This document shows, one piece after another, positions 1-64,000 of a DNA stretch of 64,000 nucleotides (positions are counted from its first letter, which is position 1; every line of letters starts with the position of its first letter). The DNA lies in NCBI RefSeq assembly GCF_014207595.1, contig NZ_JACHGY010000001.1:372001-436000 (forward strand), read 5' to 3'. This DNA comes from Algisphaera agarilytica (GTDB lineage Bacteria > Planctomycetota > Phycisphaerae > Phycisphaerales > Phycisphaeraceae). The notes under the pieces are model-generated. The model was not told where the DNA came from and did no database searches. It was given only the letters and a program-made list of their open reading frames with translations. The translations under genes were made by a program, and so were the position numbers.

Positions 1-453
1 AACGCCGACCCCCGCGGGATCTCGGTCGCCTCGGCCTGCTACGACATCGTCCACCGCATCGGCATGCCCGAGTGCCGGATCACCCTCGCCCAGGCGACCA
101 TCTACCTCGCCACCGCCCCGAAATCCAACGCCTCCTACGCCGCGGTCAATACCGCCATGCAGGACGTCAAGCACCAGCGCACCGTCCCCGTGCCCAAGAA
201 ACTGCGTTCAGCGAAGAACCGCAAGGACGGCACCTACGCCTACGCCCACGACTCCGAAACCGGCTTCGTCGACCAGGACTACCTCGGCGTCGACAAGACC
301 TACTACACCCCCACCGGGCGGGGCTACGAGCACCGGATCGCCGAATTTCTCCAGTGGATCGACCAGCAACGCGACGAGCCCAAGCGCGAACCTCCCACCC
401 CTCCCGTGCGTCCCAATAATCGTGGCGAGCCCGCCGAGGTTCAGCCGAAATAA
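1..453 (+). CDS. rarA: Replication-associated recombination protein A (RarA/MgsA), C-terminal part
   Basis: The reading frame is open from the first base of the window, so only the last 150 residues are present and the AAA+ ATPase core lies outside. The visible part matches the C-terminal tetramerisation region of RarA: N-A-D-P-R near the window start, then G-M-P-E, L-A-Q-A-x-I-Y-L-A-x-A-P-K-S-N-A and, further on, Y-L-G-V-D-x-x-Y-Y-x-P-T-G-R-G-Y-E, a variant of the family's Y-x-Y-P-H-x-Y-x-x-x-x-V-x-Q-x-Y-x-P region. RarA acts at stalled replication forks and single-strand gaps. The tail after about residue 120 is proline- and charge-rich and does not look conserved. Identification rests on the C-terminal motifs only. 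Confidence 0.88.
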   Translation, partial: NADPRGISVASACYDIVHRIGMPECRITLAQATIYLATAPKSNASYAAVNTAMQDVKHQRTVPVPKKLRSAKNRKDGTYAYAHDSETGFVDQDYLGVDKTYYTPTGRGYEHRIAEFLQWIDQQRDEPKREPPTPPVRPNNRGEPAEVQPK

Positions 454-470
454 CGTTTGATTGGCTGTTC

Positions 471-591
471 TTCCCCCTCTCCCCCCGGGAGAGGGCCGGG
501 GTGAGGGTAGCCGAGGTACCAACACGCTGGCCTTTGATCAATAAACTCTAAACCGCCTTCACCCTAACCCTCTCACGAAGGGAGAGGGACC
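471..591. repeat. Pair of inverted CCCTCTCCC/GGGAGAGGG palindromic elements
   Basis: Two half-elements face each other in the gap between rarA and the L,D-transpeptidase gene. The left one (475-495) is CCCTCTCCC-CCC-GGGAGAGGG followed by a GGGGTGAGGG tail. The right one (561-590) is the reverse arrangement: a CACCCT stretch, then CCCTCTC-ACGAA-GGGAGAGGG. The reverse complement of the right half aligns with the left half over about 35 bases. A related element lies inside queE (7330-7487). It may also act as a transcription terminator, but there is no clear T-run. Confidence 0.75.
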
Positions 592-616
592 AAGCCAACC
601 CCCAAAGACTCCGCCT

Positions 617-1822
617 ATGCAATCCCAATCCCCCCGCCGCAACATGAGCTCCCGCCGCCGCAAAGGCATGGGCAAAGCGCCCAAGATCCTCCTGCTCGCG
701 GCGGTCCTGGTCGGGGTGGTGTATTTCTTCTGGGGCGGCGACTCGGGCAACTCCCCCGTGGCCGACGCCGCGGACCGTCCTGCCGAAAGCATCGCCTCGA
801 CGGACCTGCCCACGCTCGATTCCCCGCGGACCGACCTGATCATCACCCCCCCGCTGCCGGACGCGAGCCGGGACACCACCCCCACCCCCCGTCCGCAGAT
901 CCGCCCGATCGAGCCGCTACCCGAACCCCAGCCCGCCCGCGTCGAGCCGACGCCCGAGCCGCCCGCCCCGGTCGAGGCCGACCCCGAGATCGTCCGTACG
1001 GTCAAGGAACTGACCGAAGCGATCCCCGCGCCCAAGCCGTTCACCTCCGGCGCCGACGCCGCGACGCTGTACAACCGCGGCGACGAGCTCATCGCCGACG
1101 GCCAACTGATCGAGGGCCGTTCGCTCTTGTCCCGGCTCCTGTTTGCCGAGAACCTCAAGCTCTCCGCCGCCGACGCGGACGCCGTCCGCCAACGCCTCGC
1201 CGAAGTCAACCGCGAACTGCTGTGGACCCGCCAGATTACCGACGGCGACACCATCACCAAGCCCTTCCAAAACGACGGCAAGTACCTCAGCCAGATCGGC
1301 GTGCAGCACCGCGTGCCCTACCAACTGCTCGAGCGCATCAACAACATGGACGCCCGCAACCTGCAGAAGGACCAGATCATCAAGGTGATCCAGGGCCCGC
1401 TGCACGCCCGGGTGAGCAAGACGCGTTTCGTGATGGACGTCTACGCGATCGACGCCCAAGGGATGCCCGTGTTCGTGCAGAGCTTCCCCGTGGGCCTGGG
1501 CAAGAACACGCCCATGGGCAACTGGGAAGTCATCAAGGGCAGCAAGGTCCAGAACCCCTCGTGGAAAGACGAACTCAACGGCGACTACTTCGCCTCCGAC
1601 GACCCGGAAAACCCCATCGGCGAATACTGGATCGCCATCGAAGGCCTCGACGACGACAACCGCGACAAACGCGGCTTCGGCATCCACGGCACGATCGAGC
1701 CCGACTCCATCGGCAAGGAAGAATCCCGCGGCTGCATCCGCCTGCTCGACGACGACATCGAGATGGTCTACTACATGCTGACCGACCACAGCCAGGGCAG
1801 CACGGTGCAGATCGTTCCTTGA
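617..1822 (+). CDS. Membrane-anchored LysM / L,D-transpeptidase (YkuD family)
   Basis: 401 residues. A basic N-terminus is followed by one hydrophobic segment (about residues 23-40) that anchors the protein in the inner membrane, then a proline-rich linker (about 80-130) and a helical region. Next comes a short LysM-like segment (about 210-255: G-D-T-I-T-K, then I-x-V-x-H-x-V-P-Y-x-x-L-x-x-I-N-N). The C-terminal YkuD domain has the catalytic signature H-G-T (H357) and S-R-G-C-I-R-L (C373). The family forms 3-3 peptide cross-links or attaches proteins to peptidoglycan, which implies that this organism keeps a peptidoglycan wall. The ATG at 617 gives the full basic n-region; an internal ATG at 644 is an alternative. 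Confidence 0.88.
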   Translation: MQSQSPRRNMSSRRRKGMGKAPKILLLAAVLVGVVYFFWGGDSGNSPVADAADRPAESIASTDLPTLDSPRTDLIITPPLPDASRDTTPTPRPQIRPIEPLPEPQPARVEPTPEPPAPVEADPEIVRTVKELTEAIPAPKPFTSGADAATLYNRGDELIADGQLIEGRSLLSRLLFAENLKLSAADADAVRQRLAEVNRELLWTRQITDGDTITKPFQNDGKYLSQIGVQHRVPYQLLERINNMDARNLQKDQIIKVIQGPLHARVSKTRFVMDVYAIDAQGMPVFVQSFPVGLGKNTPMGNWEVIKGSKVQNPSWKDELNGDYFASDDPENPIGEYWIAIEGLDDDNRDKRGFGIHGTIEPDSIGKEESRGCIRLLDDDIEMVYYMLTDHSQGSTVQIVP

Positions 1823-1831
1823 TCGAAAACA

Positions 1832-1906
1832 CAGCGACGCGTGGCGTCGCAGCTATTTAGAAAAGCACACAGTTCTATAGATTAGCTGCGACGCCACGCG
1901 TCGCTG
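1832..1906. terminator. Long perfect hairpin between convergent genes
   Basis: A perfect 24-bp inverted repeat (left arm 1832-1855, right arm 1883-1906) encloses a 27-base AT-rich loop. Each arm is itself nearly palindromic (GCGACGC-GTG-GCGTCGC). It fills the gap between two convergent genes, so a bidirectional terminator is the simplest role. There is no strong T-run, and the arm length is more typical of a mobile palindromic repeat. Confidence 0.6.
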
Positions 1907-1911
1907 CCCTT

Positions 1912-3270
1912 CTATCCCTTCAACCCGCTCATCGAGATGCCCTCGATGAACATGCGTTGGGCCATGAAGAACAGGATGATGATCGGGGCGACCACCAGCG
2001 TGCTCGCGGCCATGAGGTAGTGCCACTGCGTGCCGCCCTGCTGGCTCTGGAAGAACTGCAAGCCCAGCGCGAGGGTGTAGTCCTTCTGGTCGGTCAGGTA
2101 GATCAGCGGGCCGAGGAAGTCGTTCCACGTGCCCAGGAACTGGAACAACGCCACAACGGTAATCGCGGGCTTGCACAGCGGCAGGATGACCTGCAGAAAG
2201 ATACGGAACTCGCTGCAGCCGTCGATGCGGGCCGCCTCAGACAATTCCTTCGGGATCGTGCGGAAGAACTGCCGCAGCAGGAACACGTTGAACGCCCCGG
2301 CAAAAAACGTGGGCACCCACAACGGCTTGAGCGTGCCGATCCAGCCCAGGTCGCGGAACACGCCGTACAGCGGCACCATGATCACCGGGAACGGGATCAT
2401 CATCGTGCCGAGCACCACGTAGAAAATCTTGTCCCGGCCGGGCCACTCGATGCGCGAGAAGCCGTACGCCACCACCGAACACGAGCACACCGTGCCGAGC
2501 ACGGTCAGGAAGCACAGCACCAGCGTGTTACGCAGGTACCGGCCGAACTGCCCCATCTCTTTGATCGACCCGGCGAAGTTGCCCCACTGCGGCACGACCG
2601 ATTCGTGGATGTCGCCGTAGGGAAGCTCGAGCGTTTGGGTCTTGACATACGCGTGTTCCTGCCGCTGGTTCCACCGCACGTACGCCCGGGTGACCTGCTC
2701 ACGCGGGAGCGTGAGCGTGACCGAGTCGCTGTACGAGCGATTGACCGCGTCGTGTGTCGTGCCGTAGATCTTGACCAGCTCGGCCTCGGGTACGGTCTGG
2801 CGACGCAGCCCACCGTCTTCATCGATCACCGCAACGAGCACCTGGCCCTCGGCTGAGGCCGCGTTTTCTGAATCGTGATCGAGGCGGCGTACCGGGTTGG
2901 TCTTGCCCTCGCGGGTCCACTCCCAGTGGTGGCTCATCTCGACGGTGACGGTGTCCGCCTCGGCGTCATCGCGGCGCATCCGCACCGGGATGCGCTGGCC
3001 CTCGCGCTCGACGCCCCACTGGAACGCCGCGGTGACCGGCACCGGCGTCTGGTCCGTGGCGTCCTCCGGCACCTTGCCCAGGCCGATCTCCAACGTCTCG
3101 CCGTCGACCGTCGCGGTCCACTGCTTGGGCGTCCACTTCGGCGGCATCGACATGGTTTGATCGATCGGCTTCAGGGCCGTGGAGATCATCCACAAGAGCG
3201 GCACCATGAAGATCAGCGAGCCGATCGTCAGCACCACGAAGCGGAAGAGTTGTACACCTGTTCGCGGCAT
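1912..3270 (-). CDS. Sugar ABC transporter permease, MalG type, with a large extracytoplasmic insertion
   Basis: 452 residues against about 280 usual for this family. TM1 spans about residues 10-30 and the other membrane segments follow from about residue 245. The permease EAA loop E-A-A-R-I-D-G lies near residue 345 and the usual G-L-K-G end is present. Between TM1 and TM2, about 170 extra residues (roughly 51-223) form a hydrophilic, strand-rich segment with repeated threonine/valine stretches, predicted on the outside. It is the third gene after a binding protein and a MalF-type permease on the same strand, so it forms the importer pore with the latter. No ATPase gene lies next to it. Confidence 0.88.
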   Translation of the reverse strand: MPRTGVQLFRFVVLTIGSLIFMVPLLWMISTALKPIDQTMSMPPKWTPKQWTATVDGETLEIGLGKVPEDATDQTPVPVTAAFQWGVEREGQRIPVRMRRDDAEADTVTVEMSHHWEWTREGKTNPVRRLDHDSENAASAEGQVLVAVIDEDGGLRRQTVPEAELVKIYGTTHDAVNRSYSDSVTLTLPREQVTRAYVRWNQRQEHAYVKTQTLELPYGDIHESVVPQWGNFAGSIKEMGQFGRYLRNTLVLCFLTVLGTVCSCSVVAYGFSRIEWPGRDKIFYVVLGTMMIPFPVIMVPLYGVFRDLGWIGTLKPLWVPTFFAGAFNVFLLRQFFRTIPKELSEAARIDGCSEFRIFLQVILPLCKPAITVVALFQFLGTWNDFLGPLIYLTDQKDYTLALGLQFFQSQQGGTQWHYLMAASTLVVAPIIILFFMAQRMFIEGISMSGLKG

Positions 3271-3274
3271 GGCT

Positions 3275-4159
3275 TTACTCTCCGGCGTAGTAGACGTGAC
3301 GGCCCATGGCCCGCGTCGCGAGCCAGGTCAGGAACATAATGATGAAGAACAACACGATCGCCATCGCACAGGCGTAACCCATGTTGCCGTAGAGGAACGC
3401 GTTCTCGTAGATGTAGACCGCAAACAGCAACGCCGAGCGGTTCTCCCCGCCGCCGGGCAGCATCACGAACGGCTTCACGAATTCCTGGATCGACCCGATG
3501 ATCCCGATGATCAAGTTGAAGTAGATCACCGGCGAAACCATGGGCACGCTGATGTGCCAAAACTGGCCGAGCGGATTGGCGCCGTCGAGATCCGCCGACT
3601 CGTACAACGACTTGGGCACGTCCTGCAGCCCCGCCAGGAACAGCACCATCGCCCCGCCCACCTGCCAGACCGACGAAAGGATCAGCGTGGGCTTGGTCCA
3701 CGACGCGTCGGCCAGCCACTGCGGGCCCTCGATCCCGATGAGCGACAGGCCGTAGTTCATCAGGCCCAGGTCGCCGTTGAACAGCCACATCCACACCATC
3801 GCCACCGCGACCAGCGGCACGATCGACGGGATATAGAAAAACGTCCGGAAGAACGACCGGCCCGCGATCGGCCGGTTCAGCAAGACCGCGATGACCAACG
3901 CCAACATCAGCCCCAGCGGCACTGAAAACAACGCGTAGAACAGCGTGTTGTAGATGGCTTTCCAGAACACGTCGTCCGACATCATGTCGGTGTAGTTCAT
4001 CGGGCCGACCCACACCGCGCTGCGCAGCACGTCGTAGTCGCAGAACGAGTAGTACACCGCCATACAGATCGGGTAGATGCCGAACAGGGCGAAGCCGATC
4101 AGCCAGGGGCTGATGAACAGCAGGCCCATGCCGAGTTTTCGTCGTTCGTTACGGGTCAC
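3275..4159 (-). CDS. Sugar ABC transporter permease, MalF type
   Basis: 294 residues with six likely membrane helices. It shows the MalF-type features F-I-S-P-W-L-I-G-F in TM1, a W-x-x-G-x-x-M-V-L-F-L-A-G-L-Q segment and an EAA loop of the form E-S-A-D-L-D-G-A. The GTG start at 4159 overlaps the end of the binding-protein gene by 11 bases and is preceded by GGAGG at 4 bases, which decides the start even though the frame stays open further upstream. It pairs with the MalG-type permease that follows 4 bases downstream. The substrate cannot be read from the sequence. Confidence 0.9.
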   Translation of the reverse strand: MTRNERRKLGMGLLFISPWLIGFALFGIYPICMAVYYSFCDYDVLRSAVWVGPMNYTDMMSDDVFWKAIYNTLFYALFSVPLGLMLALVIAVLLNRPIAGRSFFRTFFYIPSIVPLVAVAMVWMWLFNGDLGLMNYGLSLIGIEGPQWLADASWTKPTLILSSVWQVGGAMVLFLAGLQDVPKSLYESADLDGANPLGQFWHISVPMVSPVIYFNLIIGIIGSIQEFVKPFVMLPGGGENRSALLFAVYIYENAFLYGNMGYACAMAIVLFFIIMFLTWLATRAMGRHVYYAGE

Positions 4160-5570
4160 CCTGCCTCCATTCGCGCATCCGCATCTCGCCGGTCTGCTCC
4201 CAGCGCCGGTTCGAGCGGTCCAGCTTCCACTGCGCCCGCTCCCCGGCGTAACGCAGCGCCTCTTCGGGCGTCGCCAAACCGCCGGCCGCCTTGCTGTAGG
4301 CGTTGACCATCTCGATGTTGTATTCCTCGGCCACGGGCACCTTGGGCAGGACCCGGGCGTTAGGGCTGTTGGCCAGATCGATGAACGTTTGGATGTACGG
4401 ATGCGGGTGCAGGTCGATGAACTCGTCGCTGTACTCGCGCATCGGGCTGAACTTGCGTTGGCCCATGCACAGCTTCTCGATGTTGCGCTGCTCGTTGACG
4501 AAGCGGATGAACTCGAACGCCTCGTCGGGGTTCTTCGCACCCTTGGGGATGACCAGGATGTCGGTGTTCACCAGCGTCGTGTTCGGCCGAACCGCGGGGT
4601 CTTCCACGGGAAACGCGGTGGCGGCCCACTCGAGCTGCGGGGCGAACTGATCGATAAAGTTGTACATCCACACGCCCTGCAGCACCATGGCGATCCGCTC
4701 GTCGAGAAACGGGTTCTGCGGCGAGGCGAAGTTGCCGGTGAACGAAGCACCGAACTTGCGCATGTTGTCGATGCCGTACTTCTCGTAGAAGCCGGCGTAC
4801 CACTCGACCGCGGCGATGTTCTCGGGGCTGGTGGCGGTGAGGTTGCCCTCGCCGTCCCACAGCTTTGCGCCGAACCAGAAGCCGTTGTACCCCGTCCACC
4901 AGCCCGGCTCGTTGGGCGTGAAACCCATCTCGATGATCTCGAAGTCCTTGGCCTGTTTCTCGGCGTCGGTCAGCTCGCTGTAACGCGCCCGCACTGTCTC
5001 GCCGCCGCGTCGCAGCTCGACGACGGTGAGCACCTCGTTCATGGCTTCGAGCTCGGCCATGCTCGTCGGCGGCTTCTCCGGATCAAGCCCGGCCTCGCGG
5101 AACATGCGTTTGTTCCAGTGCAGCCCGATCGACGCGGGGGTCGAGGGCAGCGCCCAGACGATCCCGCGGTACTGAAGCATCCGCCAGATCGCGGGGATGT
5201 ACTCCTCGCCGGTGATGCCCGCTTCTTCGAGGTACGGCGTCAGCGGCGTGAGCGCCCCCTTCTCGGCGTAGGGCGCGATCTGCCGTTCCCACAGCCCCGC
5301 GACGTCCGGCGGACGACCGCCCGCGGTGGCCAGCACAAACTTCTGATCGATCTGGCTGACGGCGAGCATCTTCACGAAGATGCGGTCCTGCGACGCGTTG
5401 AAATCGTCGACCACCGCCTGCATGGCTTCCTTCTCGAAGCCCTGCCAGTGTTCCCAATAGTTCACGATGACCCGGCCGTCTTCGGTAAATTCACGCTCGG
5501 CCTCGGAGCAACCCGGCGATCCGCCAAGCAGCAAGGCCAAACACATAACGGCCGAAGGGAAGAACTTCAT
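4149..5570 (-). CDS. ABC transporter substrate-binding lipoprotein (family 1)
   Basis: 473 residues. The ATG at 5570 gives a short lipoprotein signal peptide (M-K-F-F, then a leucine-rich core ending G-S-P-G-C, lipidated Cys about residue 21). The mature part has the family-1 solute-binding pattern: Y-W-E-H-W near the N-terminus, a D-V-A-G-L-W segment, a P-x-T-P-A-S-I-G-L-H-W-N-K hinge region and a late F-I-R-F-V-N-E segment. It captures the substrate, probably a carbohydrate, for the two permeases downstream with which it is co-transcribed. The frame is open 72 bases further upstream, but that extension has no signal-peptide character. Confidence 0.87.
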   Translation of the reverse strand: MKFFPSAVMCLALLLGGSPGCSEAEREFTEDGRVIVNYWEHWQGFEKEAMQAVVDDFNASQDRIFVKMLAVSQIDQKFVLATAGGRPPDVAGLWERQIAPYAEKGALTPLTPYLEEAGITGEEYIPAIWRMLQYRGIVWALPSTPASIGLHWNKRMFREAGLDPEKPPTSMAELEAMNEVLTVVELRRGGETVRARYSELTDAEKQAKDFEIIEMGFTPNEPGWWTGYNGFWFGAKLWDGEGNLTATSPENIAAVEWYAGFYEKYGIDNMRKFGASFTGNFASPQNPFLDERIAMVLQGVWMYNFIDQFAPQLEWAATAFPVEDPAVRPNTTLVNTDILVIPKGAKNPDEAFEFIRFVNEQRNIEKLCMGQRKFSPMREYSDEFIDLHPHPYIQTFIDLANSPNARVLPKVPVAEEYNIEMVNAYSKAAGGLATPEEALRYAGERAQWKLDRSNRRWEQTGEMRMREWRQGDP

Positions 5571-5679
5571 AGAGAAAACGCGAGCTCCGAACGAGTCTGA
5601 GACAGGATGCGTCAGAGTACATCGCTCACCAAAGCCCGGCAAGATGAATTTATGCGACCGATCGGCCGAACCGAGCGGA

Positions 5680-6450
5680 TCAGAGACCCGAGCTGAATCG
5701 GCTGTCGTCTTCCTGCTGGGTGGTGGGCAGGTGCAGACCGCACTCCTGCTTCAGCCCGCCGAACCGGCCGGAGCGCTCGTCCTCGCCCGCGGTGATCGGG
5801 CGGGTGCTGTGCCAATCGCCGATGCTGGCGTAGCCCTTTTCGTACAGCGGGTGGTACGGCAGGTCGTGCTTCTTGGTGAGGTATTCGTGGACGTCTTTCG
5901 TGGTCCACTCGAGGATCGGCGCGACTTTGTATCGGCCGTCCTGCCCCTCGACCCGGCGGAGGTTCGCGCGGTGGTTGGTCTGCTGGCGACGCAGGCCCGC
6001 GAGGGTCGCGGTGACGCCGAGCTCTTCGAGGGCACGGTTCATCGGCTGGACCTTGCGGAGCAGGTCGTAGCGGTTGAGGTCCTCGGGGTTGTCCGAGTCC
6101 CAGAGCTGGCCGTGGCGGGCGACGAACCAGCTCGGGCTTTCCTGGGCGGCGTAGACCTTGAGGTTCAGTTTGAGACGCTCGGTGAGCTCGTCGGCGAACT
6201 GGTAGGTTTCCTGGAAGTGGAAGCCTGTGTCGATGAAGATCACTGGGATGTCGGGGACGACCTGGGTGACCAGGTGCAGCATCACCGCGGACTGGACGCC
6301 GAAGCTGGTGGACATAACCAGGCCATCGCCGAAGGTGTCGGCCGCCCACTGGATGGTCTGCTGGGGGGTGGCGTTATCGAGCTGGGCGTTGGCCGCGTCG
6401 AGGTCGACGGGCTGGCCGGGGGCGGCGGGTTGGCTGGGGATGCGGGTCAT
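5680..6450 (-). CDS. cysH: Phosphoadenylyl-sulfate (PAPS) reductase
   Basis: 256 residues, the usual length. It has S-T-S-F-G near residue 48 (sulfonucleotide-binding loop), D-T-G-F-H-F-x-E-T and the C-terminal E-C-G-L-H with the catalytic cysteine C237. This is the only cysteine in the protein, so the Cys-Cys and Cys-x-x-Cys ligands of iron-sulfur APS reductases are absent. That points to a thioredoxin-dependent PAPS reductase, which reduces activated sulfate to sulfite in assimilation. No other sulfate-assimilation gene is nearby. It is divergent from folK. Confidence 0.92.
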
Positions 6451-6560
6451 GGGTCTGGCCTTGGGGCGAACGGGACATGATAGCCCAAGCCGTGGCCTTC
6501 GGGAATCGGACGATTCTCAATCGATTCCGGGGGGCCGGGCACCGCGTACAATCGTGGGCC

Positions 6561-7109
6561 ATGCCTCCGTATTCCCCCGAACCCGAAAACCCGGCCGACG
6601 GCTCGGGCCCCGCCACCGCCTACATCGCCCTGGGCTCGAACCTCGGCGACCGCCGGGCCCACCTCGACGCCGCCCTGGCCGCGATCGGCGAGCTGCCCGG
6701 CGTCGGCGAAGTCACGCCCAGCACGTACTACGAGACCGCCCCCGTCGGCCCGCAGGACCAGGGCATGTTCCTCAACGCCGCCGCCCGTGTCGCCACCGCG
6801 AGCACCCCGGAAGCGTTCCTGGAGCAGCTCCTCACCCTGGAACGTCGGCTCGGCCGACCGCCCCGCGAGGAACGCCGGCACTGGGGTCCGCGCGAGATCG
6901 ACCTCGACCTGCTGCTCCACGGCAACACCGTACTGGACCTGCCCGGCCTGACACTCCCCCACCCCCGACTCCACGAACGGGCCTTCGTCCTCCGCCCGCT
7001 CTGCGACATCGCCGCGGAAGTCCCCCACCCGCTGTTCCGCCAGACGATGCGAGAGTTGTTGGCCGAGGTCGAGCGTGACGCCGAGGCGCAGGCGGAGGTG
7101 TCGCCGTGA
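6561..7109 (+). CDS. folK: 2-amino-4-hydroxy-6-hydroxymethyldihydropteridine pyrophosphokinase (HPPK)
   Basis: 182 residues. It has the HPPK hallmarks Y-I-A-L-G-S-N-L-G-D-R at residues 20-30, Y-Y-E-T-A-P-V-G-P-Q-D-Q, the signature region H-W-G-P-R-E-I-D-L-D-L-L-L and H-P-R-L-H-E-R-A-F-V. It transfers pyrophosphate from ATP to the pterin in folate synthesis. The ATG at 6561 is chosen because residues upstream of it do not look conserved. Its TGA overlaps the GTG start of queE (GTGA), so the two genes are probably co-translated; both enzymes belong to GTP-derived heterocycle pathways. Confidence 0.92.
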   Translation: MPPYSPEPENPADGSGPATAYIALGSNLGDRRAHLDAALAAIGELPGVGEVTPSTYYETAPVGPQDQGMFLNAAARVATASTPEAFLEQLLTLERRLGRPPREERRHWGPREIDLDLLLHGNTVLDLPGLTLPHPRLHERAFVLRPLCDIAAEVPHPLFRQTMRELLAEVERDAEAQAEVSP

Positions 7110-7987
7110 CCAAGCCCGCGAAATCCCTCGACGAGCAGACGCTGCTGATCAACGAGATTTTTTATTCGGTGCAGGGCGAATCGACCTACGCCGGGCTGCC
7201 CTGCGTGTTCGTTCGGCTGCGCGGGTGCCACCTGCGGTGTGCGTATTGCGACACCGAGTACGCCTTCCACGAGGGCGAGAAGCAGAGCTTGCAGGCCATT
7301 ATCGATGAGGTCGAGTCGGTCTCCGCAACCAACCCCTCCCCCCCCGGGGGAGGTGGCCCGCGAAGCGGGTCGGAGGGGGATGTTGGTGTCGTGATGGCGG
7401 CCGGAGATGAAGATCAATCCGAGCCAAACAGCGCTCCGACCGCCCTCACCCCATCCCTCTCCCGGGGGGAGAGGGGGTTAAACCAAACGCAATCAAGCTG
7501 CGACCTCGTCGAGATCACCGGCGGCGAGCCCCTGCTCCAACGCAACGTCCACCCGCTCATGACCGCCCTCTGCGACGCGGGCAAGACCGTGCTCATCGAG
7601 ACCAGCGGGGCGTGCGACATCTCGGTGTGTGACCCGCGCGTCATCCGCATCATGGACCTCAAGACCCCCGGCAGTGGCGAGGCCCACCGCAACGACTGGA
7701 ACAATATCGCCCACCTCAACGAGCGTGACGAGGTGAAGTTTGTCCTCACCAGCCGGGGCGACTACGAGTGGATGGTCAAGCAGCTTGAGGAGCACCGGCT
7801 GCACGAGCGGGTGAATGCCGTGCTGGTCAGCGCGGTGCATAAGGTCGAGCCGGGCAAGGAGATCGCGGGGTGTCTGGGGCTCTCGATCACCGAGCTGGCC
7901 GGATGGCTGTTGCAAGACCGGCTGCCCGTCCGCCTCCAGACCCAGCTGCACAAACTGATCTGGGACCCGTCCGCGCGCGGCGTGTAA
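7106..7987 (+). CDS. queE: 7-carboxy-7-deazaguanine synthase, with an in-frame repeat insertion
   Basis: 293 residues, about 60 to 80 longer than typical QueE. It is a radical SAM enzyme: the cluster motif is C41-x3-C45-x2-C48 within R-G-C-H-L-R-C-A-Y-C-D-T, followed by E-I-T-G-G-E-P-L-L-Q. It converts carboxytetrahydropterin to CDG on the way to queuosine. Residues about 73-130 (Pro/Gly/Ser/Arg-rich) are encoded by CCCTCTCCC-family palindromic DNA and sit in a loop before E-I-T-G-G; the frame is kept and all catalytic motifs are present. The GTG start overlaps the folK stop. queD follows after a different repeat element. Confidence 0.92.
   Translation: MTKPAKSLDEQTLLINEIFYSVQGESTYAGLPCVFVRLRGCHLRCAYCDTEYAFHEGEKQSLQAIIDEVESVSATNPSPPGGGGPRSGSEGDVGVVMAAGDEDQSEPNSAPTALTPSLSRGERGLNQTQSSCDLVEITGGEPLLQRNVHPLMTALCDAGKTVLIETSGACDISVCDPRVIRIMDLKTPGSGEAHRNDWNNIAHLNERDEVKFVLTSRGDYEWMVKQLEEHRLHERVNAVLVSAVHKVEPGKEIAGCLGLSITELAGWLLQDRLPVRLQTQLHKLIWDPSARGV
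7330..7487. repeat. Palindromic repeat elements inside the queE coding region
   Basis: About 158 bases within queE hold two palindromic units. The first (7331-7383) is a nested structure: CCTCCCCCC/GGGGGAGG, then GCCCGC-GAA-GCGGGT, then a closing GGAGGGGGATGTT. The second (7441-7480) is CCCTCACCCCATCCCTCTCCC-GGGGGGAGAGGG, the same family as the pair at 471-591. The length preserves the reading frame and no stop codon occurs in the queE frame. Flanking codons match normal QueE. Confidence 0.82.
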
Positions 7988-8002
7988 CGCCGCGCCCTTG
8001 GC

Positions 8003-8072
8003 GAGTGATGAGTGAACAGTGACGAGTGATGAGTTCAGTTCCACTCATCACTGCTCACTCGTCACTCATCAC
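8003..8072. repeat. GTGATGA-family inverted heptamer repeat between queE and queD
   Basis: The left arm (8003-8033) runs as GAGTGATGAGTGA, then ACAGTGACGAGTGATGAG; the right arm (8043-8072) is its near-perfect reverse complement with tandem CACTCAT/CGTCACT units, separated by 9 bases. The unit has a period of 7. It fills nearly the whole gap between queE and queD and could fold into a stem of about 30 bp in the transcript. The same element follows queD (8448-8520) and lies inside purL (44951-45036). Confidence 0.85.
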
Positions 8073-8085
8073 TTAAACTACGTTT

Positions 8086-8460
8086 ATGAAGACCCGCATC
8101 ATCCGTAAGTTCAGTTTCGACGCTGCCCACCAGCTCTTCACCATGCCCGAGTGGCACAAGTGCCGGCGGATGCACGGGCACACCTACCTCTGCGAGGTCG
8201 TCTGCGAGGGCGAGGTCGATCCCGAGGTTGGTTTCTTCCTGGACTACGGCGACCTAAAAACCAAGATCGACCCCATCGTTCAGCAACTCGACCACCACTA
8301 CCTCAACGACATCCCCGGCCTGCAGGTCCCCACCGCCGAGATGATCGCCAAGTGGATCTACGAAAAACTCAAACCCGAATTGCCCTCGCTGGCGATCCTG
8401 CGGCTTTGGGAAACGCCGAACAACGGCGTGGAATACGCGCCTTCGGCGAGTGATGCGTGA
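8086..8460 (+). CDS. queD: 6-carboxy-5,6,7,8-tetrahydropterin synthase
   Basis: 124 residues, normal length for QueD of the 6-pyruvoyl-tetrahydropterin synthase family. The zinc ligands are visible: F-D-A-A-H (H15) and M-H-G-H-T-Y (H30, H32). The active-site region has L-D-H-H-Y-L-N-D and a late W-E-T-P. It makes carboxytetrahydropterin, the substrate of QueE, so it belongs functionally with the gene upstream. The last four residues and the stop codon (A-S-D-A-stop) are encoded by the left end of a GTGATGA-family repeat, so the native end has been replaced or extended by it. Confidence 0.92.
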   Translation: MKTRIIRKFSFDAAHQLFTMPEWHKCRRMHGHTYLCEVVCEGEVDPEVGFFLDYGDLKTKIDPIVQQLDHHYLNDIPGLQVPTAEMIAKWIYEKLKPELPSLAILRLWETPNNGVEYAPSASDA

Positions 8461-8520
8461 ACAGTGACGAGTGATGAGTTCTTTTTTCACTCATCACTGT
8501 TCACTCGTTACTCATCACTC
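8448..8520. repeat. GTGATGA-family inverted heptamer repeat that holds the queD stop codon
   Basis: Left arm 8448-8478 and right arm 8488-8520 are near-perfect reverse complements built of GTGATGA/GTGAACA/GTGACGA units; the spacer is TTCTTTTTT. The queD stop lies in the left arm, and the stop codon of the converging SLC13 gene begins at 8521, directly after the right arm, so the element is the entire intergenic space. The hairpin could serve as a bidirectional terminator. Confidence 0.85.
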
Positions 8521-10374
8521 TTATTGGATGGGCCAAACCAGCGGCGCGATGGTGAGGGTGATGATCATCACCAGGATGTTCAACGGCAGCCCGACTCGGA
8601 CGAAGTCGCTGAAGCGGTAGCCTCCGACGCCGTAGACCATGAGGTTGGTTTGGTAGGCGGTGGGCGTGGCGAAGCTGGCGGCGGCGGTCATCATGAGCGC
8701 GATGGCGAAGGGCTCGAAGTTGAGCCCGGCCGACATCGCCGCGGCTTTGGCGACGGGGAACATCAGGGCGACCGTTCCGATCGGGCCGATGAGCGAGGTG
8801 AGCATCATCGCGGCGAGGTAGACCGCAGCGAGAATCGCGACCGGGCCGAGCCCGGAGAAGGACTCGACCAGCAGATTGGCCACCGACACCGCGGCGCTCG
8901 TGGACTCCAATGCGGCGCCCACGCCCAACGCCCCGCCCATCGCGAGCAGGACGCGCCAGTTCACCGACTGCCGGGCCTGGTCGGGCGTGCAGCAACCGGT
9001 GAGCACCATCCCGCCCGCGGCGAGCAATGCCGCGGTCACCAGCCGCATCGGGGTTAGCGTCGTCAGCAGCACCATCGCGGCGAGCAGGCCCAGCGCGATC
9101 CAAGCCCGGTCGTGCCGTGCCGCCTCGGAGCCCTCCACCGCGGAGACGAGGATGAAGTCCTGCCGGTTGCGTTGCTGCGAAACGAATCGCGGGTGTGTGT
9201 CGAGCAGCAGCGTATCGCCGGCCCGGAGGCGGACGTCGCCCAACCGCTTGTTGAGGTGCGCCCCGCCGCGGTAGGCGGCGATGACCGCAGCGCCGTACTG
9301 CGTGCGGAAGCCGCCCTCACGGATCGTCTTGCCGATCATCGGGTGCTGCGGCGCGATGACCGCTTCGACCAACCGGCGGTTGGGGCGGGGGTCGTCGAGC
9401 TTGAACACTTCGTCGGTCGCGGGGGCCAGGCCACGGATCTTCTGGAGGTCGACCACCGAGTCCACAACGCCGGCAAAGATCAGGCGGTCGCCCACACGCA
9501 GCGTCTGCTCGGGCCCGACCGCAACCATGCGGTCGCCCCCGCGGTCGATCTCGACCAAGTACGCCCCGGGCAGGTTCCGCAGGCCCGCCTTTTCGACGGT
9601 CTGCCCCGCGAACGGGGCATCGGCGGTGACCATCATCTCAACGGTGAAGCTGCGGCCGGCCTCGTCGTCATCCGGCTGGAACGCACTGACGCTGGTCCGC
9701 CGCTCGGGCAACAACTTGTCGGAGAGCAGCAAGAGATAGCCGAGTCCAACCAGAGCCGCCGGCACGCCGACGAGGCTGATGGTGAACATGCCCAGCGTCA
9801 TGTCGGCGCGTTGCCCGGTGGTTTCGAGGATGGGACCCAGGGCTTCGCCGTTGGCCTGGGCCGAGCGGACCATGCCGTCGACAAAGACGTTCGTAGCGGT
9901 GCCGATGAGCGTGCAGCTGCCGCCCATGATCGCGGCGTAGGACAGCGGGATCAGCAGCTTCGAGGGCGACAGGCCCGTCTTCTTGCACCAGTCGTTCACC
10001 ACGGGGATGAACATCGCCACGATCGGGGTGTTGTTCAGAAACGCGCTGAGCCCCGACACGGCCGGCAACATGCGCACCTGAGCTCCGCGGACCGACTTGG
10101 GCTGGCCAAGCAGCCGACGGGTCAGCAGCTCCATCGCGCCGGTGCGCGAAAGCCCCTCGGCGATGACGAACAGCACGCCGATGGTCACCACCGCCTCGTT
10201 TCCGAAGCCCGAGACCGCCCGGGCCGCCGACGGGAAAGCGTCCGAGAACAAACCCATCGCCACCAACAGCGTCATCCCCCCCAGCAGCACCGTATCGGGC
10301 CCGGCAACGGCGCGCAGCATCGCGAACGCCATCAAGGCGATCACGCCAAGCGTCAACCACGCTTCCCAACCCAT
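8521..10374 (-). CDS. SLC13/DASS-family anion permease with two RCK_C (TrkA-C) domains
   Basis: 617 residues. N-terminal membrane helices contain L-N-N-T-P-I-V near residue 110 and G-G-S-C-T-L-I-G-T-A-T-N at about 150, typical of the divalent-anion/Na+ symporter and ArsB/NhaD superfamily. Two hydrophilic RCK_C repeats follow (about residues 205-285 and 295-370; each ends in a G-D-x-L-x-x motif), then a second membrane half with the matching A-T-P-T-A-Y-Q-T-N-L signature. Such proteins often carry sulfate, phosphate or dicarboxylates; the substrate is not readable here. The ATG at 10374 gives a hydrophobic first helix; 19 more codons upstream lack such character. Confidence 0.85.
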   Translation of the reverse strand: MGWEAWLTLGVIALMAFAMLRAVAGPDTVLLGGMTLLVAMGLFSDAFPSAARAVSGFGNEAVVTIGVLFVIAEGLSRTGAMELLTRRLLGQPKSVRGAQVRMLPAVSGLSAFLNNTPIVAMFIPVVNDWCKKTGLSPSKLLIPLSYAAIMGGSCTLIGTATNVFVDGMVRSAQANGEALGPILETTGQRADMTLGMFTISLVGVPAALVGLGYLLLLSDKLLPERRTSVSAFQPDDDEAGRSFTVEMMVTADAPFAGQTVEKAGLRNLPGAYLVEIDRGGDRMVAVGPEQTLRVGDRLIFAGVVDSVVDLQKIRGLAPATDEVFKLDDPRPNRRLVEAVIAPQHPMIGKTIREGGFRTQYGAAVIAAYRGGAHLNKRLGDVRLRAGDTLLLDTHPRFVSQQRNRQDFILVSAVEGSEAARHDRAWIALGLLAAMVLLTTLTPMRLVTAALLAAGGMVLTGCCTPDQARQSVNWRVLLAMGGALGVGAALESTSAAVSVANLLVESFSGLGPVAILAAVYLAAMMLTSLIGPIGTVALMFPVAKAAAMSAGLNFEPFAIALMMTAAASFATPTAYQTNLMVYGVGGYRFSDFVRVGLPLNILVMIITLTIAPLVWPIQ

Positions 10375-10599
10375 CGCTGTGCTCCACGAGCATCTCTGAA
10401 GCTCAGACGACCGCAACGCCGCGGCCGTCACCCGCTATCTATCGGCGATCCCGGAGTTTACCCCCAACCGCAGACGCCACAAACCGCCCCACAGACCAAA
10501 AATCGCCCTCCGCCCGCCCCGGCGGGTTAAGTCCACCAGCAGGCGGTTCGATATGCACATTGGTGGTCTATTTTCGAAGGCCCCTGTGAGGCTATTTCT

Positions 10600-10782
10600 A
10601 TGTCACCCAGTGCTGTACGGCTTCTGTGCCCGAATCTCAAGTGTCGAACGATTCTCTCCGTGCCCGAGAGCGCCCGAGGTAAGACCGTTCGTTGCCGCAA
10701 CTGTGGCATGCGGATCCAGGTGCCCGAACCCAAACCGGTTGCCCCGACCCCCGAGGAAGCCGACGCCACGCAGAGCAAATGA
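10600..10782 (+). CDS. Small MJ0042-type zinc-ribbon protein
   Basis: 60 residues. It has C-P-N-L-K-C, then about 16 residues later C-R-N-C, with the connecting V-P-E-S-x-x-G-K-x-V-R-C pattern of the MJ0042 zinc finger; the tail is proline-, glutamate- and lysine-rich. The N-terminal cysteine pair is spaced C-x4-C rather than the usual C-x2-C. GAGG lies 8 bases before the ATG. This module is frequent at the N-terminus of larger planctomycete proteins; here it stands alone. Function unknown; likely a small zinc-binding protein. Confidence 0.72.
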   Translation: MSPSAVRLLCPNLKCRTILSVPESARGKTVRCRNCGMRIQVPEPKPVAPTPEEADATQSK

Positions 10783-10790
10783 CAAACCGC

Positions 10791-10812
10791 GTGCACGGCT
10801 ATTGCCGGGCAC
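10791..10812. terminator. Weak hairpin between the zinc-ribbon gene and the FHA gene
   Basis: GTGCACGG and CCGGGCAC form an 8-bp stem with one mismatch and a short loop in the gap between two convergent genes. There is no T-run, so a terminator role is only suggested by position. Confidence 0.3.
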
Positions 10813-10841
10813 GCTCATGCGTCACGAAACCCAAAAAACAA

Positions 10842-11426
10842 TTAATCGTCGTCGTCCAGATCATCGAAATCGAATTCGATGATGCTGCTGCCGCTGTCGC
10901 CCGGTGAGCGCTGGGCCTGCTCTTCCTGGGCCATGGCTTCGAGCGCTTCGAACGGGTCGTTGTCGTCGTCCCCGAGGTCCACCGTTGGCATGGAATCGTC
11001 GGCCTGGGCGTCGGCGGCGACGGCCACCTCCGCGTCGCGTGCCGCCAAGGGTTGCTCGGGCGACACCGTGGCCCCCGAGTCGTGCGAGCTGGCCGAGGCC
11101 ACGATCGTGCGAACCGGGTTGATGTCGGCCGGAACACCGTCAACGACCAGGGTGAACACCACCGGACCCACCACCACCTCATCGCCCGCAGAAAGCTCGG
11201 CTTCCTGAACCCGGATACTGTTGTGGTACGTGCCGTTGCTCGAACCCAAATCGCGGAGCTTGACCTGTTCGCCCGACACCGTGATTTCGCAGTGTTGCCG
11301 CGATACGCTGGACAGCGGTATCCGAAGCTCGCAACTGTTTTTACGACCGATCACCAGCGAGCCAGCCCGGAGTGGGAAGTCCCGGCGGGTCCCATCGGCT
11401 TTAAACATGACCAGTGAGGCTTCCAT
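10842..11426 (-). CDS. FHA-domain protein with acidic C-terminal tail
   Basis: 194 residues. The FHA fold spans about residues 15-95: V-I-G-R near residue 24, L-S-S-V-S-R-Q-H-C-E-I, and D-L-G-S-S-N-G-T-Y, which are the phosphothreonine-binding signatures. The rest is low-complexity and strongly acidic, ending in a run of Asp. Start at 11426 has AGGA 5 bases upstream; the frame is open further up but lies antisense to hemW. FHA proteins read Ser/Thr kinase output; no kinase gene is nearby. Divergent from hemW. Confidence 0.85.
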   Translation of the reverse strand: MEASLVMFKADGTRRDFPLRAGSLVIGRKNSCELRIPLSSVSRQHCEITVSGEQVKLRDLGSSNGTYHNSIRVQEAELSAGDEVVVGPVVFTLVVDGVPADINPVRTIVASASSHDSGATVSPEQPLAARDAEVAVAADAQADDSMPTVDLGDDDNDPFEALEAMAQEEQAQRSPGDSGSSIIEFDFDDLDDDD

Positions 11427-11489
11427 AACGATCCTAGAGAGACGGGAAAGAACAAAAGACGCCCCGCAGCTATCCTGAAGTGTAACGCC

Positions 11490-12788
11490 GTGGAACACCC
11501 CCAGCAAGCCATCTCGTCCCCTTTCCGCAAGGGTTTCTCGCCCCAGACCGCGGTCGATGCGCTGTACCTGCACCTGCCGTTTTGCTTCCACAAATGCCAC
11601 TACTGCGATTTCTACAGCGTGGTCGAGCAGCCCGGGCATGACCGCCAGGCCGCATTCACCGAAGCCCTGATCGCCGAGCTACGCCAGTGGGCCGAGCACC
11701 TGGACACACTCGCCCCCCAAACGATCTTCGCCGGGGGCGGCACGCCGACGTACCTCCGCCCCGAACTGTGGGGCCAACTGCTCGAAGCGATGCACCGCCT
11801 GGGTCTGCTTGATCGGTGCGAGGAGTTCACGGTCGAAGCCAACCCCGAAACGGTGACCCCCGAGCTCATGCAGCAACTCGCCGCCGGCGGGGTCAACCGC
11901 GTGTCGATCGGGGCCCAATCGTTTCAGCGTGAATCGCTCCAGGCCCTCGAGCGTTGGCACGACCCCGACAACGTGCCGCGCGCGGTCGAGGCTTGCCGGG
12001 CTGCGGGACTCGACAACTTTTCGCTCGACCTGATATTCGCCATCCCCGGCCAAACCCTGGACATGCTGGACGACGACCTGTCCCGACTGGTCGCGCTGAG
12101 CCCTAAGCACCTCTCGACCTACGGCCTGACCTACGAGCCCAACACCGCCCTCACCGCCCGCCTCCGCGTCGGCAAGGTCACGCCCATCGACGAAGACACC
12201 CAGCGCGAGATGTACCAGCACGTGCTCGACCGCTTGGAAGCCGAGGGGTTTGAGCACTACGAGGTTTCGAACTGGGCGAGGACGGGGATTTCGGATTTGG
12301 GATTGGGGATTTCGGATTTACCAGACGCAAGCGTTGGCGTAGAGCAACCGCCAGCGAGCGATTCGGTTCCCGAAATCCGAAATCCAAAATCCGAAATCTC
12401 CTCCCGCTGCCTCCACAACCTCGCCTACTGGCAGAACCGCAACTGGCTCGGAGCGGGGCCCGCCGCGGCGTCGCACCTCGACGGCCAACGCTGGCGCAAC
12501 ACACCCAACCTCGCGACCTACCTCGCCTCCTGCCCCGACCCGGAAACCCAGGACCACGAGCAACTCCCCGAACACGAACGCACCGGCGAACGGCTGATGC
12601 TCGGCCTGCGGCTTTCGGACGGCCTACCGTTGGATTGGATCGAAACACATCTGCCCGCCGACGACCGCCGACGCCGAGCGATCGATGAGATGATCGACAT
12701 CGACATGCTCGAACGCACCGACACGCACCTGCGTCTGACCCGCCGCGGCCTGTTCGTTGCCGATAGCGTGATCGCCAAACTCCTCTAG
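11490..12788 (+). CDS. hemW: HemW-like radical SAM protein (coproporphyrinogen III oxidase family), with in-frame repeat insertion
   Basis: 432 residues. It has L-Y-L-H-L-P-F-C, then C-x3-C-x2-C-D-F (4Fe-4S/SAM motif), F-A-G-G-G-T-P-T, and E-A-N-P-E-T with S-I-G-A-Q-S-F, all typical of HemW. The C-terminal HemN domain follows (H-N-L-A-Y-W near residue 310, then G-A-G-P-A-A-A-S-H). HemW is thought to insert or traffic heme rather than oxidise coproporphyrinogen. About 41 residues (266-306) between Y-E-V-S-N-W-A-R and C-L-H-N-L come from a GGATTTC-family palindrome; in relatives only about four residues connect these motifs. The GTG start gives an ordinary N-terminus. Confidence 0.9.
   Translation: MEHPQQAISSPFRKGFSPQTAVDALYLHLPFCFHKCHYCDFYSVVEQPGHDRQAAFTEALIAELRQWAEHLDTLAPQTIFAGGGTPTYLRPELWGQLLEAMHRLGLLDRCEEFTVEANPETVTPELMQQLAAGGVNRVSIGAQSFQRESLQALERWHDPDNVPRAVEACRAAGLDNFSLDLIFAIPGQTLDMLDDDLSRLVALSPKHLSTYGLTYEPNTALTARLRVGKVTPIDEDTQREMYQHVLDRLEAEGFEHYEVSNWARTGISDLGLGISDLPDASVGVEQPPASDSVPEIRNPKSEISSRCLHNLAYWQNRNWLGAGPAAASHLDGQRWRNTPNLATYLASCPDPETQDHEQLPEHERTGERLMLGLRLSDGLPLDWIETHLPADDRRRRAIDEMIDIDMLERTDTHLRLTRRGLFVADSVIAKLL
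12284..12399. repeat. GGATTTC-family inverted heptamer repeat inside hemW
   Basis: The left arm (12284-12319) is GGGGATTTCGGATTT repeated twice with a GGGATT linker; the right arm (12370-12399) is CGAAATC-CGAAATC-CAAAATC-CGAAATC. They are near-perfect reverse complements enclosing about 50 bases of unique DNA. The unit period is 7 bases. The element keeps the hemW frame open. Confidence 0.87.
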
Positions 12789-12811
12789 CGCCGGACTCTT
12801 TGCACTACGCC

Positions 12812-13267
12812 ATGCCACTTGACGATGACCATTACATGCGTGCCGCGATCCAGGTCGCCCGTGGCAACCCGGCCGCGCCGTTCGGCGCCGTGCTAATCGA
12901 TCCCGCCACCCACGAAACCCTCGCGGTCGGGCTCAACGACTCCAAGCGCGACCCCACGCAACACGGCGAGATCGACGTGCTGCAAAAAGCCGCCGCGGCC
13001 CACGGCCGCGCGAAGATCAAGGGGGCCACGCTCTACACCACCGCCGAGCCGTGCCCGATGTGCATGACCGCCTGCGTCTGGGCCGAGGTCGGCCGGGTGG
13101 TGTACGGCACGTCGATCCCGCACCTGGCCGCGACCGGTTGGCGTCAACTCGACCTACGCGCATCCGAGATCGCCGACCGGGCGGGGTGGTCAACCGATCG
13201 GGTGGTCGGCGGGGTTCTGGCGGCCGAGTGTGACCCGATGTTCGACGCCGCGATCCGATCCAGTTAG
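12812..13267 (+). CDS. CMP/dCMP-type nucleoside deaminase (guanine or tRNA-adenosine deaminase-like)
   Basis: 151 residues. The zinc-dependent deaminase signature is present: Q-H-G-E-I (zinc ligand His and proton-shuttle Glu; most relatives have H-A-E) and E-P-C-P-M-C (two zinc cysteines). The short size and the late A-A-E-C-D-P-M-F segment fit the guanine deaminase/nucleoside deaminase branch better than TadA, but the choice is not certain. ATG at 12812 is preferred over an in-frame TTG at 12800. It starts 23 bases after hemW. Confidence 0.85.
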   Translation: MPLDDDHYMRAAIQVARGNPAAPFGAVLIDPATHETLAVGLNDSKRDPTQHGEIDVLQKAAAAHGRAKIKGATLYTTAEPCPMCMTACVWAEVGRVVYGTSIPHLAATGWRQLDLRASEIADRAGWSTDRVVGGVLAAECDPMFDAAIRSS

Positions 13268-13295
13268 TCCTGGAGCATGACTTCAAAAAACCGAG

Positions 13296-14384
13296 TTAAC
13301 GCCCGGCGAAGCCTAGCTCAGACAAGACGATCGACTGCGACGCAAACACCGCCCCGCGGTCGTCGAGCCATTCGAAGGTCAGCGCTGGCTGGTCGGCCCA
13401 ATCGATGCGGAGCAATGCGAAGTGGCTCATCCGCCGCACCTCGCCGACGCGGTACCGGTTGGGCTCGTTGACGGCCCGCTCCGGCTGATTCATCCCCGAC
13501 GAGGTCGCGTCCCACATGGGATACGGCGTGGCCGGGTCCGTATCACGGGACAACTCGGCGAGGTGCCGATCGCCGCTGAGAAACACCACGCCCTCGGCCC
13601 GGGTCTCGCCGATCAAGCCATACAGCCGTTCGAGTTCGTGCGGGAAGTTGCCCCAGCACTCCCAGCCGTGTTCCCGGGCGACGACCTGGATGCTAGACAC
13701 GATCACCCGGACGTCGGCGGGCTGGCGCAGCTGCTCTTCGAGCCATGCCCATTGCGCTTCGCCCAGCAGCGTCCGCGAGGTGTCGGCCATCGGGAGATAC
13801 GGGCCGCCCCGGCGTTGGCTGCGTGGCACCTCGCTGCGTTCGGGTTGGTCTCGGAACCACCGCGTGTCCAGCACGATGAATTGCACCCGCTGGCCTTCGG
13901 GCCCGAGCGTTGTGGCGTGGTAGACCCCGTCGCGGTCGGCGGGGATGAGCGCGGCCGAGTCGGGGAAGAAACGGATCAGCTCCGCCCGGCCGGTTTCTTT
14001 GAGTTCCCATTCGACACCCGCGTCGTTCTTGCCGAAGTCGTGGTCGTCGTAGGTCGCCAGCACCAGCGGCACCTCGTCCCGAACGCGCGGCCAGTACGGC
14101 TGGGCTTCGAGCTCGTCGTAGTACGGACGGAACTGCTCGGCCCGCGTGGGCACCTCCGGGATGTCGACGTACACGTTGTCACCCATCATGACCAAGACGT
14201 CGGGCTGCGCCGCGAGCAGGTGGTCGAACGTTGGGGCCGGATAGCGGGTCTTCAGACACGAGGCGAACGCGATCACACTGGGCGGCTCGACAGCCTGCAC
14301 TTCGGGCCCGGGCTCGGCCGTGCAACCCCAAGCCGTCGCCATGGCGACCAACAGAACACTCAACCGTTCGGTGCATCGGTGCAT
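13296..14384 (-). CDS. PhoD-like metallophosphoesterase lipoprotein
   Basis: 362 residues. A lipoprotein-type signal peptide ends about residue 20 (A-T-A-W-G-C). The mature protein has the PhoD-type metallophosphatase motifs: F-A-S-C-L-K, M-M-G-D-N-V-Y near residue 67, A-T-Y-D-D-H-D-F-G-K-N-D, and L-S-G-D-R-H-L-A-E. It probably hydrolyses phosphomono- or diesters outside the cytoplasm. ATG at 14384 is preceded by GGAG at 8 bases; an ATG at 14411 is possible but has no such site. Confidence 0.85.
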   Translation of the reverse strand: MHRCTERLSVLLVAMATAWGCTAEPGPEVQAVEPPSVIAFASCLKTRYPAPTFDHLLAAQPDVLVMMGDNVYVDIPEVPTRAEQFRPYYDELEAQPYWPRVRDEVPLVLATYDDHDFGKNDAGVEWELKETGRAELIRFFPDSAALIPADRDGVYHATTLGPEGQRVQFIVLDTRWFRDQPERSEVPRSQRRGGPYLPMADTSRTLLGEAQWAWLEEQLRQPADVRVIVSSIQVVAREHGWECWGNFPHELERLYGLIGETRAEGVVFLSGDRHLAELSRDTDPATPYPMWDATSSGMNQPERAVNEPNRYRVGEVRRMSHFALLRIDWADQPALTFEWLDDRGAVFASQSIVLSELGFAGR

Positions 14385-14445
14385 CGTGGGACTCCGAAAA
14401 AGTGAACCCATGTTATACACCCGATTGGCTAATGCATCGTGAGCG

Positions 14446-17400
14446 TCATCGGCTCTTGCGTTTGCGTTGCTTCCGGGGTGCGGAGCTCTGTTCGTGACGT
14501 TCGCGGGCCTCGGCGGCACGGCGCTGTTTACGCGTCATGTTAGCGCCGCTGTCCGGTCGCGTCCCGGCGCGGTCGGCGGCGGCCTGCGCGGCCTGCTGCT
14601 CGTCGCTACCCCGCACGGCCGCGGCCGCGGCGGCGGCCATCGACGCCGAGGGAGCTTGCGGAGCGGCGGCACCCGCGCCGGGGTGGCTCGCCTGCTGGTT
14701 CTCGCCGTAGGCGTTGTTGAGCCGGACGTTGGGCGTCAGCCGGGCACGGAAGATCAGGTCGGTGACCTGGTCACGCGTCGAACGCTGCATCTCTTCGAAT
14801 TGAGCCGCGCCTTCGCGCTTGTACTCGATCTTCGGGTCCTTCTCGGCGTAGCCACGCAGGCCGACCGATTCCTTGGCCTGGTCCATCGCGTAGAGGTGGT
14901 CCTTCCAGCTCTTGTCGAGCACCTGCAGCAGCACGAACCGCTCGAGCCGGGTCAACTCACTGATAAACGCGGCACGGCCCTTGTCGTAGACGAAGTCTTC
15001 GAGCTGTTCCGCAGGCACGGCTTCGAGCTCGCCCTCGCCGAGGACCGCGCCGTAGCGTTCGGCGAGTTTGGCCGTTAGGCCTTCAGGGTCGTTGCGGTAC
15101 TTCGCGGCGATCTCGTTGGCTTCCTTGTCGAGCTTGCCGTCTTTGGCCAGCCAGGCTTCCTGCTCGGAGATGATCATCTGGAACAGATCCTGGCCGCTCT
15201 TCTCTTTGATCTCTTCGTCCGTCACCTCGACCTGGTAGCGCGACTTCATGAGGCCCTTGAGCTGTTCGATCGCCCAGTTCTGGTCCTGTTGTGCGCCCTG
15301 CATGATGACCTCCATCGCGAACTCGCAAGGGTAGGTCAACTCACGGCGGGAATAGGTTTCCCGAGCCTTCTCGAGGATCATCGGGCCGGCGGTCGTGACG
15401 TCAACTTCTTTGAGTTCTTCGACGGGCAGCTCCAGGCCGAACTTCTGCTGGGCCCACTCCGACAGCTCGCGCTGCGGGATCTCCTTGTCGAGGAACTTGG
15501 CCAGACCCGACAGGTCTTTCTGGTCGATCTGCTCCTGCGCCGCCTGGGTCAGCTCGGCCGCGACGTCGGTGGGGTTCATCGAACGCAGCTTGCTGGCGGG
15601 TAGGTTCACGTCGAAACGCGACATCGCCCAGCCCGACAGGCCCTTGAGGTCCCAGTCTTCGGGCAGCGAGTCGTTGGACATGTATTCGCCCAGCGTCACG
15701 TCGATGATCTGCGCGACGTCGGCCCGGGCCGACTTGCGGACGATGTCCTGCAACTCGTTGAGGTCTTCCAGACGCAGACGTGCCGGGTCAACCGAGACGT
15801 CCAGCGTGCTACGGCACCACTCGGCGGCCTGCTGCTGCACGTAGCCCGAGTCGAGATACGTGCCGACCGCGTCGTCCACAGAGTCGCCGATGTATTCAAA
15901 GATCATCTCGCTGACGTTTCGGCCTTCGAGCACTTCCTGGCGGGTGCCGTAGAAGGCGTTGCGTTGGTGCTCCATGACCTCGTCGTATTCGAGCAGGTTC
16001 TTGCGGATCTCGTAGTTGCGTTCCTCGACCTTGCGCTGGGCCCGGCCGACGGACTTGGAGACCATGCCGTGCTCGATGGCGTCGCCTTCTTTCATGCCAA
16101 GCTTCGACAGCAAGACCTTGGTCTTGCCGCCGGCGAACATCTTCATGAGGTCGTCTTCGAGCGACAGGAAGAATCGCGACGACCCCTGGTCGCCCTGACG
16201 ACCGGCACGGCCGCGGAGCTGGTTGTCGATGCGGCGCGACTCGTGGCGTTCGGTGCCGACGATGTGGAGCCCGCCCATCTTCTCGACGTGGTCCCACAAC
16301 TCGAGGCGGTGGCGTTTGTAGTCGGGCAGGCCGTCGAGCGTCTGGAGGCAGTCGTCCATGGACATGCCCGCGGACTTCTTGGAGTCGACGTAGGCGTCCT
16401 GCTCGCACCAGTGGCGGAGGAGCTTGAGCTTGAGCTCGTCGTCGCTCATCGACTCGGCTTCCTTCTTCGGAACCGCCAGAACGCTGGTGGCTTGGTGGCG
16501 GTACGACAGCGCGACGAGTTCGTCGTCGCTCATCGAGGCGTCGGCCTGGCGCGGTAGCAGGTTGCGCGTCTGCCAGTGCTTGACGAGGTCTTCCCGGCCG
16601 ATGGGCTGCAGCTTGATGTCCGTGCCGCGGCCGGCCATGTTGGTGGCGATCATCACGGCGCCGAGCTGGCCGGCGTCTTCGACGATGTTGCCTTCACGTT
16701 CGGCGTTCTCGGCCTTGGCGTTGAGCACCTCGTGCTGGATGCCGTACTTCTTCGAAAGCATCTGGCTGAGCATCTCCGAGCGGTCAACGCTGGTCGTACC
16801 GACGAGCACCGGGCGCCCCCAGTCGTGGACGCGCTTGATCTCGTCGACGATGGCGTTCCACTTGTCCTTCTCGCTCATGAAGATCAGGTCTTCGCGGTCG
16901 ATCCGTTGGATGGGCTTGTTGGTGGGGATGCTGATCACGTCCAGGCCGTAGATCTCGTGGAACTCGGTGGCCTCGGTGATCGCGGTACCGGTCATGCCGG
17001 CCAGGCGTTTGTAAAGCTTGAAGAAGTTCTGGATGGTGACCGTGGCGAGGGTCTGGGTTTCCTCTTTGATCTTCACGCCTTCTTTGGACTCGACTGCCTG
17101 GTGCAGGCCGTCGGACCATTGACGGCCAACCATGAGGCGGCCGGTGAACTCGTCGACGATGACGACCTCGCCGTTCTGCACGACGTACTGCTGGCCGTTC
17201 TTGTACACGGCGTGGGCACGGATCGCGTTGTTGATCAGGTGCGGCAGGTCCATGTTGTTGCCGACGTAGAAGCTGCCGACGCCGGCGACCTTCTGGGCCT
17301 CGGCGGTGCCTTCGTGGGTGAGGTGGGCGGCCTTCTTGTCCATCTCGACTTCGAAGTACTGCGTGTGCTGGTCGCGCGCCTCTTCGAGCTTGGGCAGCTC

Positions 17401-18522
17401 TTCGATGAGCTGCTTCATCTCGTCGCGGTACTTCTGGGCCTGGTTCTTGTCCCGGGCGTTGCGGGCGTCGCCCTCCAGACCCTTGATGCGGTTGTCACAG
17501 GCCTCGACCTTCTGGTTGGCCGCTTCCCACTCACGGTTCTTGGACATGAGGTGCTTGGCGATCTGGTTGGCGATGTCGTAGCGCGGGGCGTCGTTGTTCG
17601 CGGGGCCGGAGATGATCAGCGGGGTACGGGCCTCGTCGATGAGGATGGAGTCGACTTCGTCGATGATGCAGAAGTCGCGGACCTTCTGGACCTGCTGGGT
17701 CGGGTCGGTCTTCATGTTGTCGCGGAGGTAGTCGAAGCCCAGCTCGGAGTTGGTGCCGTAGAGCACGTCGCAGCGATACGCCTCGGCCTTGAGGTGCGGG
17801 GGCTGCTGGTGCTGGGGGTGGATGCTGCCGACGGTCAGGCCCAGGAAGTAGTAGAACGGGAAGACCCAGTCTCGGTCACGCTTCACGAGGTAGTTGTTCA
17901 CGGTCACGACGTGGCACTGCAGGCTGTCGCAGCAGGCGACGTAGCACGCCAGCGGGGCCACGATCGTCTTGCCCTCACCGGTACGCATCTCGGCGATCTT
18001 ACCCTCACCCAGAACCATGCCGCCCAGGAGCTGGACGTCGAACGGCCGGGCGCGGAACGGCGGCTTACTCTCGGGGTAGAGCGCGCGGATCGCTTCGTAG
18101 AACTCGTTGGGCACGTCGATCTGCAGGTAGCCGGGCGCGGGCTCGCCGCCGGGCACGGGGTCGGGTTCCGTGGCGTCGGCCTCGGCCTTGAGCTGGGCGT
18201 AGAGCGGCTGGATGTCACTCGGCAGCACCGAGGGATCGAACTTGTACTCGTCGTTGAACACGCTGCGGATGCCGACCGCCCGGTCCATACCCTCGCGGGC
18301 CACGGCCATGATCTCCCGCAGGAGCGTGTCCTTGGATTCGCCCTTGGACGAACGCTCGCGGAACTCGGCGGTCTTGGCCCGCAGCTCGGCGTCGGTGAGT
18401 TGGCGGGTCTGTTCTTCGAGCGCGTTGATCTGCGCGACACGTTTGTTGTAGGTTTTGATGACGCGCTCGTTGCGCGAACCGAACACTTTGGCGAAGCCTT
18501 TGCCGACGGCTTGGACGACCAT
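14446..18522 (-). CDS. secA: Preprotein translocase ATPase SecA, very long form
   Basis: 1,358 residues, against about 840-900 in most bacteria. It powers protein export through SecYEG. Visible: R-T-G-E-G-K-T (Walker A, about residue 180), D-E-V-D-S-I-L-I-D-E-A-R (Walker B), G-R-G-T-D-I near residue 630, and R-G-R-A-G-R-Q-G-D-x-G-S-S. Extra length comes from a charged segment around residues 325-385 (nucleotide-binding domain), another near 655-725, and a region of about 200 residues in the C-terminal third (about 930-1130). The C-terminus is Ala/Gln-rich then Lys/Arg-rich and lacks the Cys-rich zinc motif that binds SecB. The stop of the long frame and the motifs fix the identity. Confidence 0.96.
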   Translation of the reverse strand: MVVQAVGKGFAKVFGSRNERVIKTYNKRVAQINALEEQTRQLTDAELRAKTAEFRERSSKGESKDTLLREIMAVAREGMDRAVGIRSVFNDEYKFDPSVLPSDIQPLYAQLKAEADATEPDPVPGGEPAPGYLQIDVPNEFYEAIRALYPESKPPFRARPFDVQLLGGMVLGEGKIAEMRTGEGKTIVAPLACYVACCDSLQCHVVTVNNYLVKRDRDWVFPFYYFLGLTVGSIHPQHQQPPHLKAEAYRCDVLYGTNSELGFDYLRDNMKTDPTQQVQKVRDFCIIDEVDSILIDEARTPLIISGPANNDAPRYDIANQIAKHLMSKNREWEAANQKVEACDNRIKGLEGDARNARDKNQAQKYRDEMKQLIEELPKLEEARDQHTQYFEVEMDKKAAHLTHEGTAEAQKVAGVGSFYVGNNMDLPHLINNAIRAHAVYKNGQQYVVQNGEVVIVDEFTGRLMVGRQWSDGLHQAVESKEGVKIKEETQTLATVTIQNFFKLYKRLAGMTGTAITEATEFHEIYGLDVISIPTNKPIQRIDREDLIFMSEKDKWNAIVDEIKRVHDWGRPVLVGTTSVDRSEMLSQMLSKKYGIQHEVLNAKAENAEREGNIVEDAGQLGAVMIATNMAGRGTDIKLQPIGREDLVKHWQTRNLLPRQADASMSDDELVALSYRHQATSVLAVPKKEAESMSDDELKLKLLRHWCEQDAYVDSKKSAGMSMDDCLQTLDGLPDYKRHRLELWDHVEKMGGLHIVGTERHESRRIDNQLRGRAGRQGDQGSSRFFLSLEDDLMKMFAGGKTKVLLSKLGMKEGDAIEHGMVSKSVGRAQRKVEERNYEIRKNLLEYDEVMEHQRNAFYGTRQEVLEGRNVSEMIFEYIGDSVDDAVGTYLDSGYVQQQAAEWCRSTLDVSVDPARLRLEDLNELQDIVRKSARADVAQIIDVTLGEYMSNDSLPEDWDLKGLSGWAMSRFDVNLPASKLRSMNPTDVAAELTQAAQEQIDQKDLSGLAKFLDKEIPQRELSEWAQQKFGLELPVEELKEVDVTTAGPMILEKARETYSRRELTYPCEFAMEVIMQGAQQDQNWAIEQLKGLMKSRYQVEVTDEEIKEKSGQDLFQMIISEQEAWLAKDGKLDKEANEIAAKYRNDPEGLTAKLAERYGAVLGEGELEAVPAEQLEDFVYDKGRAAFISELTRLERFVLLQVLDKSWKDHLYAMDQAKESVGLRGYAEKDPKIEYKREGAAQFEEMQRSTRDQVTDLIFRARLTPNVRLNNAYGENQQASHPGAGAAAPQAPSASMAAAAAAAVRGSDEQQAAQAAADRAGTRPDSGANMTRKQRRAAEARERHEQSSAPRKQRKRKSR

Positions 18523-18638
18523 GGGGGAGCTCTCTTTCGAGGGAGACGGCCCGCGCGGCAGGCGCGTGGCCGTGGGTGGATAGCGATGAAAATGTGGGTG
18601 GCCGACGCTCGGCGCACCGTCACTGAGTCAAAACAACA

Positions 18639-19016
18639 TCAGGACAGCGCAGCGGGCGGGGGCAGGTTCAGCAGCGAGAGGTGCGGCAGAAGCGAGACGA
18701 CCGGGCGGTCGTTTTCGGGAACAAACGTGGGGGCGGGGTAAGCCGGCAGATCGAGCGTCGTCGCGGGGGAATCCACCACGGCGGCGGTCTGGCCGGCCAG
18801 AGTCTTGGCCGCCTCGTTGAGGCAGGCCATGAACGAGGCCACGGCCTCGTCCGTCTCGGCGGTGATGCGTCGGTCGGCCGGGTGGGTCGACACCGCCAGC
18901 CCGCCGGTCGACACACTCACGCATACCGCGGTGGCGACAACCAGGAGCGCCATGGTGGCGCTCAGGTCACGCGGGTTCGCGGGTTTGGCGGAGGATGGGC
19001 CGAGGCTCGGTCGCAT
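18639..19016 (-). CDS. Small hypothetical membrane protein
   Basis: 125 residues; no family recognised. A single hydrophobic segment (about residues 19-42) follows a short polar N-terminus, so it is a signal anchor or signal peptide. The remainder is alanine-, proline- and leucine-rich with a likely helix (about 50-80). It lies between secA and a divergent phosphodiesterase gene. Start at 19016 avoids an N-terminal extension with no coding character. The low information content leaves some doubt that it is a gene. Confidence 0.5.
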   Translation of the reverse strand: MRPSLGPSSAKPANPRDLSATMALLVVATAVCVSVSTGGLAVSTHPADRRITAETDEAVASFMACLNEAAKTLAGQTAAVVDSPATTLDLPAYPAPTFVPENDRPVVSLLPHLSLLNLPPPAALS

Positions 19017-19137
19017 GCCTGAATTATCGGCAGGCCCCCGCCGCGGGTCAAGAAAGCCCACCCCGAAGTCCGCCGATGTCCGATAGGGACTCTCGGGGCA
19101 GCCGATCAACTCCGGGTGTGCCCCGAAATGGAGAGCC

Positions 19138-20379
19138 GTGGGTATGGCGGAATCGAAATTATTGGTGCTCTACGTTCCCAGCCTGGACCGGCGGTGGCTG
19201 GACCCCGGGCTGACGCCTTTCGTCTGCGAAGCCCTCGCCCGCCACGGCGAGACACTGCTGCACACCCACCCCTCGCCCGAACTGCTGGCCACGATGATCA
19301 CCGGGACCTGGCCGCACGAGCACGGCTGCTGGCAAGTCAGCCGGCTGCCCCCCGCTCCCCGGACCGCGCTGCAGAAGCTGATAGACTGTCTCCCCCATCG
19401 CTGGACCACCACGTTCCAGTGCCTCCGCCACCGGCTCAACCCCGAGTTCGATGTGCCCACCGTCGAGCCCCGGCGAAGACGACAGCTGAAATTCCACCGC
19501 ATCAAGAACATGCGCCGCAAAGGCGGCGACGCCCAGGAGATCCGGCTGGACGTGCCCACGGTGTTCGACCTCCTGGGTAGCGAGGCCAGCCGGTTCCACA
19601 CTGTGTTCTCCTTCGACATCCACCCGAAACTCGCCGACCTGATCGACGGCGAACCGGTGCTGGACATGATCGAGCTCTACACGCTGGACCTGTTTAGCCA
19701 CTGGAACATCGACCGCCCCGAAGCGATGCGTCAGCAGATCGCTGAGGTCGATCGCCAACTTGCCGAGACCACCGCCAAGGCCGACGCGCTGGGCGTCACC
19801 ACGCTGCTGGTCGTCGACCACGGCCACGAGCCCACCCGCAACACCATCGACCTGGCGAAAGTGCTGCGCGAAACCGGGGTGCCCGAAGACGAGTACCTCT
19901 TCTACGCCGAGGTGGGCAACGCCCGGCTGTGGTACGACACCGACCGGGCCCGCCAAGTGATCGAGTCGGCCTTGCGGGAGTTGGAACACGCGACCTACCT
20001 CACCGCCGAGGAGATGGCCAAGCACCATATCCACTTCCCGCCGGAGTCGGGCTTCGGCGACGGCTACCTCAACAGCCACGCCGGCACGATCCTGTTCCCC
20101 CACGACTTCTACCACCCGCTGGTCAACGCCTACATGGCCCGCAAGACCACCGAGCAGGTCGGCCGAAAGATCAGCCCGATCCACCGCGGCAACCACGGCG
20201 GCCTGCCCGACCAGCACCCCGTCGACACCGGCTACCTCGTTCCGCTCAACGGCAGCTTCGCCCCGTTGCCGAATGAAGCGTCGATCATCGACGTCGCCCC
20301 GACGATGTTCTCGCTGCTGGGCAAAGAAACGCCCGAAGGAATGGCCGGCCGGATCCTTCTCGAACGCGCGACAACCTAG
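19138..20379 (+). CDS. Alkaline-phosphatase-superfamily protein (type I phosphodiesterase/nucleotide pyrophosphatase-like)
   Basis: 413 residues, no signal peptide. It has the metal-site features of the superfamily: V-V-D-H-G-H-E (about residue 225), a late [13 protein letters not shown], and a final [13 protein letters not shown] segment common in phosphodiesterase/sulfatase-fold enzymes. The early active-site T/S is probably in the T-M-I-T-G-T-W segment near residue 57, as in T-x-T-G-x-x-P sequences. Substrate unknown. GTG at 19138 or ATG at 19144 can serve as start; GGAG lies 4 and 10 bases before them. Confidence 0.75.
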
Positions 20380-20452
20380 ACCTGCCAAAAACAGACAAAA
20401 CACAGGTAAAACCGGCCCCGCACCCTGTGGTGATCCTGCTATCATCCCCGGC

Positions 20453-21652
20453 ATGAAGATCCACGAATACCAGTCGCGTGAACTCCTCGAGAAGTTCGGC
20501 GTTCCCGTCCCCGGCGGCATTGTCGTCGATAACGCCGACCAGGCCGCCGAGGCCTTCGACAAGCTCGCCGCGGACGGCACCACGCTTGCCGTGGTCAAGG
20601 CCCAGGTCCACGCCGGCGGCCGTGGCAAAGGCGGCGGGGTGAAGCTGGTCAAGTCGGCCGACGAAGCCAAAGACGCCGCGGCGACCATCCTCAGCAAGCC
20701 GCTGGTCACCCCCCAGACCGGCCCCGAAGGCGTGCCCGTCAACAAGCTGCTGATCGCTTCGGGCGTGGATATCGAAAAAGAGTACTACCTCGGCATCGTC
20801 GTGGACCGTGCTCAAGGCTGCCCCGTGCTGATGGGCTCGGCCGAGGGCGGCATGGACATCGAAGAGGTCGCCGCGACGACCCCCGAGAAGATCATCAAGG
20901 AACCGATTGATCCGGTCGCCGGCCTCCAGCCGTACCAGGCCCGCAAGGTCGCCTTCGCCATGGGCTTCAAGGGCAAGCAGGTCGGCCAGGCCGTGAAGGT
21001 CATGGGCGCCCTCACCAAGCTCTTCCTCGGCACCGACGCTAGCCTCGTGGAGATCAACCCGCTGATCGTCACCCCCGCCAGCGAAGAACACCCCGACGGC
21101 CAGGTCCTGGCGATCGACGCGAAGATCGACTTCGACGACAACGCCATGTTCCGCCACAAGGACATCAAGGCCCTCGAAGACCCCGCCGAGGTCGACCCCG
21201 CCGAGGCCAAGGCCGCGGAGTACGGCCTGTCGTACATCAACCTCGACGGCAACATCGGCTGCCTCGTCAACGGTGCCGGCCTCGCGATGGCCACCATGGA
21301 CATCATCAAGCTCCACGGCGGCGAACCCGCCAACTTCCTCGATGTCGGCGGCAGCGCTTCGGAAGAAGCCGTGACCGAGGCCTTCCGCATCATCCTCGCC
21401 GACGACGGTGTGAAGGGCATCCTCGTCAACATCTTCGGCGGCATCGCCAAGTGCGACACCATCGCCAACGCCATCGTCGCCGCCGCCAAACAGGTAGGCT
21501 TCAGCGTGCCGCTGGTCGTCCGCCTCGAAGGCACCAACGTCGAACCCGCCCGCGTGATCCTCGAAAACGCCAAGGCCGACATCCCCACGATGATCGTCGG
21601 CAGCGACCTCACCGACGCCGCCCAGAAGATCACCGCAGCCATCGCGGCGTGA
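20453..21652 (+). CDS. sucC: Succinyl-CoA ligase [ADP/GDP-forming] subunit beta
   Basis: 399 residues, close to the usual 388. N-terminal [12 protein letters not shown], the ATP-grasp core with [19 protein letters not shown] near residue 200, and the CoA-ligase part with N-G-A-G-L-A-M and V-N-I-F-G-G-I confirm it. It makes ATP or GTP from succinyl-CoA together with the alpha subunit. sucD, normally the next gene, does not follow; an SDR gene does. Start at 20453 is the conserved one; the frame is open upstream. Confidence 0.96.
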
Positions 21653-21705
21653 TCGAAACGTGGGGTTCATTGAATCCTCACACCACAATCTGAAAAACTT
21701 CAGCC

Positions 21706-21727
21706 CCGGCCGGGAATACTCGGCCGG
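21706..21727 (+). terminator. Possible hairpin after sucC
   Basis: CCGGCCG and CGGCCGG arms around an 8-base loop in the gap after sucC. No T-run follows, so a role in termination is only possible. Confidence 0.3.
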
Positions 21728-21789
21728 ATCTGTCTATTGTGTCCACGCATTGAACACGACCCGTCCGAATACCTCACCAGAGCAAACCC

Positions 21790-22530
21790 ATGAGACTCGA
21801 CCTCACCGGCAAAACCGCTCTCGTCACCGGCGCCAACCGCGGCATCGGGAAATCCATCGTCGAAGCCTTCCTCGCCGCCGGCGTGGCCAAGGTCTACGCC
21901 GCCGCCCGCCAACCCGAATCGGTCCAACCCCTGATCGATGAGTACGGCGATAAGGTCGTTGCGATCGCGCTCGACCTCGTGGACGCCGACTCGATCGCCG
22001 CCGCCGCCCAAACCGCCAGCGACGTCGACATCGTGGTCAACAACGGCGGCGTGCTCAAGAACGGCAACCCGCTCGACGACAACGTGCTGGACAACATCGA
22101 CTTCGAGTTCGACGTCAACGTCAAGGGCCTGGTCCGCGTCGCCCAGGCCTTCGCCCCCGTGCTCAAAGCCAACGGCGGCGGGGCCTTGGCCCAACTCAAC
22201 TCGATCGCCTCGATCCGCAACTTCGCGCCCTTCACCAGCTACGCCGCCTCCAAGGCCGCCGCCTACTCGCTCACCCAGGGCCTGCGTGAAGCCCTGGCCG
22301 AGCAGAACACCCTGGTCGTCAGCGTCCACCCCGGCCCGATCGCCACCGACATGGGCGACGACGCGGGCTTCGAAGGCGCCCCGCCCGCCACCGTGGTCGC
22401 CGACGCCCTGGTCGCTGGCCTGCAAGAAGGCACCTTCCACGTCTTCCCCGACGCGATGGCCAAGGACTTCTGGGGCGCATACGAAGGCTACGCCCAGGCG
22501 ATCATCGAGCCGGCACTCTCCGAAGGGTAA
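21790..22530 (+). CDS. Short-chain dehydrogenase/reductase (SDR)
   Basis: 246 residues, classical SDR. It has T-G-A-N-R-G-I-G (cofactor loop, residues 13-20), N-N-G-G in place of the usual N-N-A-G, S-I-A-S for the catalytic Ser region, and Y-A-A-S-K (catalytic Tyr/Lys, near residue 157), then H-P-G-P-I-A-T-D. The Arg after the first strand (A-A-R-Q-P) suggests preference for NADPH, an inference. Substrate unknown. A strong terminator follows. Confidence 0.9.
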   Translation: MRLDLTGKTALVTGANRGIGKSIVEAFLAAGVAKVYAAARQPESVQPLIDEYGDKVVAIALDLVDADSIAAAAQTASDVDIVVNNGGVLKNGNPLDDNVLDNIDFEFDVNVKGLVRVAQAFAPVLKANGGGALAQLNSIASIRNFAPFTSYAASKAAAYSLTQGLREALAEQNTLVVSVHPGPIATDMGDDAGFEGAPPATVVADALVAGLQEGTFHVFPDAMAKDFWGAYEGYAQAIIEPALSEG

Positions 22531-22553
22531 GCCTGCACACCGCACTAACGATC

Positions 22554-22590
22554 AAAGCCCCCACGCAATCTCTAATTGCGCGGGGGCTTT
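22554..22590 (+). terminator. Rho-independent terminator after the SDR gene
   Basis: AAAGCCCCCACGCAAT pairs with ATTGCGCGGGGGCTTT with one mismatch around a 5-base loop. The stem has A and T ends, so it can stop transcription in both directions: the SDR gene, and possibly the AraC-type gene that ends at 22646 on the other strand. Confidence 0.8.
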
Positions 22591-22645
22591 ATGTTTGGTA
22601 CCGGTCACAAGCAGACTTCGGAAGCAACACTCTTTCGATGAATGC

Positions 22646-23488
22646 TTACCCCTCGGTTGCCCATGCTTGCTGGCGTAGCGCCCGGGGCGACTGGCCGTGT
22701 CGTTCTTTGCAGCGTCTTGAAAAATGGAATGGGTTGGCGAAGCCCACGCGGTAGGCGATCTCGCTGATGGTCAGGCCGGTGCTGCGCAGGAGCTCGACGC
22801 CCTGATCGACGCGGGTCTCCCACAGCAGACGCATCGGGGTGGTGTCGAGTTGTTCACGGCACAGCCGTACGAGATGATTCGTGGAAACCGAACACGCGGC
22901 GGCTAGGTCTTCGAGCGTGAGGGGCTCGGCGAACTGCTCCGCGATGGTGGAGCGCATCGAGAGCAAAGCGGGGTGCAATGGCGCCACGCGACCGGCCTCG
23001 TCGAGCCCCTCATCCATCAGATACGCCTCGAAGTACGCCAACGCCAGATGCGCCCAGGCGGTTTCGGCCGCGGGGTCGGTGCTGCGTACCAACTGCATCG
23101 CCGAGTCAAACAGCTGCCGCATCAGCTTCGACTCTCGGCGTATGGGGGAAGCGGCCGCCCGCTTCTGCTTCAACCATTTGGTGATCGCAGATCGCTTGTC
23201 GAACGTGAGGGCCACCCAGCGGTGGGTCGAGACTTCATCGGGATCGAAGGCGTATTGTTCGTGACCGCCGGGCCACTGACACACCACCTCGCCGACACGG
23301 ACCGGCTGCTCCCGCCCGTCGGTCGTGACCCGCAACGAGCCGCGGTCGAGGATGACCATCTGCACATCCTGCTGGATACGTGGGCCGCAGACCCCGCCCG
23401 GCGCGTAATCGACCTGCGACCAGGCCGCTTGGCTGGGCAGCGGGCAATCAATTTTGGATATGTTTTTTGGATTGGCAGACATGGCCAT
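22646..23488 (-). CDS. AraC-family transcriptional regulator
   Basis: 280 residues. The N-terminal half is a cupin-like ligand-binding domain (about residues 25-110, with R-G-S-L-R-V and a G-E-V-V-C-Q-W-P-G-G-H-E-Q-Y turn). The C-terminal third has the two helix-turn-helix motifs of AraC/XylS: L-T-L-E-D-L-A-A-A-C-S-V-S, then I-S-E-I-A-Y-R-V-G-F and F-S-R-R-C-K. It is divergent from a dioxygenase and a sugar isomerase gene, which it probably controls in response to a sugar-like ligand. Start at 23488 or 23482. Confidence 0.88.
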   Translation of the reverse strand: MAMSANPKNISKIDCPLPSQAAWSQVDYAPGGVCGPRIQQDVQMVILDRGSLRVTTDGREQPVRVGEVVCQWPGGHEQYAFDPDEVSTHRWVALTFDKRSAITKWLKQKRAAASPIRRESKLMRQLFDSAMQLVRSTDPAAETAWAHLALAYFEAYLMDEGLDEAGRVAPLHPALLSMRSTIAEQFAEPLTLEDLAAACSVSTNHLVRLCREQLDTTPMRLLWETRVDQGVELLRSTGLTISEIAYRVGFANPFHFSRRCKERHGQSPRALRQQAWATEG

Positions 23489-23507
23489 GACGAAAGGATA
23501 CGCGATA

Positions 23508-23523
23508 ATTTCAATATTGAAAT
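23508..23523. promoter_or_regulatory. Perfect 16-bp palindrome in the divergent promoter, candidate operator
   Basis: ATTTCAATATTGAAAT is a perfect palindrome centred in the 77-base gap between the AraC-type gene and the dioxygenase gene. Its position between two divergent starts suggests a binding site for the AraC-type regulator or another dimeric factor. Confidence 0.6.
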
Positions 23524-23565
23524 GGCAAGACGCCAAAAAACATTTCTGTTGCGAGAATCAATTTC

Positions 23566-24525
23566 ATGCCCACCTCATCCACCCGCTCGCCCGACACTCT
23601 CGACGGCATCCACTCCGGCTTCCTCACCCCCGAGGCCCAGGCGTTCTACGCCGAACAGGGCTACCTGATCGTGGAGAACGCGGTTTCACCCGAGCAGCTT
23701 GCCGCAATCAACGACGAAACGCTCCGGATGTGCCGCGGCGAACTGGGCCGGTTCGACGGCTGGACCGGGCCGCACGACGGGCAGAGCGACCTCGACGTGC
23801 TCCGGCAATATCTGTGCATCCACTTCCCGCACAAACTCTCACCCCTGATGCACGAGCAGCTCGCCCACCCGGCGATCGTGGAAACGCTTACCGGCGTCAT
23901 CGGACCCGACGTCAAGTGCATGCAGTCGATGCTCTTCATCAAGGCCGCGGGCAAGCCCGGCCAGGCCTGGCACCAGGACGAAGACTACATCCCCACCCGC
24001 GACCGCTCACTCACAGGCGCGTGGATCGCCCTCGACGACGCCACCGTCGACAACGGATGCCTCTGGGTGATCCCCGGCTCGCACAAGCCCGGCGTGCTTT
24101 GGCCACAGAAATTCCAGAAGAGCCAGGACTTCGACTGCACCCACGAGAGCTACGGCTATCCCTACACCGATGAAGACGCCGTGCCGGTCGAGGTGAAGGC
24201 CGGCAGCATCGTGTTCTTCAACGGCTATCTCCTCCACCGCTCATTGCCCAACCGCGCACCCGAGGGCACGTTCCGTCGGGTGCTGGTCAACCACTACATG
24301 AGCGCCTCGTCGCTGCTGCCCTGGATCAACGGCAGCATCGAAGAGCACGACACCTTCCTCGACGACGACCGATCCATTGCCAAGACCGACGTGCGCGACA
24401 TCGTCATGATTGCGGGCAATGACCCCTACGCCTGGATGGGGATCAAGGAGCGGAACGAGCCTCACGTCCGACCCACCGGCGAGGGCGGGTGCTCGCGAGG
24501 CGAGACCAAGTCCGAAATCGAGTAA
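23566..24525 (+). CDS. Phytanoyl-CoA dioxygenase (PhyH) family protein
   Basis: 319 residues. It is a non-haem Fe(II)/2-oxoglutarate oxygenase: W-H-Q-D-E-D-Y at about residues 134-140 gives the H-x-D iron ligands, L-L-H-R-S near residue 224 the distal His, and a following R probably binds 2-oxoglutarate. The N-terminal F-Y-A-E-Q-G-Y-L-I-V-E-N matches PhyH proteins. Members act on many small molecules. It is followed by a sugar-isomerase-like gene, forming a two-gene unit downstream of a divergent AraC regulator, so a catabolic role is likely. Confidence 0.87.
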   Translation: MPTSSTRSPDTLDGIHSGFLTPEAQAFYAEQGYLIVENAVSPEQLAAINDETLRMCRGELGRFDGWTGPHDGQSDLDVLRQYLCIHFPHKLSPLMHEQLAHPAIVETLTGVIGPDVKCMQSMLFIKAAGKPGQAWHQDEDYIPTRDRSLTGAWIALDDATVDNGCLWVIPGSHKPGVLWPQKFQKSQDFDCTHESYGYPYTDEDAVPVEVKAGSIVFFNGYLLHRSLPNRAPEGTFRRVLVNHYMSASSLLPWINGSIEEHDTFLDDDRSIAKTDVRDIVMIAGNDPYAWMGIKERNEPHVRPTGEGGCSRGETKSEIE

Positions 24526-24583
24526 CCTCGCCGTGGGTGGCGCTGTCGTTGCCCGCCACGCATACCCCGCACAGGAACCTGTC

Positions 24584-25411
24584 TTGGAAACCATCAGCTA
24601 CCGCCACGTCTGGGGCATGAACACCATCGACACCACCACGGTCGAGCGCGTGGCGGCAGAGGGCTGGGACGGCATCGAGGCGGGCGTGGGCTGGCTGGAA
24701 AAGATCGACCCCGAGGCAAAGCGAATCGCCGAGCGGGGCTTGGGGTTGGTTGCTCAGGTGTACACCGTCAGGCCCGACGACGCCCCCGACCCGATCGCCG
24801 CGCACCTCGACGCGATGCGGCAGCAACTCGAAACCGCCCTGCCCTATCAGCCCCGGCTGATCAACATCCACACGGGCGAAGACGCCTGGGGTTTCGCCGA
24901 GATGGTCGGCTTCTTCGAGAACGCCTTGGCGATGGCGCAGGAGTTGGGCCTCAACGTGGCCTTCGAAACCCACCGCTCGCGCTGCCTGTTCCACCCGCGG
25001 ATCACCATGGACATCCTGCGTGAGCTGCCCGACCTGCAGATCAACGCGGACCTCAGCCACTTCACCTGCGTCTGTGAACGGGTTGAGCAGATCGACGACT
25101 ACGGCCTGATCGACCTGCTCGCCCGGCACACCGCCTACGTGCACTGCCGGGTCGGCCACAGCCAGGGCCCACAGGTCAGCGACCCGCGCATCGAACAGTG
25201 GGCCGAGACACGAGAAGTCTTCGAAGGATGGTGGGTGCGCCTGGCCCGGGGCATGCAAGCCCGCGGCCTACCGTTCTCCTACTGCCCCGAGTTCGGCCCG
25301 CCGCCGTACCTCCCGCTCGACCCGCACACCGGCAAGCCCGTCGCCGACCTCGAAGAGATCGTGAACTGGCAGCGCGGCCGTATCGACTCGCTGATTCAAG
25401 CGCTCGATTGA
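24584..25411 (+). CDS. Sugar phosphate isomerase/epimerase-like TIM-barrel protein
   Basis: 275 residues, the xylose-isomerase-like AP-endonuclease-2 fold. Typical positions are G-W-D-G-I-E-A near residue 26, I-N-I-H-T-G-E-D near 90, A-F-E-T-H-R-S-R-C (metal-binding Glu/His region), I-N-A-D-L-S-H-F, and V-H-C-R-V-G-H. The TTG at 24584 is chosen because AGGA precedes it by 7 bases and the downstream sequence is immediately family-like; a GTG at 24533 is an alternative. It forms a unit with the dioxygenase gene. Its stop lies two bases from that of the convergent deiminase gene. Confidence 0.8.
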   Translation: METISYRHVWGMNTIDTTTVERVAAEGWDGIEAGVGWLEKIDPEAKRIAERGLGLVAQVYTVRPDDAPDPIAAHLDAMRQQLETALPYQPRLINIHTGEDAWGFAEMVGFFENALAMAQELGLNVAFETHRSRCLFHPRITMDILRELPDLQINADLSHFTCVCERVEQIDDYGLIDLLARHTAYVHCRVGHSQGPQVSDPRIEQWAETREVFEGWWVRLARGMQARGLPFSYCPEFGPPPYLPLDPHTGKPVADLEEIVNWQRGRIDSLIQALD

Positions 25412-25412
25412 T

Positions 25413-26537
25413 TCACGTTTTGGGTTGCTGCTGGGTGGCGCAGTGGATGCCGCCGCCGTACTCGCCCAGCGTGTCGGTGTTGAGCATGACCACCTCGCGT
25501 CCGGGGTACAGCTCAGACAGAATCGCTTTGGCGTTTTCATCCGCCGCAGCATCACCAAACTCCGAAGCGATGACCGCGCCGTTGCACACGTAGTAATTCA
25601 CGTAGCTGCCGGCAAAATCCACCGAGTCGATGCGCGGGCGGGTCGGGCCGGACACCACCACGATCTCGAGCTTCCGGCCCCGGGCGTCCCGGGCGGCCTG
25701 GAGGATGTCATGGGTCTCGAAGGCCGAGACCGACCAGGGGTCGCCCGGATCGAGCTGGCCCGGGAGTTGAATGAGTACGACGCCAGGCTCGACGAAACGG
25801 GCCAGCGAATCGATGTGGTAGTCGGTGATGTCGGCGCCGGCCACGCCCGGGGCCCAGATCATCCGCTCGGCGCCAAAAGCCTGGAGCAGCCGCGCTTCGA
25901 TCTCGTCGCGGTTCAGCCCGGGGTTGCGGTTGGGATTCACCCAGGAACTCTCGTGGGCCATGAGGGTGCCCGCGCCGTCGGTCTCGATGCCGCCGCCCTC
26001 GCCCACCACGCCGCTGTCGAAGACCTCAAGGTTCATGCGCTCGGCCACGCGTTTCAAAACGTCGCCGTCGCGGCGGTGGGTCTGCTTGTTGCCCCAGCCG
26101 TTGAAGTTCAGTTCGGCGATCGCAAGATCGCCCTCGGCCGAGCACACAAACGTCGGCCCGCTGTCGCGACACCACAAGTCATCCGTCGGGATGTCCCAGT
26201 GTTCGACGCCGCGGTCCAGCTGCTTGCGGAGGCGTTCGCGTTCTTTGACCGAAGCGAGCATCACCACCGGCTCGTAGCGGGCAATCGTGTTAGCGATCTG
26301 CGCAATCGAGGCCTGCGCCTGCCGCAGCCAGCGTGCGCCGCCGTACACGCGTGAGTTCGACGGCCACTGCATAAACGTCCGCTCGTGCGGATCGGACTCA
26401 ATCGGCATCCGGTAGCGTTTCGGCTGCACGTTCTTTTGTCCCTCTTCTCCCGCAGGTTGGGCATGGCCACGGCCGACCCAAAGCCCCGCTGTCGTCAGGG
26501 CCAGGCTGTGTTTCACAAACGCTCGGCGGCTCGGCAT
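25413..26537 (-). CDS. Agmatine deiminase / peptidyl-arginine deiminase family protein with Tat signal
   Basis: 374 residues. The N-terminus has S-R-R-A-F-V-K followed by a hydrophobic stretch and an A-Q-P cleavage-like region, which is a twin-arginine signal. The catalytic domain shows R-D-S-G-P-T near residue 125, E-G-G-G-I-E-T-D-G, a D-Y-H-I-D segment and the nucleophile cysteine in G-G-G-I-H-C-A-T-Q near the C-terminus. Agmatine deiminases turn agmatine into N-carbamoylputrescine and are usually cytosolic; export would be unusual. It lies downstream of an ABC gene on the same strand. Confidence 0.86.
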   Translation of the reverse strand: MPSRRAFVKHSLALTTAGLWVGRGHAQPAGEEGQKNVQPKRYRMPIESDPHERTFMQWPSNSRVYGGARWLRQAQASIAQIANTIARYEPVVMLASVKERERLRKQLDRGVEHWDIPTDDLWCRDSGPTFVCSAEGDLAIAELNFNGWGNKQTHRRDGDVLKRVAERMNLEVFDSGVVGEGGGIETDGAGTLMAHESSWVNPNRNPGLNRDEIEARLLQAFGAERMIWAPGVAGADITDYHIDSLARFVEPGVVLIQLPGQLDPGDPWSVSAFETHDILQAARDARGRKLEIVVVSGPTRPRIDSVDFAGSYVNYYVCNGAVIASEFGDAAADENAKAILSELYPGREVVMLNTDTLGEYGGGIHCATQQQPKT

Positions 26538-26557
26538 GCGTTACCCCTCGTTTCGAT

Positions 26558-27283
<726 letters not shown>

Positions 27284-27307
27284 CCACAGATTATACCCAC
27301 CCCGGCC

Positions 27308-28153
27308 TCAGCCTTTGAGGTCCCGGCCCGCGAAGTGCGTCACGCCCACCACCACAAACGTGCTCATCAACCCCACCAGCCACGCCACGCTCTGCACGAT
27401 CTCGTGCCACGGCGGGTAGGCGTGGTAGGTCCGCACCCAGAATCCGATGTGGTAACTCATGAACAAATGCCGGAGCTCCGCGAAGTACGGCAGGTTCATC
27501 AACACCACATCCACAAAAAACACCGACAACGTCAGGATCGTCGCCGCCGCGGGCTTCATCTTGAAACACGAAAACATAAACCCCATTGCCGCGATGGTCA
27601 GCGTGGCAAAACTCAGACACGCGATGCTGCGTGTGTAACGCCAAAGCCCCTCGCCGGCGTCGTAGAACGCGAAGAGCTCTTCATCGGGGAAGAAGATGAA
27701 CAACTTGCCCAACCCGCCCCGGTACAGGCTCGCGCAGCACAACGCCGTCACCCCCAGAAAACACACCAGCACCAGCGTGTACAACACGCACGCGGCGAAC
27801 TTGATCATCAGCAGCCGAACCCGACCGATCGGCCGCGACAGGATCATCCGCATCGTGCCGTCCTCGACCTCCTTGGCCACGATATCCCCGGCGATCAGGG
27901 CGACGTAGAGCCCACCCAGAAACGTAAAAGAAAACGCGATGACCACGATCGCCAGCGTCAGCCCCATGTAGTGGTCGTCGAAACCCAGGCCGTTCTGTTC
28001 GAGCAGTTCGGCAATCGAGGCCTTGGCCCGGGGGTGCTGCAACAGCGCGAGGATCATCACCTGCAACACGACGAACGCACCGAACCCGATGTACGTCCGC
28101 TTGCGGGCAAAGAGTTTGAACAACTCATCGTTAAATTGACGGACGATCAGCAA
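27308..28153 (-). CDS. ABC-2 type transporter permease
   Basis: 281 residues with about six membrane segments. The N-terminal K-L-F-A-R-K-R-T-Y-I-G region, the cytoplasmic G-D-I-V-A-K-E-V-E-D-G-T-M loop followed by R-P-I-G-R, are characteristic of ABC-2 permeases. The start is taken as TTG at 28153, with GGGGGAG 4 bases before it; it overlaps the end of the upstream ATPase gene by 7 bases, which supports co-translation. Likely an exporter of unknown substrate. Confidence 0.8.
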   Translation of the reverse strand: MLIVRQFNDELFKLFARKRTYIGFGAFVVLQVMILALLQHPRAKASIAELLEQNGLGFDDHYMGLTLAIVVIAFSFTFLGGLYVALIAGDIVAKEVEDGTMRMILSRPIGRVRLLMIKFAACVLYTLVLVCFLGVTALCCASLYRGGLGKLFIFFPDEELFAFYDAGEGLWRYTRSIACLSFATLTIAAMGFMFSCFKMKPAAATILTLSVFFVDVVLMNLPYFAELRHLFMSYHIGFWVRTYHAYPPWHEIVQSVAWLVGLMSTFVVVGVTHFAGRDLKG

Positions 28154-29106
28154 GGGGCTCCCCCTTCCTGGGCCACGCGCTGGTCTTGTTGCGGCCCAAT
28201 ACCCTCCGAAGACACCCCAACGGTCCGCATGTAAAACGCCTCGAGCGTAGGCCGAACCGGGTCCAAACGATGCACCGCAAAGCCCGACTCCACCAGACAC
28301 CGATTGACCGCCGCAGGGTCGGCGGCCTTGCTCAAGACCACACGGTTCGGCCGAGACGGGTCATGCGTCTCATGGATCAAACCGGCCTCGCGCAAGCGGA
28401 CCAGCGCTTCATCACGCCGGTCTACTTCGAGGTCGAGCTCGGCCGCGCCGGTGTTGACCGCGTCCCACTCGCCCTCGAATACCCGCCGGCCCTGGTGCAA
28501 CACCGCCACGCGGTCGCAGACCTGCTCGACCTCGCTGAGCAGGTGCGAGCTGAACAAGATGGTCATGCCCTGGTCTTGATTCAATCGGCGGATCGTCCCG
28601 CGGAACTCGGCGATGCCCTGCGGGTCCAGGCCGTCGGTCGGCTCGTCGAGGATCAGCATCTCCGGGCGGTGCAGCAACGCCTGCCCCAACGCCAGACGCT
28701 GACGCATGCCGTGGGAGTAAGTGCCCACCGGATCATCGATCCGACCTGCCAGCCCGACCTGCTCGACGACCTCGTCCAGCCGCGACTCGGCCACCCGCTT
28801 GGAGTAGTGAGCAAAGATGCGCAGGTTCCGCCGACCAGTCAGGTAGTCGTAGAAGCACGGCGATTCGAAGATCGCCCCGACGCCCGACAGCGCCGCACGC
28901 CGACGACGCAGGACATCCGCACCGTTCAGCACCACCCGGCCCGCGTCGGGGAAGACTTGGCCGAGCATCATGCCCAGCGTCGTGCTCTTGCCCGCGCCGT
29001 TGTGCCCGAGCAGGCCGTACACCTCGCCCCGGCGGACCGTCAGCGAGAGGTCTTGCACCGCGGGCCGGCCGGCAAAGGCTTTGCTAACCGCGTCGACTTC
29101 GATCAT
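28147..29106 (-). CDS. ABC transporter ATP-binding protein, CcmA/ABC-2 type
   Basis: 319 residues. Walker A G-H-N-G-A-G-K-S-T (residues 34-42), signature Y-S-H-G-M-R-Q-R, Walker B L-I-L-D-E-P-T-D-G-L-D-P, then S-S-H-L-L-S-E-V-E, as in export ATPases paired with ABC-2 permeases. A C-terminal extension of about 100 residues follows. Its end overlaps the start of the permease gene, so the two form one exporter. Confidence 0.92.
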   Translation of the reverse strand: MIEVDAVSKAFAGRPAVQDLSLTVRRGEVYGLLGHNGAGKSTTLGMMLGQVFPDAGRVVLNGADVLRRRRAALSGVGAIFESPCFYDYLTGRRNLRIFAHYSKRVAESRLDEVVEQVGLAGRIDDPVGTYSHGMRQRLALGQALLHRPEMLILDEPTDGLDPQGIAEFRGTIRRLNQDQGMTILFSSHLLSEVEQVCDRVAVLHQGRRVFEGEWDAVNTGAAELDLEVDRRDEALVRLREAGLIHETHDPSRPNRVVLSKAADPAAVNRCLVESGFAVHRLDPVRPTLEAFYMRTVGVSSEGIGPQQDQRVAQEGGAPC

Positions 29107-29154
29107 GGGGGGTGTAGACTCGACGGGCGGGCTCCTGATCCATCAAGAAAAGTG

Positions 29155-29748
29155 CTATCGCGTCTGCATCGCACGCAAGACCTGCTGCATCACGGGCAGC
29201 AGATCGAGCTGCGCCTCGGGGTCTTCGGTTTCCGAAAACGCGCTGACGCTGGACTCAACCCACGCGCTAAACGTGGAGCGGTCGGTGTCTTCTGCGATCC
29301 AGCCGGCGTGCTTGAACTCGCGGCGTAGGCGGTCGATCGCCAAACGTTTCTGCGTGTCGTCCATCTCCCGGAAGGCTTGGATCATCGGCTCAAGGCCGGG
29401 CGGCATGATGTCGCGCACAAACGCTCGCTGCTCGGCCGGCGTCATGCTGGCGAAAGACGCTTCGATGGCTTCGATCAACTGCGGGTCCAGCCGATCATCG
29501 AGCGAGAGCTGCTGGATGCGTTCGGCCAATCGCTCGAGCTGCGGCGCCCGCCACCCCCGATCGCCGGGGATTTCGGCGGCCTTCTGGGCTTCAACCGCCA
29601 CTTTCCCGGAGGTCGGTTTCTTCGCCTTGGCCACCCCCACAGTAAGGCCCACCCCGGCCCAGACCACGATCAGCACGCCCAACCCCGTCAACCAGCGACG
29701 CCAGTCGCGTGGCGAGATCTTCCTGAGGCGGTCGTGGGCTTTGGGCAT
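29155..29748 (-). CDS. Hypothetical single-pass membrane protein
   Basis: 197 residues; no family recognised. A basic N-terminus is followed by one membrane helix (about residues 19-41), then a mostly helical charged domain with M-T-P-A-E-Q-R-A-F near residue 103 and M-D-D-T-Q-K-R-L-A-I-D-R-L-R-R-E-F. It lies 48 bases upstream of the ABC exporter genes on the same strand and may be co-transcribed with them. Confidence 0.65.
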   Translation of the reverse strand: MPKAHDRLRKISPRDWRRWLTGLGVLIVVWAGVGLTVGVAKAKKPTSGKVAVEAQKAAEIPGDRGWRAPQLERLAERIQQLSLDDRLDPQLIEAIEASFASMTPAEQRAFVRDIMPPGLEPMIQAFREMDDTQKRLAIDRLRREFKHAGWIAEDTDRSTFSAWVESSVSAFSETEDPEAQLDLLPVMQQVLRAMQTR

Positions 29749-29805
29749 GGCACTAGGACGTTAGCCGACCTCCCGGAGTTCGGCCAACTCGCAAGTCGCC
29801 CCGCG

Positions 29806-31269
29806 TCATTCAACCGGGCCGGCAAAGATGTTGAGCGCTGCCGGGTCGTCGTCGACGATCTCGACGCGGTTCTGCTTCGAGTTTGCTCCTTGCCGGGTGC
29901 TGACCTGGTAGACCGCGTCGTAGCGCTCACCGGGTTGAAGCGTTCCGCCGAAGACGACGTTGTGGTTGTCGTAGCGGGTGGCGTCGAGCCGGCTGGTGAA
30001 GGTGGCATCGCCGTAAACCGCTTGGCGGATCTCCACGTCGATCGGCCGGGGCGTGTCGTTGCGGACACGGCGGGCCATCACCTGATGCTGATCCCAACCC
30101 GCCACGGACGATTTGTCTTTGATCTGCACCCCCGGTTGGTCCACACGGGTCAGCACCTTGATGCCCTGCTGCCGCATCCAGAGGTTGTCGCGGAAGGTGC
30201 GTTGGGTGATGAGCTCGAAGCCGACGTTGGGATCGACGCCGAGGTTGAGCTCCAGGTCGTCACCGATGGGGATGTACTTGACCTGCTGCCGAGCGAGGAA
30301 CGACAGCCCCCGGCCGTCCTCCTTCTGCCGGAACACGCGGACCTGCCCGTCGGGCAACGGCGAGGTGCCCATCTCCGATTCGGTGTCGTTGGTCATGAGG
30401 AAGAGGCGGACCAGCCGTTCGCCGTACTGCTGCGGGCGGTAGCGGTATTGCACCTCAAGCGGCGCAGCGTCGGCGGCAAAACTCGGCAGACGCTTGCGGG
30501 AATTGGTGGGGATGTCTTCGGTGCCTTCGATGGTGAAGATGAAGTACTCGCTGAGGCCTTGTTTGACGATCTGCTTGGGGGTGCCGGCGTATCCCCCTCC
30601 GCCATACGGGTCAGCCATCGCGGCCTCGGCGGCGACCACGTTCTGCCGGGCCGCCCGCAGCTTAAATGCGTCCACCTCTTCTCGGTCCAGCCGACTGACA
30701 TCGCGGCCCGAACGGCGGGCGAGCTCAGCGATCTGCTCGACGAGGTTGATCGTGCCGACCACAAGACGGACCTGTGCATCCTCGTAGTCCTCCCCGGAGT
30801 TGTTGACGACGGTGACGAAACCCTCCACGCTCGCGGCGGACTCGTCGGCGTTGGCGATGACGGTGTAGTCGGCCGACCACGACACGCCGGAGGTGAAGTA
30901 GCTGATCTCGATGACCGCTTCCCCGGCGTGCTCGCTGCCCACGTTCCAGACCAAGACCTGCGGGCGGTCGTGCGGGAAGGTCGTGTCCAGCACGTCGAGT
31001 TTCTCGGCGTGGTTGAGGAAGCGCAGCTGCACCGACGTCGGGTCGATGAGCGTATTGGCCCAGGAGAACTGCAGCGGGTTGTTGCCGGGCTTAAACACGA
31101 CCTTGCGCGTCTCGCGGACCAGCGTGAGGTCGGCCGAGTTGTAGATCGTCAGTTGCACTGTGTCACGGTCGGGCACGGTCGAGAGGTCGATGTTCTTGCC
31201 CGAGGCGGTTGAATCGCCAAGGGTGCCAAGCAAGCCAAGGAAAACCAAGAAGAGCACAAAGTATTTCAT
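29806..31269 (-). CDS. DUF4139 domain protein, copy 1
   Basis: 487 residues. A signal peptide (M-K-Y-F-V-L-F-L-V-F, cleavage about residue 22) precedes a beta-rich protein with the DUF4139 pattern: D-L-T-L-V-R-E-T-R, F-S-W-A-N-T-L-I-D-P-T-S-V, S-Y-F-T-S-G-V-S-W-S-A-D-Y near residue 130, and V-N-N-S-G-E-D-Y. Function of the family is not established; it is presumably periplasmic or on the surface. A shorter paralogue is 85 bases upstream on the same strand. Start at 31269 yields the signal peptide. Confidence 0.8.
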   Translation of the reverse strand: MKYFVLFLVFLGLLGTLGDSTASGKNIDLSTVPDRDTVQLTIYNSADLTLVRETRKVVFKPGNNPLQFSWANTLIDPTSVQLRFLNHAEKLDVLDTTFPHDRPQVLVWNVGSEHAGEAVIEISYFTSGVSWSADYTVIANADESAASVEGFVTVVNNSGEDYEDAQVRLVVGTINLVEQIAELARRSGRDVSRLDREEVDAFKLRAARQNVVAAEAAMADPYGGGGYAGTPKQIVKQGLSEYFIFTIEGTEDIPTNSRKRLPSFAADAAPLEVQYRYRPQQYGERLVRLFLMTNDTESEMGTSPLPDGQVRVFRQKEDGRGLSFLARQQVKYIPIGDDLELNLGVDPNVGFELITQRTFRDNLWMRQQGIKVLTRVDQPGVQIKDKSSVAGWDQHQVMARRVRNDTPRPIDVEIRQAVYGDATFTSRLDATRYDNHNVVFGGTLQPGERYDAVYQVSTRQGANSKQNRVEIVDDDPAALNIFAGPVE

Positions 31270-31325
31270 GAGAGTCTCGTTTCGTCGCCAAGCGACAGAG
31301 CGTTTTATGGGTTGAAGAATGCTTA

Positions 31326-31351
31326 TTTCCGAAATCAAAAATCCGAAATCT
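31326..31351. repeat. GAAATC heptamer-repeat tract (single arm) between the two DUF4139 genes
   Basis: TTTCCGAAATC-AAAAATCC-GAAATCT, one arm of the GGATTTC family seen in hemW. No matching second arm is present nearby. It directly follows the stop codon side of copy 2. Confidence 0.7.
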
Positions 31352-31354
31352 GCA

Positions 31355-32578
31355 TCACCACTGGTTCTTAAACACCAGTTCCAGCAGGACCGTCACCGTC
31401 TCGGCCTCGTCGCCGTCGCGTTGGGGCAGGTCCACCGAGAACGTCACCTGGTTCTGATCCGTCTCGTCGGCCACGAGGTCGCCGTCGTCGAGCGTGGTGG
31501 CCTGGCCGACCACCCACTCGGCGGGTTGGCTGGCGTGTAGTCCGAACTCGCGCCGCAGCATCTCGATCTGCTCGGCGAGCTTCAGCGTGACCGGCTCGTC
31601 TTTGAAGTTTTCGATCTCGTATTTCATCACCACCCGCCGGTCGTACAGGTTGCCCGCGAGGCGGTCGTCCTGACGCGACTCGAGCGTACGCTTGACCACG
31701 ATGTCCTGGGCGACGCCGAGGAACAGGTCGGCGTGGTTGCCGATGGGCGTGTGCTTGGCGAAGTCTTCGCCGAGGAACGCGGTGGTGGCGTCTGGCTCGG
31801 GCGAGTCTTTCTGGAAGATGCGGACCTTCCCAGCAGGCAACGCTTCCTGTCCCAGGCCGAGTTCCTCGGTGTTCTCGATGCGGTAGTGCATCGGGACGCG
31901 GAGCTTGTTCTGGGATTGGTCGAGCCAGCCGAAGCGGTGCAGGTCGGCGGTGTAGGTCTTGGTGACCGGGACGTTCTCAAAACGCTGCACAAGCATCTGC
32001 TTGGTCTCGTTGACGCCGATGGGCTTGAGGAAGGCGTCGCCCAGCCCGGCATAGATCTCGGTGTCGTCGTAGGCTTCGCCGGCGAAGTTCTGCACGCGGA
32101 TGTACTGACTCAGTGTCAGCGTCGACTCGTCGTTCTCGGCGATCGCTCGGTAGTTGAACCCCTTGGTCAACCCGCCGATGAGGTAACTGATGCGGACGGC
32201 CACCGACGTCGACGAACTGCTGGACACCTGCCACACCAAGGCGTTTTCACCCGGGGGATAGGTGACCGACAGCACGTTGACCTCGGGCTGCTCGCCGATG
32301 ACTTGCGGGACGTTGGGATCGGTACCCAACACACGAAACACGATCGTGCTCGGGTCGATCTGCGTGTTGGCCCAGGAGAAATCGACCTGATTCACGCCCT
32401 GGACCAGCGGGACGATGCGTTCTTCTTCGACCAGCGTGGCGGTGGCGTGATCGAGCTGGATCTCGACCCGCTCGCGCACGGGCAGCGTGATCAGCTTGAT
32501 CCGCGCCTCGGCCGGCGTCGGGACGAACACCACGCCCACCAAACAACACAACAGCAGCAAACGGCAGCTCGATTTCAT
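31355..32578 (-). CDS. DUF4139 domain protein, copy 2
   Basis: 407 residues, a paralogue of the neighbouring gene with the same landmarks: F-S-W-A-N-T-Q-I-D-P-S-T-I, S-Y-L-I-G-G-L-T-K-G-F-N-Y, V-Q-N-F-A-G-E-A-Y. The signal peptide is M-K-S-S-C-R-L-L-L-L with probable cleavage near A-E-A (about residue 25). GGAG lies 9 bases before the ATG at 32578. It lacks the roughly 70-residue Ala/Arg-rich middle segment seen in copy 1. The tandem arrangement suggests an old duplication. Confidence 0.78.
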   Translation of the reverse strand: MKSSCRLLLLCCLVGVVFVPTPAEARIKLITLPVRERVEIQLDHATATLVEEERIVPLVQGVNQVDFSWANTQIDPSTIVFRVLGTDPNVPQVIGEQPEVNVLSVTYPPGENALVWQVSSSSSTSVAVRISYLIGGLTKGFNYRAIAENDESTLTLSQYIRVQNFAGEAYDDTEIYAGLGDAFLKPIGVNETKQMLVQRFENVPVTKTYTADLHRFGWLDQSQNKLRVPMHYRIENTEELGLGQEALPAGKVRIFQKDSPEPDATTAFLGEDFAKHTPIGNHADLFLGVAQDIVVKRTLESRQDDRLAGNLYDRRVVMKYEIENFKDEPVTLKLAEQIEMLRREFGLHASQPAEWVVGQATTLDDGDLVADETDQNQVTFSVDLPQRDGDEAETVTVLLELVFKNQW

Positions 32579-32722
32579 CAGAATGTTCTCCACGGAGTAG
32601 GGTCGTTTCACCATGCGATAGACGCGCGAACCTCTGACAGGTTCCCACCGATGAAAAAGAAATGAAAGTGCTGATCTTCCCGCGCCCCGGAGACCGCCCT
32701 GCCGCCCGCGTGAAGGTAGGGT

Positions 32723-34156
32723 TTAGCCTTCGTGCGGGAACAACGGGGAGCGGGGCTCGTCTTCGTCGTCCTCGTTTCGGCGGGGGATCGCCGAGCCGTG
32801 GGGGTCGACGTCGGGTCGGCCCAGGGTTTCATCCAGACGCTCGGCCAGGTCGTGGGCGTGCTCCAGACGCTCGGCCTCGTCGTGCACCTCTTCCGGGGAC
32901 ACGCCCATGCGGTCGGCGAGGTAGGTCTCCCACAGGCGGTGGGCCCGGACCATCGTCTCGGCGTGGCGGACACCCGCGGGGGTCAGCGTAAACTGATCGC
33001 CCTGATCGACCACCAGTTCCTCGCCCCGCAGACGACGCAGCGCCGAGGCGACACGTTTGGTGGTGAGCTGGGTCTGCAGGACCAGCGTGTCGTGGAACCG
33101 GCCCGAGGGCTGGGGGCCCAGGCGGTAGATCGCCTTGAGCACGTCTTCGTTCTCGACGTGGCGGGCGAGCTTGTAGCGTCGGATGCGGTCGAACACGACG
33201 CCGTGCCCGGGGCTGAAGATCACCGACAGCGCAAACAGGCCGACCGCGACCAGCACCATCGCCGGGCCGGTCGGCGAGTTGGCGACGAAGGCGAGCGACA
33301 TCCCCAGCGCCGCCGACACCGCCCCGAAGACGCCCGCCAACACAAGCATGGCCCAGAAGCGGTTGGTGAGCTGATACGCCGCCGAGGCCGGGGTGATCAC
33401 CATCGCCACGACCAGCACGACGCCCGTGGTCTTGAGCCCCGCCACCACGGTGACCGAGAGCATGCCCATGATGAGGTAGTGCATCGCCGCGACGCTGACG
33501 CCCATCGCCGCGGCGACCAGCGGGTCGAAGCTGACCAGCTTCAGCCGGTAGTACAGCAGGCCCACGATCACCAGGACCGACGGGCAGATGATCGCCATCA
33601 TCTTCAGGTCTTCGGGCAGGATCGCCAGCGGGTCGCCGAAGAGGAAGCACTTGAGGTCGAAGTGAGTGCTCTGCGGCAGCGCGCTGATCATGACGATGCC
33701 CAGCGCAAACATCGAGGTGAACACAATGCCGATGGATGAGTCTTCCTTGGTCCGGCTGAACCTCACCACCAGGTTGATCAGCACCGCGGTGAGCAGACCC
33801 GTGATGGTCGCGCCGATGAGCAGCAAGATCGGGGGGGAGATCTGATCGATCACCGCAGCGATCTTCGGCCCCGCCCAGGCCGCCGCCGCGTTGGTGACTT
33901 CGCCGCTGTCGTTGAGGCCCCACTGCGCCCACGCGATGCCCCCGATCATGAACGCCAGCACCACGCCCGGCAAGACCGCGTGCGCCAGCGCATCGCCGAT
34001 CAGCGCCATGCGCCGCAGCACCACGAAACAGCCGAGCACGCCGCAGGCCACGCCCACGAGCATGCTGCAGACCGTCTCGGCGATCCACTGCTCGGACCAC
34101 GGCGCCAGCCACTGGCTGTGGTCCCAATCAAGTAGTGCGAGCAAGGTGGGGGTCAC
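32723..34156 (-). CDS. Metal (Zn/Mn/Fe) ABC permease fused to a DtxR-like C-terminal domain
   Basis: 477 residues against about 280 for plain TroC/ZnuB permeases. The first 320 residues are a family-3 metal permease: M-L-V-G-V-A-C-G-V-L-G-C-F-V-V-L-R-R near the N-terminus, then G-D-A-L-A-H-A-V-L-P-G-V-V-L, and a late V-A-M-V-I-T-P-A-S-A-A-Y. Residues about 330-455 resemble DtxR/MntR regulators (winged-helix part, then V-H-D-E-A-E-R-L-E-H and D-P-H-G-S-A-I-P). The GTG start overlaps the ATPase gene by 29 bases. Confidence 0.86.
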   Translation of the reverse strand: MTPTLLALLDWDHSQWLAPWSEQWIAETVCSMLVGVACGVLGCFVVLRRMALIGDALAHAVLPGVVLAFMIGGIAWAQWGLNDSGEVTNAAAAWAGPKIAAVIDQISPPILLLIGATITGLLTAVLINLVVRFSRTKEDSSIGIVFTSMFALGIVMISALPQSTHFDLKCFLFGDPLAILPEDLKMMAIICPSVLVIVGLLYYRLKLVSFDPLVAAAMGVSVAAMHYLIMGMLSVTVVAGLKTTGVVLVVAMVITPASAAYQLTNRFWAMLVLAGVFGAVSAALGMSLAFVANSPTGPAMVLVAVGLFALSVIFSPGHGVVFDRIRRYKLARHVENEDVLKAIYRLGPQPSGRFHDTLVLQTQLTTKRVASALRRLRGEELVVDQGDQFTLTPAGVRHAETMVRAHRLWETYLADRMGVSPEEVHDEAERLEHAHDLAERLDETLGRPDVDPHGSAIPRRNEDDEDEPRSPLFPHEG

Positions 34157-34928
34157 CCGTGACTCTCCGTTGTCTGAGGGTTTCGTCCGCTTCGTCCAGC
34201 AACGACAGCCGGCCGCCGTAAGTCGCGCGGAGGTTTTCTTCGGTCACCACCACGTCCGGCGAGCCGAACGCGATAACCCGCTGGTTCAGTAGCAGCACCC
34301 GGTCGAACCGGTCGAGGATCGACAGGTCGTGATTCACCACCAAGAGCGCTTTGCCTTCCACGGCCATTTGATCAATGAGCGCGAAGATCGCTTTCTCCGT
34401 CGCCGCGTCGACCCCGGCAAAAGGTTCGTCCAGCAGCAGCAGTTCCGCGCCCTGGCACAGCGCCCGGGCGAGAAACACCCGGCGTTGCTGTCCGCCGGAG
34501 AGCTGGCGGATGTGGCGCTTCTCGAATTTCGCCATGCCGACTTTTTCGAGGGCGATATGGGCACGCTCGCGGTCTTCCTTGGTGGGTCGGCCGAACCAGC
34601 CCTTCTGGCCGTACCGCCCCATCAGCACGACCTCGCGGACGGTGATCGGGAAGTCCCAGTCCACGCCCTCGGTCTGCGGCACGTAGGCGATGCGGGAACG
34701 CACATCATCCACTGCTTCGCCGAACACACGGACCTGCCCGAAGTCGGGCTGGATCAAACCGAGCAGCGACTTGAGCAGCGTCGACTTGCCCGCGCCGTTG
34801 GGCCCGACGATTCCCAACATCTGCCCGGGCTCGAGCGAGAACGACACCGAGCGCAGCACCGGGCGTGCGTCGTAGGCCACCGTCACATCGGTGGCTTGCA
34901 GGGGTAGGGGCGAAACAGTCATAGACAA
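34128..34928 (-). CDS. Metal ABC transporter ATP-binding protein (ZnuC/MntB type)
   Basis: 266 residues. Walker A G-P-N-G-A-G-K-S-T (residues 42-50), the family-typical Y-V-P-Q-T-E-G-V-D-W-D-F-P, signature L-S-G-G-Q-Q-R-R, L-L-L-D-E-P-F-A-G-V-D, and V-V-N-H-D-L. The W-D-F-P segment is characteristic of Mn/Zn importers. It overlaps the permease gene and forms the importer with it and the binding protein upstream. Start at 34928 or the ATG two codons later. Confidence 0.92.
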   Translation of the reverse strand: MSMTVSPLPLQATDVTVAYDARPVLRSVSFSLEPGQMLGIVGPNGAGKSTLLKSLLGLIQPDFGQVRVFGEAVDDVRSRIAYVPQTEGVDWDFPITVREVVLMGRYGQKGWFGRPTKEDRERAHIALEKVGMAKFEKRHIRQLSGGQQRRVFLARALCQGAELLLLDEPFAGVDAATEKAIFALIDQMAVEGKALLVVNHDLSILDRFDRVLLLNQRVIAFGSPDVVVTEENLRATYGGRLSLLDEADETLRQRRVTGDPHLARTT

Positions 34929-34934
34929 TTATTA

Positions 34935-35027
34935 GCCACAGATTTCACAGAGTTACGCAGATTCCAAGAATCCATCGGCGGCTTCTTGCATCAAATCTTA
35001 ATCAGCGTGATCGGTGAAATCTGCGGC
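34935..35027. repeat. CACAGATTTCAC-family inverted repeat
   Basis: The left arm (34935-34963) reads GCCACAGATTTCACAGAG then TTACGCAGATT; the right arm (34994-35027) is an imperfect reverse complement ending GGTGAAATCTGCGGC. About 30 bases lie between them. It fills the gap between the metal-binding protein gene and the ATPase gene of the importer and could reduce read-through from one to the other. Confidence 0.75.
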
Positions 35028-35037
35028 AACCAACCAA

Positions 35038-36000
35038 TCATTTCAACGCGTCCACCACCGTATTCACGTTGTGCTTCATCATGGTGATGTACGTGTCCGC
35101 CCCGCTGCCGGGCATGCCGAGCGAGTCACTGTAGAGCGTCCCGCCGACTTTGGCCCCGGTTTGCTCGGCGACCTTCTCGACGATCGAGTTGAGCGTGGGC
35201 GAGGTCGAGCTCTCGATGAACAACGCCTGGACGTTGCGCTCTTTCACCATGGCTTCGAGCGCCGCAATGTCCTGGGGCCGCGGGGCCTGCTCTGTGCTGA
35301 TGCCGATGACGCCGTGGACCTCGATCTTGTTCGCATTGCCGAAGTAGTTGAAAGCGTCGTGGCTGGTGACGATGACCCGCTGCGACTCGGGCACCTCGGC
35401 GAAGCGCTCGGTCATCCAGGTTTGCAGTTCGTCGAGCTCGGTAAAGTACGCCGTGGCCCGCGATTCATAGTCGGCCTGGTTGCCGGGGTCGATGGCGATC
35501 AGCCCGTCGCGGACCGACGTGACGTAGTGCTTCCACAGCTCGATATCCATCCAGCAGTGCGGGTCGGGAGCGCCTTCGTAGTCTTCCGAGCCCAGCGTCT
35601 CGATCGCGTCGTGCTCGGCGGCGTAGACGACCTTGCCCTTGGCGTTGCCTTCGATGACGCCGTGGAGCGTGGCTTCGAGGTTCAGGCCGTTGGCGATGAC
35701 CAGGTCAGCCGAAGCGATCGCCTGGGCGTCGCGGGGCAGGACTTCGTAGACGTGGGGGTCTTGGCCGGGCCGCATGATGCCCACCACCTCAACGTGGTCG
35801 CCCGCCAGGGTGCGGGCCAGGTCGTCGAGCATCGTGGTGGTGGTCACGACCGAAGGTTTGGCTTCGGCACCCGATCCACCGGTGGCCGACGGCTCTTCAC
35901 CGTCGCCACAACCCACCTGAATCAGCCCCATGAGCAACACCACCAGCCCGGCGAAGAACTGCGAGTACCCAATACGTTTATTTTGATTAATCAAAGTCAT
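35038..36000 (-). CDS. Metal ABC transporter substrate-binding lipoprotein (ZnuA/MntC/TroA type)
   Basis: 320 residues. A lipoprotein signal ends in L-I-Q-V-G-C (Cys about residue 31). The metal site is recognisable: D-P-H-V-Y-E near residue 82, D-P-H-C-W-M-D near 147 and a S-H-D-A-F segment near 214, followed by G-I-S-T-E-Q-A-P-R and F-I-E-S-S. There is no His-rich loop, which hints at Mn or a general Zn/Mn role rather than high-affinity Zn, an inference. It is the first gene of the importer and divergent from a DtxR-type regulator. Confidence 0.92.
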   Translation of the reverse strand: MTLINQNKRIGYSQFFAGLVVLLMGLIQVGCGDGEEPSATGGSGAEAKPSVVTTTTMLDDLARTLAGDHVEVVGIMRPGQDPHVYEVLPRDAQAIASADLVIANGLNLEATLHGVIEGNAKGKVVYAAEHDAIETLGSEDYEGAPDPHCWMDIELWKHYVTSVRDGLIAIDPGNQADYESRATAYFTELDELQTWMTERFAEVPESQRVIVTSHDAFNYFGNANKIEVHGVIGISTEQAPRPQDIAALEAMVKERNVQALFIESSTSPTLNSIVEKVAEQTGAKVGGTLYSDSLGMPGSGADTYITMMKHNVNTVVDALK

Positions 36001-36008
36001 ATCTTTGA
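35982..36008. promoter_or_regulatory. Nested palindromes at the metal-importer start, candidate metalloregulator operator
   Basis: A perfect 14-bp palindrome TTTGATTAATCAAA (35982-35995) overlaps a second dyad TCAAAG-N6-CTTTGA (35991-36008). Both lie over the start codon of the binding-protein gene in the intergenic region shared with the DtxR-type regulator gene, a place where a DtxR/MntR dimer could repress. The sequence is AT-rich unlike the surroundings. Confidence 0.55.
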
Positions 36009-36076
36009 CGATAGAATATCAGTGCGTTAATGTCAACCGAACCCTGTGAAACTTCCACCGCCTGAGCCTGACGACC

Positions 36077-36757
36077 ATGCCCAGCGTTACCGTTGAGAAC
36101 TATTTGAAACAGGTCTGTCTCGAGCAGTCCCGGCGTGGCGGCGACGAACTCGTGCCGATGGGCCGACTCGCCGAGGCTGTTGGGGTGACGCCGGGCACCG
36201 CGACCACGATGGTGAAGTCGCTCGCCGAGGCCGACCTGCTGCGATACGCCCCGCGGGCCGGGGTGGAATTGACCCCCGCCGGGCGACGGCTGGCCCACCG
36301 GGTACTCCGCCGACACCGTCTGGTCGAACTCTTTCTCGTCGAGGTCCTGCACATGGACTGGTCCGAGGTCCACGAGGAAGCCGAGGAACTCGAGCACACC
36401 ATCTCCGACAAAGTGCTCGACCGCATCGACGAACTGCTGGGCCACCCCGCCACCGACCCGCACGGCTCACCGATCCCGCGGGCCGATCAACCGCTGATCC
36501 GCGAAGACTCGGTTGCCCTCGCCTCGGCTCCGGTCGAACAAACGCTCACCGTCACGCGCATCGTGGACCACGACCCCGAGTTCCTGCGCTTCGCCGAAGC
36601 GAACGGCCTCATGCCCGGGGCCAAGACCAGGATCACCCAACACCTCCCCCACGCCGATGCGGTCACCGTCGAAACCGAAAACCATGAGCCGGTGACGCTC
36701 GGGCTCGCGGCCGCGGCACGGGTGCTCGTGCAATCGGAAGACGACGACGTAACCTGA
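36077..36757 (+). CDS. DtxR/MntR-family metal-dependent transcriptional regulator
   Basis: 226 residues. The N-terminal winged helix-turn-helix (about residues 5-65, V-T-P-G-T-A-T-T-M-V-K-S-L) is followed by the dimerisation/metal-binding domain (H-R-L-V-E-L-F-L, then V-H-E-E-A-E-E-L-E-H, and D-P-H-G-S-P-I-P) and a C-terminal FeoA/SH3-like domain (about 150-220). It is divergent from a Zn/Mn importer and probably represses it when metal is plentiful. The importer's permease carries a related domain. Confidence 0.9.
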   Translation: MPSVTVENYLKQVCLEQSRRGGDELVPMGRLAEAVGVTPGTATTMVKSLAEADLLRYAPRAGVELTPAGRRLAHRVLRRHRLVELFLVEVLHMDWSEVHEEAEELEHTISDKVLDRIDELLGHPATDPHGSPIPRADQPLIREDSVALASAPVEQTLTVTRIVDHDPEFLRFAEANGLMPGAKTRITQHLPHADAVTVETENHEPVTLGLAAAARVLVQSEDDDVT

Positions 36758-36766
36758 CCGCTCGGA

Positions 36767-37693
36767 TCAAACCGGGCTGGGCACGGTTTCCAGGATTTCT
36801 TTGAGCACGCGGTGGCTCGCCACGCCGTCGGCCTCGTGCATGTAGGTCTTGGTCACGCAGCGGTGAGCGAAGACGGGGTTCACGTTGCTGGTGACATCTT
36901 CGGGGGTGGCGTAGTCACGGCCGTGCACGAGTGCGGTGGCTTTGACCGCACGGATGAGCGCCAACGAACCCCGCGGGCTGACGCCGATCTGGAGCTGGTC
37001 GTGGGTGCGCGTGGCGTTGGCGATGGCGACCACGTAGTCCACCAGCGTCGAATCGACCGACACCGCCTCGGCTTGTTTCTGCAGCTCGACGAGTTCCTGG
37101 GCGGTCATCACCGGCTTGAGTTCCGCCAACGCGGTGCGGCGCGGGTCGAGGGTCAACACGCGGGCCTCGTCGGCCGGGCTGGGGTAGCCCAGGCTGATCC
37201 GCATGAGGAAGCGGTCGAGCTGCGACTCGGGCAGGAAGTAGGTGCCCTCAAACTCAACAGGGTTCTGCGTGGCGATCACGATAAACGGGTCGAGCAGCTT
37301 GCGGGTGATGCCGTCCATCGAGACCTGCGACTCGTTCATCGCTTCGAGCAGGGCCGACTGCGTCCGCGGGGTGGTGCGGTTGATCTCGTCGGCGAGGACG
37401 ACGTTGGAAAAGATCGGGCCCGCCTTGAAGCTGAACTCGGCCTTCTGCTGGTCCCAGATGGTGACGCCCAGGATGTCGGCCGGGAGCATGTCGGGGGTGA
37501 GCTGGATGCGCGAGAGGCTGCCGTCGAGCGACTTGGACAGCGCGATCGCGAGCGTGGTCTTGCCCACGCCCGGCACATCCTCGATCAACACGTGGCCCTT
37601 GGCGAGCAGACAAATGATCACCTTGTCGATCGCCTGTTGGTTGCCCAGGAAGCAGGACTGGATGTTGGAGCGCAGGCGTTCGAGTTGGTGCAT
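36767..37693 (-). CDS. MoxR-family AAA+ ATPase
   Basis: 308 residues from the ATG at 37693; an ATG at 37795 would add 34 poorly conserved proline-rich residues. It shows E-D-V-P-G-V-G-K-T-T (Walker A), V-V-L-A-D-E-I-N-R (Walker B), A-L-L-E-A-M-N-E-S-Q-V-S and A-T-Q-N-P-V-E-F-E-G-T-Y, all MoxR landmarks, and the late G-V-S-P-R-G-S motif. MoxR ATPases act as chaperones, usually with DUF58 and VWA proteins; none is next to it here. It converges on the DtxR-type gene and is divergent from cdaA. Confidence 0.92.
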   Translation of the reverse strand: MHQLERLRSNIQSCFLGNQQAIDKVIICLLAKGHVLIEDVPGVGKTTLAIALSKSLDGSLSRIQLTPDMLPADILGVTIWDQQKAEFSFKAGPIFSNVVLADEINRTTPRTQSALLEAMNESQVSMDGITRKLLDPFIVIATQNPVEFEGTYFLPESQLDRFLMRISLGYPSPADEARVLTLDPRRTALAELKPVMTAQELVELQKQAEAVSVDSTLVDYVVAIANATRTHDQLQIGVSPRGSLALIRAVKATALVHGRDYATPEDVTSNVNPVFAHRCVTKTYMHEADGVASHRVLKEILETVPSPV

Positions 37694-37935
37694 GTGACGT
37701 GGCCGGGGATCGGGGAACGGGGGAAGCGGACCGAGAAGTCCGCCATCGATCGGCGGTTGGGTCAGTATAACGCCACCACGCATGGTATCTTGCATCGGTT
37801 GGAGCTATCAGCGCAGCGGTGATTATCGGAGTGGTCCCGAATCGACCCGATTCCGGTCCCCCGCCCCCCGACCTGCCGATAGTTTCTTGTGGGCACGACC
37901 ACCCGCTCTCGCCATCCGTTTCACCACCCCGCCCC

Positions 37936-38838
37936 ATGCCAAGACGCCTGCTGAATAACCTGTTGGAGAACCTCGAGCAGGTCTGGGCGCGTGTTCAGAA
38001 CTACCTGGAGACCGAGTTGTGGGCGGTGTGTTTCGAGCTCGCGGTGATCTGGGTGGTGGTGTATCTGATCCTGCGGTTCCTGCGCGGCACGCGCGGGGCC
38101 CGGGTCATCAAGGGCGTGGCGATCATCCTGATCATCGGCACGCTCTCCATCCAAATCGTCGGCGGCGCCGATCAGCTCGAACGCCTGAGCTTCCTGTATT
38201 CCGGCTTCCTGGGCTTCATCTCGTTCGCGTTGGTGATCGTGTTCCAGCCGGAGATCCGCCGGGCGCTGGTGCGCTTGGGCGAGGCCCGGTTCTTCCGCCA
38301 AGCGGGGCTGCGTAAAGCCCGCGTCGTTGAAGAACTGCTCGGGTCGATCCAATACCTCTCACGCAACAAGGTCGGGGCGCTCATCGCGATCGAACGGCAA
38401 GTGGGCCTGGGCGGGATCGTCGAAGCCGGCATCCGCGTCGATGCCGACGTGACCAAGGAACTGCTCAACACGATCTTCTGGCCCGGCTCGGCGTTGCACG
38501 ACATGGGCGTGGTCCTCCGCGGCGACCGCATCGTCGCCGCGGGTGTGCAGTTCCCCCTGGCCGAGGGCGACAGCGTCGAGCAAGAGCTCGGGTCTCGCCA
38601 CCGCGCCGCCATCGGGCTCTCCAGCGAAGTCGATGCGCTGATCCTGGTCGTCTCCGAAGAGACCGGCACCATCAGCGTCGCCGAACGCGGCACGCTCACC
38701 CGCCACCTGACCATCGAAGACCTCCGCCGGGTCCTCACCAAGGGCATGACCGAGGTCACCCTCGACGAACCCAGCGCGATCGACGAGGAAGACCCGTCCT
38801 CCAGCACCAGCAGCTCCTCGGCCAAGCCCGCCGCCTAA
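37936..38838 (+). CDS. cdaA: Diadenylate cyclase, CdaA type
   Basis: 300 residues. About three N-terminal membrane helices (residues 25-110) are followed by the DisA_N cyclase domain. The R-H-R motif is intact (R221-H222-R223 in G-S-R-H-R-A-A). The usual D-G-A motif reads D189-M-G here (L-H-D-M-G-V-V-L), a departure at a substrate-contact site. It should make the second messenger c-di-AMP from two ATP if active. The next gene encodes a YbbR-domain protein, as in the common cdaA-cdaR pair. Start at 37936 gives the normal N-terminus; upstream codons are proline-rich. Confidence 0.88.
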   Translation: MPRRLLNNLLENLEQVWARVQNYLETELWAVCFELAVIWVVVYLILRFLRGTRGARVIKGVAIILIIGTLSIQIVGGADQLERLSFLYSGFLGFISFALVIVFQPEIRRALVRLGEARFFRQAGLRKARVVEELLGSIQYLSRNKVGALIAIERQVGLGGIVEAGIRVDADVTKELLNTIFWPGSALHDMGVVLRGDRIVAAGVQFPLAEGDSVEQELGSRHRAAIGLSSEVDALILVVSEETGTISVAERGTLTRHLTIEDLRRVLTKGMTEVTLDEPSAIDEEDPSSSTSSSSAKPAA

Positions 38839-38860
38839 TCGCTACCCAAGCAGCCCGATC

Positions 38861-39898
38861 ATGGCCCAACGCAAGTTCCACGAAAAAGTCGAGACCTGGA
38901 TCGTCGTCACCATCATCTCGGTGCTCGTCTGGCTCTACGCCGAGGCCACTGTCCTCAAGCAGGAGACCGGCAAGACGGTCCAGCTGCTCATCAACGAGCC
39001 CACCGACCGCTACGCCATCACCCCCGAAACCGAGGGCCTTCTGGTGAACTACCGCGCCTCGAGCGGGCAGATCCAGCGGTTCAATGCCATCACCGGCGTC
39101 CCCCTCATCCACGAGATCGACCCCACCGGCATCACCGAGCCCACCGACCGCACGATCATCCTCGACGAGGCGTTGATCCGTGCGGGCCTGGGCGAGATCG
39201 GGATCACCGAGCTCGACGTCGAGCCCGCGACGCTCACCGTGACCATCGAACCCCTGGAAACCATCGAGCTTCCGATCGAGGTCCAGGCCAGCAACCTCAA
39301 GCTCAGCGGCAACCCCGTTGCGGAGCCGGCGAGCGTCTCGATCACCGGCCCGATGAGTATGGTCTCTCAGCTCGAAGGCCTGTACATCATTGCCAACCTC
39401 GCAAACGCCAACACCGTCGAAGGCACGGGCCTTGAGCGTGTCGCCACCAACGTCCCCCTGACCTTCCCCAGCCAATACGACCCAAGCAAGCCCGGGGCCA
39501 AAGACGATGCTCCGAAAAACGGCATCCGGGTCAACTACACCCTCGAGAACGACACCGTCACCACCACCCTCGACCGCGTCCCGCTCCACATCAACCTCCC
39601 GGTTGAGCTGCAGCTCCGCTACACCGTCCGCCCCGAGGACCGCTCCAACTTCCTCCGCGACGTCGAACTGCAGGGGCCGGCCGACGTCATCGCCCGGATC
39701 GCCGCCAGAGACCCCGACCTCCCGGTCATCCGGGCCGAGCTGACCATCACCGAGCCCGAGAAGCTCGATGTCACCCAAGCCCAACAAGTCATCAATGAAC
39801 GGCCCAAGATCATCGCCCCGGCTGGAGTCACCCCGGTCCAGGTGCCCGAAGTCATGCCCGTCACCGTCCGCCGACGCGACAACGCCCCGGGCAACTGA
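38861..39898 (+). CDS. cdaR: YbbR-domain protein, CdaR type
   Basis: 345 residues. One N-terminal membrane helix (about residues 12-28) ends in W-L-Y-A-E-A, then several beta-rich repeats of YbbR type (about 30-330), each with an L-x-V-x-I-x-P-x-x-V pattern. CdaR binds and adjusts the cyclase CdaA in Firmicutes. It follows cdaA by 22 bases, which supports a shared role. The repeat domains are diverged, so the call rests on layout and context as well as sequence. Confidence 0.8.
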   Translation: MAQRKFHEKVETWIVVTIISVLVWLYAEATVLKQETGKTVQLLINEPTDRYAITPETEGLLVNYRASSGQIQRFNAITGVPLIHEIDPTGITEPTDRTIILDEALIRAGLGEIGITELDVEPATLTVTIEPLETIELPIEVQASNLKLSGNPVAEPASVSITGPMSMVSQLEGLYIIANLANANTVEGTGLERVATNVPLTFPSQYDPSKPGAKDDAPKNGIRVNYTLENDTVTTTLDRVPLHINLPVELQLRYTVRPEDRSNFLRDVELQGPADVIARIAARDPDLPVIRAELTITEPEKLDVTQAQQVINERPKIIAPAGVTPVQVPEVMPVTVRRRDNAPGN

Positions 39899-40001
39899 TC
39901 CGGCACCGAACATTTCGCTGGCGTGAGGTGGATCGCCGCTCTCGCCAAACCCCGCCCCGAATTAGACCCATCGCCCCCGCCCCGGCTACGATGCGGGTCT
40001 G

Positions 40002-41291
40002 ATGACCACCGCCACCCCCACCGCCGACACCACCGACGTGCCCGCCTACTGCCTGGGCTTGGCCCAAGCCGCCCGCGCTGCGGGCCTCGCGATGGCCACC
40101 GTGCCCGGCAGCGTCCGCGACGACGCCCTGCGCTACACCGCCGACGCCCTGGTCGCCGCGACCGAAACGCTCAAGGCCGCCAACGCCAAGGACCTCGAAG
40201 CCGGCCGCGCCAACGGCCTGGCCTCGGCCATGCTCGACCGCCTCGAGCTCAACGACGACCGTATCGCCAACATGGCCGACGCCGTCCGCCAGATCGCCGA
40301 CCAGCCCGACCCCGTCGGCCGCATCCTCGAGGGCCGGGTCCTGTCCAACGGCATCCGCCTGGAGAAAGTCCGCGTGCCCCTGGGCACCGTGCTGATCATC
40401 TTCGAGTCTCGCCCCAACGTGACCTGCGACGCCGCCGCCCTCTGCCTCAAGTCCGGCAACGCCGCGATCCTCCGCGGCGGCAAGGAAGCCCTGCACTCCA
40501 ACGCTGCGATCGCCGCGTGCGTCAAGCAAGGCCTCGATAAAGCCGGCGTTCCCGCAGACGCCGTGCAACTCGTCGGCACCACCGACCGTTCCGCCGTGGG
40601 CGAACTGCTCAAGCTCGACGAACTGATCGACGTCTGCATCCCCCGGGGCGGCGAGTCGCTGATCCGCGCCGTGGTCGAGCAGTCGCGCATCCCCGTCATC
40701 AAGCACTACACGGGCAACTGCCACGTCTACGTCGACGCCACCGCCGACCACGACATGGCCGTGGACATCTGCCTCAACGCCAAGACCCAGCGTACTGGCG
40801 TCTGCAACGCCACCGAGACCATCCTCTTCCACCAGGACTGCGTCGCGAACGGCCTGGTCCGCAAGGTCGGCGAAGCCCTGCTGGCCAAGGGCGTCGAGCT
40901 CCGCGCCGACACCCGCAGCATGAGCGAGCTGCCCGACTCCCGGCCCGCCGAGGAGTCCGACTGGTCGGCCGAGTACCTCGACATGATCGTCGCACTCCGC
41001 GTGGTCGATTCGCTCGATGACGCGGTCGCCCACATCAACCGCTACGGCAGCAAGCACACCGACGCCATCCTCACCACCGACCTCGCCGCGTCGAACCGCT
41101 TCGTGCAGTCCGTCGACACCGCCAACGTGATGGTCAACTGCTCCACCCGCTTCTCCGACGGCCAGCAGTACGGCCTGGGCGCCGAGATCGGCATCTCCAC
41201 CGACAAACTCCACAGCCGCGGCCCCATGGGTGCCGAAGACCTGACGACCTACAAATGGGTCGCCCGGGGCGACGGGCAAGTGCGGGGGTGA
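40002..41291 (+). CDS. proA: Glutamate-5-semialdehyde dehydrogenase (gamma-glutamyl phosphate reductase)
   Basis: 429 residues, the normal length. It reduces gamma-glutamyl phosphate in proline synthesis with NADPH. Visible: V-R-V-P-L-G-T-V-L-I-I-F-E-S-R-P-N-V-T, K-S-G-N-A-A-I-L-R-G-G-K-E, the catalytic C268 in T-G-V-C-N-A-T-E, and the C-terminal G-L-G-A-E-I-G-I-S-T. proB is not adjacent. The TGA overlaps the ATG of the HAD gene (TGATG). Confidence 0.96.
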   Translation: MTTATPTADTTDVPAYCLGLAQAARAAGLAMATVPGSVRDDALRYTADALVAATETLKAANAKDLEAGRANGLASAMLDRLELNDDRIANMADAVRQIADQPDPVGRILEGRVLSNGIRLEKVRVPLGTVLIIFESRPNVTCDAAALCLKSGNAAILRGGKEALHSNAAIAACVKQGLDKAGVPADAVQLVGTTDRSAVGELLKLDELIDVCIPRGGESLIRAVVEQSRIPVIKHYTGNCHVYVDATADHDMAVDICLNAKTQRTGVCNATETILFHQDCVANGLVRKVGEALLAKGVELRADTRSMSELPDSRPAEESDWSAEYLDMIVALRVVDSLDDAVAHINRYGSKHTDAILTTDLAASNRFVQSVDTANVMVNCSTRFSDGQQYGLGAEIGISTDKLHSRGPMGAEDLTTYKWVARGDGQVRG

Positions 41292-41986
41292 TGGCCTTGG
41301 ACTCCACACCCCAACCCCAAAACCCGAAACCCGAAATCGACCTCGTCATGTTTGACCTCGGCCGGGTGTTGCTGCGCATCGCTGACGACTGGGACCACGC
41401 CGCCCTGCTCGCGAACCTGCCCGAGTTGGCGGGCCTCACGGGCGACCTGTCGACCAAGGCTGCGCGCGGCAGCCACCACCCGCTCGCCGAGCTGTTCGAC
41501 CACTTTGAGACCGGCAAGGTCACCGTCGTCGAGTTCTTCGCCACCGCCGCCAAGCTTGCTGATGTGAAGGTGGATGAGGTTCGCCGTGTGACCGAAGCGG
41601 TGTTGATCGAGGCGTTTCCGGGCGCGATCGCGCTGCTCGACAGACTCTCGCTGGAACCGGTGAAGGTGGGGTGCCTGAGCAACACCAACGCCCACCACTG
41701 GCAGATGTTCACCAGCCGTGAGCACGCCGCGTACCTGCCGATCGAGCTGTTCGACTACCCGCTAGGCAGCCAGATCGTCGGCCTGGCCAAGCCCGACCCC
41801 GCGATCTACCAATACGTCGAAGACGGCACCGAGATCCCGCCGGCGAACATCCTGTTCTTCGACGACCTGCAGGAAAACATCGACGCCGCCCTCGCCCGCG
41901 GCTGGCAGGCCGAGCTCGTCTCCCGCGACACCGACAACCCAATCCCTGCGGTCATCGCGAAGCTCGAAGCCTATGGTGTGCTATAG
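41291..41986 (+). CDS. HAD-superfamily hydrolase
   Basis: 231 residues. HAD motif I is M-F-D-L-G-R-V-L-L near residue 22 (the second Asp is Gly, as in some phosphatase-like HADs), motif II L-S-N-T-N, motif III K of K-P-D-P-A-I-Y, motif IV F-F-D-D. The cap region is helical. Likely substrate a small phosphate ester; it resembles the YihX-type alpha-D-glucose-1-phosphate phosphatases but this is not certain. The first 16 residues include a P-Q-N-P-K-P-E-I segment encoded by a GAAACCC/GAAATC repeat tract. Confidence 0.88.
   Translation: MALDSTPQPQNPKPEIDLVMFDLGRVLLRIADDWDHAALLANLPELAGLTGDLSTKAARGSHHPLAELFDHFETGKVTVVEFFATAAKLADVKVDEVRRVTEAVLIEAFPGAIALLDRLSLEPVKVGCLSNTNAHHWQMFTSREHAAYLPIELFDYPLGSQIVGLAKPDPAIYQYVEDGTEIPPANILFFDDLQENIDAALARGWQAELVSRDTDNPIPAVIAKLEAYGVL
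41309..41340. repeat. GAAATC-family heptamer tract inside the HAD gene start
   Basis: CCCCAACCCCAAAACCCGAAACC then CGAAATCGA: degraded heptamers of the GGATTTC family read in the coding strand near codons 7-16 of the HAD gene. It encodes N-P-K-P-E-I, matching N-P-K-S-E-I from the right arm inside hemW. Confidence 0.6.
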
Positions 41987-42049
41987 GCCCCACCCTCCCA
42001 CAAGCCGAGGGCTGCGGAGCCCCACCGGGCGACAAAGCCCCGGATCACC

Positions 42050-42877
42050 ATGACCACTCCACCCCCCGCTCCCGCCAAACAACCCGAACGCCCGGGCCTC
42101 ACCGTCAAGGGCCCGTGGATCGTCGCCGCGACACTGAGCTTGTTTGTGATCGTGCCGCTGATCGTCGTGGTGATCGTGATGCTCACCGACCAGGAAAAAA
42201 AGCCCGACCCGCCGCTGGACTGGTCGCAACGCAAAACCTGGCCGCGCACCTTCTACACCACGTTCAAATCGCTCGAGCGCGGCATGATGTCCAACGCCCG
42301 GACCAACGAGGTCTACAAAGACCTGGGCTTCCACGTCCCGCCGGATGAACAACTCGCGGTGATCCGCTGTATGACGCTCGCCAAACAGCCCGCGGAGCTG
42401 TTCCTCAGCGAGGCCACAAAGCAGAAGCTCGAAGCCGAGGTCGCGGCGTTGCCCGAGTTGTTCTACGCCCACTACCTCCTGGCCACCTGGCACGCCGCGC
42501 ACGGAGACGACGTTGCCGCCGAGCCGCACTACACCGCCGCCTTCGCCAACGCCCCCGCGGCGCTGATGCGTCACCACGTCACCCCCGACGGCGAATCGGC
42601 CGCGCACACCCCCGTACCCACGCTCGCCATCGCCGCCGACCAGATCATTGACGATGAACTCGACCGCTCGCTGGTGCTGGTGTTCCCGAGCCTGACCACC
42701 GACGCCGACGGCACCATCTACCTGCCGATGTACAAAGCCATCCTGCGCTTCGAAGACCCAGCCCTACCGCCGGGCGTGGCGGACCTCCGCGAGAAGTACC
42801 GCTGGTTCACCTTCGCCGGCCGGATCGGACGCATGCCCGACGAAACCCTGCCCGCCCCCGCGGTCGGCTCGCCGTAA
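42050..42877 (+). CDS. Hypothetical single-pass membrane protein
   Basis: 275 residues; no family recognised. A proline-rich N-terminus is followed by one membrane helix (about residues 22-46), then a mainly helical outside or cytoplasmic domain with a T-F-Y-T-T-F-K-S-L-E-R-G segment and H-Y-L-L-A-T-W-H-A-A-H-G-D, which resembles a degenerate TPR-like hairpin. It is between the HAD gene and purL on the same strand. Confidence 0.7.
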   Translation: MTTPPPAPAKQPERPGLTVKGPWIVAATLSLFVIVPLIVVVIVMLTDQEKKPDPPLDWSQRKTWPRTFYTTFKSLERGMMSNARTNEVYKDLGFHVPPDEQLAVIRCMTLAKQPAELFLSEATKQKLEAEVAALPELFYAHYLLATWHAAHGDDVAAEPHYTAAFANAPAALMRHHVTPDGESAAHTPVPTLAIAADQIIDDELDRSLVLVFPSLTTDADGTIYLPMYKAILRFEDPALPPGVADLREKYRWFTFAGRIGRMPDETLPAPAVGSP

Positions 42878-42911
42878 ACCTGGCCCACCAAGCCGTCGCT
42901 TGCGTCAGCTG

Positions 42912-42935
42912 CGAAATCCCAATTCCGAAATCCGG
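42912..42935. repeat. GAAATC-family heptamer tract upstream of purL
   Basis: CGAAATC-CCAATTC-CGAAATC-CGG, one arm only of the GGATTTC family, in the 135-base gap before purL. Confidence 0.65.
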
Positions 42936-43012
42936 AACCGCTCTGCATCACGGCTCGGGCAAGGCAGACCGCCAACTCCACAGCCAACTCCGATGTGCCG
43001 TATCATCCCCGC

Positions 43013-46000
43013 ATGACCGCCCTCGATCACGCCGTTTCTCCCGCCACCCGCCGTGTCCTCCGCGTTGAAATCCGCCCCAAACCCGGCGAAATCGACGCCC
43101 ACGGCCACGCCACGCTGGGCCTCGCCCAGACCCACCTCGGCCCCGCCGTCACCGCCGCCCACACCACCGCGGTCTTCCTGATCGAAGCCCCGCTCACCGA
43201 CGAACAGTCGCAGCAGGTCGCTGGCGAGTTGCTGTCCGACCCGGTCAACCAAGTCGCCGTGATCGGTGCCGAGGACGCCGCGCCGGGTTCCGCCGTGGCC
43301 GAGGTGCACTACCTGCCCGGCGTGATGGACCCCGTGGCCGAGTCCACCCAGGACGCCATCCGCGAGATGCTGCCCAGCCTCGGCAAGGACGAGGTCCAGG
43401 TCCGCACCGGCACCCGCTTCGACTTCGAGACCTCCTCGCCGATCGACGACGCCAAGCTCCGCGCCTTCGCCGAGTCGCAGCTCGCCAACACGGTCGTACA
43501 GTCGGTCCACCTGGAGCACTACCACCCCGCCGAGTTCGTCCACGGCACGCCCTACGACTTCAACCTCACCCACATCCCCATCCGCGACCTCGACGACGCC
43601 GCGCTCGAGGTGATGTCGCGTGAGGCCCACCTGTTCCTCTCGCTCGATGAGATGCGCGAGATCCAGAACTACTACCGCGACGCCGGCCGTGAACCCACCG
43701 ACGTCGAGCTCGAGACCCTCGCCCAGACCTGGTCCGAGCACTGCGTGCACAAGACGCTCAAGTCCACCGTGTCGTACACCGGCTCGTCCGAGTCGCTGGA
43801 CATCTTCCGCGGCAAGGCCGGGCACGAGGTCAACGACGACGGGACCGTCACCATCCACAACCTCCTCAAGACCACCGTCGCCGCCGCGACCTTCGACCTC
43901 AAGGACAAGTGGAAAGGCACCGACCGCGAAGACTGGCTCGTCAGCGTCTTCGACGACAACGCCGGCATCGTGAAATTCGACGACACCGACGGCGTCGCGA
44001 TCAAAGTCGAAACCCACAACCACCCCTCGGCCCTCGAGCCCTACGGCGGCGCCGCCACCGGCATCGGCGGATGCATCCGCGACATCATGGGAACCGGCCT
44101 CGCCGCCAAACCCATCGCCAACACCGACACTTTCTGCGTCGCCTTCCCCGATGCCGACCCCGAAGACCTGCCCAATGGCGTGATCCATCCCAAGCGCACG
44201 CTCCAACGCGTCGTCGACGGTGTCCGTGACTACGGCAACCGCATGGGCATCCCCACCGTCAACGGTGCGGTCTACTTCCACGACGACTTCGTCGCCAACC
44301 CGCTGGTCTACGCCGGCTGCGTCGGCATCATCCCCCTCGACAAGTGCTTCGGCACCGCCCAGCCCGGCGACCGGATCATCATCCTCGGCGGCGCGACCGG
44401 CCGTGACGGCATCCACGGCGCTACGTTCAGTTCCGCCGAGCTCACCGACACCCACGCCGACGAGTTCAGCCACGCCGTGCAGATCGGCAACGCGATCACC
44501 GAGAAGAAAACCCTCGACGTCATCCTCCAGGCCCGCGACTACGTCGACCCCCAAACCAACGAAGCCCGCTGCCTGTTCACCGCGATCAGTGACTGCGGCG
44601 CAGGCGGGTTCAGCTCCGCCGTCGGCGAGATGGCCGAGAAGGTCGGCGCCAAAGTCACCCTCGACACCGCCCCGACCAAGTACGACGGCCTGACCTACAC
44701 CGAGGTCTGGATCAGCGAAGCCCAGGAACGCATGCCCCTGGCCGTGCCCGCCGAGAACGTCGAAGCGCTGCGCCAGCTCGCCGAAGCCGAGGACGTGCCC
44801 TTCTGCGACCTCGGCGAATTCGGCTACGAAGAAGACGGCGTACCCACCCTCCAACTCACCTGGCACGGCCAGGAAGTCGGCAAGCTCGCCATGCCGTTCA
44901 TGCACGACGGCATCCCCACGCCGACGCGCCAGGCAACGTGGCCTGCGGCCACGAGTGATGAGTCCGCAGTGAACAGTGATGAGTGGAAAGGCAACGCCTC
45001 CGCCGCACTCGGCACTGTTCACTCGTCCCTCGTCACTCTGCTATCGCACCCCAACCTCGCCAGCAAGCACTGGATCATCCGCCAGTACGACCACGAGGTC
45101 CAGGCCGGTAGCGTCGTGAAGCCGCTCGTCGGCCCCGGGCAGGACGGCCCGTCCGACGGCGCGGTGCTACGTCCCAAACTCGACTCGAACAAGGGCGTGA
45201 GCCTCAGCAACGGCCTCGCACCGTACCTCTCGGAGAAAGCCACCGCCGACGGGACCGCGACCGATGGCGATTCGTACTGGGCGACCCTCGCAGCGCTCGA
45301 CGAAGCCGTACGAAATGCCGTGTGCGTCGGTGCCGACCCGCGTCACCTCGCCATCCTCGACAACTTCTGCTGGCCGCGCTGCGACGACCCGGCCCAGCTC
45401 GGGTCGCTCGTCCGCGCCGCCGAGGCGTGCTACGACGGCGCGATGGCCTACGAAACGCCCTTCGTCTCCGGCAAGGACTCGCTGTCCAACCAGTTCACCA
45501 CCGAAGACGGGAAGCTCATCACCATCCCGCCGACGATGCTGATCTCGGCCATGGGCATGGTCGACGACATCACCAAGGCCCGCACGATGGACGCCAAGGC
45601 CGCGGGCAACGCGCTGCTCGTCGTCGGCAACACCACCCCGAACCTCGGCGGCTCGCACCTCGCCGCTTGCGGCCTCGCGCCCGCCACCGCCGACCGCCGC
45701 ATCCCGCGCGTCGACCTCGAAGCCGGCCCGAAACACGCCGCCGCCGTCGCCGCGCTGATCGATCAGCGCCTCGTCGCCTCGGCCCACGACTGCTCCGAGG
45801 GTGGCCTACTGCCCGCCGCCGCCGAGATGGCTTTCGCCGGCCGCATCGGCCTCGATCTCGACCTCACCAACCTGCCCGCCGCATCGGGCACCGAACTCGA
45901 CCTGACCGCCAAGTGTTTCGCCGAGACCCCCAGCCGCTACCTGCTGGAGATCGAGCCGGGCAAACTCGACGCCGCGATCAAGTCGCTACGCGACGCGGGC

Positions 46001-46132
46001 ATCCCCTTCGCGCAGGTCGGCACGTTCACCAACCACGACGACCTCACCCTCCGCACCGCGGACCAGGGCCAACTCTTCGCCGCTTCGCTCGACGAGTTGC
46101 GCGAGGCTTGGCTCAAACCTCTCGACTGGTAG
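43013..46132 (+). CDS. purL: Phosphoribosylformylglycinamidine synthase II, long form with in-frame repeat insertion
   Basis: 1,039 residues. It makes FGAM in purine synthesis. The first 160 residues look like two PurS-like units (V-E-I-R-P-K-P-G-E-I-D and Y-L-P-G-V-M-D-P-V), then the PurL core: E-T-L-A-Q-T-W-S-E-H-C-V-H-K-T (about residue 235), V-E-T-H-N-H-P-S near 328, G-G-A-T-G-R-D-G-I, and D-C-S-E-G-G. No glutaminase (PurQ) domain is present. About 28 residues (647-674, S-D-E-S-A-V-N and on) come from a GTGATGA-family palindrome in the linker before S-K-H-W-I-I-R-Q-Y-D-H-E-V-Q. ATG at 43013 is preferred to a GTG at 42995. Confidence 0.93.
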   Translation: MTALDHAVSPATRRVLRVEIRPKPGEIDAHGHATLGLAQTHLGPAVTAAHTTAVFLIEAPLTDEQSQQVAGELLSDPVNQVAVIGAEDAAPGSAVAEVHYLPGVMDPVAESTQDAIREMLPSLGKDEVQVRTGTRFDFETSSPIDDAKLRAFAESQLANTVVQSVHLEHYHPAEFVHGTPYDFNLTHIPIRDLDDAALEVMSREAHLFLSLDEMREIQNYYRDAGREPTDVELETLAQTWSEHCVHKTLKSTVSYTGSSESLDIFRGKAGHEVNDDGTVTIHNLLKTTVAAATFDLKDKWKGTDREDWLVSVFDDNAGIVKFDDTDGVAIKVETHNHPSALEPYGGAATGIGGCIRDIMGTGLAAKPIANTDTFCVAFPDADPEDLPNGVIHPKRTLQRVVDGVRDYGNRMGIPTVNGAVYFHDDFVANPLVYAGCVGIIPLDKCFGTAQPGDRIIILGGATGRDGIHGATFSSAELTDTHADEFSHAVQIGNAITEKKTLDVILQARDYVDPQTNEARCLFTAISDCGAGGFSSAVGEMAEKVGAKVTLDTAPTKYDGLTYTEVWISEAQERMPLAVPAENVEALRQLAEAEDVPFCDLGEFGYEEDGVPTLQLTWHGQEVGKLAMPFMHDGIPTPTRQATWPAATSDESAVNSDEWKGNASAALGTVHSSLVTLLSHPNLASKHWIIRQYDHEVQAGSVVKPLVGPGQDGPSDGAVLRPKLDSNKGVSLSNGLAPYLSEKATADGTATDGDSYWATLAALDEAVRNAVCVGADPRHLAILDNFCWPRCDDPAQLGSLVRAAEACYDGAMAYETPFVSGKDSLSNQFTTEDGKLITIPPTMLISAMGMVDDITKARTMDAKAAGNALLVVGNTTPNLGGSHLAACGLAPATADRRIPRVDLEAGPKHAAAVAALIDQRLVASAHDCSEGGLLPAAAEMAFAGRIGLDLDLTNLPAASGTELDLTAKCFAETPSRYLLEIEPGKLDAAIKSLRDAGIPFAQVGTFTNHDDLTLRTADQGQLFAASLDELREAWLKPLDW
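44951..45036. repeat. GTGATGA-family inverted repeat inside purL
   Basis: The left arm (44951-44983) contains GAGTGATGAGT and GCAGTGAACAGTGATGAG; the right arm (45006-45036) is CACTCGGCACTGTTCACTCG then TCCCTCGTCAC. The arms share an 11-base core AGTGAACAGTG with its complement; the rest of the stem is imperfect, so this copy is older than those near queD. Frame kept, no stop. Confidence 0.8.
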
Positions 46133-46296
46133 GCGACGTCGATAACGCTTCAAAAACAAAGCTGTCCGGATAACCCTGATTTTCCTCTCGGGGGTGCCCA
46201 AACGACGAACCATGCTTTACACTTGTTTGACATCGCTCGGCGTGCGGGCGGGTCATCCATTTCATTACCTCAACATCATCCAAATCGAGGAACCCC

Positions 46297-46704
46297 ATGA
46301 GTTACAAGATCGACGAAATCGAAGGCATCGGCCCCGCGAAAAAAGAAGCGCTGGCCAAGGCCGACATCGCCACCACCGACGCCCTGCTCGAGAAGGGTGC
46401 CGACCCCGCCGGCCGTAAAGCCGTCGCCGAGGCTTCGGGCCTGTCGGAAAAAGAAATCCTTAAGTTCTGCAACATGGCCGACCTGATGCGGATCAAGGGC
46501 GTGGGCGAGGAGTACTCCGAGCTGCTCGAAGCCGCCGGCGTCGACACCGTCAAGGAACTGAAGATGCGTCGGGCCGACAACCTCACCGCCAAGATGGCCG
46601 AGGTCAACGAAGGCAAGAACCTGGTCCGCTCGCTGCCCAGCGAAAGCGTGGTGGCCGGCTGGATCGAGCAGGCCGGCGAACTGCCCGCGGTCCTGACCTA
46701 CTGA
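46297..46704 (+). CDS. DUF4332 helix-hairpin-helix protein
   Basis: 135 residues, all helical. Two helix-hairpin-helix-like segments are visible: I-E-G-I-G-P-A-K-K-E-A-L at residues 8-19 and I-K-G-V-G-E-E-Y-S-E-L-L near 68, as in DUF4332 proteins and the LSU ribosomal L17-like/HhH folds. It probably binds DNA or RNA; the biological role is unknown. It is followed by a strong terminator. Confidence 0.85.
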   Translation: MSYKIDEIEGIGPAKKEALAKADIATTDALLEKGADPAGRKAVAEASGLSEKEILKFCNMADLMRIKGVGEEYSELLEAAGVDTVKELKMRRADNLTAKMAEVNEGKNLVRSLPSESVVAGWIEQAGELPAVLTY

Positions 46705-46735
46705 TCCGTTTCATGCGGACCCCCTGAAATCCCAG

Positions 46736-46769
46736 CCCGCACATGGTGACCATCATGTGCGGGTTTTTT
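46736..46769 (+). terminator. Rho-independent terminator after the DUF4332 gene
   Basis: CCCGCACATG pairs with CATGTGCGGG around an 8-base loop and is followed at once by six T residues, a textbook terminator. Confidence 0.92.
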
Positions 46770-46782
46770 CGAGAGCATCACC

Positions 46783-47358
46783 ATGCCCAAGAAACCCAGC
46801 CCCCAGACGATGCGCGTGCTCAAGCAGATCCTGCTGCTGGCCTTGCCGTTGATCATCAAGGCCCTCAAGAACCGCAAAGCTCAGGGCGGCAGCAACGTCA
46901 CCGTGACCGACCGCACGCCGCGCGTCGAAGACCAGGCCCCGCGCACCAAGGCCCGCAAGCGTGAAAGTGCCGAGCCCCTGCCTGCCCCGGCCGACATCAA
47001 GGGCACCACCGCCCCGGCCAAACACAAGCCCTCGCCGATCGCCGACCTGCACCGCCGCAAGAAATCGGACGTGATCATCACCGACACCGGCGTCATCGTG
47101 CACGTCCTGCCGGATGACAACGAGGGCTCACGCCACCAGCGCTTCCTCGTCGAGGTCGATCACACCGACATCACGATCAAGGTCGCCCACAACATCGACC
47201 TCGCCCCCCGCGTCCCGGCCCGCGAGGGCGATCGGCTGATCTTCAAGGGCGAGTACGAATACAACGACCTGGGCGGCGCGCTGCACTGGACCCACCACGA
47301 CCCCAAGAAGTGGCGCCCCGGCGGCTGGATCGAACACGAAGGCAAACGCTACGAGTAA
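46783..47358 (+). CDS. DUF3465 domain protein with N-terminal hydrophobic segment
   Basis: 191 residues. A short hydrophobic segment (about 14-28) is followed by a basic low-complexity linker (30-95) and a C-terminal beta-rich domain with the DUF3465 pattern: L-P-D-D-N-E-G-S-R-H-Q-R-F-L, A-H-N-I-D-L-A-P-R, G-E-Y-E-Y-N, W-T-H-H-D-P. The family is often a small periplasmic protein of unknown function. The gene starts 13 bases after a terminator, so it must have its own promoter or rely on read-through. Confidence 0.82.
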   Translation: MPKKPSPQTMRVLKQILLLALPLIIKALKNRKAQGGSNVTVTDRTPRVEDQAPRTKARKRESAEPLPAPADIKGTTAPAKHKPSPIADLHRRKKSDVIITDTGVIVHVLPDDNEGSRHQRFLVEVDHTDITIKVAHNIDLAPRVPAREGDRLIFKGEYEYNDLGGALHWTHHDPKKWRPGGWIEHEGKRYE

Positions 47359-47399
47359 CGCACGCCGCAACGCCCCTTCACACGCACGCCTCTTGCGGC

Positions 47400-48062
47400 T
47401 TAGCGCTTCCGCACCAACAACAACCCGTCCCCCAGCAGCAGCATGCCCGCTTCAACCTGCTCGTCCTCGAAGGCGCGCTGATTCACTTCGCGTATCGCAA
47501 CGGTGTCCGCGTCCTGCACGTCTTGCCGGGCGACCGCGCCGTGGCGCAACGCGTTGTCGAACACCATGAGCCCGCCGGGCCGGAGGAGTTCCAGGCCCAG
47601 GTCGTAGTACGTGGGGTAGCCGGTCTTGTCCGCGTCGATGAAGCCGAAGTCGAACGCCCCCGCGTCGCCCGCCCCGATCATGGTGCGCAGTGTCTGCGAC
47701 GCGTCGCCGATGCGCAGGTCGATGCGGTCCGCCACGCCCGCTTCTTCCCAGAACGGCCGACCCACCGCGGGCCAGGTATCGCTGACATCGCAACAGACCA
47801 ACTCGCCGTCGTCGGGCAACGCCTCGGCCACGCGCAACGCGCTGTAGCCGGTGAACGTCCCCACCTCGAACGCGCGCCGTGCGCCGGTGAGCTTGACCAG
47901 CATCGCCAACACCCGCGCCGCCTCCGGGGACGATTTCATCTCGGCCTCGGGCAGGCGGTCGGATGCCTCGCTCAGTCGCCGCTGAATATCGGTTTCGCTC
48001 CCCGCCAAGGGGCCGAGGTAGTCTGCGAGATCGCCCTGAACCAGAAAGCTGCGTGTAGACAT
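47400..48062 (-). CDS. Class I SAM-dependent O-methyltransferase (CCoAMT-like)
   Basis: 220 residues. It has F-E-V-G-T-F-T-G-Y-S-A-L (SAM motif I, near residue 65), D-F-G-F-I-D-A-D-K near 140 and G-G-L-M-V-F-D-N, which are typical of caffeoyl-CoA O-methyltransferase-like enzymes using a divalent metal. Substrate unknown. It is divergent from the next gene. Confidence 0.88.
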   Translation of the reverse strand: MSTRSFLVQGDLADYLGPLAGSETDIQRRLSEASDRLPEAEMKSSPEAARVLAMLVKLTGARRAFEVGTFTGYSALRVAEALPDDGELVCCDVSDTWPAVGRPFWEEAGVADRIDLRIGDASQTLRTMIGAGDAGAFDFGFIDADKTGYPTYYDLGLELLRPGGLMVFDNALRHGAVARQDVQDADTVAIREVNQRAFEDEQVEAGMLLLGDGLLLVRKR

Positions 48063-48227
48063 GGCTTCATGCTATCCCACGCCGGGGCCGACCGTGCCAC
48101 AAACCTGCAAGTTCAGCACCCTATGAGTTTTGGGTTATTCCCCATCCGGCCGCCCATCGGTTCAAGGACCCGCACATATATTATTCATAGTCCTAACCTC
48201 CCCAATGACCCCGACCCGGGCCCCGCC

Positions 48228-48725
48228 ATGATCTACTTCTCGTTCTTCGTGCTGTTCTTGGTGGTCCTGCTGATCGTGCTCCACGAGATCAGCTACAAGC
48301 TGGTCAAGACCCGCATCCTCCGCATGCGGAAGTGGGACCTCAACATCTGCTGCGGCCACTCCGACGGCGGCGGGCTCAACGTCGACATCTTCCAGCACGA
48401 CCCCGGCCCGGGGAACTTCCAGAAGATCGACGACATCTACAGCCTGCCCTTCGACGACAAGCAGTTCGAGCACACCCTCTGCTCGCACACCATCGAGCAC
48501 GTGGACGACCCCGAGGCGTTCTTCGCGGAGCTGCGTCGGGTGAGCAAGAACGTCACGATCGTGGTGCCGCCGCTGTGGGACCCCGCTGCGGTCTTCAACG
48601 TCTTTGAGCACCGCCACATCTTCCTGAACGTCCGCAAGATGTTCGTCAACGAGCTGCCGCCGTACGTGAAACTGCCGATGGCCGAGACGATTCAGGAACG
48701 CCTAGGCCAGAAGATCCGCGGCTGA
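48228..48725 (+). CDS. Membrane-anchored methyltransferase-like protein
   Basis: 165 residues. An N-terminal membrane helix (residues 2-20) leads into a short Rossmann-like part: L-N-I-C-C-G-H near residue 38, V-D-I-F-Q, L-P-F-D-D-K-Q-F-E and S-H-T-I-E-H-V-D-D-P, which are the SAM-binding and post-motif sequences of Methyltransf_11 proteins. It is shorter than full enzymes, with motif I (N-I-C-C-G) lacking the usual G-x-G. A true catalytic role is therefore uncertain. Confidence 0.68.
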   Translation: MIYFSFFVLFLVVLLIVLHEISYKLVKTRILRMRKWDLNICCGHSDGGGLNVDIFQHDPGPGNFQKIDDIYSLPFDDKQFEHTLCSHTIEHVDDPEAFFAELRRVSKNVTIVVPPLWDPAAVFNVFEHRHIFLNVRKMFVNELPPYVKLPMAETIQERLGQKIRG

Positions 48726-48952
48726 TCGCGATCTCGCCCGACCCATTTTTTAAAATTTCCGATGAACCACCGACCCACCCCGGGGCGTTCATTTACCGGG
48801 ATTTAAATATATAAACCAAGATCACGATGCCGGGCGACGATAGGCCGCACCATGTCTTGTCCTGACTTCGCCATGTGCTGGTCGGACCATGCTTTAAAAC
48901 CCCTCGCATCAGGGTAGGCGAGTGGCGCAACAGCGATTATACTCACCCCCTC
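48726..48952. other. Intergenic, AT-rich island before the TPR gene
   Basis: 227 bases without a gene. It contains TTTTTTAAAATTTC and ATTTAAATATATAAA tracts, the most AT-rich part of this neighbourhood, fitting a promoter or UP element for the TPR gene and ABC importer operon. No clear -35/-10 pair or dyad was recognised. Confidence 0.4.
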
Positions 48953-49930
48953 ATGTCGTATTCAGCCATCACTGATGTTCGGATCGGCTTCCTGGTTGCA
49001 GCGCTGCTTGTCGTACTCATTCACCCGCCAAGCCATAGCCAGGAAAGCGAGTCACTCAACCTTCTTCTTGAAGAAGCGTCGAAAGAGTTGACCTATTTCA
49101 ATTTCGATTTGGCGTACAAGCTCTACGGCCAGGCCGTGGACAAAGCCGGCAGCCCGGGTTCGGACGTGTGGCTTCAAGCGACGTTCGGCCGAGCGCTCTC
49201 GGCCCAACACCGATCGCCCGCCACACGCGATCTGATCGAAGAAGCGATCGAGGGCTACCAATCCATCGCGGACCAGGCGCCCCAGACGCCCTTCGCGGCC
49301 CGCAGTGTGTTGAACCTCGGGCGGATCGACGAGATCCGCGACTACCTCGGCGACGAGATCGATCTCGAAGGCGCACGCGAACACTACCGCCGGGTCTTCG
49401 AAACCTGGCCCGACCTGGACGCCGCGGATCAGGCCGCGTTGTTTTACGCGGGCACCTACTTCCAGGACTTCAAGAACCTCGACGGCGTGAAGCTCGGCCT
49501 GGAGTTTCTCGAGGGCTGGATCACCGACCGCGACGACCGCGACGGCGCCTCGATGACCTGGGAAGTCATGGGCCAGGTGCGTTACCACCACCTGCAAGAC
49601 TACGCGGGCGCCGTCCGCTGCTTCATCAAGGCAGACGATCTGGGGCTCACCGACCCGAACGGCGCGGGCGTGCTTTACTGGCAACTCGGCCAGGCCGCGC
49701 AGAACGAGCTCGACGATCTGCCGACCGCGATCCGCTACTACCAGAAGATCATCACCGACGCCCCCCGCAGCGGCCGCGCGTTTAACGCTCAGCTCGCCCT
49801 CGAAGACCTGCAGGAAAAACGGCCCGACCTCAACATCGAGATCCCCGAGGTGCAGCTCTTCCTCGCCAAGCCCGAGGAACTCCTGGAGAACGAGGACAAC
49901 GCTTCCGGTGAGACGGGGGACACGCCATGA
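48953..49930 (+). CDS. Exported tetratricopeptide-repeat protein
   Basis: 325 residues. A signal peptide (hydrophobic residues 11-24, cleavage near S-H-S-Q) precedes several TPR-like helical hairpins: A-Y-K-L-Y-G-Q-A, A-R-E-H-Y-R-R-V-F, Y-A-G-A-V-R-C-F-I-K-A and A-I-R-Y-Y-Q-K-I-I. It overlaps the binding-protein gene of the second sugar importer by 4 bases (ATGA) and is probably an accessory component of that operon. No catalytic motif. Confidence 0.8.
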   Translation: MSYSAITDVRIGFLVAALLVVLIHPPSHSQESESLNLLLEEASKELTYFNFDLAYKLYGQAVDKAGSPGSDVWLQATFGRALSAQHRSPATRDLIEEAIEGYQSIADQAPQTPFAARSVLNLGRIDEIRDYLGDEIDLEGAREHYRRVFETWPDLDAADQAALFYAGTYFQDFKNLDGVKLGLEFLEGWITDRDDRDGASMTWEVMGQVRYHHLQDYAGAVRCFIKADDLGLTDPNGAGVLYWQLGQAAQNELDDLPTAIRYYQKIITDAPRSGRAFNAQLALEDLQEKRPDLNIEIPEVQLFLAKPEELLENEDNASGETGDTP

Positions 49931-51837
49931 AATTCAATATGAACCTCGTCGGCCTGGTGCTCCTGCTGGGCGGATTTCTCATCAGCCTGTTTACGGTGGT
50001 GTCGCGTTCGTTCGAAGAAGGCGCACTCAGCCAGAACAACGAGAGCGGCAAGAAGGTCATCCAGCTGATGCACTGGCAGCTCGAGCCGGGCTACCGCGAG
50101 GCGATGCAGAACGCGATGGACGCGTACAACGCCCTGCCCCACGTCCAGGAAGCCAACGTTGAGGTCCGCCAACTCGACATCACCGAGCGGGTCTACGCCC
50201 AGGTGCTCAACGTCCACGCCGTCAGCGGCACCGCGCCGGACCTCTGCGAACGCGGCGGGCCGGACAAGGGCGCGATTGCGCAGGGCGCGGGCATCGCGAA
50301 GTATTTTGATTCGCTGGGTGACGAAGGGCTGATGCCCAATCCCTACAACGCCCCGGAGTATCTGCCCGAGGGTCAGGACCCCGAGCTCGCCGACGCGTTG
50401 TCCAACGGCCCGTGGCGTGACACGCTGATCGACGGGATGCAGGCGAGCTACGTCTTCGAGCTGCAGGACTTCTACGCCGTGCCCACCAGCTTCGTCGGCT
50501 CGGTCAAGATCTTCTACAACGAGAACCTCTTCGCCCAGGCCAAGGCCCTGCTCGCCGAGGCGATGCAGCAGAGCCCGCAGCCGCAGTGGTACCAGGACCT
50601 GATCTGGGACACCTCCGGCGGGCAGGAGACCGGCTACGTGGCCGACACCCCCGAGCTCCGCGAGTGGGTGCTCAGCGACGCCGAGCCCGAGACGCTCGGC
50701 CGATTGCTGATGGTGTGCGAAGCGCTCTGGCAGGTCGCCGAGCAGACCGGCAACGACCAGCTCGTGCCCATCTCCGGCAGCAGCTACTCGGACCTGATGT
50801 TTGCCGAGCGGTACAGCGTGCCGTTCACCTCGAACATCGCCGACAAGATCAACTACGACCAGGACAACTGGATCAGCGGCTACGAGTCGTGGCTGGGTTG
50901 GCTGTCCGAACGCTGGAGCTTCGAGGACCCGTCGCACGTGGCGTACTTCGACTGCCTCCGCGAGATCTGCAAGCAGTTCCCGCCGGGCTTCCTCGGCCTG
51001 GACCGCGAGCAGGCCCGTCGTCGTTTTGTCACCGCCCAGGCCGGCATGATCGCCACCGGTGCGTGGGACGCCAAGAGCCTGTTCGAAGCCGCGCAGGGCA
51101 CCGTCGTCACCGAAGACAACCCGCTGCGTCCCAGCGAAACCGCGACCGAGTTCCGCGGCAAGCCCCACAAGAACCACCGCTTCGGCGTCCAGATCATGGA
51201 CTTCCCCATGCCCGGCCCCAACGAGCGGTGGCACGAGTTCATCACCTACCCCGCCAGCGACGCCCAGGCCAACGGCAGCGGTCAGTACATGATCTCGCAG
51301 CGCTCGCCCAACAAAGAATGGGCGCTGGACTTCCTCTACTTCCTCACCAGCTACTCGGTGAACGTGGAGTTCAACCGCACCTCCGAGTGGCTGCCCATCG
51401 TCATCGGCGGCCAACCCAAAGCCGAGCTGGCTGCCTTCATCCCCGACCCCGACGGGTTCTCCACCGGCGACCGCCCCTACCCCCAGGACGGCCAGGCCGG
51501 CAACCTCCGCACCCGGTACATCGGGCAATTCAAAAACTACCTGTCGGGCGACATCGACTACGACGAGTTTGTCCAACTCATCCACGAATCCGCCATGGAC
51601 AACCGGACCGGGGCACGGCGCGTGATGTACGACGTCTGGCAACAGCAACGCGACCAGGTCCGAAGTGTCGAAGCGCTCATCGCGGTGCAGTCGGCCCGTG
51701 AACTGCTCCAAGGCCAAGCCGACGCGCCCCTGAAGGTCACCCAAAGCACCCGCCAGTCCGCGTTGCTGATGAACGCGACCCGGCTGCGTCACTACTGGCA
51801 CATGGATTTCCCCGACGAACCGTTCCCCGAGTATTGA
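49927..51837 (+). CDS. ABC transporter substrate-binding protein, family 1, long and membrane-anchored
   Basis: 636 residues, long for this family. An N-terminal hydrophobic helix (about residues 8-26) without a lipobox suggests a signal anchor rather than a lipoprotein. The domain has H-W-Q-L-E-P-G-Y-R-E near residue 48 (family-1 N-terminal pattern), a F-Y-A-V-P-T-S-F-V-G-S-V-K-I-F-Y-N hinge region and G-M-I-A-T-G-A-W-D. It is followed by two permeases and forms an importer of unknown, probably sugar, substrate. Confidence 0.85.
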   Translation: MKFNMNLVGLVLLLGGFLISLFTVVSRSFEEGALSQNNESGKKVIQLMHWQLEPGYREAMQNAMDAYNALPHVQEANVEVRQLDITERVYAQVLNVHAVSGTAPDLCERGGPDKGAIAQGAGIAKYFDSLGDEGLMPNPYNAPEYLPEGQDPELADALSNGPWRDTLIDGMQASYVFELQDFYAVPTSFVGSVKIFYNENLFAQAKALLAEAMQQSPQPQWYQDLIWDTSGGQETGYVADTPELREWVLSDAEPETLGRLLMVCEALWQVAEQTGNDQLVPISGSSYSDLMFAERYSVPFTSNIADKINYDQDNWISGYESWLGWLSERWSFEDPSHVAYFDCLREICKQFPPGFLGLDREQARRRFVTAQAGMIATGAWDAKSLFEAAQGTVVTEDNPLRPSETATEFRGKPHKNHRFGVQIMDFPMPGPNERWHEFITYPASDAQANGSGQYMISQRSPNKEWALDFLYFLTSYSVNVEFNRTSEWLPIVIGGQPKAELAAFIPDPDGFSTGDRPYPQDGQAGNLRTRYIGQFKNYLSGDIDYDEFVQLIHESAMDNRTGARRVMYDVWQQQRDQVRSVEALIAVQSARELLQGQADAPLKVTQSTRQSALLMNATRLRHYWHMDFPDEPFPEY

Positions 51838-51868
51838 GCCCGGCCGCTCCTCGCCCCCACGCCTGTTC

Positions 51869-53545
51869 ATGACCACACTCCCCTCCCAACCCGCGCCGCC
51901 CGACTCCGACGCGCCCGCCAAACCGGCGCCGCGTCGCAACAAGTGGCTCAATAAATCCAAGACCTACGTCTTCCTCTATGCGTTGCTGCTGCCCACGCTG
52001 CTGAGCATGGGCGTGTTCGGCTACTACCCCAAGGTCGACGTGCTGTTCAAGTCCGTCTACCGCTGGACGCCGGGCAGCATCCTGGAATACGTCGGCAGCA
52101 AGAACTACCTCGACGCGTTTGCCGACCCGATCTTCTGGCAGTCGTTCAAAGTCGTGGCCATCATGCTGGTGGCCAACCTCTTCAAGATGTGGCCGGGCAT
52201 CATCGTGGCGATCGCGCTGCACCGGCTGCTGAGCGACCGCTGGCGGTACATCTATCAGGTGTGTTTCGTGATCCCGATGGTCGTGCCGATGATGGTGTGG
52301 CTGCTGGTGTGGAAGAGCTTCTTCGACCCGGACTTCGGCATCCTGAACAAGCTGTTGAACCTGACCGGCGTGATGCCGATCCTGGGCTGGATGGACGGGA
52401 CGAATGTCCCACAACAAGCCGAAGCGGTGACCTCGGTAACCGCTGCAGGCACGACTGTTGTCGAAACGGTCGAATACGAAACCTATACAGGCGCCATGCC
52501 AATCATCGCGGGTTGGTTAGACCCGATACTGAACGGCTTCTACCGGGTGAATGAAATCGGCCAGCCCATCCTCTACGAAACCGCGAACGGATTACAGCCA
52601 CAGCTCATTTTCCCGGGTATCCAGCAGATCTTCGGCGGGGTCTGGGCGATGATGCTCGTGGGCGGGGTCTGCCTCACGCTCATGGCCCAACGCCTGGACC
52701 ACAAGCAACGCTGGGTCGGCTACGGCCTGGTGCTGCTGATGGCGGGGCTCATGCCCTGGCTCGCGGTTAACGCGCTGGGCAGCATGGCCGGGGCCATCCT
52801 CTCGCTGGCGATCTTCATCGGACTGATCATCGGGATGGCCCGGACGCTGGGTGCGGGCTGGGTGATCTGGCCGTTCCTCCTGCTCTACGGCATCTGGGCC
52901 TGCCACGGCGAGCCGGTCTGGCGTCTGCCGGTCATGATGGGCGCGGCGATCGGGTTCAGCGAACTGGTCAGCGCCAAGACCAGCCGACTGATCGGCCCCG
53001 AGATCCTCCGCTGGGTCGGCATCCTGTTGCTGACCGTGGGCGGCCTCATGATCTGCTTCGGCCTGATCTGGACCGAGCCCACCAACCAGTTCACCGGCGG
53101 CCGACCCGCGTGGCTGGGCAACCAGGACCTCATCCTCCCCGCCCTGATCCTCTGGGGCTTCCCTTGGGTCGGCACCGTGGGCGTGCTCATCTACCTCGCC
53201 GGCCTGCAGCAGATATCCACCGACGTGTACGAAGCCGCCCAGCTCGACGGCGTCGGCCCCATCGGCAAGCTGTTCAAAATCGAACTGCCCCTCATCATGA
53301 CCCAGGTGCGGATCAACCTGATCATGATGACCATCGGCACCCTCACCGGCTACGAGTTCTACTTCATCCTGCTCGGCCCCGAGGGCGGCCCCGGCAACGT
53401 CGGCATGGTGCCCGGCCTCTACATGTTCAAGTCGGCGTTCTTCGACATGCGATACGGCTACGCCTGTGCCCTGGGCATGGTGCTGTTCGTCGTCATCCTG
53501 CTGCTGACCATCGTCTATCAGAAGTACGTGAAGGTGGATAAATAA
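51869..53545 (+). CDS. Sugar ABC transporter permease, MalF type, with a large extra membrane segment
   Basis: 558 residues, about 250 more than usual. The first 165 residues are like MalF: L-P-T-L-L-S-M-G-V-F-G-Y-Y-P, then V-W-K-S-F-F-D-P-D-F-G. The last 145 contain the EAA loop (Y-E-A-A-Q-L-D-G-V) and G-P-E-G-G-P. Between them (about 170-410) lies an insertion with a Thr/Val/Glu-rich outside stretch and five or six extra hydrophobic helices. It is followed at one base by the MalG-type permease. No ATPase gene is in the operon. Confidence 0.87.
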   Translation: MTTLPSQPAPPDSDAPAKPAPRRNKWLNKSKTYVFLYALLLPTLLSMGVFGYYPKVDVLFKSVYRWTPGSILEYVGSKNYLDAFADPIFWQSFKVVAIMLVANLFKMWPGIIVAIALHRLLSDRWRYIYQVCFVIPMVVPMMVWLLVWKSFFDPDFGILNKLLNLTGVMPILGWMDGTNVPQQAEAVTSVTAAGTTVVETVEYETYTGAMPIIAGWLDPILNGFYRVNEIGQPILYETANGLQPQLIFPGIQQIFGGVWAMMLVGGVCLTLMAQRLDHKQRWVGYGLVLLMAGLMPWLAVNALGSMAGAILSLAIFIGLIIGMARTLGAGWVIWPFLLLYGIWACHGEPVWRLPVMMGAAIGFSELVSAKTSRLIGPEILRWVGILLLTVGGLMICFGLIWTEPTNQFTGGRPAWLGNQDLILPALILWGFPWVGTVGVLIYLAGLQQISTDVYEAAQLDGVGPIGKLFKIELPLIMTQVRINLIMMTIGTLTGYEFYFILLGPEGGPGNVGMVPGLYMFKSAFFDMRYGYACALGMVLFVVILLLTIVYQKYVKVDK

Positions 53546-53546
53546 G

Positions 53547-54383
53547 ATGCCCCAGAAAGTCAGCAAATCCGCCGAAGTCTTCAAGCACTCGATCATCCTC
53601 TTCGTGATCGCCTGTGCCCTCTACCCGCTGCTGGTCACCGTCATCATCAGCTTCAAGACCAACGCCCAGTACGAGGCCAACCCGTTCTGGTTCGACCCCA
53701 TCAGCACTTGGAACTGGGGCAACTGGTCCAAGGCCTGGGACACCGTCAGCCCCTACATCGCCAACTCCATCGTCGTCTCGGTTTCCGCGACCTCGATCGG
53801 CCTGGTCATGATCATCCTCTCGTCCTACGCGCTGGCCCGCTACCGCTTCCCCGGACGCAACATCATCTACTACGGCATCATCGCCTCGATGTTTCTGCCC
53901 GGCACCGCCGCGACGCTCGTCACCGTGTTCTGGCTGATCCGCAACCTCGGGCTCGTGAACAACCTCTGGGCCCTGATCATCGTCGGGGCGGCGGGCGCTC
54001 AGGTCGTGGGCATCTTCATCCTCAAGCAGTTCATCGAAGACATCCCCAAAGAGCTCTTCGAGTCGGCCCAGATCGACGGCGCTAACCACATCCGCCAGAT
54101 CACCAACATCGTCCTGCCGATGTCCGGCCCGGTGCTGGCGATCATCGCGATCCTCAAGTTCCTGGGCCACTGGAACGAGGTCATGCTCGCCATGATCGTC
54201 ATGCGTGACGACAACAAACTCACCATCCCCGTGGGCCTGCTCCGCCTCGAAGGCGAGTACGTCAAGCAATGGGGCGAGATGATGGCCGGCTACGCCATGG
54301 CGTCCATCCCGCTGATCATCCTGTTCGTCTTCACCATGCGGTGGTTCGTGAAGGGCATCGCCGCGGGTGCGGTGAAGGGGTGA
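53547..54383 (+). CDS. Sugar ABC transporter permease, MalG type
   Basis: 278 residues, the normal length. TM1 spans about residues 15-36, then W-N-W-G-N-W-S-K-A and five further helices, with the EAA loop E-S-A-Q-I-D-G-A near residue 173 and A-V-K-G at the end. It follows the MalF-type permease by one base and forms the pore with it. A GGATTTC-family repeat tract and a terminator follow. Confidence 0.93.
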   Translation: MPQKVSKSAEVFKHSIILFVIACALYPLLVTVIISFKTNAQYEANPFWFDPISTWNWGNWSKAWDTVSPYIANSIVVSVSATSIGLVMIILSSYALARYRFPGRNIIYYGIIASMFLPGTAATLVTVFWLIRNLGLVNNLWALIIVGAAGAQVVGIFILKQFIEDIPKELFESAQIDGANHIRQITNIVLPMSGPVLAIIAILKFLGHWNEVMLAMIVMRDDNKLTIPVGLLRLEGEYVKQWGEMMAGYAMASIPLIILFVFTMRWFVKGIAAGAVKG

Positions 54384-54390
54384 TCCGGTT

Positions 54391-54417
54391 TTCGGATTTC
54401 GGATTTCGGATTTCGGA
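54391..54417. repeat. GGATTTC heptamer tandem repeat after the sugar importer
   Basis: TTCGGAT repeated almost four times in perfect tandem (period 7). It is one arm of the GGATTTC family; no opposing arm lies nearby. It starts just after the stop of the MalG-type gene, before a terminator. Confidence 0.85.
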
Positions 54418-54437
54418 CAGAATCAAACAACTGAAAG

Positions 54438-54473
54438 CCCGCGGATGGCGCAGCCTTCCGCGGGTTCTTTTTT
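54438..54473 (+). terminator. Rho-independent terminator of the second sugar-importer operon
   Basis: CCCGCGGA pairs with TCCGCGGG around an 11-base loop; TTCTTTTTT follows. Confidence 0.88.
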
Positions 54474-54503
54474 CTACTCCCTATCTCCCAACTCCCTACC
54501 CCC

Positions 54504-55004
54504 CTAAACAACCCCCACCTCATCTCCCACCCCAAACGCCCCCGCCTCCACCACCGTCGCGGTGATGCCCCCGTGCCCGCGGACCGCGTTGTAGCCGCCC
54601 GGGCCCAGCGCCGCTTCCATCTTGCTGCACGGCTGACACAAGCCCGTGTACTCCAACACCGCCCCGCCGACGCGGAAACGCTTGCCTTTCAGCGCGAGCA
54701 GGTTCACCCCCGACACCACGATGTTTCGCCGCAGCAGCCCCGGCAGTTCTTCGAGCGACACATCGTTTCGCTGCGCACACGCCGCGATCACGGGCAGGTG
54801 TTCGTGTTGGATCAAGGTGACTTGCCGTTTGCTGCCGGGCTTGCCGGCGTAGCGATCGCCGTCGAGGCCTTGCTCGGGGGAGACTTGGGATTGCTCGAGC
54901 GAAGCCATCGGCTCACCGCGTCCCGGACGCACGCCGATCCATTCCACCCGCCCCACCTGCGGCAGGGTGTCGAGCAGCTTCTTCATCGGGCTGGACTCAT
55001 CCAT
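54504..55004 (-). CDS. MOSC-domain protein
   Basis: 166 residues. It has the MOSC pattern: G-L-D-G-D-R-Y-A-G near residue 46, V-T-L-I-Q-H-E-H-L, R-R-N-I-V-V-S-G-V-N-L and the conserved cysteine region G-L-C-Q-P-C. MOSC domains transfer sulfur or bind molybdopterin-type ligands; stand-alone ones are often of unknown role. Start at 55004 or at the ATG at 54986; neither has a good Shine-Dalgarno. Confidence 0.86.
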   Translation of the reverse strand: MDESSPMKKLLDTLPQVGRVEWIGVRPGRGEPMASLEQSQVSPEQGLDGDRYAGKPGSKRQVTLIQHEHLPVIAACAQRNDVSLEELPGLLRRNIVVSGVNLLALKGKRFRVGGAVLEYTGLCQPCSKMEAALGPGGYNAVRGHGGITATVVEAGAFGVGDEVGVV

Positions 55005-55026
55005 CACGCGATCCAATATGCGGCAG

Positions 55027-55111
55027 GGTGCCGTGGTCAAACGAGCGTAGCGAGAGCCGGCCACGCATCATGGGAACCGTCGTGGCCGGCGCTTCGCTTG
55101 ACCACGGCACC
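55027..55111. repeat. Inverted repeat GGTGCCGTGGTCAA...TTGACCACGGCACC
   Basis: The outer arms GGTGCCGTGGTCAA (55027-55040) and TTGACCACGGCACC pair perfectly. Inside, CCGGCCACG and CGTGGCCGG form a second stem, with short unpaired blocks between (GCGTAGCGA-like). The element sits in the gap between the MOSC gene and lnt. It is distinct from the other families in the window. Confidence 0.75.
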
Positions 55112-55139
55112 CCAAAGTGAACCAACACCGAATGAACCA

Positions 55140-56819
55140 TCACGCGATCCGGTGCTTGGCCAGGGGTCGGCCGAAGATCGCCCCGAACACCGTCGCGCCC
55201 AGCGTGAACAACACCAGCAACACCCACGGCCAGCCGCCGAGCGCCGCGTAGAGCGTCGTCCGCGGGTCAGTCTTCATCGTGTGCGCCAGGACGCCCGACT
55301 CGTACTGACCCAGCCGTGCCCGGCAGCGTCCCGTTGAATCGATGAACGTGCTGATCCCGGTGTTCACGCTGCGGGCCATCGGCACGCGGTTCTCGATGCA
55401 ACGCAGGCTCGCGAGCTGGGCGTGTTGGCGTCGCATGCTCTTGCCCGAGTACCAGCCATCGTTGGTGAGGTTGACCAGCGCGTCGAGGCGCTTGCCTTCG
55501 TCGCCGTAGACCATCTTCCGGCAGACCGAGGCGATCACGTCTTCGTAGCAGATCGGCGTGCCCACCTGCCAGCCGCCGGGCAGCGTGAACACCACCGGGC
55601 CGTCGCCCGCCGTGAGTGCGTAGCCCGGCCAGACCTGCATCTTCTCCATCAAGCCTTCGATGAAGCCCGGCCCGGGGACGTACTCGCCCATGGGCACGCG
55701 GTGCTGTTTGTAGTACGGCGAACCCACGAGCGAGCCTTCCGCGTTCACCAGGTGCGCCGCGTTGTACCGGCGTTCGCCGTCGGCGCCCCACTCCCGGCCG
55801 CTGGCCCCCACGATGGTGGTCACGCCATCGCGCACCACCAGCCCGCGGGCCAGGCCCGAAATCTGCGACGCGAAGGGGTCGGTTTCGCCGTAGCGGATGA
55901 TGGCCTCGTCGGTGATCGCGAACGGGATGATCGTTTCGGGCCACACCACCGCGTCCGGCCCGGCGGGGACTTCCAGCCCCTCGGCCGTGGTCACCCGCTT
56001 GGGCCCCGCGACCGCCGCCGCGGCGTGCAGTTCCATCAGCTTCTCAAAGTCCGCCACGATCGATTGCTCGGTCACCCGGGCCTTGTTGTCCTGCAAGAGG
56101 TTGGTCTGCACCACCGCGATCGTCGGGCCCTCGGCCGTGAGGCCGTCGGTCTGCGCGATGCGCCACTGCCCGTAGCCCCACGCCCCAACGAGCACCACCG
56201 CCGCCAGCCCGATCGCCGGGCGCGGCACCTTCCGCTTGATCGCCAGGTCCACGATCGCCCCGTTGACCAACGCCACGACCAGCCCCACTGTGTGCTGCCC
56301 GAACAGGTCGGCCGTCTGCACCACGCGGCCTACATCATCGACATCCCACTTCGCCTGCGACTGGGCCAACGAGTACCACGCAAACCCGCCCGCCGGCCAG
56401 ACCGAGCGCAGCACCTCGATGCTCACCCAGCACAACGGCAGCGCAAACACCATCGGCCAGCGCAGCTTCTGGTGCAGCACGCCTATCGCCAGGATGCTCA
56501 GCGCCACGTTCAGCCCCAGCCACACCCCCAGCACCGGCGGTGCTGCGGGCGAGATCGGCCCCAGCCAACGCAGCATCCACCACCACCACACCCCGAACAC
56601 CACCGCCGAGGTCCAGAACAGCCGCCGCCAGTCCCGCGTCCGGGCCGCCGCGATCCCCGCGGGCACCAGCGCAACGTACGCCAGGACACTCCAACCGGGC
56701 CGCGGAAACGCCAGCATCAGCAAGACCCCCGCCAAGGCAAACGCCCCGAGGTGCTGCCACCGCGACGTCCGTTTCCGAGTCGCAAACACAAACCGGGATG
56801 CATTGCTCACCGTTGCCAT
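55140..56819 (-). CDS. lnt: Apolipoprotein N-acyltransferase
   Basis: 559 residues. About six or seven N-terminal membrane helices are followed by the carbon-nitrogen hydrolase domain with the catalytic triad visible: E295 in W-P-E-T, K371 in Y-Y-K-Q-H-R-V-P-M-G-E-Y and C424 in I-C-Y-E-D. Lnt adds the third acyl chain to lipoproteins in the inner membrane, in line with the lipoproteins seen in this window and a diderm envelope. ATG at 56819; GGAG is only 2 bases upstream, so an in-frame TTG at 56840 is possible. Confidence 0.93.
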   Translation of the reverse strand: MATVSNASRFVFATRKRTSRWQHLGAFALAGVLLMLAFPRPGWSVLAYVALVPAGIAAARTRDWRRLFWTSAVVFGVWWWWMLRWLGPISPAAPPVLGVWLGLNVALSILAIGVLHQKLRWPMVFALPLCWVSIEVLRSVWPAGGFAWYSLAQSQAKWDVDDVGRVVQTADLFGQHTVGLVVALVNGAIVDLAIKRKVPRPAIGLAAVVLVGAWGYGQWRIAQTDGLTAEGPTIAVVQTNLLQDNKARVTEQSIVADFEKLMELHAAAAVAGPKRVTTAEGLEVPAGPDAVVWPETIIPFAITDEAIIRYGETDPFASQISGLARGLVVRDGVTTIVGASGREWGADGERRYNAAHLVNAEGSLVGSPYYKQHRVPMGEYVPGPGFIEGLMEKMQVWPGYALTAGDGPVVFTLPGGWQVGTPICYEDVIASVCRKMVYGDEGKRLDALVNLTNDGWYSGKSMRRQHAQLASLRCIENRVPMARSVNTGISTFIDSTGRCRARLGQYESGVLAHTMKTDPRTTLYAALGGWPWVLLVLFTLGATVFGAIFGRPLAKHRIA

Positions 56820-56879
56820 ATCTCCAGAATACCAGTTCAAGCTACAAGAGAACCGAAGTTCCGCTCCATGAATAACGAC

Positions 56880-56916
56880 AAAAAGCCGCCGCAGCGGTCA
56901 GGGACGCTGCGACGGC
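56880..56916 (-). terminator. Rho-independent terminator of the PEP-CTERM gene
   Basis: On the minus strand, GCCGTCGCAGCG pairs with CGCTGCGGCGGC around an 8-base loop, followed by TTTTT. Confidence 0.85.
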
Positions 56917-56948
56917 CAAGGAATCTCCCCACGACGGGATGAATTGGG

Positions 56949-59789
56949 TTAGCCGCGACGACGACCCATCATGGCGATGCTGCCCAGGCCAAGCAGGATC
57001 AACGAAGCGGGCTCGGGGACCGCCGCGATGCTGACGCTGCCGCCCACCAGCAGATCGCTGGTGTTCAGAACGACCGGTCCCGAGTTGATCGACGAGAAGT
57101 TGCCCGTGAGCGCCGGGATATCGAAGTCCAGCAGGTCGAAGGTTTGGCCGACCACCAGGCTCTCGATATCGGTAAAGGTCAGGTTGAGCTGGCCGTCCAA
57201 GTCCAGAAGGCCGCCGACGACATCGACCGTCTCGAACTCCGTGAGGCTGTCAATGGTGAGGCCGATCACGCTGGTCTCCTCGAGGTCGAGGTTGCCCGAA
57301 GCCAAGGAGATGCCGCCGTTGATGGTGCCGGCGTTAACGACCGATCCGCCGAGGTTGACGCCTTGTTGCACAAGGACGGCCGGGGCGGCGTCCGCAGTAA
57401 TAAGGCCACTGATCTGGTTCACGATGTTACCGCTAAAGGTCGCTCCGGGGGCGGGGGCAAAGAGGCGGATGCCCGCGTCGACCGGCTGGTCGCCGCTGCC
57501 CGCGATCAGGCCGGCGTTCACAATCGATCCAAGCTGGATGTCGTCAGACACAGTACCCACCTGAACCGATACACCCGACCCTGCGCCACCGCGGGCATCG
57601 ATGCTGCCCGAGGCGAGGTTGGTGAGGCTGAAGCTGTCGGCGGTGCCGTCGACGTAGAACGTGCCGTTGCGTTGACGCCCGGTCGCAAGGATGTCGCCGG
57701 CGTTGTTGACCGTAAGGCCGATGCCGTCGAGGTTGAACGCACGGCTATCGGAGCTGATGGTGCCGGTGTTGTTCACCACGCCGCCGGTGTGGTCACCACC
57801 GCCTGCGGGCGTGGGGTTGCCGAAGTACACACCGTTATGCACACCGGAGATGGTGCCGGCATTGTTGAGCGTGCCCTGGAAGTTGACACCGTTGACCGCA
57901 CGGAAGCCGCCGACCGTACCGTTCGCTCCCTCGCTGGAAATGTCGCCGGTGTTGGTAATCGTGCCGGTGAACAGGCCGGTCGTGGTTCCGTCGAGAGCGC
58001 CGCCAACGCGGGTCCGTTCGAGGCGGATGCCGTCACCCGCGGTCGCCAAGCCGGCGCCCGCGTTGCCGCGGCCGAGAAGCTGACCAGAGTTATTGATGGT
58101 GAAGTCGTTGCCGGCTTCGTCGAGCTCAACCGAGAAGCCCGCACCTTCCAGCCCTTCGCCGGCGTCGATGACACCGCCGTTGTTGAGGGTGAAGTCTTGA
58201 GCGGTCGAGTCGGCGTAGACCGTGCCGTTGCGCTGATTACCGGTGCCGAGGATCAGGCCGTCGTTGTTGACGGTCAGGCCGGTGCCGTCGATGTTCAGGG
58301 CACGGCTGTTCGAGCTGATGATGCCGGTGTTGTTAACCACACCGTTGGAGTAGTCGGCACCTTGGCTGTTGACGGCGTTGCCGAAGTACAAGCCGTTCTG
58401 AACACCGGAGATGACGCCGGAGTTATTCAGCCCGCCGTCGAACGAGATGCCGTTGACAAAGCGGACGCCGGCGACGGTCCCGTTAGCGCCTTCGGAGGCG
58501 ATGGTGCCGCTGTTACTTAGGTTCACCTCGGCGGTACCGATGTTCCCGACGTTACCGATGCGAACGCCGTCACCCGCTGCCGAGGAGCCAGCGCTCGCGT
58601 TGCCGCGGCCCTGGATGGTCCCTGCGTTGGTCAGGCCGAAGGTATTGGCCCCGTCCACCGCCCCGCCGATCTCAGCGCCAAAGCCCGAGCCTTCGTTGCC
58701 TTCACCTGCATCGATGGTTCCGCCCGTAAGGTTGTTGACCGTGTAATCGTCGGCGGTGCCGTCGACATAGAACGTGCCGTTACGCTGGTTACCGGTGCCG
58801 ATAATCTCGCCGGCGTTATTAACCGTCAAGCCGATGCCGTCGAGGTTGAACGCGCGGCTATCGGAGCTGATGGTGCCGGTGTTGTTCACCACGCCGTCGG
58901 TGTGGTCGCCGCCGCCCGCGGGCGTGGGGTTACCGAAATACACGCCGTTCTGGGTGCCGGTGATCGTGCCGGAGTTGTCCAGTTGTCCCTGAAAACTGAC
59001 ACCATTGACGGCACGGAAGCCGCCGACGGTGCCATTGGCACCTTCCGAAGTGATCTCACCGGTATTGGTTATCGATCCCGTAAACAGACCGGTCGTGGTG
59101 CCGTCGAGGGCGCCGCCAGCGCGGGTCCGTTCTAGACGGATGCCGTCACCCGCAGTCGCGGCACCGGCGGAGGCATTGCCCCGGCCGGCGATGGTGCCGG
59201 CGTTGGTGATACTGGCGTCGGTGCCGCCCGCAGCCAGCTCGAGCGAGATGCCCGCGCCGTCGTTGTGTTGGCCCGCGTCGATGGTGCCGCCTTGCTGATT
59301 ATCGATCGAAAAGTTGTTGGCTGAAATATTGGAGTAGATCGTGCCGTTGCGCTGATCGCCGGTGCCGATAATCTGGCCGGCGTTACTCACCGCAACCGTG
59401 CCGCCGATGTTGATGGCCCGGCTGTCGGAACGGATGATGCCGGGACCGAGGTTGGTGACAGTGCCCGAGCCCAGGCCGTTCACGAAGTTGATGGCGTTGA
59501 GGCCACCTTCGATGTTACCTGCGTTGATGACGGTCGTATCGGCCGCGGTGATGATCGCATTGAGCTCCGCCGTGATGAAGCCCCCCTGGCCGTTACTGAT
59601 TACCACGCCGTCCGCTCCCGCGGGTATGTCAACCGCGTTGTCTTGCAGAACCTGAATCCAGGTGGACGACTCGTCGGTGACCGTAACGGTGTCGTCCGCC
59701 GATGGCGAGACCTGTGCGAGCGAGACGGGCGCGATGACGGACATCAGCCCGCAACTCCATAGCAAACGTTTGGTCGTAAATGAAATCAT
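56949..59789 (-). CDS. PEP-CTERM-anchored surface protein with long beta-helix-like repeats
   Basis: 946 residues. The N-terminal signal peptide (about residues 1-26, ending S-L-A-Q) is followed by about four repeats of 180-190 residues rich in Gly, Asn, Thr and Ser: N-N-T-G-T-I-S-S, G-A-G-x-x-V-x-x and N-A-G-x-I-x-G-x-G-N-Q-R-N-G-T are recurrent. Parallel beta-helix architecture is likely (inference). The C-terminus has V-P-E-P-A-S, a hydrophobic helix and G-R-R-R-G, the PEP-CTERM sorting signal for exosortase processing. AAGGA lies about 11 bases before the ATG at 59789. It belongs to exported surface or matrix proteins. Confidence 0.9.
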   Translation of the reverse strand: MISFTTKRLLWSCGLMSVIAPVSLAQVSPSADDTVTVTDESSTWIQVLQDNAVDIPAGADGVVISNGQGGFITAELNAIITAADTTVINAGNIEGGLNAINFVNGLGSGTVTNLGPGIIRSDSRAINIGGTVAVSNAGQIIGTGDQRNGTIYSNISANNFSIDNQQGGTIDAGQHNDGAGISLELAAGGTDASITNAGTIAGRGNASAGAATAGDGIRLERTRAGGALDGTTTGLFTGSITNTGEITSEGANGTVGGFRAVNGVSFQGQLDNSGTITGTQNGVYFGNPTPAGGGDHTDGVVNNTGTISSDSRAFNLDGIGLTVNNAGEIIGTGNQRNGTFYVDGTADDYTVNNLTGGTIDAGEGNEGSGFGAEIGGAVDGANTFGLTNAGTIQGRGNASAGSSAAGDGVRIGNVGNIGTAEVNLSNSGTIASEGANGTVAGVRFVNGISFDGGLNNSGVISGVQNGLYFGNAVNSQGADYSNGVVNNTGIISSNSRALNIDGTGLTVNNDGLILGTGNQRNGTVYADSTAQDFTLNNGGVIDAGEGLEGAGFSVELDEAGNDFTINNSGQLLGRGNAGAGLATAGDGIRLERTRVGGALDGTTTGLFTGTITNTGDISSEGANGTVGGFRAVNGVNFQGTLNNAGTISGVHNGVYFGNPTPAGGGDHTGGVVNNTGTISSDSRAFNLDGIGLTVNNAGDILATGRQRNGTFYVDGTADSFSLTNLASGSIDARGGAGSGVSVQVGTVSDDIQLGSIVNAGLIAGSGDQPVDAGIRLFAPAPGATFSGNIVNQISGLITADAAPAVLVQQGVNLGGSVVNAGTINGGISLASGNLDLEETSVIGLTIDSLTEFETVDVVGGLLDLDGQLNLTFTDIESLVVGQTFDLLDFDIPALTGNFSSINSGPVVLNTSDLLVGGSVSIAAVPEPASLILLGLGSIAMMGRRRG
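57640..59380. repeat. Tandem coding repeats in the PEP-CTERM gene, with an A-B-A order
   Basis: The near-identical stretch around GCGGGTCCGT occurs at 58008 and 59121, a spacing of 1,113 bases (371 codons, two repeat units). The units at those two places are far more alike to each other than to the unit between them. Confidence 0.8.
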
Positions 59790-59941
59790 GGTCTTTTCGT
59801 TCCTTGGGAAAAGGTGAGGGGCTGACACAGGCACGACGGATCGCGTCGGGCATCTACGACCTGATTCCCGTTGGGCCGCCTTTCATTGCAGCGGGTCAAA
59901 AAAAATTGACACGGGTCAGCCGAGCCTTCGAACCGCGCAAC

Positions 59942-59969
59942 AAAAAACCGCCTGCTCATAGCGAGGCGG
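59942..59969 (-). terminator. Rho-independent terminator after the anti-sigma gene
   Basis: On the minus strand CCGCCT...AGGCGG forms a stem with a 10-base loop, followed by TTTTTT. It lies just after the stop of the anti-sigma gene at 60013. Confidence 0.85.
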
Positions 59970-60012
59970 CTAAAGCCAGGTAGGCAAGATCGAACGGGGA
60001 GTCGCCGGGACG

Positions 60013-60846
60013 CTACGGCCCGTCAGTCGGCTGAATCAACGGCAGGATCTTGGGCGTATCGAATGGAGTCACTTCGTAAAACACCAAGCCCTGGATTTCT
60101 TCTTTGTGGACTTCAAGCCCGGCCGAACGCGACCCCCGCAGACGTCGGGCCTGGTCGGCCTGGTCGATCACCACGGCGACATTTTCGCCTTCCACTTTGG
60201 CCATCAAGATGATCTCGTCCTTGCTGAGGACCTCGCCGCCCAGAGACGCGGGATAGCTCCAACCCAACAACTCGACCTGGGGGACGTCCGGCGCAAACGC
60301 CAAGGACACACCGACCGCATTCTGCATCTCCACCGGGAACTGCTCGGGTGAGCAAGTACGGGGCGCGACGAAACCGGATTCCTCCAGCATCGCGTACATC
60401 TCGCCAGCCCTCAGGCGGGGGTCGCTGTCCCAGGGCGACAGCCATTGCCCGGCGAGGTAGACCGTCGTGACCACGGCGATACACGCGGCGATCTTCAGAG
60501 CTTGCGCCCATACCGAAGAGGTTGATCGCTTCGCCGGCGGAGTATCCTGCGCAGCCGGTGCGGTGTCTGAACCCGCGAGCCGTAGGGAAGGCGGGGCTTG
60601 GCCGGGCTCAACGCCCGCTTGCTCCGCGGCGATGGCTTTCATGACCGCATCCGAAGCGGCATGGGCATCCTGAGCCAGCCAGCCAGCTTCGGCCTGTTCA
60701 TACTTAGTGAACTGTTCCAACAAAGCCGCGAGGTCGGGTTCGGCTTCGAGGCGGCGTTCGAATTGCTCTCGATCCTCTGCGGACATCAACCCGTCGAGGT
60801 ATTGATTGATGGCTTCGAAATCGGATTCGTGGGGGAACTTGCTCAT
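60013..60846 (-). CDS. Anti-sigma factor-like single-pass membrane protein
   Basis: 277 residues. The N-terminus has a helical segment of anti-sigma type (residues 8-60: Y-L-D-G-L-M-S-A-E-D-R-E-Q-F-E-R-R-L) but no H-x3-C-x2-C zinc motif. One membrane helix lies about residues 113-135, and the last 140 residues form an outside domain with a beta-rich pattern. Its start overlaps the stop of the ECF sigma gene (ATGA), the normal arrangement of sigma-regulator pairs. What signal the outside domain senses is unknown. Confidence 0.83.
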   Translation of the reverse strand: MSKFPHESDFEAINQYLDGLMSAEDREQFERRLEAEPDLAALLEQFTKYEQAEAGWLAQDAHAASDAVMKAIAAEQAGVEPGQAPPSLRLAGSDTAPAAQDTPPAKRSTSSVWAQALKIAACIAVVTTVYLAGQWLSPWDSDPRLRAGEMYAMLEESGFVAPRTCSPEQFPVEMQNAVGVSLAFAPDVPQVELLGWSYPASLGGEVLSKDEIILMAKVEGENVAVVIDQADQARRLRGSRSAGLEVHKEEIQGLVFYEVTPFDTPKILPLIQPTDGP

Positions 60847-61445
60847 GATTCCCCCTTTTCGTGCGAAGGCATCTTAGAGGGTGCCGGTACGCTGGCTAGC
60901 CGACTTAAAATACGGTTTCGGCTGCGGTGGACGTGGCTCATCACCGTGCCCGGGGCCAACCCCAAAGCATCGGTGATTTCTGCGTAGCTGCATTTATCCA
61001 AACATCTCATAAAAAAGCAGGCTCGGGCATCATCACTCAAATCGAGCAGCGCTGCTGCCAAATCGTCGTCGATGCCCAAGCGGTCACCGATGGCTTCTGA
61101 GGTGGTGTGAGACTCGGCGTTAAGGGCTTGGACATCGATGCCCCGGGGCTCGGTGTCCGGCGGGGACGCCGACGGGGCCACGGCAGACGCATCCTTGGAG
61201 AGTATCGCAGCGCGTCGCCCGGTGTCGCGCTGGTGACGCAGGGCAAGGTTACGGACGATTTGCCCAGTCCACGCCCCAAAGCTTGTGCCTTCGGTGAAGT
61301 CGTTACGCTTTTTCCATGCAACCAGCCCGGCTTCTTGAACTAAGTCTTGGGCCGTGTCTCGTTGGCGGCAGATCGCGAAGGCGATCGCCATCAGCCTTGG
61401 GCTAACCGCACGGAAGTGGGCTTCAAAGGCTTCGGGATCAAGCAT
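60843..61445 (-). CDS. ECF-family RNA polymerase sigma factor
   Basis: 200 residues. Region 2 has A-I-A-F-A-I-C-R-Q-R-D-T-A-Q-D-L-V-Q-E-A near residues 18-37 and G-A-W-T-G-Q-I-V-R-N-L-A; region 4 has D-A-R-A-C-F-F-M-R and Y-A-E-I-T-D-A-L-G-L-A-P-G-T-V-M-S-H-V-H-R-S-R, the ECF helix-turn-helix. The layout resembles planctomycete ECF types next to a membrane anti-sigma. Start at 61445 removes an upstream extension that is not family-like. It may control its own operon and possibly the PEP-CTERM gene (inference). Confidence 0.9.
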   Translation of the reverse strand: MLDPEAFEAHFRAVSPRLMAIAFAICRQRDTAQDLVQEAGLVAWKKRNDFTEGTSFGAWTGQIVRNLALRHQRDTGRRAAILSKDASAVAPSASPPDTEPRGIDVQALNAESHTTSEAIGDRLGIDDDLAAALLDLSDDARACFFMRCLDKCSYAEITDALGLAPGTVMSHVHRSRNRILSRLASVPAPSKMPSHEKGES

Positions 61446-61659
61446 CGAACTTGTTCCGTAAACGCATAAATAGCTTTCGAAAATAGCGTAATAACGATGG
61501 CGGCTTAAAACCGGTATGGAACAGTAACTACTCACGCTATAGCCTTATTCCACTCATCTCCGGTTAACATGCACCTGATTCAAGAACAATCGATCTAATA
61601 GTTGAGTTCAGCTGCGGGAGATTTACGGCGAGACACACCTGTAGGACACCCCGACGCAT

Positions 61660-61680
61660 CGACCATTTGATTGATGGTCG
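61660..61680. promoter_or_regulatory. Short dyad upstream of the rpmF promoter
   Basis: CGACCAT and ATGGTCG, perfect 7-base arms around a 7-base spacer, just upstream of the candidate -35 box. It could bind a regulator of the ribosomal/fatty-acid operon; no known operator (for example FapR) matches it. Confidence 0.35.
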
Positions 61681-61690
61681 CCGGTTCACC

Positions 61691-61719
61691 TTGACGCAAA
61701 CACCGGTTCTGACTACTCT
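61691..61719 (+). promoter_or_regulatory. Candidate sigma-70-type promoter of rpmF-plsX-fabH
   Basis: TTGACG (61691-61696), 17 bases, TACTCT (61714-61719), about 100 bases before rpmF. The match to -35 is good and to -10 partial. Confidence 0.5.
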
Positions 61720-61822
61720 TTACGGCTCGCTACGGCGAATCCCGAACAAAATACCCCGGATACGACCCGGACGACACCCTCGCCCGGCCCGCTAAGTCCC
61801 TCGCCCACAAGGACCTGCAAAC

Positions 61823-62032
61823 ATGCTCCCCGTTCAACGCAAAACCCGTACGCAGACCCGCAAGGGCCGTTCGCACCACGCCCTGACCGACGCTCAACTC
61901 GTCACCTGCCCCCACAGCGGCGAAGCCAAGAAGCCCCACACCGCTTGCCGCGAAACCGGCTACGTGCCCCCGAACGGCAACCGCCCCGGTTTCTTCCTCG
62001 ACATCAAGCTGTTCCGTAAAAAGAACAAGTAA
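61823..62032 (+). CDS. rpmF: Ribosomal protein bL32, lacking half of the zinc cysteines
   Basis: 69 residues. It has P-V-Q-R-K-T, R-K-G-R-S-H-H-A-L and L-V-T-C-P-H-S-G-E-A-K-K-P-H-T, matching bL32. The canonical C-P-x-C and C-x-x-C pairs read C29-P-H-S32 and C42-R-E-T45, so two of four zinc ligands are gone. The C-terminal extension (after residue 50) is longer than usual. It is the first gene of rpmF-plsX-fabH, a frequent bacterial arrangement that links ribosome and fatty-acid synthesis. Confidence 0.92.
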   Translation: MLPVQRKTRTQTRKGRSHHALTDAQLVTCPHSGEAKKPHTACRETGYVPPNGNRPGFFLDIKLFRKKNK

Positions 62033-62131
62033 ACTCTTGTCGTGTTCCCGGCATTCGGCCGGGATGGTCTCGGGCGATCGGGGGGATGTACGGCTCCGAG
62101 TTGCCCGCTGAACCCCCTCGGAGTTTCTCCT

Positions 62132-63169
62132 GTGCGAATTGCGCTTGACGTCATGGGCGGCGACAACGCCCCCGACGCGATCCTGGATGGCGGGCTGAAC
62201 GCCGCGGAAGTCTTGTCCGATGACGACCAATTGGTCCTGATCGGCGACGAAGAAATTATCCGCGAAGGCCTCCGCGAAGCCGGGCTCCACAACGACTCCC
62301 GCTTCGTCATCGAAGCCACCACCCAAGTCATCGAGATGGGCGACTCGCCCGTCACCGCTTTGCGTGCAAAGCCCGACAGCTCCATCGTCAAGATGGGTTG
62401 GCTCGGCAGCGCCAAGAAAGCCAAAGACCAACACTGCCAGGCGATCATCTCCGCCGGCAACACCGGTGCCTGTGTCGCCGCGGCCCAGATGTCGATGCGT
62501 CGCCTCCCCGGCGTCCACCGCCCGGGCATCGCGATCGTCCTGCCGACCTTCCACGGCCCGGTCGTGGTCTGCGACGTGGGCGCAAACCCCGAGCCCAAGC
62601 CGTCGCACCTCTACCAGTACTCGATCATGGCTGGCGTCTACGCCGAGAAAGTCCTGGGCATCGAGAACCCTAAGGTCGGCGTGATGAACATCGGCGGCGA
62701 AGAGGGCAAGGGCACCCCCCTGGTCAAGGAAACCAGCCGACTCTGCCGCGAAGACGAAACGCTCAACTACGCCGGCAACGTCGAAGGACGTGAGCTGTTC
62801 AACGGCAAGGCGAACGTCGTCGTGACCGAAGGCTTCACCGGCAACGTTGTGCTGAAGCTGGCCGAGGGTTTGAGCGCCGGCATCTTCCAGACGATCACCC
62901 GCGAGGCGATGGAGATCGACATGGACCTGGCCATGCGGTTCGAGCCCGTGGTCAAGAGCATCTACAAGAAGCACGACTACCACGAGTACGGCGGCGCCCC
63001 CCTCTTGGGTGCCAACGGCTTGTGCATGATCTGTCACGGCAGCTCCGAGGCCCGCACGATCACCAACGCGATCAAGAAGGCCAAGATGTATCACGAGCTG
63101 AAGGTCAACGACGCCATCATCGAAGCGCTGGCCGAGCACGAAGGCGGCGAGAAATCTGGGGATCAGTGA
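62132..63169 (+). CDS. plsX: Phosphate acyltransferase PlsX
   Basis: 345 residues. It turns acyl-ACP into acyl phosphate for phospholipid synthesis. The N-terminal V-R-I-A-L-D-V-M-G-G-D-N-A-P is the family signature; M-S-M-R-R-L-P-G, N-I-G-G-E-E-G-K-G, V-V-T-E-G-F-T-G-N-V-V-L-K and G-A-P-L-L-G confirm it. The GTG at 62132 has GGAG 8 bases upstream; an ATG-started longer frame would add 30 non-homologous residues. Confidence 0.95.
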   Translation: MRIALDVMGGDNAPDAILDGGLNAAEVLSDDDQLVLIGDEEIIREGLREAGLHNDSRFVIEATTQVIEMGDSPVTALRAKPDSSIVKMGWLGSAKKAKDQHCQAIISAGNTGACVAAAQMSMRRLPGVHRPGIAIVLPTFHGPVVVCDVGANPEPKPSHLYQYSIMAGVYAEKVLGIENPKVGVMNIGGEEGKGTPLVKETSRLCREDETLNYAGNVEGRELFNGKANVVVTEGFTGNVVLKLAEGLSAGIFQTITREAMEIDMDLAMRFEPVVKSIYKKHDYHEYGGAPLLGANGLCMICHGSSEARTITNAIKKAKMYHELKVNDAIIEALAEHEGGEKSGDQ

Positions 63170-63170
63170 G

Positions 63171-64000
63171 ATGACCGAGCGTGGCAAGCCCCGAGCCAAG
63201 GGCGTAGCAATCGTGGGGACCGGCGTCTCGCTGCCCGACAAAGTCCTGACCAACGACGACCTGGCCAAGATCGTCGACACCAACGACGAGTGGATCACCC
63301 AACGCACCGGCATCAAGACCCGGCGCATTGTCGATAGCGATACCAACGTCCGCGATCTCGCGCGTGACGCCTTGCAGTCGGCCCTCGACGACGCCAAGCT
63401 CCCGGCGACCGAGCTCGACCTGGTCATCCTCGCCACGATCACGCCCGAGATGGTCTGCCCGAACACCGCCGCCCGCGTGGTTGCGGAACTCGGTGCCGCC
63501 CCCGCCGGCGCGATGGACCTCTCCGCCGCGTGCTCGGGTTTTGTGTATGCCCTGAACGTCGCGTCGAGCCTGATCGAGACCGGGCAGTACAAGACCATCG
63601 GTGTCGTGGGGGCCGAGACGCTGTCGAAGATCGTGGACTACGAAGACCGCCGGACGTGCATTCTGTTTGGCGACGGCGCGGGCGCCGCAGTAGTCACCGC
63701 CGTGGACGACCCGACGCGTGGCTGCCTGCACCAGTCGATGCACTCCAACGGGAACCTGTGGGGCGAGCTCTACGTGCCCGAGCAGGACGCCCACCTCCCC
63801 GAGAACAACACCTTCACCGGCGCGTTCAACACGCTGCAGATGAACGGCCGCGAGGTCTACAAGTTCGCCGTGACCACCACGTCCAAGATGATGCAGCAAA
63901 CCCTCGACGCGGCGGGCGTCAAGGCCGAAGACCTGGCGCTGGTCGTGTCGCACCAATCCAACAAACGCATCCTCGAGTCGGCCCGCGACCGCTTCGGCCT
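63171..64000 (+). CDS. fabH: Beta-ketoacyl-ACP synthase III, 3' end outside the window
   Basis: 276 codons are visible and the frame is open to the window edge; about 50 residues are missing. It starts with ATG at 63171, one base after the plsX stop. The catalytic Cys is C121 in S-A-A-C-S-G-F and the His is H261 in S-H-Q-S-N; the final Asn lies beyond the edge. W-I-T-Q-R-T-G-I near the N-terminus and F-G-D-G-A-G-A also match FabH. It starts fatty-acid synthesis by condensing acetyl-CoA with malonyl-ACP. Confidence 0.95.
   Translation, partial: MTERGKPRAKGVAIVGTGVSLPDKVLTNDDLAKIVDTNDEWITQRTGIKTRRIVDSDTNVRDLARDALQSALDDAKLPATELDLVILATITPEMVCPNTAARVVAELGAAPAGAMDLSAACSGFVYALNVASSLIETGQYKTIGVVGAETLSKIVDYEDRRTCILFGDGAGAAVVTAVDDPTRGCLHQSMHSNGNLWGELYVPEQDAHLPENNTFTGAFNTLQMNGREVYKFAVTTTSKMMQQTLDAAGVKAEDLALVVSHQSNKRILESARDRFG

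Follow-up and report, generated by a model that had tools for sequence, protein, structure and literature searches.

How does the gene for an ancient queuosine enzyme come to carry a palindromic repeat within its reading frame, and what would become of the enzyme? The question is raised by queE of Algisphaera agarilytica, which lies in the window (i.e., the whole 64,000-nucleotide stretch of DNA analysed) of a 4.17-Mb genome in six contigs, referred to below as G000. Our reading, to which we give a probability of roughly 85%, is that a non-autonomous palindromic mobile element inserted in frame in queE and is tolerated in a permissive loop, with the enzyme still working. The window features needed for the argument are as follows; P, Q, R, and S are names that we coined for hairpin end types from comparison of the copies.

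466..597, no strand: second copy of the element family in the window, Q>Q< (site 3), 132 bp, called intergenic
6477..7109, + strand: folK (HPPK; PF01288, TIGR01498), 5' of queE and overlapping its start
7106..7987, + strand: queE, 7-carboxy-7-deazaguanine synthase (open reading frame with GTG start, 293 aa, in-frame insert; TIGR04349)
7331..7485, + strand: palindromic composite element P>Q< in queE, ~155 bp, residues ~76-127, ends accurate to a few bases either way
7330..7383, + strand: P end module (model R1, 77.4 bits; ranked 13th among the 33 retained P modules)
7380..7442, + strand: core between the P and Q ends, 63 bp
7439..7484, - strand: Q end module, CCCTCTCCC..GGGAGAGGG..GGGGTGAGGG (model R2, 64.6 bits; rank 36 of 67)
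8086..8460, + strand: queD (TIGR03367, PF01242), 3' of queE

The queE gene and its insert

The queE product is identified as QueE by a whole-enzyme profile match together with C-x3-C-x2-C (C41/C45/C48) and TGGEP, the latter within EITGGEP at residues 136-142. In the profile search, it scored 268.6 bits against TIGR04349, below the model cut-off of 300; four insert-free QueE relatives scored 266.6-278.8 bits and thus likewise fell below 300, which rules out the insert as a spoiler of automatic annotation. The top QueE matches with named records came mostly from Phycisphaeraceae bacteria, plus other Planctomycetota. Upstream, the true start of folK probably lies further inside its called open reading frame.

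Other repeats also occur in the window. A second palindromic family (ACTCATCACTGTTCACTCGTCACTCATCACT-like) is found at 7991-8073, 8436-8519, and 44941-45037; one of its copies lies between queE and queD, and another overlaps the queD 3' end. GGATTTCGGATTT-type repeats are present in both orientations at 12284-12401, 31320-31351, and 54390-54425, including an inverted pair at 12284/12370. Finally, long degenerate direct repeats with a spacing of ~560 bp (families D1-D4) fill positions 57316-59392 and possibly encode a repeat protein.

A sequence-only reading of this DNA had placed an in-frame palindromic insertion at 7330-7487 of queE. The insertion is confirmed, with borders at approximately 7331-7485, as a member of a dispersed repeat family; however, the single CCCTCTCCC-type element proposed there is in fact a composite of two different hairpin ends, P and Q. 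From its outer to its inner side, the P module reads AACCCCTCC..GGGGGAGG, a small hairpin CCCGCGAAGCGGG, and GGAGGGGG. The P and Q ends, both detected with models trained without the queE copy, converge across the 63-bp core, which exceeds that of most P/Q copies by ~19 bp and differs from the core of each of the other 49 paired copies. CCCTCTCCC occurs five times in the window against 0.81 expected, a count reached in 0 of 100 shuffles. Folded as RNA, the insert (7329-7488) reaches -94.3 kcal/mol (z = -5.3; 0 of 200 shuffles), and as DNA it gives 64 aligned pieces across the same genome, itself counted.

The element, at ~155 bp, is not a multiple of three in length, and only one of its six frames is stop-free, the very frame that is used. 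Across the 50 paired copies of the family (see below), 115 of 300 frames (six per pair) are stop-free, so that an open in-frame insertion is not improbable; if lengths were random, its chance would be roughly one in eight. The sole other 155-bp pair in the genome, copy 50 (L002; L174:3822-3976; G000:C1:3121821-3121975), has a core equal in length to that of the queE element and is also the best match to the queE insert (80% over 144 bp), making it a possible sister copy. It sits in a stop-free stretch over which no gene was called, and a Pfam search of its translation gave no match.

The extra loop among QueE relatives

A set of 109 QueE loci, reduced to 86 distinct ones by dropping rows that shared identical last 200 residues, was used for comparison. 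The segment from AYCDTEYAF to EITGGEP spans 90 residues in the window QueE versus 32-40 in all 86 distinct relatives, i.e., 32 (59 relatives), 34 (18), 35 (3), 37 (5), and 40 (1). The alignment to relatives suggested by the sequence-only reading thus finds the extra loop missing throughout, and a non-repetitive extension of the same kind in distant homologues, which would have spoken against an insertion, was looked for and found in none of the 86. The gain of about 58 residues put forward there holds relative to the commonest loop length of 32 aa; relative to the five closest relatives (loop of 37 aa; 73-75% identical to the window QueE outside the insert), the gain is 53. At such identity among the closest sequences, the exact insert borders and the ancestral length of the loop can be placed only approximately. 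In the congeneric genome G002, the QueE loop (locus L051) is 34 aa long; G001, a second congener whose genome is 78% complete, gave no QueE match.

Integrity and predicted fold of QueE

As had been surmised, the reading frame and the catalytic motifs are retained. None of the 60 residues shared by at least 95% of the 86 relatives is lost from the window QueE; in a leave-one-out comparison of these near-invariant residues, 51 of the 86 relatives missed none and 35 missed at least one. A search for a second QueE in G000 returned a best other match of 43 bits, against 182 and 84 bits for the two halves of the gene itself. In all likelihood, the enzyme has kept its activity and remains subject to purifying selection.

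An AlphaFold2 run of the window QueE on 54 sequences gave a model with a mean pLDDT of 85.6 and a pTM of 0.80. Its top six fold matches are solved QueE structures, including 5th5, 5tgs, 6nhl, and 4njg, with the QueE proteins of B. subtilis, E. coli, and B. multivorans matching best. Ten-residue pLDDT means are 85-98 in the core and 78-79 at the insert border and the C-terminus; values below 50 for at least three consecutive residues occur at residues 86-126 only. This stretch falls between a helix (62-75) and the strand leading into TGGEP (134-139), the site at which the insertion had been placed from sequence, and the confident core with a low-confidence insert bears out the expectation of a disordered loop. 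From this predicted disorder and the helix/strand position, the insert would be a disordered loop at the surface, clear of the conserved core.

A dispersed family of modular palindromes

Models for P, Q, and R ends were built from 24, 24, and 11 copies, respectively, leaving out the queE copy, and were run on the genome. Of 7390, 2347, and 8536 first-look candidates in the P, Q, and R searches, 150 each were scored, so that all copy numbers given here are lower bounds. Of the 66 P, 95 Q, and 52 R matches, we kept 33, 67, and 11, respectively; those dropped were mainly weaker overlaps with other module types, plus weak Q matches, seven of which were S-type in look on inspection. There are thus at least 111 P/Q/R modules at a minimum of 60 sites. 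Convergent pairs make up 50 of the 60 sites (19 Q/Q, 20 P/Q, and 11 P/R), 44 of them 130-139 bp long, and the other 10 sites are single or differently arranged. S-type ends, located with one DNA query, add 27 sites, two of which are common to the P/Q/R set, bringing the family to ~85 sites found, again a lower bound.

Within the P inner hairpin, a C-G pair is changed to G-C in 9 of 24 copies with pairing retained; of 17 pairs, just 1 is altered on both sides. In a search with stricter filters, P-module matches were obtained in 19 of 101 genomes, those above 48 bits being confined to G000, G015, and G038, the latter two belonging to a single other genus. Neither congener (G001, G002) had a P module at E 1e-4 in this search.

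Gene calls were made with a codon-usage caller trained on the window, with homology support for the three interrupted genes. By these calls, 80 of the 85 sites are intergenic (55 of 60 P/Q/R sites; 26 of 27 S sites). The remaining five comprise two C-terminal tails and three in-frame copies inside genes. As the same caller assigns ~86% of the window to coding sequence, three intragenic sites of 85 (or five with the tails) are far below what random placement would give. Genes flanking the 55 intergenic sites run in the same direction in 31 cases, convergently in 20, and divergently in 4. The two tails, from copies 29 and 28, add ~44 and ~13 residues to the called genes L022:1420-2880 (- strand) and L004:145-1458 (+ strand), respectively.

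In-frame copies in two further genes

Besides queE, the in-frame intragenic copies lie in queG and in the linker of a SASA-ParA fusion:

L169:564-1802 (G000:C1:3856450-3857688), - strand: queG (TIGR00276, above cut-off), with an in-frame Q>S< element in the loop that precedes GKIARYAWGDDYH
L157:579-2462, - strand: SASA carbohydrate esterase-ParA ATPase fusion (PF03629, PF13614), with a P/Q element in the linker

The SASA-ParA fusion is also encoded by both congeners, and its linker measures 112 aa in G000 versus 62 in G001 and 41 in G002. The copy spans 199 bp, and its two ends, at 52.2 and 34.7 bits, have the lowest scores among the retained modules of their kind. This points to an earlier insertion in which the hairpins have since degenerated but the reading frame is still open. 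Taking the three in-frame loci against two congeners, the segment is shorter in all five comparable cases of six.

The QueG loop is 71 aa long in G000 versus 30 in G001 and 28 in G002, with a range of 22-57 in 29 relatives. These come from 61 genomes searched, of which 57 matched and the best 30, G000 included, were compared. Of the 87 QueG positions shared by at least 90% of the 29 relatives, the G000 protein retains 85; when each relative was left out in turn, 14 missed at least three, 11 missed two, and 4 missed one or none. RNA of the QueG loop is far more stable than its shuffles in four of the 30 genomes (G000, G071, G020, and G028; z < -5, 0 of 200), and the other 26 loops, including those of both congeners, have z values of about -2 or above. 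The G071 loop (L194) holds the same type of element as G000, with convergent CCCTCTCCC ends, and the same DNA recurs in L090 (Planctomycetales bacterium ZRK34, complete genome, CP050848.1). The G020 (L185) and G028 (L196) loops hold palindromes of different sequence. For three further QueG loops (L192, L188, and L199), palindromes suspected by eye were rejected upon folding (z of +1.06, -0.65, and -1.99).

Differing sequences and the loops of the G000 congeners suggest that the QueG loop was hit independently in different genomes. That two of the three internal G000 copies lie in queuosine genes is a post hoc remark on n = 3 and may be chance. A broader and rather doubtful idea is that a small number of permissive loops in the Phycisphaerae, foremost the QueG loop before GKIARYAWGDDYH and here also that of QueE, are invaded time and again by palindromic elements of unrelated origin, which act as a standing supply of disordered linkers. 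If this were true, the two queuosine enzymes would be genuine hot spots, via target choice or tolerance, and inserts would be retained and reshaped as protein, beyond mere tolerance.

Putative mobility of the element

A PF01797 search found three Y1 transposase loci in the genome. One of these genes (L141:1348-1983, - strand) exceeds the RAYT NCBIfam cut-off (167.9 bits vs 80), and those at L142 and L143 are weaker RAYT relatives. Within ~1.5 kb on each side of the three Y1 genes, exact P/Q/R motifs occurred as scattered singles only, with no paired modules; a RAYT was hence rejected as the mover of the element since the one gene that passes the model nevertheless lacks adjoining paired P/Q/R modules. 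The start of the L141 RAYT and its adjoining open reading frames read VGTAHR/VGNAHPT/VGSAHPT, which suggests that this gene has a separate repeat family of its own.

With borders known to a few bases, the 50 pairs gave no sign of a target-site duplication (mean longest flank repeat of 3.64 vs 3.62 when flanks were re-paired), and AACCAA, which flanks the queE copy 154 bases apart, was discarded as a candidate since flank repeats are no commoner than upon re-pairing. A plasmid source was sought without a match in the plasmid collection. Nor is a GTAG/CGTC hairpin-foot tag a general feature: in 12-base end windows of the 111 modules, GTAG was seen twice, CTAC once, CGTC 5 times, and GACG 10 times.

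Weighing the explanations

In the proposed mechanism, a ~155-bp element with two convergent hairpin ends would have been moved by a transposase and have inserted between the first helix of QueE and the strand leading into TGGEP. As the element frame is open and the reading frame is kept, ribosomes would read through, adding ~53 Pro/Gly/Ser-rich residues to QueE, and the insert would have survived because the QueE loop tolerates length changes. Genic insertions would mostly be purged by selection, with a few in-frame ones in permissive loops persisting. The element would thus be mobile, the insert translated as protein and presumably neutral, i.e., most likely a tolerated selfish insertion.

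Were queE instead inactivated or decaying, with the element an insertion in a pseudogene left open by chance, ~53 residues inserted into a small enzyme would be in keeping with it, and the element in queG of the same pathway could mean relaxed selection on the whole pathway. Such a history is quite improbable given that all 60 near-invariant QueE residues are intact (85 of 87 in QueG), that the frames of both genes are open, and that folK and queD adjoining queE are still recognised by family models. The insert could also have been recruited, its loop or RNA hairpins now serving, e.g., as a binding segment or in translational pausing. The strong RNA fold within a coding region agrees with recruitment, as does the variable peripheral region E45-W67 of E. 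coli QueE, on which a second role of that enzyme, in cell division, depends (PMC11142719, in the part of the text available). That region, however, is closer to the cluster-binding loop, and a repeat origin is not known for it; moreover, the insert is found in one genome only when set against the 86 relatives, and its hairpins are near the family consensus, leaving no conservation to test. Recruitment is therefore judged improbable.

An extra loop ancestral to QueE, with no insertion at all, can draw on the slight variation of the CxxC-TGGEP segment (32-40 aa), but 0 of 86 distinct relatives exceed 40 aa and the insert DNA belongs to a dispersed repeat family, so that we give this account next to no credence. 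A many-copy repeat family could in principle give rise to an assembly artefact; here, none of the other 49 paired copies has the same core, the reading frame holds on either side of the insert, the site is on a 4.10-Mb contig, and two more in-frame cases exist in the same genome, making an artefact exceedingly unlikely. The reading to be preferred is that of a mobile palindromic element tolerated in frame by a working QueE.

Comparison with known systems

REPINs, as generally described, consist of two convergent hairpin ends around a short spacer, with no gene of their own and copies that are mostly non-coding. The present family is modular and REPIN/MITE-like. It resembles REPINs/BIMEs in that 50 of 60 G000 sites are convergent pairs, mostly intergenic, and differs from them in that the Y1 genes L141, L142, and L143 have no adjoining paired P/Q/R modules; unlike MITEs, it displays no target-site duplication, flank repeats not being in excess among the 50 pairs (borders to a few bases).

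In the accessible portion of PMC3733652, REPs tagged with GTAG or CGTC are described as palindromic repeats that in many families stand close together in opposite orientation and mainly between unidirectional or convergent genes, with some in open reading frames of known function; Planctomycetes are among the phyla mentioned. More than half of the intragenic REP inserts are dimers or groups encoding 20-30 residues, rising to 43-82 in Thauera and R. conorii (same portion of PMC3733652). The orientation bias of genes neighbouring the G000 copies resembles the pattern reported there. Unlike intragenic REPs, the queE insert encodes ~52 residues, and GTAG/CGTC appear at module ends in scattered cases only.

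For QueE itself, the available text of PMC11142719 describes E45-W67 of the E. coli enzyme as two peripheral helices between the cluster-binding loop and TGGEP. Deletions there still allowed Q-tRNA to be made, more weakly in two of three, and abolished filamentation (PMC11142719). The likeness to our case is an extra peripheral segment in the same general QueE region; the differences are the cell-division role and that no mobile-element origin is stated in the available text of that source.

A search of the literature (titles and abstract openings of the papers listed, with few subscription journals) found nothing on this family or on QueG-loop repeats, which is weak evidence of absence. The phenomenon resembles Rickettsia palindromic elements (RPEs) and intragenic REPs, and on that weak evidence this family and the QueG-loop repeats are apparently new. 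In-frame palindromic insertions are best known from Rickettsia, and G000, a planctomycete, has three. With shorter, insert-free congeneric counterparts where comparable, these three cases constitute a natural experiment in enzymes absorbing ~50 foreign residues, and the recurrent QueG-loop palindromes make the permissive-loop idea testable across genomes. QueE and QueG are both easy to read out, via queuosine in tRNA, in E. coli.

A close parallel is that with RPEs, described in the accessible parts of PMC2229807 and PMC10969869 as hairpin elements of ~105-150 bp in several families, both intergenic and in frame in genes for conserved proteins. A guanylate kinase carrying one is translated and active with altered substrate affinity, and of 12 homologues of RPEs carried by other Rickettsia species, 11 were reported inside open reading frames (PMC2229807, PMC10969869). 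Given these precedents and the intragenic REPs (PMC3733652), a palindromic element in an ancient enzyme is less unexpected than the sequence-only reading held, as far as the available texts go. Shared with RPEs is a palindromic element on the 100-150-bp scale in frame in protein genes (queE, queG, and the SASA-ParA linker). The hosts differ, being Planctomycetota, another phylum, rather than Rickettsia; the modular ends of G000 mix (P/Q, P/R, Q/Q, Q/S); and 3 of ~85 sites are in genes, plus 2 at gene ends. Judged by form and position against the RPE descriptions, the queE element most likely works as an RPE does.
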